NCBI GenBank assembly: GCA_030765645.1
Contig: JAVCCE010000061.1
Coordinates: 1-34,960, forward strand
Length of the DNA: 34,960 bases
From: Candidatus Hinthialibacter antarcticus
Lineage (GTDB): Bacteria; Hinthialibacterota; Hinthialibacteria; Hinthialibacterales; Hinthialibacteraceae
Direction of reading: 5' to 3'
Under the pieces are notes generated by a model, which was given only the letters and a program-made list of their open reading frames with translations, did no database searches and was not told where the DNA came from. This document shows positions 1-34,960 of this stretch, in pieces (the first letter of the stretch is position 1; every line of letters starts with the position of its first letter). The position numbers and the translations under genes are program-made.

Positions 1-20
1 AGACGGTCGCCTGGACGCCC

Positions 21-73
21 TTCTGAAGAGCGGCGGTTGGAGCACTTTGCGCTCCACCACCCGCTCTTCAGAA
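21..73. repeat. Long imperfect hairpin, intergenic
   Basis: Two arms of about 23 bases face each other across a 7-base loop. The left arm begins TTCTGAAGAGCGG and the right arm ends CCGCTCTTCAGAA; about 20 of 23 positions pair. No T tract follows on either strand, so a simple intrinsic terminator is unlikely. It may be a REP-like element or the 3' end of a transcript that begins outside the window. No second copy was seen here. Confidence 0.6.
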
Positions 74-116
74 ATCTTCATTTCCAACAGTATAGTTATA
101 GCCTATTTTCAACAGA

Positions 117-221
117 CAATTGCGAGGGAGCGTTAGCGACTGCGGCAATCTCGGTTTGATGAAAAATGAAATGCGAGACCTGCCTGCCGCAGGCTGGTTG
201 CTTCGCTGCGCTCGCAATGAC
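117..221. repeat. Palindromic intergenic repeat of the TTGCGAG...CTCGCAA type
   Basis: The left end (CAATTGCGAGGGAGCG, then TTAGCGAC) is the imperfect inverse of the right end (GTTGCTTCGCTGCG, then CTCGCAATGA). The whole stretch of about 105 bp can fold back on itself. It contains the module CCTGCCTGCCGCAGGCTGG at 179-197, which recurs at 10487-10505 and, shortened, at 29586-29599. Similar ATTGCGAGGAGCG...GCAATCTC elements are scattered in many bacterial genomes; that comparison is from memory. A weak open reading frame across it is not credible as a gene. Confidence 0.6.
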
Positions 222-239
222 TCAGATAACGAGTTGTAA

Positions 240-269
240 AGAAAAAGCGGGACTGGAAACCAGCCCCGC
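240..269 (-). terminator. Intrinsic terminator of the giant protease gene
   Basis: Read on the minus strand, GCGGGGCTGG and CCAGTCCCGC pair at 9 of 10 positions around a TTT loop and run straight into TTTTTCTTT. It lies about 45 bases past the stop codon of the leftward gene, the expected place for its Rho-independent terminator. Confidence 0.8.
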
Positions 270-315
270 AATAAGATTAAGAAACACTGAGGGTGTGAGC
301 GTATTTAGGTACGGC

Positions 316-3300
316 TTACGGCTCCATCTCAAAAGCGCGTACGCCCGTGATTCGGACTTTATGCACGCCTTCGCCGACGATTTGCGCAACGAGCATCATC
401 GGGTTATTTTGTACGGACGCCATGCCGCTGACCACAAATGTCTTGGTCGAACCAAGCGGGACTTGCGCCAGTGGAATTTCATGGATCGCCATATTGCTGC
501 CGTTGCCGATCAGCAATGTCAGCGTACCGCCGATGTCGTTGGTGTCACGGACCACGTCAAATTCAGCGGCAAATTTCTTCGGCGCTTCACCCATATCATA
601 TAGCGACCCAAACCGCACGGCTTCGTCTCCCGGCGCGAGTTCAAGCACCAAATCAGAGCCGTCAAAGGTCGCGGAACCTGAGGTGTCAGGAGACAAGAAC
701 AAGTTCGGCTGCCACTCGCCCAGCGCGACAAAGTCGTCAGGCTGACGCAAGGTTTCGTTCTGGTCGATTACCATATTATCAAAGTAGAAGGTCGCGGTTT
801 GTTCGCCTTCGTTGAACAGCGTGATGAACGGCGTCACGCTGGTATACTCTTGCACCAACTCGATGCGAATCTGGCGCCATTCGCCCAGGCTAACTTCCGG
901 CGCACTGTTGTATGAATACCCCGCCGAACCGTCAACGCCGCTTATTTGCGTGAAGGCGCCGACTGCAACTTGCAGCGATTCGCTCATGGCGTTGTACCAA
1001 CCCGAAATGCGGGCCGGATTGGAACCGAGTTCCACTTGCGGGCCGATGATCGTTACCAGTTGCCCAGCAGGAACCGTTACGCGCAGCCCTACGCCATTGC
1101 TTGCTTCAGGCATGGCGGGATCGCTGGGCGTCACTTCGATTCCCGTGTCGGCTGTGAATGGGAACGCAGCAAAACCGAGATCAATCAACGAAGCGCCAAA
1201 TGGTTCAAACGGGAAGGTGTATACCCGCTCGCCCAATGGAGGCGTCGGCGTTGGAACTGGAGTGTTCGTCGGCGGTACTGGAGTGTTGGTCGGTTGTCCC
1301 GGCGCTGGCGTACTCGTCGCTACAGGAGGAACCGGAGTGTTAGTCGGCTGTCCTGGAACCGGGGTGTTAGTCGGCTGTCCTGGAACAGGTGTATTCGTTG
1401 GAGGAACCGGCGTGTTCGTCGGCTGCCCAGGAACCGGAGTATTCGTTGGAGGAACCGGCGTGTTAGTCGGTTGTCCTGGAACTGGTGTATTCGTCGGCGG
1501 AACCGGCGTGTTAGTCGGCTGCCCAGGAACCGGAGTATTCGTCGGCGGAACCGGCGTGTTAGTCGGCTGTCCTGGAACCGGAGTGTTCGTCACCGTCGGG
1601 GGCACAGGGGTGTTGGTCGGCGGCCCCGGCGTTGGCGTATTGGTCGGCGGCCCCGGCGTTGGCGTATTGGTCGGCGGCAGCGGCGTCGGAGTTATTGTCG
1701 GCGGCACTGGCGTCGGCGTGATGGTCGGCGTATTCGTCGGCAGCGGCGTGTTGGTCGCCGTCGGAGGAACAGGAGTGTTGGTTGGCGGTACAGGCGTTGG
1801 CGTTGCTTCAACGTCAAAGCGCAAATACACACCGTTTGGATATGGGTTCTTCGACTGGTCAGCATCATTATTGAAGACTTCAACACGACGGCTGAAGGCG
1901 CCAACCGGAGCGAGACCAAAGTCAACATTGACGTTAACTTTCTGATTTTCACCCGGCTCAACATTAAACGGTGCGGGCGGATCCAAATCGATCCAATCGC
2001 TGTCCACGTCAAAGTCTAGCGATGAAACCTGCAATGTGCCCTGGCCATCGTTATAGACGCGGAACGATTGTGAATCATTCACGCTAGAGAAGAAATCGCT
2101 GACAACCGAGAAGGTATTCGGCCCAGTCGGTACTAGAGTTCCTTCGACGCGGTAGGTCCATGTTCCCGCTTCAGGGTTAGCAACAACCACCTGCTCGACA
2201 TTATCAACCGTATTGACGCCGCGAGTCGCTGCAACGCTGGGTTGGTTTTTGTTCAACACCCACGGGCGATGAGTCACGCCTGAGGGCGAAACCAACACCA
2301 AGTCAAGATTGTTGATGAGCGGCGTATCGGTTGAGTACGGTCCTGGAGGATCCGTCCACACCACGGTCACTTTTAATTCAGGCTCTCCGGCGGGAACCGA
2401 TACGCGATATGACAACATGCTGCCGTCGGTCACTTCGCCTTCGCGCCATTGTAAGTTGTTGATGAGATTGGCGGTATTTTCCGCCTGCATGATGCCCCAG
2501 CCATATTCATAATCGGGACCCACGCGGCCTAAGTCTCTGGCGCCGTGGATCAACATGGCTTTCATCGAAGAGGCCAGCGGGTCTTCGCCATGCTGCTCAA
2601 GGAAATATTGATAGAGCAGCGCTGCCGTGCCGCATGCGCTGGGCGACGACATTGACGTTCCTGACATATAGCCGTGGCTGTTGTTAAGCGTGGTTGAATA
2701 TAACGACACGCCGTTGGCGCAGATATCTGGCTTGACGCGACCATCGTTGGCCGGGCCCCAGCTGCTGAACGAAGACATTGTATCGTTGTCTTCCAACGCG
2801 CCGATGGTGACGATGTTTTTCGCAACGCCGACGGCGGGGATGGTGTCATAGGGGCCGTCGCGACGCGGGCCGCCATTGTAAGCGTCAGGGCCATCGTTGC
2901 GGTCATTGCCCGCCGATTTAAAAATCAACAGGTTTTTCTTGTAGACCACATCATCATAGCCGCGAGCGCTGTAGGCGTACAAACCAAACAAGCGGTCGCC
3001 GGTGTCTTGCCACCCGCCGTTGTAATACCAACCCGCGATGTATCCGTATGAGTGGTTAGAAAGACGTACGCCCAAATCAATCGCGGCGTTCATTTCGCTG
3101 ACGTCGTTCGTCCAGTCGTAAGAACGGATCGCAACGCTCGGCGCCATACCCAGCGAGTTCGCCGCCGAAGCGCCTGAACCGCCGATGGTGCCCGCAACGT
3201 GGGTGCCATGGTTGCCATAAGAAACATTGTTGCCAAGCGTCAAGCGGTTGCCAAAATCAGTGTGCGGATAAACCGCCCCGCCGTCCCACACGCCGACGGT

Positions 3301-6300
3301 GACATCGCGTCCCGTCATATTGAATTGCGGAGAGCGCAGCGTGCTTGCTTGTGAACGCTGAGCAGCAGTGACGTTATTTTCAATGCGTTCCGGTAGAAGC
3401 GGTTCGATCCAACGGACGGCGTCAATCGAGGCGATGGCCTGCATCTTTTGCGGATCGACTGCCACTCGATAGACATCTTCAAATTCTATCCCCTGCACTT
3501 CACCGCCAGCGGCGGTAATCGCGGCGCGGGCGGCAATGTCGTTAACATCGGGGAACACAATCACAACGATAATCACGCGCCCGTCGTCCAACAACGCATT
3601 GGGCGGAAACTCGCCGTTCACAGCGGCGGGCGAGAGGCGGTCAACATTTGATACATTGGATGACCAGCGAACCCGGTCGCTCTTGGTGAGCGTCATCAGC
3701 GCCGAAGCGCCTTGCGCGTCAACGTCAACCGACGCCCAGAACGCCATGTTCGGAACATAATCCAACAGACGAATACCGCGCTTGGCGAGTTGTTCGCGTT
3801 CTTGCAAAGTCGGTAAGCGCTCGAATTGGATCATCACGTGTTCCACGCCGCCATTGGCGGACGCTTGCGGATGGGCGCTGCTCATCAGTTGGAACAAGTT
3901 CTGACGGCCGGTCGCGATGGTTCCGCTGCGGAGATAGATGCCCCAATCGGTTACAGGAGCGCGATCTTGAATCGGCTGTTTCATCACCACGGTGCGCCCC
4001 GCGTTGTTGGCGCCGTCTTCAATATTCGTAAACGATAGTTCAAGCGGTTCGACGCGGATGTTCGCCGGGCCAGGCAACGGCGTCGGCGACGGCGTCGGCG
4101 TCAAAGTCGGCGGCAACGGCGGCAAGGTTGGGGTCGGGGTTGCAGTCGGCGACGGCGGTTGGAAATTAACGTCGATGCCATAGAAGCCCGTCGAATCAAA
4201 GAAGCCAACCACAGCCGCGTAATAGACGGCATTGGCTTGTAGCGTCATTGAAATTTTTGAGAACGACCCAGCGCCGCCTTCATCATCAATTGCAAGAAGG
4301 CTGGTGCGGTTATTCGGTCCAAATAAAAGCAAGACGGTGTCCATCGAAACCTGGCCGGACGCCTGATGGGTTTCGATCACGTACGTCCCGCCTGTGGAAG
4401 TTTCAAAGCGGTACCAGTCTTCGTCGCCCGCCATTGCGATCTGACCTTCAACGGCTGGCGCGTTCACAACCAAAGCAATTGAGTCATCCGGCGGCACTGT
4501 CGCCGTCGGCGGAACCGGCGTGTTGGTCGGCTGCGCAGGCGCTGGCGTATTCGTCACCGTCGGCGGCGCAGGCGTATTCGTCGGCTGTCCTGGCGCTGGC
4601 GTGTTCGTCGGAGGCGCAGGCGTATTGGTCGGCTGTCCCGGCGCTGGCGTATTTGTCGCCGTCGGTGGAACCGGAGGCGTCGTGGCGGTTGGTGGAACAG
4701 GCGTATTCGTCGGTTGCCCTGGCGCCGGAGTGTTCGTCGGCGGAGCAGGCGTGTTCGTCGCCGTCGGAGGAGCCGGGGTGTTGGTCGGCTGTCCCGGCGC
4801 TGGCGTGTTGGTCGCCGTCGGTGGAACCGGGGTATTCGTCGGTTCGCCCGGCTGCGGCGTGTTGGTCGGCGGCGCAGGCGTATTGGTTGGCTGACCCGGA
4901 GCAGGCGTGCTCGTCGCCGTCGCTGTTGGCGGCACAACAATAATCGGCGTACTGGTCGGCGGAACCGGCGTATTCGTCGGTTGGCCGGGGGCCGGAGTAT
5001 TGGTCGCCGTCGGTGGAACCGGAGTATTGGTCACGGTTGGAGGAATTGGCGTATTCGTCGGCGGCAACGGGGTGTTGGTCGGAACCGGAGTTTCTGTCGG
5101 CGGCAATTCTTGTAAGAATTGAACCGGGCCGGCGGAATCAAACGGGCCATAAGAAATTGGCGTCCCGCTTTTGGTGATGACTAAAATTTCAAATGCGTAG
5201 GTGTGGTTAAATTCTGGACCGTTATCAAAATTCGTATCTATCGAGTCGCTGCTGACCGCGCTCCAAATAAAGAGCGAATCTTGAGGATCAGCCGGACTGC
5301 CTAAGTAGACGAAATCGCCCGCGCCGTCTTGTTGGACGGAAACGCGAATTTCACTGATGTCGGATGTGGGGATCAAACCAGGTTGGAATATCCAACGAAC
5401 AGCCAGTTCGCGTTGGTCAGCCGGGTCGCGATCCAGGCCGTTACTAATATCTTCAACGGTGTCGCCGGAGTCGGTAATCAACACCGACTTGACGGGATTT
5501 ACATTCAAAACCAAGACGGACGCCGTATCAAACGAGGTCGGTTGTTGCCCGTCCGTGGTCTCTAAACTGACAACGTACAAACCCGCTTCAAATGGTGAGA
5601 ACACTGTCTCCGCCGCTTGGGCGTTTGCAAACTGGTTCGCGCTTAAATTCGGGCCGGAGATTACTTCCCACAGATACGAATATTGCCCTGCCCCGCCTGC
5701 TGCGGAACCTGATAGCTGAATCCCGCTTTGAATCAGCGTGATCTTACTCGGCCCGGCGTCAGCAACGACAAAGTCGTTAACAAGAACCGTGACCGAGTCA
5801 GCGGATGCGGTTTGTTCATCTTCGGCGACGAGACGCAAAACATACGTACCGCTTGCCGTGGGAACAAACGTCGTCTGAGCGGTGTCGGCGCTGGTGAATT
5901 GCCCGACGTCTAAATTGGCGCCGGAAAGCACTTCCCAACTGAATGAGACGTTGCCCGTACCGCCGGTCGCATTGCCTTGTATAGAGATCGGATTGCCAAT
6001 GTAGGTCACCAAATCAGGCCCAGCATTCGCGCTGACAAACTGCGGCATATCGACAAAGCGAACGCGCTGGTTGCCAGCGTCAGCAATATATAAATCGCCG
6101 TCTTGTTCAACAAAAACAAAATTGGGGCTGTCCAGGTCTGCATTGAGCGCTTCGATGCCTTCGCCAAAGAAACCTTCAGCGCCGGTCCCCGCAACGGTGG
6201 AAATAATTCCCTTTACGTTTACGCGGCGAATGACATGGTTGCCCGTGTCAGCAATATATATATTGCCGAACGGATCGACCGCCACGCCTTCGGGGTTGCG

Positions 6301-7152
6301 CAAGCGTCCTTCAATCGCAGGCCCGCCGTCGCCGGACAGCTGCGGCTGCCCCGAACCAGCGACCAGAAAGATGGTTCCATCAACATCGACTTTGCGAACC
6401 TGATGATTGCGGGTATCGGCGATATAGATCACGCCGTCAGCATCCACGAAAACCCCTGCGGGTTGAAACAGGCGCGATTCGGTCGCGGGGATACCGTCAA
6501 CATCGACTCCCTGAAGCCCATTGCCCGCAACCGTAATAATGGTCCCATCCGGTAAGACTTTGCGAATGCGGTTGTTCAGCGTGTCGGCGATATAAATCGA
6601 ACCGTCGTCGTCAACGAACAAATCGCGCGGACGGTTCAACGCCGCTTCGGCAGCGAGGCCGCCTTCACCGGAAAAACCGATGTCGCCGTTGCCTGCAACC
6701 GTTTCGATATCGCCGTTGGGCGAGACTTTGCGAATGCGGTTATTGAATGTATCCGCAATATACAAAAAGCCATCTTTCACGAAGACGGCTTCGGGTTTAT
6801 TCAATGGGGTCGCGATTGCTGAGGCGGCGTCAGGGTCATACCCGACCTGCCCGTTGCCCGCTACGGTAGAAATCGTGCCATTGGGCAAGACTTTGCGAAT
6901 TCGGTTGTTCTGGGTATCCGCAATATAAATCGAACCGTCATCCGTTACGAAAACGCTGGACGGCTTCGCCAATCCGGCCTGTAAGGCGGGGATGCCGTCT
7001 CCGTTATATTCGGCGGCTCCACTACCAGCGACAGTGCTGATCGTCGGCCCGGTCTCTTGCGCATTTGGCGCGAGAGTAACGAATAAAGCCAGCAAAAATA
7101 CAAACGCATACCTGCAAGTAAATCGGTTTAATGAGCTCACAACCTCGTTCAT
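316..7152 (-). CDS. Giant secreted modular subtilase: NHL propeller, PKD-like, PPC, S8 peptidase
   Basis: A 2278-residue exported protein that probably acts as a surface or extracellular serine protease. The order seen is: signal peptide (about 1-31, ending LAPNAQ); six NHL-type repeats (about 38-375) carrying the pattern STVAG...IYIADTxNNRIRKV, likely a six-bladed propeller; two PKD-like Ig modules (about 377-555); Thr-Pro linker 1 (about 683-890); a PPC-type domain (about 893-998); short linker 2; a prodomain-like stretch; the S8 subtilase core; a beta-sandwich; linker 3 (about 1785-1970); and a C-terminal jelly-roll-like region. The catalytic triad is Asp1290 (VGVWDGG), His1315 (NHGTHVAGT) and Ser1500 (GTSMSSPSACG), so an active enzyme is likely. 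The start is supported by GAGAGG seven bases upstream. It is divergent from the PPC-repeat gene and has its own terminator. Substrate unknown; domain edges are by eye. Confidence 0.85.
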   Translation of the reverse strand: MNEVVSSLNRFTCRYAFVFLLALFVTLAPNAQETGPTISTVAGSGAAEYNGDGIPALQAGLAKPSSVFVTDDGSIYIADTQNNRIRKVLPNGTISTVAGNGQVGYDPDAASAIATPLNKPEAVFVKDGFLYIADTFNNRIRKVSPNGDIETVAGNGDIGFSGEGGLAAEAALNRPRDLFVDDDGSIYIADTLNNRIRKVLPDGTIITVAGNGLQGVDVDGIPATESRLFQPAGVFVDADGVIYIADTRNHQVRKVDVDGTIFLVAGSGQPQLSGDGGPAIEGRLRNPEGVAVDPFGNIYIADTGNHVIRRVNVKGIISTVAGTGAEGFFGEGIEALNADLDSPNFVFVEQDGDLYIADAGNQRVRFVDMPQFVSANAGPDLVTYIGNPISIQGNATGGTGNVSFSWEVLSGANLDVGQFTSADTAQTTFVPTASGTYVLRLVAEDEQTASADSVTVLVNDFVVADAGPSKITLIQSGIQLSGSAAGGAGQYSYLWEVISGPNLSANQFANAQAAETVFSPFEAGLYVVSLETTDGQQPTSFDTASVLVLNVNPVKSVLITDSGDTVEDISNGLDRDPADQRELAVRWIFQPGLIPTSDISEIRVSVQQDGAGDFVYLGSPADPQDSLFIWSAVSSDSIDTNFDNGPEFNHTYAFEILVITKSGTPISYGPFDSAGPVQFLQELPPTETPVPTNTPLPPTNTPIPPTVTNTPVPPTATNTPAPGQPTNTPVPPTSTPIIVVPPTATATSTPAPGQPTNTPAPPTNTPQPGEPTNTPVPPTATNTPAPGQPTNTPAPPTATNTPAPPTNTPAPGQPTNTPVPPTATTPPVPPTATNTPAPGQPTNTPAPPTNTPAPGQPTNTPAPPTVTNTPAPAQPTNTPVPPTATVPPDDSIALVVNAPAVEGQIAMAGDEDWYRFETSTGGTYVIETHQASGQVSMDTVLLLFGPNNRTSLLAIDDEGGAGSFSKISMTLQANAVYYAAVVGFFDSTGFYGIDVNFQPPSPTATPTPTLPPLPPTLTPTPSPTPLPGPANIRVEPLELSFTNIEDGANNAGRTVVMKQPIQDRAPVTDWGIYLRSGTIATGRQNLFQLMSSAHPQASANGGVEHVMIQFERLPTLQEREQLAKRGIRLLDYVPNMAFWASVDVDAQGASALMTLTKSDRVRWSSNVSNVDRLSPAAVNGEFPPNALLDDGRVIIVVIVFPDVNDIAARAAITAAGGEVQGIEFEDVYRVAVDPQKMQAIASIDAVRWIEPLLPERIENNVTAAQRSQASTLRSPQFNMTGRDVTVGVWDGGAVYPHTDFGNRLTLGNNVSYGNHGTHVAGTIGGSGASAANSLGMAPSVAIRSYDWTNDVSEMNAAIDLGVRLSNHSYGYIAGWYYNGGWQDTGDRLFGLYAYSARGYDDVVYKKNLLIFKSAGNDRNDGPDAYNGGPRRDGPYDTIPAVGVAKNIVTIGALEDNDTMSSFSSWGPANDGRVKPDICANGVSLYSTTLNNSHGYMSGTSMSSPSACGTAALLYQYFLEQHGEDPLASSMKAMLIHGARDLGRVGPDYEYGWGIMQAENTANLINNLQWREGEVTDGSMLSYRVSVPAGEPELKVTVVWTDPPGPYSTDTPLINNLDLVLVSPSGVTHRPWVLNKNQPSVAATRGVNTVDNVEQVVVANPEAGTWTYRVEGTLVPTGPNTFSVVSDFFSSVNDSQSFRVYNDGQGTLQVSSLDFDVDSDWIDLDPPAPFNVEPGENQKVNVNVDFGLAPVGAFSRRVEVFNNDADQSKNPYPNGVYLRFDVEATPTPVPPTNTPVPPTATNTPLPTNTPTITPTPVPPTITPTPLPPTNTPTPGPPTNTPTPGPPTNTPVPPTVTNTPVPGQPTNTPVPPTNTPVPGQPTNTPVPPTNTPVPGQPTNTPVPPTNTPVPGQPTNTPVPPTNTPVPGQPTNTPVPGQPTNTPVPPVATSTPAPGQPTNTPVPPTNTPVPTPTPPLGERVYTFPFEPFGASLIDLGFAAFPFTADTGIEVTPSDPAMPEASNGVGLRVTVPAGQLVTIIGPQVELGSNPARISGWYNAMSESLQVAVGAFTQISGVDGSAGYSYNSAPEVSLGEWRQIRIELVQEYTSVTPFITLFNEGEQTATFYFDNMVIDQNETLRQPDDFVALGEWQPNLFLSPDTSGSATFDGSDLVLELAPGDEAVRFGSLYDMGEAPKKFAAEFDVVRDTNDIGGTLTLLIGNGSNMAIHEIPLAQVPLGSTKTFVVSGMASVQNNPMMLVAQIVGEGVHKVRITGVRAFEMEP
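1240..1800 (-). repeat. Coding tandem repeat: Thr-Pro linker 3
   Basis: Near-identical units encoding PTNTPVPPTNTPVPGQ follow one another inside the protease gene. At DNA level the plus strand shows repeated GGAACCGGCGTGTTAGTCGG-like units. This is an extended, probably surface-exposed linker between the peptidase part and the C-terminal domain. The high DNA identity of neighbouring units suggests expansion by slippage or recombination, and copy number may be mis-assembled. Confidence 0.85.
4480..5105 (-). repeat. Coding tandem repeat: Thr-Pro linker 1
   Basis: This is the longer first linker of the protease, built from variants of PTNTPAPPTATNTPAPGQ. Units are more diverged than in linker 3. 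It separates the NHL/PKD half from the PPC domain. The Gly-Val-rich open frames on the opposite strand are only its mirror. Confidence 0.85.
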
Positions 7153-7379
7153 TTTGAAACCCTCTCTTTGCGCGTCACACCCGTAGTGGTATCAGATCAT
7201 ATAAAGAATTGAATGAATTGTAGCAGAACGTAATACAAAGTTAAAGAGAAAATCCGAATTTTTTTATTATGAAGTTTTGGGTGGGTTATCGGGGAAAACA
7301 GAATATAATACAACATATTGAATCTAGTATGCTTATATGCTTAATTATATTCCAAAATCACCGGGAGAGAACCCAAAAA

Positions 7380-10300
7380 ATGTTAAAAAAGTATATTCCT
7401 TTAGTCGTCTTTACTCTTTTGAGTGTTAATTTCGCTTTTTCACAGGTTGTGGCAGACGAATGGGACTCGACCGATGATTTTCCAATTGGCGCGACATTAC
7501 TTGAAATTCCTTCCAATAGTTCAGGAACCCACGGCCTCCATACTTTATCGGATAATGATACGGAAGATTGGTTCACATTCACGCTGGAAGCAGGCGCCTT
7601 GTACGAATTTTCCTCCGACAGCGAAATCACGATAACCGCCGATTTGCTCGCATCTGACGCGGATACGGTTGTAGCCAACGATCTCATTGATCTTGGCAAT
7701 GAATTTGGCGCGAACGCGCCCAATTTTCGCTTTACCTACACACCAGAAAGCACCAGCGTGTTCTTTTTACGCATCCGCAACGTCATCGCATCAGAGGCTG
7801 GCTCATATACATTGTCCTATCTCGGCGATGATGGAACCGTTCCCGGCGATGCGTGGGACCCAGCCGACGATTCCGCATTCGGTGCGACTGATTTGGGGGC
7901 GCTCTCTTCAGAAGAAACCACACACGGGCCTCATTCACTGACGCCCCGCGACGCCGAAGACTGGTTCCGTTTTCAGGTCATCGCAGGCGAAGCGTTTTTA
8001 ATTGAATCCGACAGCAACGCAGACCTCGTCGGTGAACTCTACCGCACCAGCGGCGCGGTACGCATCGCCGCCAATGACAACGGTGGAGAGAACTTCAACT
8101 TTTCGCTGCGCTACAACCCGACCAGCAACGGCGAACTTTGGCTGCGCGTCACCCTGAGCGAACTCGAAACCCGTGGCGATTATACCATCCGCTTGGTCAG
8201 CGGCGTTGAACCGCCCGAAGGCGGCGACGAATGGGACCCGGCGGACGATATCCCCGACGGCGCCACCAATTTGGGGGGACCAACCGATGAAGACAAAACC
8301 CACGGCCCGCACACATTATTAGAGAGCGATATCGCCGACTACTTTATCTTCACCCTTCCAGGTGGATTTGAATATGAATTTTATACCTCCGGCGATTACA
8401 ACACCGTGGGCGAGTTGTTGCTTGCAGACGGCATGACCCAGGTCAGCCTTGATGAAACCAGCGGCGACGGCAACAACTTCCGTATTACCTTCAGCACCAC
8501 CGATACCGCGAAATATATTTTGCACGTCCGCGAATTTGCCAATGGCTTCGCCGTCTATCAATTGCATTACCGCCGCACCGCCAGTATTCCTGAACCGCCG
8601 ACGGACGACTTTGATCCGGCCGACGATCTCGCCAGCGGCGCGACGGCGCTAGATACGCCCACGATGGACGAGCAATCCCATACAGGCCACACGCTGTCGA
8701 TTGTTGATCCTCTCGACTGGTTCAAGATTACGCTCGAAGCAGGCGCAACCTACGAGTTTTGGAGCAGCGGACCGTCCGACACTCTCGCGACAATTTATGA
8801 TGCGCAACAACAACCCTTGCAAGAACTCGACGCAGGCGGCGCACAATCTAACTTCCGGGGACAATTCACGCCGGATGCCAGCGGTGACTATTTCCTCCGG
8901 CTTCGGCTCTTTGATACAGGCGCGACCGGTGAGTATTCCCTGCATTATCGCAAGTACGTCTCGCCTGCCGCCGAAGGCGACGCCTGGGACCCGGTGGATG
9001 ACGCAACCAACGGCGCAACCCAATTGGCCGAAGCAAACCGCAACGGCCTTTCACACGGGCCGCACCGCTTAACGCCGGGCGACTCGGATTGGTTCCAAGT
9101 CGTTTTGACCCAAGGCGTGTATTACGAATTCTTCTCAACCGGCAATTCAGATACAGCCGCCCAACTCTATCTCGCAGACGGCGTCACTTGGGTCGCCAGC
9201 GATGAAGACAACGGCGCCTCCACCAACTTCAACCTGCAATACACCGCCGCAACGACGAATATTTATTATCTGCGCGTGTATGAAGAAACCAGCGCAGACG
9301 GCGTGTATGACCTCAATTACTTTAGCGATTTAGATTCCACCGCACCTTCCGGCGCCTTGCCTGTGGTCATTCACCGCTTGAATAGTGCGTCTGAATTCTC
9401 CGCCGTAGCAGGCGGGTTTAACCAAGCGCCAGCGGGCGAAGTATCCGTCGGCACCATCGCGTCGAGCGGCTTTGTTTACTCGGACGCAAGCGGCGCCATT
9501 ATCCGCACCGACCCCAGCGAAGTGATGTTGTTGCAATTCCCGACGATTGAAGTCGGCGACGGTTTGCTCTTGCTTCGCGCCACCGTGCGTTCAACCGCGC
9601 CGGGCGCGCAAATCTGGCTGGCAGCGCTCGACGCCTCGCTGGACGGCTCAGCCGCCTCGACCATGATCGCCGACAGCGGCGCCGTACAAAGCGACTACCA
9701 ACGGATGTTGTTGTTATACAATCCACCCAGCGGCGCAGCGGCGCCCATCATCCAAATCGCCAACATCAGCGGCAGCGAACAAGTCGGCGTGTTGTTGGAT
9801 ACCGTTGAAGCCTACGTCATCCCCAGCGATGAAGTTTGGTCGGCGGAACTGTTCTTCCCCCAAACAAATGCTCCGGCGCAAGCCTCGTTGCTGCCGCAAC
9901 TCACTCAGCAATTCTCGTTGGCGGGCGAAGCAGTCTTTAGTGAAGTCCCGGGCGGTTTCTCGGTTGATCCGGCTTACCCCGGCGGCGAACTCACCACTGG
10001 CGCACTCCCTGTTGACGATGACCGCATGAGCGATGGACAAGGCGTAACCATCAAGGTTTCTCCTGGAGAAGTCCATTTGATTACGTTCCCTGCGGTTGAG
10101 GTCGGCGACGCGGTCGCGTTGATTCGCGCGACGGTCAGAACATCGGCGCCGGGCGCACAAGTGGCGCTCGCCGCGATTGACGCTTCGCTTGATGGTTCGA
10201 TCTCAGCCGACATTCCGGCAAATAGCGCCAACATCCAAGACAGTGACCATGTAATGACGATCCTTTATGACCCCACGTCGAGCGCATTGGTCCCCATTAT

Positions 10301-10415
10301 TCAATTGGCGAATTTGCCGGGACAGCAAGATGTTGAACTCTACATTGACGAGTTAGAAATATACACGCTACCCAGTCAGGGCGGCATCCCGGGCCAGTTG
10401 TTGGGCGGCGAATGA
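7380..10415 (+). CDS. Secreted tandem PPC-like domain protein with duplicated C-terminal module
   Basis: An exported protein of 1011 residues, function not established; most likely an adhesive or structural surface protein. The start is set at 7380, where GGGAGAGA lies nine bases upstream and a clean signal peptide begins (MLKKYIPLVVFTLL..AFSQ); an upstream ATG at 7269 would bury it. Five repeats of about 115 residues follow, each opening with a W/F-D-P-A-D-D motif, then GAT.L, then HGPHxL..D..DWF and an aromatic beta pattern typical of bacterial pre-peptidase C-terminal (PPC) domains. The last third holds two copies of another module, sharing GDxxxLxRATVRxxAPGAQ and ALDASLDGS. The neighbouring divergent protease also has a PPC domain. 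No catalytic residues and no sorting signal were recognised. Confidence 0.75.
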   Translation: MLKKYIPLVVFTLLSVNFAFSQVVADEWDSTDDFPIGATLLEIPSNSSGTHGLHTLSDNDTEDWFTFTLEAGALYEFSSDSEITITADLLASDADTVVANDLIDLGNEFGANAPNFRFTYTPESTSVFFLRIRNVIASEAGSYTLSYLGDDGTVPGDAWDPADDSAFGATDLGALSSEETTHGPHSLTPRDAEDWFRFQVIAGEAFLIESDSNADLVGELYRTSGAVRIAANDNGGENFNFSLRYNPTSNGELWLRVTLSELETRGDYTIRLVSGVEPPEGGDEWDPADDIPDGATNLGGPTDEDKTHGPHTLLESDIADYFIFTLPGGFEYEFYTSGDYNTVGELLLADGMTQVSLDETSGDGNNFRITFSTTDTAKYILHVREFANGFAVYQLHYRRTASIPEPPTDDFDPADDLASGATALDTPTMDEQSHTGHTLSIVDPLDWFKITLEAGATYEFWSSGPSDTLATIYDAQQQPLQELDAGGAQSNFRGQFTPDASGDYFLRLRLFDTGATGEYSLHYRKYVSPAAEGDAWDPVDDATNGATQLAEANRNGLSHGPHRLTPGDSDWFQVVLTQGVYYEFFSTGNSDTAAQLYLADGVTWVASDEDNGASTNFNLQYTAATTNIYYLRVYEETSADGVYDLNYFSDLDSTAPSGALPVVIHRLNSASEFSAVAGGFNQAPAGEVSVGTIASSGFVYSDASGAIIRTDPSEVMLLQFPTIEVGDGLLLLRATVRSTAPGAQIWLAALDASLDGSAASTMIADSGAVQSDYQRMLLLYNPPSGAAAPIIQIANISGSEQVGVLLDTVEAYVIPSDEVWSAELFFPQTNAPAQASLLPQLTQQFSLAGEAVFSEVPGGFSVDPAYPGGELTTGALPVDDDRMSDGQGVTIKVSPGEVHLITFPAVEVGDAVALIRATVRTSAPGAQVALAAIDASLDGSISADIPANSANIQDSDHVMTILYDPTSSALVPIIQLANLPGQQDVELYIDELEIYTLPSQGGIPGQLLGGE

Positions 10416-10486
10416 TGATTTGCGTTGTAGTAACAAAATATGTTTGGTTGAAATTTTAATGGATTGAATTGAAGGGGATGGCGAAC

Positions 10487-10505
10487 CCTGCCTGCCGCAG
10501 GCTGG
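10487..10505. repeat. Copy of the CCTGCCTGCCGCAGGCTGG module
   Basis: These 19 bases are identical to 179-197. The core can form a small hairpin (GCCTG, CCG, CAGGC). It sits in the roughly 300-base gap between the PPC-repeat gene and the ccsA terminator, in surroundings different from the first copy. Confidence 0.6.
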
Positions 10506-10587
10506 CTCCTGGTGAGCCGCAAGAGGACGAAATTGTTTCGATACTTCGTGGCTCGTCGGGAGACTCGCCCTCCCCACGAATTAGCCC

Positions 10588-10626
10588 GCTTGTATTCCTT
10601 TTCCTAATGGATGAAGGAATACAAGC
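10588..10626. repeat. Perfect 13-bp inverted repeat between convergent genes
   Basis: GCTTGTATTCCTT (10588-10600) and its exact reverse complement AAGGAATACAAGC (10614-10626) flank a 13-base loop. The position, downstream of the rightward PPC-repeat gene, fits a 3' end stabiliser. There is no T tract on the plus strand, so a classical terminator is not supported. The rest of 10416-10714 shows no gene. Confidence 0.55.
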
Positions 10627-10654
10627 ACCCCTCTATTAAGCAAGGACGATAGTC

Positions 10655-10689
10655 AAAAAAAAGCGCCTCCCAATTTCGGAAGGCGCTTT
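10655..10689 (-). terminator. Intrinsic terminator of the resB-ccsA operon
   Basis: On the minus strand AAAGCGCCTTCC and GGGAGGCGCTTT pair around a short loop, and the 3' arm continues into eight T residues. It lies about 25 bases after the ccsA stop codon. Confidence 0.85.
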
Positions 10690-10714
10690 CGTTTTGTGTC
10701 TTTTTCTAGTGAAC

Positions 10715-12403
10715 TTATGCAGCGGATATGCCGTCATCTACATTTTCTTCAATCGGCATTGTTGAACGCATCATCAAATACTTGATCGATACAACGCCCA
10801 TGAAAATAAACTCCGCAACTAAATACGCAATCACATATTCGCCGCCGCCCGCGCCAAAGCCATAACTATGCAGGCCGGTCCCAAGAACGAAGTTGACGCC
10901 ATACCACGTCATTAAGATCAAGAAGAAACCGAGTATGGAGCCGATAGCGGTTCCGAAATCATGAATCCAACCGGTGTAGCGAGCGTGGAGAATCGCAAGA
11001 TACCCCAGCAGTGAAATCAGCGCCCAGGTTTCTTTTGGGTCCCAGCCCCAGAAACGGCCCCATGATTCCGCCGCCCACACGCCGCCCAGAATGGTTCCAA
11101 TGGCTAGAAGCACCACGCCGACTTGCAAGACGCGATATAAAAACAAACTGAGCTCGCGTAAGAGCATCTTATTGTTAGGGCAATAGAAGTAGACAAACAA
11201 ACTAACGTGTGCGAGGCCCATCGCCAACGCGAAGGCGCTGTAACTAATGGTGATGGTCAACACGTGAATGATGAGCCAATAGTTGCTGCGCAACACCGGA
11301 ACCAGCGGTTCGATATTCGGATCAAATGGCAGAATATCAGCCAGAATCAAAAAGCCCACGCCGCAGAATGTACCCACCGCCGCATACCAGCGGCGCCGAT
11401 AGATGAGTTCAAAAATCAGGGCGAACAACAACACGCCCCAACCGACGAACACCACCGTCTCATACATATTTGAAACCGGCGGGCGCCCTGCGATCAGTGC
11501 GCGTAGCAACAGCCCCCAGCCGTGAAAGGCAAAGCCTCCAAAGGCAAACGCCATCGACGTCCAATACAACCAACGCGCTTTGACAAAGAAGAAGGACAAC
11601 AAAAATCCAAAAAAGGCCAGCATGTATATAATCCACGCATTCAAGAACGGGCGTGATTCGTTGTAATAAATCTCGCGTTCCATCAACGCAGCGGTCGGAT
11701 AAATCAGTGGGTCGGTATTGAGTTGAGCCAGCAATGTATGTAATGAGATGCTGCTTTGTTCAAATTCACTTGCATTGCCATGATGAAAGGCCGTGATGAC
11801 ATCGCTAAAGGTGTCTTTAATTTTTGCTTGCGTCTCAGCGGGATACCCAGTCGGCTGGACAATCGAAAGCCACTTCGCCACTTCCGGGGACCCAGGCGGC
11901 GGCGGGACCATTGTCAGCGCTTCGCCGCTCACCAATATTTGATACGTAATCAATTGGTGCATCAGACGACCAGTTTCGTTCTCGAGTTTGTTCAGTTTCG
12001 TCCCGGCCATCTGTTTGTTGCGGACATCCTCGGCCACTGCTTGGAAACTGGCGTTGTTAATCAGTCCATTGACCGAGAAGCGTTCCTGGTTCAGATCGAC
12101 GCCCAATGCTTTTTTGAGTGGAATATAACCCAGTTTCACGATCTCAGCGTCAGACCAATCGTGAGACGAGAGAAACAAAAGCAACGTATTCACTGGCTCG
12201 CGACTTTGGAACTTCCAGCGTCCGGTAATGTCTTTGACCGATTCGCCGGAGAAGGTTTGCAGCGGTTTCACGCGTCCATCTTCCTGAACGGGAATGCTAT
12301 TCAGCGGCTCAAAATTAAATTCGACTTGAGAAAAACTGATTGGCGCGGTGCAGATTAAGACAAATGCCGCAATCCAGAATTGTATTGATCGCATGAGATT
12401 CAC
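10715..12403 (-). CDS. ccsA: Cytochrome c biogenesis protein CcsA/ResC family
   Basis: A 562-residue membrane protein that, with ResB, should deliver heme to apocytochromes c outside the cytoplasmic membrane (System II). The tryptophan-rich heme motif is plain: GGVWAAESWGRFWGWDPKETW with the Asp near residue 455, flanked by transmembrane helices and by candidate axial histidines in the NYWLIIHV and GTGLHSYGF segments. The first 26 residues are a signal-peptide-like helix, followed by about 230 exported residues before the helices start; many CcsA proteins lack such an extension. The start is GTG at 12403, with AGGGGAG five bases upstream inside the end of resB. Only two bases separate it from resB, so the genes are one operon, ended by the terminator at 10655-10689. 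Confidence 0.9.
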   Translation of the reverse strand: MNLMRSIQFWIAAFVLICTAPISFSQVEFNFEPLNSIPVQEDGRVKPLQTFSGESVKDITGRWKFQSREPVNTLLLFLSSHDWSDAEIVKLGYIPLKKALGVDLNQERFSVNGLINNASFQAVAEDVRNKQMAGTKLNKLENETGRLMHQLITYQILVSGEALTMVPPPPGSPEVAKWLSIVQPTGYPAETQAKIKDTFSDVITAFHHGNASEFEQSSISLHTLLAQLNTDPLIYPTAALMEREIYYNESRPFLNAWIIYMLAFFGFLLSFFFVKARWLYWTSMAFAFGGFAFHGWGLLLRALIAGRPPVSNMYETVVFVGWGVLLFALIFELIYRRRWYAAVGTFCGVGFLILADILPFDPNIEPLVPVLRSNYWLIIHVLTITISYSAFALAMGLAHVSLFVYFYCPNNKMLLRELSLFLYRVLQVGVVLLAIGTILGGVWAAESWGRFWGWDPKETWALISLLGYLAILHARYTGWIHDFGTAIGSILGFFLILMTWYGVNFVLGTGLHSYGFGAGGGEYVIAYLVAEFIFMGVVSIKYLMMRSTMPIEENVDDGISAA

Positions 12404-12405
12404 GT

Positions 12406-14235
12406 TTACTCCCCTTGTTGTTTTGCCCCTGAAACGAAGGGCGATGTTCTACGGTATCCAAAATTCTTCGAACCGAAAATCAAAATCATTCCGAGGCACA
12501 TGATGATCGAGCCTGCGTAAATGGTTGAAGTTCCCGGCGCCCGGGCAACCGTGAAGATTGAAACATCCGGCTGGCCATTTTTGCCTTCAATGTAACTTGA
12601 TTGATAGACTTTAAAATTGTTGTAAACCAATGGGTTGTTCATAAAGACGAGATGTTGTTCTTCAATGGCGTTCGACTCGTCAATCAACATCACGTCGCTT
12701 TCAAAGCGCATGGGACGATTGGTGCCGGGGTAGCGCGGCGCCCGAAAATCTAACAACTTGACTGAAAAGCCCAGCGGAACGATTTGGCTGCCGAAATAGA
12801 CTTCCACCGGAGCGCCGGCAACCATCAACACTTTCGGGTTTCCGTAGCTGGCGTACCCTTCCGCTTCGCGGCCATTGTGAGCGACCCGCACTTTCAGCAA
12901 CGGATTATTGCGTTGACCGGGCGCATCTTCTCCCGCTTCAACAACAACAAAATCACGCTTCGCCTTGGGGTAAAATTGGTCAACCTTCAACATCAGGTTG
13001 TTCCATGACGTGTTGATTTCTTCGCCGATTACAATTTCGCCTTTGACCAGCGCCCCGCCGGTATTCATGGTGCGGTAGTGCAATTTCTCTTCCGGCCCCA
13101 CGATAATGTCCATACGGTTTTGCGAGCCTGCGTCTTGGTCCATCGGATATTCATACGCCGCGCTTAATCCCCCGCCCGACTCGCCGTGCATCGAACCAAA
13201 CTCAGGGAACAACGCAAACGCCATGTGAGTTTCTTCTACGTTGCCATGAATGATTTTAAAGCGGGCGACGGGGTTCAAGGCGCCCTCTGGGTCTTCGACC
13301 AATTGATTATCTTGAATTTTGCCGCGCTCAATCAGGGAGATGAATTCAGCCCGATAGGTTTCGCCATGATGCTCAAACTCAACAGGCCCGCTCATTAAGT
13401 CGGACATATCAATCGTCGCGGCGACATGCGCCGTTCCGTGCGATAAAATCAACTTGCCTTTTGAATCGCCGGGGGCAACTTGGCTGGGCGCACTCAAGGC
13501 TTTATCTAATTCTTCTTGTGAATTGGCCTTTTTAAAATTGACCTTGGCCATTCCAAAATTGATCTGGCTGCGTTGCGTATCCAGAGCGAACATCCATTGC
13601 CGGCTCATGGATTCCGTCAACTCAGGACGCCGTAACGAAACCTGGATGGCGGGATTGGCAACTTGACCATCTTCTTTCACCACTTCTTGCGAACGAGGGT
13701 TATCAAAATACTGGTCGATATAACAAACCAGTCCACTTTCACCCATTTTATATTGGATGGATTTTCCTGATGGAACCCCATTTTTCATATAAGAATTTGG
13801 GTTATAGGTCTCTTTCACGCCCAACTGGGGAGCGGAAATTGACAAAATGGAGTCATTCATCCGCAATGATTTGCCAATTTCGCCTTCGGTGAGCATCAGT
13901 TGGCCTTCCATGCCAAACTTGCGCGTCACCAAAGCGCCGAGCAAAATCACAAGGATACCAACGTGCGTAATCACGAAGCCCGTCTTCCGTTTTCGCCAGG
14001 GAAAACGGATCATGGCTGAACATAACACATTGACGCCCAGCAGAAAGAGCAGAAAATCAAACCACACCGTCGAGTAAATTGCCATTTGAGCCGCCGGCGT
14101 ACCATGCATAGATTCATACACGGTGGCATAGCTCAGCAAGACAACAAACACAAGTAGAAGAATAACGGCCAGTTTGAGCGAAGCAAAAAACGAGTAAAGT
14201 TCTTTACCCAAGAAGACAATAATGTCTGGTTTCAT
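12406..14235 (-). CDS. resB: Cytochrome c biogenesis protein ResB/Ccs1 family
   Basis: A 609-residue partner of CcsA in System II cytochrome c maturation. Three N-terminal transmembrane segments are visible (about residues 14-36, 52-75 and 86-107, the last reading GFVITHVGILVILLGALV). A large extracytoplasmic domain follows, and then a final helix near residues 575-592 (IYAGSIIMCLGMILIFG). This is the ResB arrangement, and the immediate ccsA neighbour confirms it. It is the first gene of a leftward two-gene operon, divergent from the glycosyltransferase gene across 134 bases. No strong Shine-Dalgarno sequence precedes the ATG. No c-type cytochrome or thiol reductase gene is nearby. Confidence 0.85.
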   Translation of the reverse strand: MKPDIIVFLGKELYSFFASLKLAVILLLVFVVLLSYATVYESMHGTPAAQMAIYSTVWFDFLLFLLGVNVLCSAMIRFPWRKRKTGFVITHVGILVILLGALVTRKFGMEGQLMLTEGEIGKSLRMNDSILSISAPQLGVKETYNPNSYMKNGVPSGKSIQYKMGESGLVCYIDQYFDNPRSQEVVKEDGQVANPAIQVSLRRPELTESMSRQWMFALDTQRSQINFGMAKVNFKKANSQEELDKALSAPSQVAPGDSKGKLILSHGTAHVAATIDMSDLMSGPVEFEHHGETYRAEFISLIERGKIQDNQLVEDPEGALNPVARFKIIHGNVEETHMAFALFPEFGSMHGESGGGLSAAYEYPMDQDAGSQNRMDIIVGPEEKLHYRTMNTGGALVKGEIVIGEEINTSWNNLMLKVDQFYPKAKRDFVVVEAGEDAPGQRNNPLLKVRVAHNGREAEGYASYGNPKVLMVAGAPVEVYFGSQIVPLGFSVKLLDFRAPRYPGTNRPMRFESDVMLIDESNAIEEQHLVFMNNPLVYNNFKVYQSSYIEGKNGQPDVSIFTVARAPGTSTIYAGSIIMCLGMILIFGSKNFGYRRTSPFVSGAKQQGE

Positions 14236-14369
14236 CGATGCACTTTCTTAGGGGATAGATTGTTGAGTATTTACTAACTAGATACGTCTTATCAGGAATT
14301 ATAGCAAGTCGATGACAGAACCCAAGTAAAAGCATCGATTAATAGCTAAAGAAGAAACGAATAACAAAA

Positions 14370-15503
14370 ATGCCTACGATATGGTCATACGCTGACCCGG
14401 CAAACAGAGGCTTTGGTTTATTCAAACGCTTGGTTTTAAGCGCTTTAGAAGCGCATGGCTGGACAACCCGCCTAGCGCTTCAACCTTTATTGGATCCTGC
14501 CTCTAAGGCAAAGCTCCGTGACGATTTACTCAATAATCAACCGGATTGGATACTCCTTATCAACCAATCTGCTGGTCAACTCTATGACTATTTAGAAATC
14601 GAAAACAGCCGTAGACCGCTGCCGTCTAAAAAACTGATCTGGTATCTTGACGATCCAGAGTTTTTCATCGACCGCCCGTTTGAACCCTACGAATACGTAT
14701 TCTCATTTGATGAGACCTACCTGGATGGAGTCAAAAAACACAACCCGGCGCTATACGGGTTCTGGCCCCTCGCGGCTGATATGGACGCGCCAGGCCAATA
14801 CGACGCCCGTTTCGCCTGCGATGTTTGTTTCGTCGGCGGCGCCATCGACCAGAGCGCGCGACGCGAACAACTGTCGCCCGTCATGCAGAATTACGTAAAT
14901 GAACTGGTTGAACTAAAACTACAACACCGTGAGAAAACCTTCACCGACCTCTCAATCGAACACCCCATCGAACCGGGTAAGTGCATTCAGATTCAGCCGC
15001 AAGTCGCCAATTATCTTTATTGGGAAGCCAACAACCGCTACCGCATCCGTACGTTAGAAACGCTGATTGACCTCGACCTGAGAATCTACGGCAACGAAGA
15101 CTGGCCGATTTTGCTGAAGGATTCACCGCTACTCGAAAAATTTCACGGCCCCATCGACCCGGTGAACGAACTGCCTCACGCATTCGCCAGCGCAAAGATC
15201 AATTTAAACATTCACAGCGTCCAATGTCGGGGCAGTTTAAACCAGCGCGATTTTAACGCGCCCGTCGCAGGAGGCTTCTTGCTCAGCGATTGGGCCCCGG
15301 CGGCGGCGCGATATTTCGCTCCAGGCTGCGAGGCCGCCTATTGGAGCGACCGCGACGACCTGCATGCCCAGGTCAACTATTATTTAGACCATACTGATGA
15401 ACGCCGTCAGATTGTGCAACAAGGCGCACACTGCGTTCAAAATAAACACACCTATCACCATCGCGTCGCGAACTTACTCGAAATGCTGTCAGGAAAAATA
15501 TAG
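14370..15503 (+). CDS. CgeB-like glycosyltransferase
   Basis: A 377-residue cytoplasmic protein resembling the CgeB/DUF3880 family of GT-B-type glycosyltransferases. The N-terminal half has the style of that family (a Rossmann-like start, then DWILLINQS, KLIWYLDDPEFF, FSFDETYLDGVKK and a GFWPLAAD stretch). The C-terminal half has DLRIYGNEDW, a segment reading INLNIHSVQ, the RDFNAPVAGGFLLSDW motif and a final YYLDHTDERRQIVQQGAHCV helix region, typical of the family's nucleotide-sugar half. No signal peptide or membrane segment is seen. Donor and acceptor cannot be read from sequence. It stands alone rather than in a polysaccharide cluster and converges on the next gene with 24 bases between stops. 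Confidence 0.75.
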   Translation: MPTIWSYADPANRGFGLFKRLVLSALEAHGWTTRLALQPLLDPASKAKLRDDLLNNQPDWILLINQSAGQLYDYLEIENSRRPLPSKKLIWYLDDPEFFIDRPFEPYEYVFSFDETYLDGVKKHNPALYGFWPLAADMDAPGQYDARFACDVCFVGGAIDQSARREQLSPVMQNYVNELVELKLQHREKTFTDLSIEHPIEPGKCIQIQPQVANYLYWEANNRYRIRTLETLIDLDLRIYGNEDWPILLKDSPLLEKFHGPIDPVNELPHAFASAKINLNIHSVQCRGSLNQRDFNAPVAGGFLLSDWAPAAARYFAPGCEAAYWSDRDDLHAQVNYYLDHTDERRQIVQQGAHCVQNKHTYHHRVANLLEMLSGKI

Positions 15504-15527
15504 GGGGGATTCATCCGGCCCGGAGCG

Positions 15528-16211
15528 TTACGCCCCGATTGATGCAATGATGTAGGGTGCATTTTCGGGCGGTTTTTCTTTATATTGTTGAAGGAGCGCC
15601 GCGCTGGTCTCATCCATTTCTGCAATGGAAACTTCAACGCTCAACAGAGGCAAGCCCGATTTTTTTGAAGACGCAGAGTCTCCCTCGGCGATGATATGTT
15701 CACCGAAATGGCCCAGAGTCTCCGCGTCTAAGCCGTCAACAATCTGTGGCCAGACGCCAAGCAATGACGGGGTAAAATGAACCGACGCCAATCGCTCCAT
15801 ATCAGCCATATAATGCAAAATTGAGCGCAACGCCTGCTGCGCTTCCTGCGAGTGGAATTCACAATCCTGCGTAAAATCCAACCGAATCAGCGGCGCGTTA
15901 ATGTAGGACGCAAGGTCGGTCCAACCGCCCGCCGCTGATATCTCAGCGCCAGCCTGGTCGGCGTCATGGCTAAGATAGAGCGGAAGATGAATGGCATAGG
16001 GTTGAATGCCCGCAGCGCCTCCCTTTTGCGCCCACTGATCGACAGCGTCGATGGACGGGTGGTCGCTTAGATTGCCCGGCGCCCCTGACCGTTTTGCGTT
16101 CCATTCAATCAGAACAGGCCCATCGCCTTGTCTATCATGCGTTGCAAACCAGTCGATACCACCGCCGTCGCTCCAACTCAAACTCGACAGGACGAGATTG
16201 CTAGACATCAT
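15528..16211 (-). CDS. Hypothetical protein, possibly a diverged TIM-barrel sugar-isomerase-like fold
   Basis: About 227 residues, no signal peptide, no membrane helix, and not recognised. The ATG at 16211 is preferred over a TTG just before it because GTGGAG lies five bases upstream; a second ATG follows directly. Alternating strand and helix segments, with AGGWTDLASYINAPLIRLDF and later a helix followed by ASVHFTPS, give a faint impression of xylose-isomerase-like barrels. No metal-binding set of residues can be pointed out. It is convergent with the glycosyltransferase gene and reads in the same direction as the STAS genes, about 80 bases beyond the end of the small STAS gene. Confidence 0.5.
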   Translation of the reverse strand: MMSSNLVLSSLSWSDGGGIDWFATHDRQGDGPVLIEWNAKRSGAPGNLSDHPSIDAVDQWAQKGGAAGIQPYAIHLPLYLSHDADQAGAEISAAGGWTDLASYINAPLIRLDFTQDCEFHSQEAQQALRSILHYMADMERLASVHFTPSLLGVWPQIVDGLDAETLGHFGEHIIAEGDSASSKKSGLPLLSVEVSIAEMDETSAALLQQYKEKPPENAPYIIASIGA

Positions 16212-16294
16212 CAAAACTCCACAGAGAGGGGCATTTTTTCATCAATCATCGCGTATTACGTTACAGCAGAGAACTTTTTGAAGATAGCCAATGA

Positions 16295-16606
16295 TTAACC
16301 AGAGCGCTTAAATTCAAACAAATGGCTGATCTTGATAATTTTTAACACAAACCGAAATGTTTCCGGCAAATCTCTTAAAATCACGCCGCCTTTGTTGGCG
16401 CGAATACTATTTCCAAACCGAATAAGAGGTTGGGTAATAGACAATGGAACCACATCCACCATTTTGAAATCCATGACGACGTACTTTTCGCCGCGCTTAA
16501 GCAGTTCGCGCAATTTGTCCTCAAATAGATTCACATCGTCCGATTCAATATCACCAGACAATGAAAGAAGACAGATGTTTTTTTGTTTTGCCTCAGCAAT
16601 CTGCAT
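16295..16606 (-). CDS. Small STAS-domain protein with altered phosphosite
   Basis: A 103-residue single-domain protein of the anti-sigma-factor-antagonist (STAS) type, expected to bind partner proteins in the cytoplasm. The fold signature is clear: an ICLLSLSGDIESDDVNLFED start, the KYVVMDFKMVDVV strand and a C-terminal helix. Where the family normally has Asp-Ser-Ser-Gly, this protein has Pro-Leu-Ser-Ile, so the usual phosphorylated serine is replaced by leucine. It may therefore not be switched by a RsbW-type kinase. The ATG overlaps the stop of the upstream gene (TAATG), which points to coupled translation and a shared job with the PilZ-STAS protein. Confidence 0.8.
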   Translation of the reverse strand: MQIAEAKQKNICLLSLSGDIESDDVNLFEDKLRELLKRGEKYVVMDFKMVDVVPLSITQPLIRFGNSIRANKGGVILRDLPETFRFVLKIIKISHLFEFKRSG

Positions 16607-17820
16607 TAGCCTTCGTCTCCAACCAACTGTTTTAATTCTTTCGTTAAGCGGTCGATTACGGCTTGAAACTCCCGGTCAGAGACCGGCTTGGTGAGATATT
16701 CTTTAACAGGCAATTTGAGCGCGGCGCGAACTAGCGGCTCTACTTTTTCCGGGCCGATCACAATCAGCCAGGGCGCACTCTCTAATTCGGGAAGTTCCTT
16801 TTCCGCAAATTTAGCCAAATCGTCGCAATGGTCTAATTCAAAGTCGAGGATAAATAGGCTCCAGGGTTTTTGCGGTAAATAAATGTTTGCGTCTTCGATA
16901 CGGGTTAGCGTCTCTGTTTTAAATCCGTGGTCTTGCAGCGGCAGCAACAAACGGTGAATCGCCGATAAATTTCGAGCAGCGACCAAAGCGGGGCCATGCG
17001 CGGATTTTGGCTCCAAATCTTGAATCGGTTTGACCGTCTCGGTTTTTTGCCCAAACGCAACCCCAAATGAATCTTCATCGACCACTTGGCTATCGCCATG
17101 ACTGCCGTCACTTTCAGGCGGTTCCATCGAAAGGTCGAGTTCTTCCGTTGCGTCAAATTGACGGGAAGTATTTAACAACAGAGGGGACACGCTTTCCTGA
17201 GCGGAAAACGTATTTTCGCCAACAAGGCAGGTCACATCAACGCCGTCGTTTTCGCATTCTTGCAAAGAAGCCCGCAGAATCGTCAGCACGGTTGTCGCCA
17301 TGCTTGTGACTTCGTGCAACGACACAATCAGTTCTTTCATCTTTTTAGAATGGGTTTTTAATACCGATTGGATTAACGCGCCGCTTTCAATATCAAGCCG
17401 CCCCATGACGCGCACCAAACCATAGTCATCCATAAACAAAGTCGTTAATGCAGCTTGTCCGCGAAACCATCGGCGAAATTCCGGGCGGGGGGTGTCGTCT
17501 TGCACGAACTGAATTCCAACACAATCGACTGACTCACGGCGAACAACTCTGCCGATCCGCATCAATGGATGTTCGCGTATTTGTTGAATATTGGTGATGT
17601 GCTTCGGGGTCTCTTCTTCCAGCAGCGGGACAATGTAGACCGTATCTTTCAGGCTAGGCAAACTATCGGTGCGCAGCAACATGCCCGATGCGCTTTCATT
17701 CAGAATCGACCCTTTATTAATAATTCGGATGCTAGATCGACACCAAACGCATGACTCATTGACAGCGCGTCTTTCTTCACGCTTTGGAGAAGATGACGCT
17801 GATTCAGACCGTTTCAGCAT
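16606..17820 (-). CDS. PilZ-STAS-pseudo-receiver signalling protein
   Basis: A 404-residue cytoplasmic protein with three signalling modules. Residues about 10-115 form a PilZ domain with both cyclic-di-GMP motifs: RxxxR at 14-18 (RPattern R-E-E-R-R) and NxSxxG at 41-46 (NESASG). Residues about 130-200 look like a STAS domain (YGLVRVMGRLDIES..ELIVSLHEVTSMATT), again without the Asp-Ser phosphosite. Residues about 276-400 resemble a response-regulator receiver: Asp326 in LFILDFEL and Lys378 in EYLTKPV are present, but the acidic pair is Ala-Ala (ALVAARN) and the usual Thr/Ser is Gly. Phosphorylation is therefore doubtful. The start is ATG 17820, with AAGGA seven bases upstream; a TTG six bases earlier is too close to it. 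No output domain is present. It is coupled to the small STAS gene. Confidence 0.75.
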   Translation of the reverse strand: MLKRSESASSSPKREERRAVNESCVWCRSSIRIINKGSILNESASGMLLRTDSLPSLKDTVYIVPLLEEETPKHITNIQQIREHPLMRIGRVVRRESVDCVGIQFVQDDTPRPEFRRWFRGQAALTTLFMDDYGLVRVMGRLDIESGALIQSVLKTHSKKMKELIVSLHEVTSMATTVLTILRASLQECENDGVDVTCLVGENTFSAQESVSPLLLNTSRQFDATEELDLSMEPPESDGSHGDSQVVDEDSFGVAFGQKTETVKPIQDLEPKSAHGPALVAARNLSAIHRLLLPLQDHGFKTETLTRIEDANIYLPQKPWSLFILDFELDHCDDLAKFAEKELPELESAPWLIVIGPEKVEPLVRAALKLPVKEYLTKPVSDREFQAVIDRLTKELKQLVGDEG

Positions 17821-18073
17821 ATTCAAATCCTTAAATATGAATCAGCATGCGCCATTATCTCAAAAAAGGCAAGGCAGGAAGCAGTTGAATGAACACTTAT
17901 TGCGACCTGACAATTTAATTGTATTTCTATTTTCAACAATACCCAACACCGGCAGCCCTTACTTCAACAATCCCTCGATTTTTTGACTGTGCTCTCGCCA
18001 TGACTATTTGAAAAGAAAGCCGTTATCATAATAGGCTTTATCACTGGAAGTACGCTAAGGGACCAATGATTCA

Positions 18074-20563
18074 ATGGTGAAATTCCTCATTCAGATTCTG
18101 TGCGTAATCGGCCTGGGCCTTGTCCCGGCTGCTCAAGAAGAACCAGCCTCGCAGCTCTATTCTCAGGGCAACACCTCGTTCGCAACTGGCGACTATGTGG
18201 CTGCGAGTTATTATTTTCAGCGGCTGCACGACTCTGAGCAATGGGAGGCGTTCCCGCAGAAGGTCGATGTTCTTGGCAAATTAGGCATGGTCGAAGAAGG
18301 CCAAAGCCGCTTTGGCGCGGCCGCCTCTTGGTATCGCCAGGTCATTGTTGAGCTGGAGGCGAAAGCGCCACAGCAGATAGACGCCTTCGCCCAATATTAT
18401 GTACTGCGGTACGCAGAATGCCTGGAGCGGTCCGGCGCCTATCCACAAGCCGCGAAAATTCTCTGGGAACAATACGCCCGTTCAGAACCGGTCCTTCAAC
18501 CAACCATCCTTCACCGAATCTTACGGAATGCGCAATATAAGGAACTCGGCGAAGACGAACTGCGCGCCTTACGCGCAGAGGTCGAAGCCAACGGTTTGAG
18601 CAATCTGGGCTGGAACCTTGCCGACCTCTATCAACGCAACCAGCGTTTTAATGAAGCCTTTTCTTTGTATGAAGAACTATGGCCGAACGCCCCCGCTAAC
18701 GCCCGCAACCACCTTGATGCAATGATTACAACCTATCAGGCGGCGGACAAACTCGATGGTTGGCTCGATCAGTTACAACAAGCCGTCGATGAAGGCGTCA
18801 ATCCAAACCAATTCATTCTACTTGAGACAGAAATCCTTCGTTCGCTTGACCGGGGCGAAGAAGCCCTCAATCGCATGGAGACGGCGCTATCGAAATTGGC
18901 TGGCGTTCCAAACCTGAACGACATCGCATCGCTGGCAGGCAAAGCCCCATCCTCGCTCATTCAACACTGGCTCGAGCTGGTGCAGTTATACCGTGGAGAA
19001 GCCGACGCGCTCGTCCTGCTGCAAACCTGGGTCAATAACCAGCCCAACGACATTCTCCTACGCGGCAAGTTAGCCGAATGGACGGCAAACGCGGGCAAAC
19101 TAGATGAAGCGGGCGAACTCTGGCTTTCATGGGCGCGCGACCGCGATTCCGACTCTGCCAGCATTCTGCTCGCCGCAGAAAATCTCATTGAACTAGGCGC
19201 CAATGACGCGGCCCGGCAATTGCTCGCGGAACAACAAGCCAATCTTGACCCGAAATTCGCCATGCGCTTCGGACAACTGGCGATGCGGGTTAACCAATTT
19301 CAACAAGCGATCGACGCGTTTAACACGGCTACCGTCAAAGTGCAAACTCCCGCAATTGTAATTTCCGACGCGGTATTGACCTATGCGGATTCGGCGCCGG
19401 ATGCCGACGCATTGTTTGGCGCACTGATTGGCAGCGTTTCGGGCGAACCGTTCAGCGCCCTCCCCGCCTGGTCGCGAACCGCAGTGCAAGAACTGGGCTT
19501 CCGCCGAAACCGCATGAATACCCTGCGGGACATGGCGCTCGCGGAACCGTCAGGCGCCTGGCGCATCGAACTGGCCCGCGCCGCCTCCCAACAAGGAGAA
19601 CAAGACTGGGCGCTTGAACTTCTCGACCAAATTGCCGACGACAGCCCGTATCGGAATACGGCAAAACGAGAAAAAGCCCTGCTATTAGGAAATTCCATTC
19701 TCGTTCCGCGAAAAGTTGAAGCAGTCCAACTCATGCAGTCATCCCTCGAAGCGGTCTTATCGGCGACCAGCGAAATTCCTTTGACGCACATCATGGTCGA
19801 GCGGATGCTTACTTACAGTGAATACAGCCTCGACGCTTTCTTGCCGAACGATGCCTTGCGGGCCATCGTGCGCGTTGAATCCGCATCGAACGAACTCGCG
19901 CAGCCAATGCCCCCAATCAATCAGGAGCGGCTACGGTTTTTACGCGCCCGCGCCATGATGGAACTCGGCTCTTGGACGCGCGCATTGGAAATGTATCAGA
20001 CAATCACGCTGCCACCGTATTCTACCGACGCCCGGTTTTATGAAGCGCTGATTTTTCTTGGGCTGGAACAGACCGAAGAAGCCAAGGCCGCAATGCAAGA
20101 GTTGCTCGACCAACCCGAACACTGGCGAAGAGCGAATGATGCGCTGGCGTATTTGACCGCGTTGGAACCTCTCGTCGGCGAGCCGCTCGAATGGCTGTGT
20201 AAAGCGCAACTGTTTGAACTCCAGGGCCGCTTGATGGAAGCTGCGCCGTTTTACCGCCAGATCGCCGTTGCGCAATACGGAGAAGACACCGAAGAATGGG
20301 CGCGCTACGTCATTGGCGACTTGGAACGCATTTCAGGGCAGTGGTCAGCCGCGCGCCAGGAATGGGAGCGGTTGGCGCTGGATGTTGATCATCCTGTAAT
20401 TCATGCCATGATTCGCTGGGAGCTGTGGCGCGCCGCCGTCGCTGATGACGCCGTTGCGGCAGCGACAGGGTTCCAAAATTTATTGATGGATTTTCCTGAC
20501 AGCCTGGCTGCTGATTTGGCCCGGCTCGAATTTCAAAAGCGCAGTCAATCTAATAATCCGTAA
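18074..20563 (+). CDS. Secreted TPR-repeat protein
   Basis: An 829-residue protein, mostly helical hairpins of tetratricopeptide type, after a signal peptide of about 20 residues (MVKFLIQILCVIGLGLVPAA). Repeats are visible along the whole length, for example around residues 26-55 (YSQGNTSFATGDYVAASYYF), in WNLADLYQRNQRFNEAFSLYEELW, and near the C-terminus in LFELQGRLMEAAPFYRQIA. Such proteins usually scaffold envelope complexes. No enzyme domain is seen. AAGGGA lies 11 bases upstream of the start, and an AAAGCC/GGCTTT inverted repeat lies about 25 bases before that. Two more genes follow at 21-22 base spacing, so it likely heads a three-gene operon ending in a transcriptional regulator. Confidence 0.75.
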   Translation: MVKFLIQILCVIGLGLVPAAQEEPASQLYSQGNTSFATGDYVAASYYFQRLHDSEQWEAFPQKVDVLGKLGMVEEGQSRFGAAASWYRQVIVELEAKAPQQIDAFAQYYVLRYAECLERSGAYPQAAKILWEQYARSEPVLQPTILHRILRNAQYKELGEDELRALRAEVEANGLSNLGWNLADLYQRNQRFNEAFSLYEELWPNAPANARNHLDAMITTYQAADKLDGWLDQLQQAVDEGVNPNQFILLETEILRSLDRGEEALNRMETALSKLAGVPNLNDIASLAGKAPSSLIQHWLELVQLYRGEADALVLLQTWVNNQPNDILLRGKLAEWTANAGKLDEAGELWLSWARDRDSDSASILLAAENLIELGANDAARQLLAEQQANLDPKFAMRFGQLAMRVNQFQQAIDAFNTATVKVQTPAIVISDAVLTYADSAPDADALFGALIGSVSGEPFSALPAWSRTAVQELGFRRNRMNTLRDMALAEPSGAWRIELARAASQQGEQDWALELLDQIADDSPYRNTAKREKALLLGNSILVPRKVEAVQLMQSSLEAVLSATSEIPLTHIMVERMLTYSEYSLDAFLPNDALRAIVRVESASNELAQPMPPINQERLRFLRARAMMELGSWTRALEMYQTITLPPYSTDARFYEALIFLGLEQTEEAKAAMQELLDQPEHWRRANDALAYLTALEPLVGEPLEWLCKAQLFELQGRLMEAAPFYRQIAVAQYGEDTEEWARYVIGDLERISGQWSAARQEWERLALDVDHPVIHAMIRWELWRAAVADDAVAAATGFQNLLMDFPDSLAADLARLEFQKRSQSNNP

Positions 20564-20584
20564 GGAGGCATTTAAGCGGAAGCC

Positions 20585-21148
20585 ATGCAAGCAAACGGTG
20601 AATCTATGCCTTTACCAACGGTCGAATCGCCTTCGATCAAGCCACACGTCAATCAAGATGAAACTTCACGCAAGCTGAGCGTCTGGGAAGTGATTGCTCT
20701 CACGCTGGCCTTTGTGCTCATTGTTTTTGGCGCAATCCCCAATTTTTTTGGCGCATTAAGCGACCTGCGCGGAGAAGAATGCAGCCGTCGGCTTACCCTG
20801 GCAGGCAATTGTTTACAGAACCTCGCGAACAAAAACGACACCAAACCCGGCGAGCAAATTTGCCAATTGTTTGACCTAAACCAGTTGCTCGAAAACACCC
20901 AACGCGGCGGCTCATTGATTAGCAGTTCCGGCCGCTACATCGTGTTTTATAAAATTGGGGTCGAACCAGATTGCGCGGACGTCGGTAATCATCAAGTCAC
21001 GCTCACATTGGGCGCTGATGGAAAAATCGTCCCGCCGGTTTGTTCACTGGCGCAAGGCGAAGACGGCGAAAAATATAGAAGCAAAGGTCTCCATGTTTGC
21101 GACATCGAGCATGTGACGGGCGACTTGGGTTTAACCCCATCGAACTAA
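20585..21148 (+). CDS. Membrane-anchored cysteine-rich protein of unknown function
   Basis: A 187-residue protein not recognised as any family. A cytoplasmic-looking N-terminus is followed by one transmembrane helix (about 33-55, VIALTLAFVLIVFGAIPNFF) and an exported domain of about 130 residues. That domain carries six cysteines (in EECSRR, GNCLQN, QICQLF, PDCADV, PVCSLA and HVCDIE), enough for three disulfides if it is periplasmic. The segment SLISSSGRYIVFYKIG and a following strand-rich stretch suggest a beta fold. A strong AAGGAGG lies 16 bases before the first ATG, farther than usual; an in-frame stop in between rules out an earlier start, and a second ATG at 20606 is possible. It sits between the TPR gene and the NtrC-like gene. 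Confidence 0.65.
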   Translation: MQANGESMPLPTVESPSIKPHVNQDETSRKLSVWEVIALTLAFVLIVFGAIPNFFGALSDLRGEECSRRLTLAGNCLQNLANKNDTKPGEQICQLFDLNQLLENTQRGGSLISSSGRYIVFYKIGVEPDCADVGNHQVTLTLGADGKIVPPVCSLAQGEDGEKYRSKGLHVCDIEHVTGDLGLTPSN

Positions 21149-21170
21149 ACCACCAAGAGAGAGATGGTTG

Positions 21171-22583
21171 ATGGCTACAATTCTCATCGCGGAAGACGAA
21201 GCCAAAATGCGCAAGATTCTCGCATTGGCTTTATCAGAAGATGGCCATGAGATTCTCGAAGCGCAAAACGCTGAGGAAGCCGCCTCTACCATACGCACCC
21301 ACTCCGTCAGCCTTGTCATCAGCGATTTGCGAATGCCGGGCGGCGGCGGCATGGCGCTGCTGAAATCCGTTCAGGAGATCAACCACTACATCCCGGTCAT
21401 TATTCTCACGGCGTACGGCACTATTGAAAACGCCGTCGATGCGCTCAAAAACGGCGCCGTCGATTACTTGCTCAAACCCTGCGACCTGGATGAAATCAAA
21501 CTCGCCGTTGAAAAAGCGCTGCAAATTCAACAACTCGAATTAGAAAACATATACCTGCGCAACGAGATATCAGACCACTTTGGCGATGATGTCATCATTT
21601 CGCGCTCCGAGTCAATGAAACGGGTCACCGACCTCGTAAAGCGCGTGTCCCAAGGCGACGGCATCGTCTTGATTTCAGGCGAAAGCGGTTGCGGCAAAGA
21701 AATGATCGCCCGCAGCATCCACCTGCAAAGCGCCCGCCGCGAAAAAGCGTTTGTTACAGTGAAATGCGCTGGAATCCCGGCAGATTTGCTCGAAATTGAA
21801 CTGTTTGGGCGCGTACGGAATCTACACGGCGGCCCAACCGGCCCGCTGTCGGGCAAATTTGAACTCGCCAACAGCGGCACCCTCTTTTTAGATGAAGTGG
21901 GAGAATTGCCGTCCCGCATTCAAGGTAAAATCCTACGGACGCTGAGCGACAGCACTATTGAACCCGTTGGCGGCGTTCGTGAAAAGAAAGTCGACGTTCG
22001 AATCATTGCCGCAACCCGTCACGATCTCGAAGAGCGCGTCCAAAACGAAATGTTCCGTTCCGAACTCTATTACCGGCTTAATGTACTGCCGATCCGCTTG
22101 CCGCCGCTACGTGAACGAACGGAAGATATCCCGCCGTTGATTGAACATTACCTCAACATGAAAACGTCGGGTAAGCCGCCATTATCTTTCACACAGAGTG
22201 ATATGAACGAGATGGTGAAATATTCATGGCCCGGAAACGTGCGTGAATTACAAAACCTTGTCGAGCGCGCCTTGGTGTTGGGTTCAACCAGCGCAAAAGA
22301 ACTGTTGCCGCCATCGCAACTGGCGCAGGAGACGGCGGATTCTCTTCCCCTTCAGGACCAGGGGCTATTAGAGCAATCCTATAAAGAGGCGAAAAAATTT
22401 GTCCTTGAGCGTTTTGAACGCGCCTATTTTTCAAATGTATTGAAAAAGACAAACGGCAATGTGTCACGCGCCGCAAAAATGGCTGACGTGCACCGTAAAA
22501 ACCTGCATGTCAAAATTTCTGAACTCGGCCTTGATCCCCACAAACTCTCTCAAACTGATGATTCGCCTCATTCCGATTCCTGA
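21171..22583 (+). CDS. NtrC-family response regulator with degenerate GAFTGA loop
   Basis: A 470-residue cytoplasmic regulator. The receiver domain (1-120) is complete: Glu8/Asp9, phosphoacceptor Asp52 (VISDLRMP), Thr80 and Lys102. The AAA+ domain (about 140-375) has Walker A GESGCGKE (170-177), Walker B GTLFLDE (236-242) and an arginine-finger region RSELYYRLNV. A Fis-type helix-turn-helix ends the protein (about 405-455, NGNVSRAAKMADVHRKNLH). The sigma-54-contacting loop, normally GAFTGA after ELFG, here reads NLHGGP (217-222) at unchanged length. ATPase activity is likely, but contact with sigma-54 is doubtful. The start is ATG 21171, not the TTG one codon earlier, because GAGAGAG lies seven bases upstream. 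No histidine kinase gene is nearby. Confidence 0.88.
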   Translation: MATILIAEDEAKMRKILALALSEDGHEILEAQNAEEAASTIRTHSVSLVISDLRMPGGGGMALLKSVQEINHYIPVIILTAYGTIENAVDALKNGAVDYLLKPCDLDEIKLAVEKALQIQQLELENIYLRNEISDHFGDDVIISRSESMKRVTDLVKRVSQGDGIVLISGESGCGKEMIARSIHLQSARREKAFVTVKCAGIPADLLEIELFGRVRNLHGGPTGPLSGKFELANSGTLFLDEVGELPSRIQGKILRTLSDSTIEPVGGVREKKVDVRIIAATRHDLEERVQNEMFRSELYYRLNVLPIRLPPLRERTEDIPPLIEHYLNMKTSGKPPLSFTQSDMNEMVKYSWPGNVRELQNLVERALVLGSTSAKELLPPSQLAQETADSLPLQDQGLLEQSYKEAKKFVLERFERAYFSNVLKKTNGNVSRAAKMADVHRKNLHVKISELGLDPHKLSQTDDSPHSDS

Positions 22584-22651
22584 ATACAAAATAGTTCTTC
22601 CGTAAATTTATATACTATATTTATCAATTGAATTGAGATTTCGCTTCACTC

Positions 22652-22744
22652 GGCATGGGTACAGATATGCTCGAGATATGCTCGCTTCAGTGCGGGCTTT
22701 CAGGCTCTTATGCATAGGCGCTCCCCGAGTTGCACCCATGCCTG
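22652..22744 (+). repeat. Palindromic MITE-like repeat, copy 1
   Basis: An intergenic element of about 93 bp with ends GGCATGGGTACA and TGCACCCATGCCTG, which are near-perfect inverted repeats. Its core (CTCGCTTCAGTGCGGGCTTT, then a C-A-x-G-C segment, CTTATGCA and AGGCGCTCCC) recurs, inverted, at 34831-34914. No coding capacity. It occupies most of the 234-base gap after the NtrC-like gene. Confidence 0.75.
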
Positions 22745-22817
22745 AATTGGTTTTTCAATTTTTGATATGCCGGAATATGTTTTCGTAATCAAAATAGCCA
22801 TCCATCAATGTAGGCGC

Positions 22818-23486
22818 TCACTTACTGGATGAACTATAAAAATTGACCCTCACTGCGGCGCCATCTTTGGGGAGATTCGACTCAATCGCCCGGAAGGTTT
22901 TTCGATCCAGCGCCTGATCGCGAATCGTAAACGCATGGTTGCTGGTCCTTCCACCCGGGCAAGAGAATAAACAGGTCACGCATCCTGATCGCCAAACCGG
23001 AACCAGCGCCGCATGTCCGCCGACGCGAATATCAAAGTCAGATTCAGATGCGCTTTCGATCATTTCACCCATGCGGTGTTCAACGCCGTCCCATTCGACT
23101 GTGATGCGTATCTTTGTTCCCTCTACCCGCTGGTCAGGAGCGGTGGACTTCTCGTCTTTGCGCTCCGTCCACGCTTCCGCCGTCAAATTATCACCCGGTT
23201 TGGCTCCGGTTGCGATTAGTTTCGCCAATATATCTACATCTGGGACATTCGATTCTATTAAGGCTTTTCGAGCGTTGCCTCCACCCGACCAAACAATGAA
23301 ATGATGACCGTTTGCGCGGTCGTTTCGAGAATTAAACCGGGCGGGATATATCTTTCCACCAAATGTAACCTTATCGCCACTAACTTCTATCATAACAACG
23401 TCTTTCACACCTACATCACAAGAGATTATCCAGAGAGAAATTACTACAATCATCACATGAGCGAAAAAATATCTAAAAAAGTACAT
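22818..23486 (-). CDS. Lipoprotein with CxxCxxxCP motif, YdjY-like
   Basis: A 222-residue predicted lipoprotein. The N-terminal helix ends in the lipobox IISC, giving Cys23 as the lipidated residue. After it come strand-rich segments (MIEVSGDKVTFGGKIYPA), a GAKPGDNLTAEAW segment, then IRITVEWDGVEHRMGEM, IRVGGH and RSGCVTCLFSCPGGRTSNHA with Cys169, Cys172 and Cys176. Length and pattern recall the putative ferredoxin-like YdjY proteins, but this is from memory and only moderate. Three cysteines spaced CxxCxxxCP could bind a metal or a cluster. An AGGA-like Shine-Dalgarno precedes the start. It is divergent from a pseudopilin gene, about 110 bases away. Confidence 0.6.
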   Translation of the reverse strand: MYFFRYFFAHVMIVVISLWIISCDVGVKDVVMIEVSGDKVTFGGKIYPARFNSRNDRANGHHFIVWSGGGNARKALIESNVPDVDILAKLIATGAKPGDNLTAEAWTERKDEKSTAPDQRVEGTKIRITVEWDGVEHRMGEMIESASESDFDIRVGGHAALVPVWRSGCVTCLFSCPGGRTSNHAFTIRDQALDRKTFRAIESNLPKDGAAVRVNFYSSSSK

Positions 23487-23598
23487 CTTTTTACAATTCC
23501 TACCTGACAGAAGTGTAAATGAGACACTACTATGAGTATATGGTCACTACACTAGACGCATCGTGTCGAAATTAGATCATACATCAGGAGACGGTTGA

Positions 23599-24228
23599 AT
23601 GAAAAAAGGATTTACATTAATTGAGTTGCTTATTGTTGTAGCCATTATCGGAATCTTAGCTGCGATTGCAGTTCCAAATTTTTTGAATGCTCAGATTAAA
23701 GCCAAAGTCGCGCGTACGCAATCCGACATGCGCTCCGTCGCAACCTCCATCGAAACCTTTCGGTTAGACAAAGGCGTCTTATTGCTGGATTTTTGGGATG
23801 ATGACAACGATTGGGCGAAAGACCGCTGGAGAGACAATTTTGGCGGCGTCGGTCCCCAGCCTCCATATACAACATTCGAACAACCGTTTTACCCACTCAC
23901 GTCTCCAGTTGCGTACATGAGTTCGGTTCCTCAAGATCCGTTCATCGCCCGTTCAGAAGACGTTGGGTTTGGCGCGAATGAAATGGGGCGCAGTTACATT
24001 TATTTCGATAACGACCCTCAAGGCGGCGCGGAAAACTTTGGAATCGATTTATATAAAGCGGCAAATGCCCACCAATATAACTTGAATCCTCTGAAACGCG
24101 GTGAATTTGCACTCATCAGCATCGGCCCGGATGGCTTCATCGGCGTCAACGATCAGGGTGCGTTGCGGGGTTTGCCCTATGACGCTTCCAATGGCGTAAT
24201 CAGTTCTGGAGATGTTGTACGTCGATAA
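23599..24228 (+). CDS. Type II pseudopilin (prepilin N-terminal methylation domain), locus 1
   Basis: A 209-residue prepilin-like protein. The leader MKKG is cut before FTLIELLIVVAIIGILAA, with Glu at mature position 5, the classic prepilin-peptidase and methylation signal; the hydrophobic helix continues to about residue 28. The globular part (DMRSVATSIETFRLDKG, later DPFIARSED and ISIGPDGFIGV) resembles GspG-type major pseudopilins, but no secretion ATPase, secretin or peptidase gene is near. AGGAGA lies about six bases before the ATG. It is monocistronic, followed by the strong terminator at 24248-24284, and divergent from the lipoprotein gene. Confidence 0.88.
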   Translation: MKKGFTLIELLIVVAIIGILAAIAVPNFLNAQIKAKVARTQSDMRSVATSIETFRLDKGVLLLDFWDDDNDWAKDRWRDNFGGVGPQPPYTTFEQPFYPLTSPVAYMSSVPQDPFIARSEDVGFGANEMGRSYIYFDNDPQGGAENFGIDLYKAANAHQYNLNPLKRGEFALISIGPDGFIGVNDQGALRGLPYDASNGVISSGDVVRR

Positions 24229-24247
24229 CAACCCTCTATTTGAAACG

Positions 24248-24284
24248 AAAAAGCCCCTTCAACCGTTCGTTGAAGGGGCTTTTT
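24248..24284 (+). terminator. Strong intrinsic terminator after pseudopilin gene 1
   Basis: AAAAAGCCCCTTCAAC (24248-24263) and GTTGAAGGGGCTTTTT (24269-24284) pair perfectly around a five-base loop. The 3' arm ends in T residues. It could work on both strands, but only the rightward gene ends here. Confidence 0.9.
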
Positions 24285-24351
24285 GTGTTTCATTAAAGAA
24301 TAGACTTTAGTACCAAAATATGATGAAATAGTAAATTCAACAAAAAATCGC

Positions 24352-24357
24352 TATAAT
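24352..24357 (+). promoter_or_regulatory. Possible -10 box for the FG-GAP gene
   Basis: A perfect TATAAT lies 60 bases upstream of the FG-GAP start codon and just past the previous terminator. No good -35 hexamer is seen 16-18 bases earlier, so this is only a candidate. Confidence 0.3.
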
Positions 24358-24417
24358 TAGCGTAACGTAGCCAAGCCAAAAAAACGCAACATACTCTGAG
24401 TTTGGGGACTCGAAACG

Positions 24418-25920
24418 ATGGCGCAAAGCCTGACTGTGAAAGCCTTGAGCCGACTCGCACTCGCCGCTTTGGCATTATCGCAAGTGTGTTTTGCCCAGAT
24501 ACACATTTCTGAGTCTGATGTGAGCGCTGTGCGCCTCAGTCACCCCGGCGCGTACGCGTATGAAATCGGAGCATTTGTGGAAGGCATTGGCGACATCGAC
24601 GGCGACGGCTTTAAAGAAATTGCAATCGGCGCCCCATCATTCGACCCGGGGGGAGACCTCGGGCTCGAAACCCGCAACGGCGCCGTTTTCGTTGTATCCG
24701 GCAAGATGCTCCAACACGACAAAACAACGATTGATCTATCTGAACCGGGGCTGATTGCCTGGTCGATTATTGGTCGCCAAGAATCAAAAATCGGAAACAT
24801 GATCGCCGCATTGGGCGATATCAACGGAGATGGCTTTGATGATTTTGCCTTTTCATCTCCCCACCAATCAGATTCATACATTATGTACGGCGGCGAGGTG
24901 GTCCCACGGCTATTGCCGCTGAATGACTTTGAAAATTATGGAACCCACATTCTCAATTCCGGCGCAAGTTTTAGTTCTGCAGGCGACTTCAACGGCGATG
25001 GCTTCAATGACGCCGCGTTGGGACGCCCAACCGATCCAAAATCGCAAAATGGACCGGGACGCCTCTCTTTATTATATGGCGCCAGTTCATTTCCCCACCA
25101 AATAGACGCACAAGACCTCCCCTCGATTGTTGGGTTGCCCAACACCCAATTGGGAAAAAGCATTGTCGGCGGCTTCGACCTGAAAGCCGATGGATTTAGC
25201 GACCTGTTAATCAGCGAACCCAACTGGGGGCCGCAAAACCAGGGGCGCGCCTTTGTTTTAGAAGGCTCAGAATCTCTCCAACAAGATTTTGATGACGGCC
25301 TGAAAAGCCCACTCATGTTTGAGCCGGTCCACGGCTATGCGCGAACCGTCCATGACGTAAACGGCGATGGGCTGATCGATTTTTTGCTTGGCGTCAATGA
25401 ACAAGAAGCCTGGATTGTTCTTGGCCGCCCCAACTTTGAAGGAACCGTCAATCAGAAATTTCTTGAAAACGATCCATTGAGCATACATCTGACTGGCGAC
25501 GCGACCTACTATGGAATCCACGACGTAAACGGCGACGGGTTTGCAGACATCGCCGCTGCGATGCCAAACGCCACCGTCAACGGCAAAGCGCTGGTTGGTC
25601 AAGTGATGTTTCTGTTTGGAAAAACGGAATGGCCAAAAGAAGTGAACATCAGCCTGCTCAGCGAGAGCAGCGACAATCAATTGGATTACCTGATCATTGA
25701 CGGGCGGGAAGAATTCGACGTCTTCGGTTCATCGGTCGCGGGAATTAAAGATATTCAGGGCGACGGTTTTGACGATGTCATCATTGGCGCACCCACCATC
25801 CGCGATCCAAGCGGACTCAAAAAAGACCGCCCCGGCTCAGCGTATGTCATTCAAGGACGCAACGTGTATTTCATCACTCAGACCGAACGCAGCCAATTTT
25901 TCACCCGCAATAGCGACTAA
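24418..25920 (+). CDS. Secreted FG-GAP repeat protein, likely seven-bladed propeller
   Basis: A 500-residue exported protein with a signal peptide (about 1-26, ending SQVCFA). Seven FG-GAP/integrin-alpha-type repeats carry the calcium-loop pattern DxDGDGxxD, followed by an I-G-A-P-like strand. They begin near residues 58, 134, 190, 252, 313, 369 and 445. Seven units fit a complete beta-propeller that fills the protein. The fourth loop is degenerate (DLKADG), so that site may not bind calcium. The role is probably ligand binding or structural, outside the cytoplasm. GGGGA lies about nine bases upstream of the ATG. Its stop codon overlaps that of the convergent ABC ATPase gene by three bases. 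Confidence 0.85.
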   Translation: MAQSLTVKALSRLALAALALSQVCFAQIHISESDVSAVRLSHPGAYAYEIGAFVEGIGDIDGDGFKEIAIGAPSFDPGGDLGLETRNGAVFVVSGKMLQHDKTTIDLSEPGLIAWSIIGRQESKIGNMIAALGDINGDGFDDFAFSSPHQSDSYIMYGGEVVPRLLPLNDFENYGTHILNSGASFSSAGDFNGDGFNDAALGRPTDPKSQNGPGRLSLLYGASSFPHQIDAQDLPSIVGLPNTQLGKSIVGGFDLKADGFSDLLISEPNWGPQNQGRAFVLEGSESLQQDFDDGLKSPLMFEPVHGYARTVHDVNGDGLIDFLLGVNEQEAWIVLGRPNFEGTVNQKFLENDPLSIHLTGDATYYGIHDVNGDGFADIAAAMPNATVNGKALVGQVMFLFGKTEWPKEVNISLLSESSDNQLDYLIIDGREEFDVFGSSVAGIKDIQGDGFDDVIIGAPTIRDPSGLKKDRPGSAYVIQGRNVYFITQTERSQFFTRNSD

Positions 25921-27422
25921 GCCGTCACTGACGCCGTTCTTCGCGTCGCCAGTTGCATGATGCCTTCCTGTGAAGCGTCTTGCCGCGAGAGTTCCCCTTC
26001 GATCCGACCTTCGCATAACACAATGATTCGGTCCGCCATGCCCAGCACTTCCGGCAGTTCCGACGAAATCATCAAGATGCCCGCACCGCGACGCAGCAAA
26101 TCATTCATCAGCAAATAGATTTCCCGTTTGGCGCCGACATCCACCCCGCGCGTGGGTTCGTCAAAGATAAACAAACGGGAATTCGCCAGCAGCCATTTGG
26201 CCAAGACCACTTTTTGTTGGTTGCCGCCAGACAACGCCCGCGCTTCAGTTTCAACCGAAGGCGCTTTGATTTGCAGGTCTTTCAGTTTTCTATGCGCGGC
26301 CTCATGCTCCATTTGGCGGCTCAGCAAACCAAAACGGCAAAACTCTTTCAATTTTGGCAAGGTCGCGTTCTCGCGAATTTTCATCCCAAGAATGAGGCCC
26401 TGCGCTTTGCGGTCTTCTGTCAGCAAACACACGCCCTGGTCGATTGCCTCACGCGGGGTTCGAAAGCAGACTTCACGATTGTCTAAAAAAATTCGCCCCG
26501 CCTCATGTTTATCGGCGCCGAAAATCATCCGCGCAACTTCCGTCCGGCCCGCCCCCATCAATCCAGTCAGCGCAACGATCTCGCCTTGGTTTATAGAGAA
26601 TGAAACGTCTTGCACTCGTCCGCGCGAGAGTTCTTCGACGCGCAATATTTCTTTGCCGGTTGAAAAAACTTCTTTGGGGAATTCATCTTCCAATTTGCGC
26701 CCCACCATTTTTTCGATAACGGCGTCGCGGTCTAATTCGCTGACCGGCCAAGTCCCGACGAATTCTCCATCGCGCAAGACGGTGATGCGTTCGCAGATTT
26801 GAAAAATTTCTTCGAGCCGATGTGAAATGTAAATCACGCCGACGCCCTGCGCCTTCAAGGTTGCGACGAGTTCAAATAACTTCGCCGTCTCTTGCGGGGT
26901 CAACGCGGCGGAGGGTTCATCCATCGCGATCAAGCGGCAATCAAAGGCCAGCGCTTTGGCGATTTCAATCATCTGCTGTTGCGCGACTGACAAATCCAAC
27001 ACGGGGACATTCAGCGGAACGTCAACGCCAAGCCGATCAAACAGCGCTTGAGCGCGGCGGTGTTCTTCACGAAAAGAGACGAAGCCAAACCGCGTCGGCT
27101 CGCGGCCTAAAAAGATATTTTCCGCAGCATTTAAATGAGGGATGAGATTAAATTCCTGATAAATAATCGAAACGCCCGCTTCGCGCGCCCGGAGCGGCGT
27201 GTCCATCACCGTCGGTTCGCCTTCGATCAAAATCTCACCTGAATTGGCGTGTTCGGCGCCGGCCAGAATTTTCATCAGCGTTGATTTGCCGGCCCCGTTT
27301 TCGCCAATCAGCGCGTGGGCTTCTCCCGCGCGGACGTTCAACGACACGTTATGCAATGCGCGTACGCCGGGGTATCGTTTGCAAATCGAATTCATTTGTA
27401 AAAATGGACGATCGTGATTCAC
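25917..27422 (-). CDS. Sugar-type ABC transporter ATPase (RbsA/MglA family), orphan
   Basis: A 501-residue double ATPase of the ribose/galactose importer class, expected to drive uptake through a membrane permease pair. Domain 1 has Walker A GENGAGKST (about 40-48), signature LSVAQQQMIEIAKAL and Walker B LIAMDEPSAAL. Domain 2 has a degenerate Walker A (GLMGAGRTE), signature LSGGNQQKVVLAKWL and Walker B LFIFDEPTRGVD. This asymmetry is normal for the family. The start is placed at GTG 27422, which has GGGGAG six bases upstream; a TTG at 27440 has no ribosome site, and an ATG at 27395 would remove the first beta-strand. No permease or binding-protein gene is adjacent, so the substrate cannot be inferred. 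Confidence 0.9.
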   Translation of the reverse strand: MNHDRPFLQMNSICKRYPGVRALHNVSLNVRAGEAHALIGENGAGKSTLMKILAGAEHANSGEILIEGEPTVMDTPLRAREAGVSIIYQEFNLIPHLNAAENIFLGREPTRFGFVSFREEHRRAQALFDRLGVDVPLNVPVLDLSVAQQQMIEIAKALAFDCRLIAMDEPSAALTPQETAKLFELVATLKAQGVGVIYISHRLEEIFQICERITVLRDGEFVGTWPVSELDRDAVIEKMVGRKLEDEFPKEVFSTGKEILRVEELSRGRVQDVSFSINQGEIVALTGLMGAGRTEVARMIFGADKHEAGRIFLDNREVCFRTPREAIDQGVCLLTEDRKAQGLILGMKIRENATLPKLKEFCRFGLLSRQMEHEAAHRKLKDLQIKAPSVETEARALSGGNQQKVVLAKWLLANSRLFIFDEPTRGVDVGAKREIYLLMNDLLRRGAGILMISSELPEVLGMADRIIVLCEGRIEGELSRQDASQEGIMQLATRRTASVTA

Positions 27423-27491
27423 CCGTTTCTCCCCATTCAATTACCAAATTCAAAACGACAAAAAAAGAATAGCACAGAATCGTCCACGTGA

Positions 27492-28094
27492 TTACTTTAA
27501 GATAAACGACTGGATCGTTTGTTTTACGCGCGGCCATTCGTCATCGAGGACGCTGTAATAAACCGTGTTGCGAATATGACCGTCCCAGCAAATGCGCGTA
27601 CGGCGCAACACGCCTTCACGAACGAAGCCGAGTTTTTCCATTGCGCGTTGCGAACGAAGATTGCGCTCGTCGCATTTCAACTGCACCCGCACCGCGCCCA
27701 GCGTCTCAAAGGCGTGTTGCATGAGCAACAACTTACATTCAGGGTTCACCGCGCTGCCATGCACGCCCGGCGTTAACCATGTCCAGCCGATTTCCACATT
27801 GCGGTCTTCACGGCGGATATCCAGATAGCGAGTGGAACCAATCACCTGGTCTGTTGCGGCGCCAAAAATCGTAAAGGGAAGTTGCGTCCCCTTCTCTTGC
27901 TCGCTTAACGCGTCATTGATCCAAGTGCGGGTTTCATCAACATGCTCTTGCATTTCACACGGCAGATAACGCCACAGGTCTTCATGCCGCCCGGCTTCGT
28001 AAAGTCCGCTCGCGTGTTCAAGTTGGAGCGGTTCCAAACGTACGCGCTCGTTCGAGATTACAATCGGCTGTGGATCAAAACAGTTCACGCTCAT
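27492..28094 (-). CDS. GNAT-family N-acetyltransferase (RimJ/RimL-like)
   Basis: A 200-residue cytoplasmic acetyltransferase. It shows the family's N-terminal VRLEPLQLEHASGL strand-helix, the IGSTRYLDIRREDRNVEIGWTWL core strands, a PGVHGSAVN segment in the acetyl-CoA loop position, and the NLRSQRAMEKLGFVREG motif. The acceptor may be a protein N-terminus or a small molecule; sequence does not decide. GGGGAT lies about five bases before the ATG. It precedes the ABC ATPase on the same strand with a 69-base gap, so co-transcription is possible. A candidate extended -10 (TGCTATTCT) in that gap could give the ATPase its own promoter. Confidence 0.88.
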   Translation of the reverse strand: MSVNCFDPQPIVISNERVRLEPLQLEHASGLYEAGRHEDLWRYLPCEMQEHVDETRTWINDALSEQEKGTQLPFTIFGAATDQVIGSTRYLDIRREDRNVEIGWTWLTPGVHGSAVNPECKLLLMQHAFETLGAVRVQLKCDERNLRSQRAMEKLGFVREGVLRRTRICWDGHIRNTVYYSVLDDEWPRVKQTIQSFILK

Positions 28095-28212
28095 TCAATA
28101 TCCCCATGTAAGAAGGATGAAAAAAAGGATGAGATAGAATAGGCGCTACTCAGAAATGATCCATCCCCAAAAATGGGTGATATCTGTTTACGCTACAATT
28201 TGTGAAGGGCGG

Positions 28213-28644
28213 TTAGATCGAAGCGCCAGCGGGAGGCGCAACATGAATCAGGGCTTCGGCGATTGATTGGCTTCCCTCTTCATCAATCACAATCATTTTG
28301 TATTTGTGCAATCCATATTCGATCATGCCCTTGTATTCTTCTTCAAAGGTTTCTCCTGGTTTGAATGGAGTCTTCACTTCTTTGCCGTTGACGAAGAACT
28401 TCAGTGTTTTGATTCCATCCGGGTCATTGGCAAATAGATATAATTTGTATGGATCGTTTCCTGTCAGTTTTTTGCGTTGCGCAAAAACTTTTGAAAGCGT
28501 ATAGACAAAAAGATGCTGCCTGCCTTTAAACGTATTTGCGTCTAAAAATTGAACACTGCTGTATGGTTTGTTCAACCATACCGACAAGCCATAAACGATG
28601 GCGATCATTACAATAACCCACGGAACTACTTGTTTGAGTTTCAT
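28213..28644 (-). CDS. Single-pass membrane protein with Ig-like domain
   Basis: A 143-residue protein of unknown function. A transmembrane helix (about 7-23, VVPWVIVMIAIVYGLSVWL) anchors an exported domain. The end of that domain (YLFANDPDGIKTLKFFVNGKEV, then a Y-G-L-H-K-Y-K-M-I-V-I-D-E-E-G-S strand pair) looks like a bacterial Ig-like fold. The start is ATG 28644, where the helix begins cleanly and GGGGAG lies ten bases upstream; an upstream ATG at 28770 would add an unlikely 42-residue leader reaching toward the pseudopilin gene. It is divergent from pseudopilin gene 2. Confidence 0.65.
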   Translation of the reverse strand: MKLKQVVPWVIVMIAIVYGLSVWLNKPYSSVQFLDANTFKGRQHLFVYTLSKVFAQRKKLTGNDPYKLYLFANDPDGIKTLKFFVNGKEVKTPFKPGETFEEEYKGMIEYGLHKYKMIVIDEEGSQSIAEALIHVAPPAGASI

Positions 28645-28818
28645 GATCTTGGTTCTCCCCACAGGTACATTGTCATAGCCAGTCCCCCGCAACCACTCAA
28701 AGTTGTAAAAACTTGTCATAAATATGAAGAAAAGTTTAACGCAGGCATTTTTTTTATGACGCAGAAACAAAATTCTGCTAACTTGATAAAATTACTTATA
28801 TTTCAGGAGAATTTCAGC

Positions 28819-29436
28819 ATGACTCGCCCGAACGCCTTTACCTTGATTGAGTTGTTGATCGTTGTTGCGATCATTGGCATTCTCGCCGCCATCGCCGTCC
28901 CCAACTTTTTGAATGCGCAAGTCCGAGCAAAAATTGGTCGCGTTTTAAGTGATATGCGCAGCATCAATACGGCGATTCAGATGTATTCAACCGATCACGG
29001 GCGTGAAATTCTTGACACGGTTGAGTTGCCTGACTATAGCGGAACCGCTTGGGACGTCTGGGAACGGCTGACAACTCCTGTTAGTTATATTTCAGGCAGC
29101 GCGTTTATCGATCCGTTTATTCCTGAAACCAACCCTGTAAGCACTGGCGCCGCTGGCGAAGCAGTCAGGGCAGGCACTTACCAATATCACAACATCAAAA
29201 TTTGGCGGGAAGATAATCTTGGCGGAATGGGGACATTAGCAGACCAGACTGCACGGTATTATGTGCGCAGCGCAGGGCCCGACCGCTGGTACATCAATCA
29301 CCCGATGCGGTTAATGAATTGGATGGCGTTCGATACCTCAAACGGTTTAAGCAGCATCGGCGATATCATCTTAAGCGACAAAGGCATCCTGGGACAATCA
29401 TTTTCTGGCAACGATGGCCCATCGGACTACATCTAA
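28819..29436 (+). CDS. Type II pseudopilin, locus 2
   Basis: A 205-residue prepilin-like protein. The first 35 mature residues nearly match those of the pseudopilin at 23599-24228 (FTLIELLIVVAIIGILAA, then IAVPNFLNAQ). The leader is MTRPNA, with Ala instead of Gly before the cleavage point; both occur in lone pseudopilins. The globular part is shared in outline (LSDMRSINTAIQMYSTDHG, FIDPFIPETN, RSAGPDRWYIN) but clearly diverged. The start is ATG 28819, with AGGAGA eight bases upstream; a longer frame from 28549 is rejected because it would bury the leader. No other secretion-system gene lies nearby. Confidence 0.87.
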   Translation: MTRPNAFTLIELLIVVAIIGILAAIAVPNFLNAQVRAKIGRVLSDMRSINTAIQMYSTDHGREILDTVELPDYSGTAWDVWERLTTPVSYISGSAFIDPFIPETNPVSTGAAGEAVRAGTYQYHNIKIWREDNLGGMGTLADQTARYYVRSAGPDRWYINHPMRLMNWMAFDTSNGLSSIGDIILSDKGILGQSFSGNDGPSDYI

Positions 29437-29809
29437 TGAAACCTACAAACCAAGCCAACCACGCATTCACAAATGGGGGGAGAGCAGGCGGTGTGATTTT
29501 GAAACCAAATGTAGGGTGAAATGAATGGAATGAATTCCACTATTTACTTTTGATAATTGAATTCGGAAAATATTTATTGGTGGGACTGCCTGCCGCAGGT
29601 GGGTTTCGCTGCGCTCAACGCCACCCTACTTGAAACGTAATCATAATTCGCGAGCCCACCCTACCTCGGTTAATCAAAGCGTTTAAACAAATCGGAGCCT
29701 GTTTTTATCATCCACTCATGTCTCAGCGCGCCGGAACGGCCCCGCGATTAATTCAGATAGCGCGTGTGATGTTAATACGAACCTTGATACCAAACAGAAA
29801 ATAACAAGG
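29437..29809. other. Intergenic region between convergent pseudopilin and guaA genes
   Basis: No gene is supported in these 373 bases. The stretch holds a GTAGGGTG-like fragment near 29511 and the repeat described at 29580-29665. A weak AATAACCTTGTTATT hairpin just after the guaA stop on the minus strand is followed by only a short T run. Confidence 0.6.
29580..29665. repeat. GTAGGGTGG-type intergenic repeat with CTGCCTGCCGCAGG module
   Basis: Read on the minus strand it shows GTAGGGTGG twice, an AGCGCAGCGAAACCCACC stretch and the CCTGCGGCAGGCAG module. The pieces are partly inverse to each other. This pattern (GTAGGGTGGG...CCCACC) is a familiar dispersed intergenic repeat style in bacteria. 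The 14-base CTGCCTGCCGCAGG at 29586-29599 matches the module at 179-197 and 10487-10505. Confidence 0.55.
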
Positions 29810-31351
29810 TTATTCCCATTCGATGGTGCCCGGGGGTTTGGAGGAGATGTCGTAGACCACGCGGTTGACGCCGCGCACCTCGTTGATGATGCGGTTGGAA
29901 ATTCGCTTCAGTACCTCGGTGGGGATATCGAACCAATCGGCAGTCATGTAGTCCTTGGTTTGCACGGCGCGCAGCGCGATGACTTGCTCGTACGTGCGGC
30001 TGTCACCCATCACGCCCACGGAGCGAACCGGCAGCAACACCGCAAAGCCCTGCCCGATGTCGTAATATAAATCGGCGTCTTTTAACTCTTTGATATAGAT
30101 ATCGTCCGCCTGCTTGAGGATGCGCAGCCGTTCTTCGGTGATCTCGCCCAGAATACGGATCGCTAGACCCGGCCCAGGAAAGGGATGGCGCCAGACGCTG
30201 TGCTTGTCGATTCCAAGTTTGAGTCCAAGTTCGCGCACTTCATCTTTGAACAACTCGCGCAGCGGCTCGATCAGTTTGAGTTCCATGTTTTCGAGCAGCC
30301 CGCCGACGTTGTGGTGAGTTTTGATAGTCGCCGATGGCCCTTTGAATGAGATCGACTCAATCACGTCAGGATAGAGCGTCCCTTGCAGCAGAAAGTTCAC
30401 GCCGCCAATCTTTTTGGCTTCAACTTCAAAAACTTCGATAAACGTGTTGCCAATGATTTTGCGTTTGGTTTCCGGGTCGGTGACGCCGTAGAGTTTACTG
30501 AGAAAGAGGTCGCTTGCGTCGACCAGGTGAAGATTGATCCCCATTTCGTCACGCAGGCGTTTCATCACTTGCTCGGTTTCATTGAGACGCATAACGCCGT
30601 TGTCGACCAGGATGGCGTGGAAGCGCTCGCCGATGGCTTTGTGCATCAACACCGCCGCGACGGTTGAATCGACGCCGCCGCTGACTGCACCGATGACGGT
30701 TTCATTTGGCCCGACCATGTTACGGATGCGCTCGACGGTTTCTTCGAGAAACGAGCCCATGCTCCAGTCGCGGTTACATGCGCAGACGCCGCAGACAAAG
30801 TTCTCTAATATCTGTTTACCCATCGGCGTGTGGCTGACTTCGGGGTGAAACTGGATGCCGAAATAATTGCGGCTGGGATCGGCGACGGCTGCGTGTTCTG
30901 AGTTGGGCGTCTTAGCGATGTCGCGAAAACCGTCCGGCAAGCGCAACACCTTGTCGCCGTGGCTCATCCAGACTTGGATAGAATCCGGCAGCCCTTGGAA
31001 GAGGGGCTCGGCCTGTTCTATCACCAAGTCAGCGTGTCCATATTCGCGCTTTTCGCCTGCCGCAACTTCGCCGCCAAACGAAAGCGACATCTCTTGTAAA
31101 CCATAGCAAATGCCGAGGATAGGGATACCCATCTCCCAAACGGCTTTATCTGCGTGCGGGGAGTCTTTTTCATAGACCGAGTAAGGCCCGCCCGACAATA
31201 TGATGCCCTTCGGATTTTTGCTGCGAATCTCTTCGATTGAAGCGGTGCAGGGATGCAGTTCGCAATACACGCCCAACTCGCGAACGCGGCGCGCGATGAG
31301 ATGGCTGTATTGTGAACCAAAATCAAGAATAACAATGGCATCGTGTTGCAT
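29810..31351 (-). CDS. guaA: GMP synthase (glutamine-hydrolysing)
   Basis: A 513-residue enzyme that converts XMP to GMP with glutamine and ATP in purine synthesis. The class I amidotransferase half has the nucleophile Cys82 (GICYGLQ) and the His-Glu pair in [11 protein letters not shown]. The ATP-pyrophosphatase half has the SGGVDS loop near residues 222-227. The C-terminal dimerisation domain ends with the usual [14 protein letters not shown]. Length is typical. The start is set at ATG 31351, where the conserved sequence begins ([15 protein letters not shown]); an upstream frame to 31438 adds unconserved residues. It stands alone, divergent from the nuo genes. Confidence 0.96.
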
Positions 31352-31655
31352 CGCAGGAGCACTCCAGGCATGTCTTTTGGGATGGGTAAAACTGTCTATT
31401 GCTAGATCAAAATAACCTATCGTCAAATCCGCCCCCAAAAAAGGGTAAGCGCAATATTTTGTGTGTTTTTCTTAAAATGGTCGCAAAAAGGGGTTTCTTT
31501 TCTTGCAGGGCGAACTGCTTGCCTCTACACTGTTTCGTGAAAACAATATACAGAGTGGTTTTCAGAAATTCATTTGGAGAACACGCACTTTCTGAACCCA
31601 TCATTGAACCGAACGAAATTTTGAAAACCGCAATGTCAATCTAGGATTGCGGCAA
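31352..31655. other. Divergent promoter region between guaA and nuoA
   Basis: About 300 bases without a credible gene. It must hold the promoters of guaA (leftward) and nuoABCD (rightward). A weak rightward candidate is TTGCAG at 31503-31508 with TACACT at 31526-31531, spaced 17 bases. No riboswitch signature was recognised upstream of guaA. Confidence 0.5.
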
Positions 31656-32027
31656 ATGCTACTTTACGATTATATCCCAATTTTGCTGATGACGCTGCTC
31701 GCGATAAGCTTCGCTGTGGGCAGTGTGCTCATGTCGTTTCTCATCGGCCCCCGCATTGACGACCCTGAAAAACTCGACACCTATGAATGCGGAATGCCAC
31801 CCGTCGGCAACGCCAAAGAACCGTTCAACGTGAAGTTCTTCCTCGTCGCCATGCTCTTCGTTATCTTTGATATCGAAATCATCTTTCTGGTGTTATGGGC
31901 GGTGGCGTTTAAAGAGCTGGCCTGGTACGGCCTCGCAGTCATCGGCTTCTTTCTCGCGATTCTAGTCGTCTCGCTCATTTATGAGCTAAAAAAAGGAGTG
32001 CTGGAATGGGCATCGAAAGTACGATAG
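31656..32027 (+). CDS. nuoA: NADH-quinone oxidoreductase subunit A
   Basis: A 123-residue membrane subunit of respiratory complex I. Three transmembrane helices are visible, and the conserved loop after the first reads [21 protein letters not shown], the NuoA hallmark. The start is ATG 31656, with TAGGA nine bases upstream; the TTG at 31647 directly abuts that site and is rejected. It is the first gene of nuoABCD and overlaps nuoB by 22 bases, so their translation is probably coupled. Confidence 0.94.
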
Positions 32028-32578
32028 TTGATTTCGTCGGCAGCGACGTAATTACCACTTCGGTGGATAAAGTCATAAACTGGTCGCGCAAGAACGCCAT
32101 CTGGCCGTTAACGATGGGTCTGTCCTGTTGCGCGATTGAGATGATGGCGACGGGCGCGTCCCGTTATGATATGGCGCGATTCGGCGCAGAGGTGTTTCGC
32201 GCCTCGCCGCGTCAGGCCGACCTGATGATCGTTGCGGGCACCCTCACCAAAAAAATGGCGCCGGTCGTCCGTAAGATTTACGATCAGATGGCGGAACCGA
32301 AGTGGGTCATCTCAATGGGCGCTTGCGCTTCCTGCGGCGGAATGTTTAACGTCTACAGCGTGGTTCAAGGCGTGGACGAAGTCTTGCCGGTAGACGTTTA
32401 CGTCCCGGGTTGCCCGCCGCGTCCCGAAGCCCTCTTGTATGGCGTCATGCAGTTGCAGCGCAAAATTAACGAAATGGAAGTCTCGGGCAAAAAGCGTCAT
32501 GAACTCGAACCGACTATCGTCGGCGCTGAGAGCAAAGACGCGAACCGCGTTCCACCAAAAATGGCAGGCGTTGTCTGA
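32006..32578 (+). CDS. nuoB: NADH-quinone oxidoreductase subunit B
   Basis: A 190-residue peripheral complex I subunit that carries iron-sulfur cluster N2, the last electron carrier before quinone. The four ligand cysteines are in place: Cys41-Cys42 (LSCCAIEM), Cys107 (GACASCGG) and Cys136 (PGCPPRPE). AAGGAG lies seven bases before the ATG, within the end of nuoA. Length is normal. The C-terminal 25 residues are a loosely conserved tail. Confidence 0.96.
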
Positions 32579-32599
32579 TAACGACCGGAGAATGAATCT

Positions 32600-33127
32600 A
32601 TGTTTGCTATCGTCGGCGACCCAGTCGATTATGTGAAAAATGCCATCCCTGAATTGTTCACGACTTCCATTGAGAAGGTTGAAGAATTTCGGGGCGAGTT
32701 GACGCTGTATGTAAAGCCGGAGCAATTGCGCACCGTTTGCGAGGCGATCAAACAGCATCTTGATTTAGATTTTGACCATTTGCCTGACCTGACGGCAGTC
32801 GACCACTTGAAAGAAATGCAAGAAGGCGAACCACGTTTTCACGTGGTGATTCACTTGTTCTCTACCTTTCGCAAAAAACGCATTCGGTTGAAAGTTCCTG
32901 TGTGGGAAGATAACTGCGCGGTGGATTCCGTCGCCGACATCTGGACCTCGGCCAACTGGCACGAACGCGAATGCTACGACTTATTTGGAATTACCTTCAA
33001 TGGTCACCCTGATCTGCGCCGTATTATGATGCCGGACGATTGGGAAGGCCATCCGCTTCGTAAGGATTATCCGGTTTCAAATCAGGAACCGTACGAATAT
33101 ATCAATAAACAATTGGCCAGCGAATAA
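32600..33127 (+). CDS. nuoC: NADH-quinone oxidoreductase subunit C
   Basis: A 175-residue hydrophilic complex I subunit at the junction of the peripheral arm. The 30-kDa-subunit signature is present: WHERECYDLFGITFNGHPDLRRI, then WEGHPLRKDYP. CGGAGA lies eight bases before the ATG. It is separate from nuoD, not fused as in Escherichia coli, with 37 bases between them. Confidence 0.95.
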   Translation: MFAIVGDPVDYVKNAIPELFTTSIEKVEEFRGELTLYVKPEQLRTVCEAIKQHLDLDFDHLPDLTAVDHLKEMQEGEPRFHVVIHLFSTFRKKRIRLKVPVWEDNCAVDSVADIWTSANWHERECYDLFGITFNGHPDLRRIMMPDDWEGHPLRKDYPVSNQEPYEYINKQLASE

Positions 33128-33164
33128 TTGATTTCAACACACTATTTTGTGACGGGTTTAAGAG

Positions 33165-34391
33165 ATGCCTTATAAGCTTGAATTTCAAACCGACCGCGGC
33201 ATCACAGAGAAACTGAAGGAATACCACTCCGAGCACATGGTGCTCAACATGGGGCCGCAACACCCCAGTACGCACGGCGTTTTGCGCCTGGTGTGCGTGT
33301 TGGACGGCGAGGAAGTCATTGATGTGATTCCCGATGTAGGCTATCTGCATCGCGGCATGGAAAAACTGGCGGAAGCCAAAGGCTATCACCGTTTCATTCC
33401 ATTTACTGATCGCCTCGATTATCTCGCTCCCATGTCAAACAACACCGCGATGGTGTTGGCGGTGGAAAAACTGATCGGCATCGAAGCCCCGCCGCGCGCC
33501 CAGTATCTACGCACAATTTTGTGTGAGTTGGCGCGGATTTCCTCCCACTTGCTTTGGTTGGGAACCGGCGCGTTAGACATCGGCGCCATGTCGGTTTTTT
33601 TGTATACCTTTCGTGAACGCGAACGGCTCTACGATATTTTTGAAAACGTCTGCGGCGCCCGTTTCACGGTTTCATACATGCGGGTTGGCGGCGTCTCAGT
33701 TGATATTCCTCCTGGATGGGTCGAGCAAGTGCGTGGATTCATCGACGATTTCGGCAAGAAAATCCAGGAATACGAAACGCTGTTAACCAATAACAAAATC
33801 TGGCGCATCCGCACCGAAGGCATCGGCAAGATTTCCGCCGAACGCGCCATCAACGCGGGCATGACCGGGCCGTGCTTGCGTGGCAGCGGCGTTGACGTTG
33901 ACCTGCGGCGCGACAACCCCTACATGATATATGACCAGTTAGACTTTGACGTGCCGCTGGGCGAAAACGGCGATACCTTTGACCGCTATTTGGTTCGGAT
34001 CGAAGAACTGCGCCAATCACGTCGAATCATCACCCAGGCGTTAGACCAGTTGCCTGACGGCCCGATCAAAGTAGAAGATAACAAAGTTTCATTTCCCGAC
34101 CGCGATAAAATTGAAACCTCGATGGAAGCGTTAATCCATCACTTCCTGCTTGCGTCGGAGGGCGTCAAAGCGCCTGCGGGCGAAGTCTATCACGCCATCG
34201 AAGCGCCTAAGGGTGAATTTGGCTTCTATGTCGTCGGCGACGGGAGCGGGCATCCCAAACGGATGAGGATCCGCTCTCCGTCCTTCTGTAACCTGTCCGT
34301 CTTGCCCGAAATGGCGCGTGGACACATGATCGCGGACTTGGTTGCTGTGATTGGGACGATTGATTTGGTACTCGGCGATTGTGATCGTTAG
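33165..34391 (+). CDS. nuoD: NADH-quinone oxidoreductase subunit D
   Basis: A 408-residue 49-kDa-type complex I subunit that forms the quinone pocket with NuoB and is related to the large subunit of NiFe hydrogenases. The motifs GPQHPSTHGVLRL near the N-terminus, DVGYLHRGMEKLAE, and the C-terminal KRMRIRSPSF and DLVLGDCDR are all present; length and ends are normal. The ribosome site is weak (AAGAG close to the ATG). It is the last gene of this cluster: no nuoE, nuoF or later subunit follows. Confidence 0.96.
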   Translation: MPYKLEFQTDRGITEKLKEYHSEHMVLNMGPQHPSTHGVLRLVCVLDGEEVIDVIPDVGYLHRGMEKLAEAKGYHRFIPFTDRLDYLAPMSNNTAMVLAVEKLIGIEAPPRAQYLRTILCELARISSHLLWLGTGALDIGAMSVFLYTFRERERLYDIFENVCGARFTVSYMRVGGVSVDIPPGWVEQVRGFIDDFGKKIQEYETLLTNNKIWRIRTEGIGKISAERAINAGMTGPCLRGSGVDVDLRRDNPYMIYDQLDFDVPLGENGDTFDRYLVRIEELRQSRRIITQALDQLPDGPIKVEDNKVSFPDRDKIETSMEALIHHFLLASEGVKAPAGEVYHAIEAPKGEFGFYVVGDGSGHPKRMRIRSPSFCNLSVLPEMARGHMIADLVAVIGTIDLVLGDCDR

Positions 34392-34446
34392 TTCAGAACC
34401 TCTTGAGTCATGGCTCAAAAAGTATATCGTTTTATAGAAACTCCTA

Positions 34447-34475
34447 TTGACAAGGAAACCTATTTTCTTTACTCT
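34447..34475 (+). promoter_or_regulatory. Possible promoter for the RNA after nuoD
   Basis: A perfect -35 hexamer TTGACA (34447-34452) is followed after 17 bases by TACTCT, a weak -10. Transcription from it would start near 34483, just ahead of the structured stretch, and run to the terminator at 34642. Confidence 0.35.
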
Positions 34476-34502
34476 TTCGATTGAATGATATTTTGCGATT
34501 GA

Positions 34503-34642
34503 TTCGCGACGCCAAGCCCCGGAAGGGGAGACCGGCTTTTTGGTTACACCGCCAATTGAAAGCCAGAATGGGGAAACGGTCAGCTTGGGGAGGAACAAGG
34601 GTGTCGCGAAATAAAAACCGCTTCCGCTCGGGAGCGGTTTTT
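34503..34642 (+). ncRNA. Candidate structured RNA with intrinsic terminator
   Basis: Nested complementary segments can be read by eye. A closing helix pairs TTCGCGACGCC (34503-34513) with GGTGTCGCGAA (34600-34610), one G-U included. Inside are CCCC/GGGG with a GGAA loop (34517-34528), GACCG/CGGTC (34530-34534 and 34577-34581), GGCTTT/AAAGCC (34534-34539 and 34559-34564) and TTGG/CCAA (34540-34543 and 34552-34555). An alternative CCAAGC/GCTTGG pairing (34512-34517 and 34583-34588) competes with the closing helix. A terminator follows at once. No known riboswitch or housekeeping RNA was matched; T-box, cyclic-di-nucleotide, cobalamin and 6S patterns were considered and did not fit. It could be a small RNA or the 3' end of the nuo transcript. 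Confidence 0.5.
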
Positions 34643-34650
34643 ATTTATAT
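34613..34650 (+). terminator. First of two tandem terminators after nuoD
   Basis: AAAAACCGCT (34613-34622) pairs with AGCGGTTTTT (34633-34642), extended by TCC/GGG, and runs into TTTTTATTTATAT. It directly follows the closing helix of the candidate RNA. Confidence 0.88.
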
Positions 34651-34661
34651 CCATTTACACG

Positions 34662-34694
34662 AAAGCCCTCGCATGAATGCGAGGGCTTTTTTTT
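34662..34694 (+). terminator. Second tandem terminator after nuoD
   Basis: AAAGCCCTCGCAT (34662-34674) and ATGCGAGGGCTTT (34677-34689) are perfect reverse complements separated by two bases, followed by a run of T to 34694. It lies 20 bases after the first terminator and would catch read-through. Confidence 0.88.
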
Positions 34695-34830
34695 ACTCGA
34701 ATTTTAATCCACATAGAATTTTGGCAGATCAGAATTAAGGTTCATCCGGTAAGTGAGTACCTACCTTGATGGATGGCCATTTTGGGGATTCAGAAATGGG
34801 CTCCGGCATTTCACAAATTGACAAACCAAT

Positions 34831-34914
34831 CAGGTATGAGTGGAACTCTGGGAGCGCCTGTGCATAAGGGCTTGAAAGCCCGCACTGAAGCGAGCAGAGT
34901 TGTACCCATGCCTG
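34831..34914 (-). repeat. Palindromic MITE-like repeat, copy 2
   Basis: An 84-bp element, inverted relative to copy 1 at 22652-22744. Its ends CAGGTATGAGTGGAACTCTG and CAGAGTTGTACCCATGCCTG are inverted repeats matching at about 17 of 20 positions. The shared core reads, on the minus strand, CTCGCTTCAGTGCGGGCTTT, then CTTATGCA and AGGCGCTCCC, and includes an inner GGGCTT/AAGCCC hairpin. No coding capacity. Confidence 0.78.
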
Positions 34915-34960
34915 ATACAGCGAAAGATCAAGAATTCACGAAAAAGCGTCAAAAAACGCA

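Follow-up and report, generated by a model that had tools for sequence, protein, structure and literature searches.

A PilZ-STAS-pseudo-receiver fusion paired with a lone STAS protein in Candidatus Hinthialibacter antarcticus, a candidate cyclic-di-GMP adaptor without classical serine phosphosites

Candidatus Hinthialibacter antarcticus encodes a fusion of a PilZ domain, a STAS domain and a pseudo-receiver, and the fusion gene overlaps a gene for a lone STAS protein. Both cyclic-di-GMP motifs of the PilZ domain are intact, classical phosphorylation sites have been lost from the STAS domains and the receiver, the gene pair is conserved in relatives, and a paralogous clade shows the reciprocal decay. 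We tentatively propose that the fusion is a cytoplasmic cyclic-di-GMP-reading adaptor whose STAS domain reports by direct binding, without classical serine phosphorylation.

The window analyzed here comprises 34,960 nucleotides and is one entire contig of a 5.15-Mb draft genome. The fusion gene (positions 16606-17820, minus strand) encodes 404 amino acids and starts with ATG, with an AAGGA about 8 nt upstream. It is followed on the same strand by the gene of the lone STAS protein (103 aa, 16295-16606) and by a third gene of about 228 codons (15528-16214). Open reading frames, strand and the TAATG stop/start overlap of the first two genes (16604-16608, minus strand; junction GGCTAATGCAG) are as the first-pass annotation had described them.

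The same annotation had recognized three fused modules in the larger protein. This was borne out by an AlphaFold2 model, built from four sequences, and by Foldseek. From the N- to the C-terminus the model shows a confident beta-barrel, a STAS-type alternation, a disordered linker (residues 209-273) and a (beta-alpha)5 domain. Foldseek matched it to receivers, to the PilZ domain 4i86 (E 1.4e-4) and to the STAS proteins TM1442 and RsbV. The middle part is therefore STAS (residues 125-208; 17197-17448, minus strand) and the C-terminal part receiver-like (residues 276-400; 16621-16995, minus strand). Pfam gave E-values of 3.4e-6 for the receiver and 0.0014 for the STAS domain (PF01740), both below the Pfam cut-offs, and the STAS domain also aligned to SpoIIAA and RsbV by HMMER. 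The PilZ domain (residues 14-110; 17491-17781, minus strand) was not detected by Pfam in the window fusion, and a PilZ-only profile run against solved structures returned no PilZ match. The cut-off of PF07238 was passed by the ortholog from genome G005 only (23.3 versus 22.5 bits). The PilZ assignment is thus based on the fold model, in which the barrel strands reach pLDDT values of about 73-92, on the Foldseek match to 4i86 and on this one ortholog. The lone protein carries STAS fold and signature (PF01740, E 6.8e-8; HMMER alignment to TM1442 and SpoIIAA).

Both cyclic-di-GMP motifs are intact in the window fusion, as had been claimed. The candidate RxxxR motif R14-E-E-R-R18 (17767-17781, minus strand) immediately precedes strand 1, and N41-E-S-A-S-G46 (17683-17700, minus strand), the (D/N)xSxxG motif, is located at the end of strand 2. 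These are the positions at which the two motifs stand in PilZ domains that bind cyclic-di-GMP (PMC12943098). Four of the five orthologs of the fusion, which form clade I of the family described below, have both motifs. (D/N)xSxxG is kept in all five and REER is invariant, while R18 is replaced by Ala in G005 (RxxxA). When the same 120 residues were shuffled, both motifs occurred at plausible spacing in 0.8% of the shuffles and (D/N)xSxxG alone in 3.5%; a stronger case for the motifs comes from their conservation in relatives. PilZ is also the most conserved domain within clade I, with a mean pairwise identity of 41% (STAS 31%, receiver 31%) and 25 invariant columns of 99 (STAS 6 of 84, receiver 13 of 125). 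Several proteins of the genome match GGDEF. In the one that was inspected GGEEF is intact, and cyclic-di-GMP is therefore a plausible ligand. A GGDEF gene at G000:C76:36557-37020 is apparently split, with an in-frame TAG in one piece and the remaining domain matching separately.

For the receiver, the retention of D326 and K378 had been noted correctly, and both residues are invariant in the orthologs. The acidic pair and the Thr are gone, as also stated, but their exact assignment to Ala-Ala and G356 was off by one: in HMMER and MAFFT alignments the acidic pair corresponds to A282-R283 and the Thr to I355. Neither register leaves an acidic pair or a Ser/Thr in the window receiver, and in all five clade I orthologs only Asp and Lys remain of the active site. 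The domain is consequently a pseudo-receiver as defined in PMC12632262, where the activation mode of pseudo-receivers is called a mystery. Judged by these residues, the proposal that the clade I receiver is dead for phosphorylation is supported in five of five orthologs. The second position of the acidic pair (fusion 282-283) reads R, G, K, R and R in clade I (MAFFT) and is thus basic in four of the five; a basic residue here might substitute for the lost metal. The pseudo-receiver REC1 of the histidine kinase ShkA binds cyclic-di-GMP (PMC7010744), and by analogy the pseudo-receiver of the fusion could possibly bind the ligand itself.

In STAS-domain-only anti-sigma antagonists the phosphoserine is conserved and canonical, and serine phosphorylation is the normal STAS switch (PMC8256260). 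Both STAS copies of the window had been described as lacking this site. HMMER alignment confirmed Pro-Leu (P54-L55, within 16295-16606, minus strand) in place of Asp-Ser in the lone STAS protein. Neither copy has an Asp-Ser, but the fused domain retains Thr-Thr at the site: A175-T176-T177 (17290-17298, minus strand) aligns to Asp-Ser-Ser of SpoIIAA and to Asp-Ser-Thr of RsbV. A phosphorylatable Thr is therefore present in this genome. The exact position of the serine is T, A, T, N and R across the five clade I orthologs. The column of T177, beside the classical site, holds Thr in four of five clade I and three of four clade II proteins and Ala in G005; judged from the alignment, T177 might be phosphorylated or might act as a helix cap. 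The Asp-Ser phosphosite occurs in none of 18 fused and none of five lone STAS domains. Another STAS domain of the same genome (L002) keeps DS, and HATPase_c_2 matches number 14 in the genome, so that classical switching may well operate there via other proteins.

Absence of the pairing from relatives had been set beforehand as evidence against a functional link. In the phylum sample of 14 species, fusion and lone STAS protein were found paired in five of the six genera of the family. The trio with the third gene likewise occurs in five of six genera with constant order and strand, and an adjacent lone STAS ortholog is present in four genera besides the one of the window. The fusions of the four relatives share 51, 28, 31 and 30% identity with that of the window. 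In the sixth genus (G003) neither a fusion of clade I nor a strong ortholog of the lone STAS protein was found, and the matching site adjoining the universal stress protein (USP) gene is without the trio. This draft is 91% complete; it includes the syntenic site, but absence elsewhere in it is uncertain. As G003 is without both, fusion and lone STAS appear to be kept or lost together. The third gene was found in all six genera, since a diverged copy stands alone elsewhere in G003, and it can thus persist without the other two. Its product has no Pfam match. The model (mean pLDDT 64.5, last quarter poorly modelled) matches xylose-isomerase-like TIM barrels (3tva, E 1.4e-4; TM about 0.4), and the protein is small, being shorter than these enzymes. 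From the model we would guess that the protein acts by binding and not as an enzyme. That the lone STAS protein arose by recent duplication of the fused domain is unsupported (hhalign probability 6.7%, no close kinship). A plasmid collection gave no match.

The operon contains no kinase, anti-sigma or sigma gene, and no RsbT-like gene was found in or beside it in five genera. On the plus strand an order-wide conserved block (18074-22583) encodes a TPR protein (829 aa), a protein of 187 aa for which a single membrane stretch is predicted close to the start, and an NtrC-type regulator. This block was rejected as a required partner, since both G003 and the sister family have it without the trio. 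A prepilin-type protein is encoded near the NtrC-type regulator (23599-24228, plus strand), and G002 has the same neighbourhood.

A PilZ-STAS profile was used to search 386 genomes, about 370 of them outside the phylum. It retrieved 18 fusion proteins, only from this family and its sister family; a 77-residue STAS-only match in G030 and a PilZ-only match in G000:C14 were left out as non-fusions. The proteins fall into three clean clades (supports 100/98, 99/98 and 97/98) in a tree that is unrooted, has long branches and does not fix the nearest relative of clade I. Among the genomes searched, all three clades are confined to this order. Clade II consists of PilZ-STAS-receiver proteins of about 350 aa (G000:C40, G002:C22, G003:C69, G004:C66) and clade III of PilZ-like-STAS proteins of about 230 aa. 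The clade III genes (L068-L073, from G001, G003, G005, G002, G004 and G000) lie near an RNase III-like gene, and in several cases a radical-SAM-like gene follows. All four clade II receivers have all five active-site residues (PF00072, E 1e-22 to 1e-29); both PilZ motifs are lost in three of the four proteins, and NxSxxG alone survives in the fourth. The clade II genes examined have no lone STAS gene beside them. Clades I and II are thus reciprocal: in the former the PilZ motifs were kept and the receiver is dead, in the latter the receiver is full and the PilZ domain mostly degenerate. With a single origin for each state, the tree offers one contrast and no repeated evolution; likewise, the five clade I orthologs come from one family and represent few independent events.

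In the mechanism we favour, cyclic-di-GMP would enter via the PilZ domain of the fusion and would alter the surface offered by the fused STAS domain. The lone STAS protein, coupled by its gene, would be the most likely binding partner. The C-terminal receiver would be no phospho-switch and would rather serve as a docking, packing or structural module. We infer here the binding of cyclic-di-GMP, the contact between fusion and lone STAS protein and any downstream target. The first-pass annotation had spoken of a binding-only partner switch. Signalling by binding, free of phosphorylation, fits the data, but 'partner switch' in the sense of sigma and anti-sigma factors goes beyond them and is unsupported, because the operon has no kinase, anti-sigma or sigma gene. 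The clade II proteins would be input-swapped paralogs, in which the same STAS core receives its signal through the intact receiver while PilZ has decayed. The wider scheme that follows, one STAS core with alternative inputs, namely cyclic-di-GMP with phosphorylation-free STAS-STAS binding in clade I and receiver phosphorylation in clade II, is rather doubtful.

Several other explanations have to be weighed. The PilZ domain may no longer bind cyclic-di-GMP; all three domains would then dock proteins, and the fusion would be a scaffold on which the lone STAS protein and the TIM-barrel protein assemble. RxxxR is indeed broken in G005, PilZ is barely visible to Pfam and other clades keep the same fold yet lose the motifs. 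However, at an overall identity of about 30%, both (D/N)xSxxG and REER have persisted, and they lie in the most conserved domain of the protein, so that we consider a mere scaffold rather unlikely. It is still less probable, yet conceivable, that the fusion resembles RsbR and the lone STAS protein RsbS, and that, before cyclic-di-GMP binds, a larger STAS complex keeps some client, perhaps a distant kinase, sequestered. A sensor-STAS gene followed by a lone STAS gene in one operon, as found in five genera, would suit such a stressosome-like arrangement, for which the 14 HATPase_c_2 matches would be possible clients; against it, the operon is without an RsbT-like gene, and RsbR and RsbS are switched via conserved Thr/Ser phosphorylation (PMC9237128), whose equivalent sites are unconserved here.

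Phosphorylation could also have shifted, either to T176/T177 of the fused STAS domain by a HATPase_c_2 kinase or to D326 by unusual chemistry. Thr at the T177 column in seven of nine clade I and II proteins, the several HATPase_c_2 kinases of the genome and the invariance of D326 and K378 are compatible with this. The exact phosphosite position, however, varies as T/A/T/N/R in clade I, G005 has Ala for T177, and loss of the acidic pair removes the Mg2+ site for Asp phosphorylation; we regard such a shift as improbable. Finally, loss of classical key residues in two domains and absence of the entire trio from its G003 site would be expected of a decaying, lineage-specific paralog without defined function. 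This is very improbable in view of the open frames, the operon and the dozens of invariant residues kept in five genera.

PilZ domains, STAS domains and pseudo-receivers are individually known. A PilZ-STAS fusion was not found in the open-access full-text literature. If the wider scheme of one STAS core with alternative inputs is true, this would be, judging from the literature searched, the first STAS switch that is driven by cyclic-di-GMP and free of phosphorylation, and clades I and II would be a natural pair for learning the role of a pseudo-receiver. A dead-receiver fusion and a live-receiver paralog in the same genome make STAS switching and pseudo-receiver activation testable with small soluble proteins.

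With the PilZ adaptors YcgR and BcsA-type PilZ the fusion shares the six-stranded barrel, with RxxxR preceding strand 1 and (D/N)xSxxG following strand 2. Its output is a STAS and a receiver-like domain instead of YcgR-N or a synthase, and its ligand binding is predicted. The lone STAS protein has the fold and sequence signature of SpoIIAA, RsbV and TM1442. In contrast to these, whose phosphoserine is conserved, all five lone STAS orthologs lack it, and no kinase/anti-sigma or sigma gene adjoins. The stressosome pair RsbR-RsbS is similar in that a sensor-STAS and a lone STAS protein are encoded together, but here RsbT is missing, the phosphosites are unconserved, the PilZ sensor is N-terminal and a receiver is C-terminal. 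REC1 of ShkA is, like the pseudo-receiver of the fusion, a receiver fold without active-site residues in a cyclic-di-GMP-linked protein (PMC7010744); it resides in a histidine kinase, whereas the likely ligand site of the fusion is a separate PilZ domain. Closest in architecture is clade II, with the same PilZ-STAS-receiver order and a STAS domain without phosphosite, which differs by its complete receiver site and its degenerate PilZ motifs.
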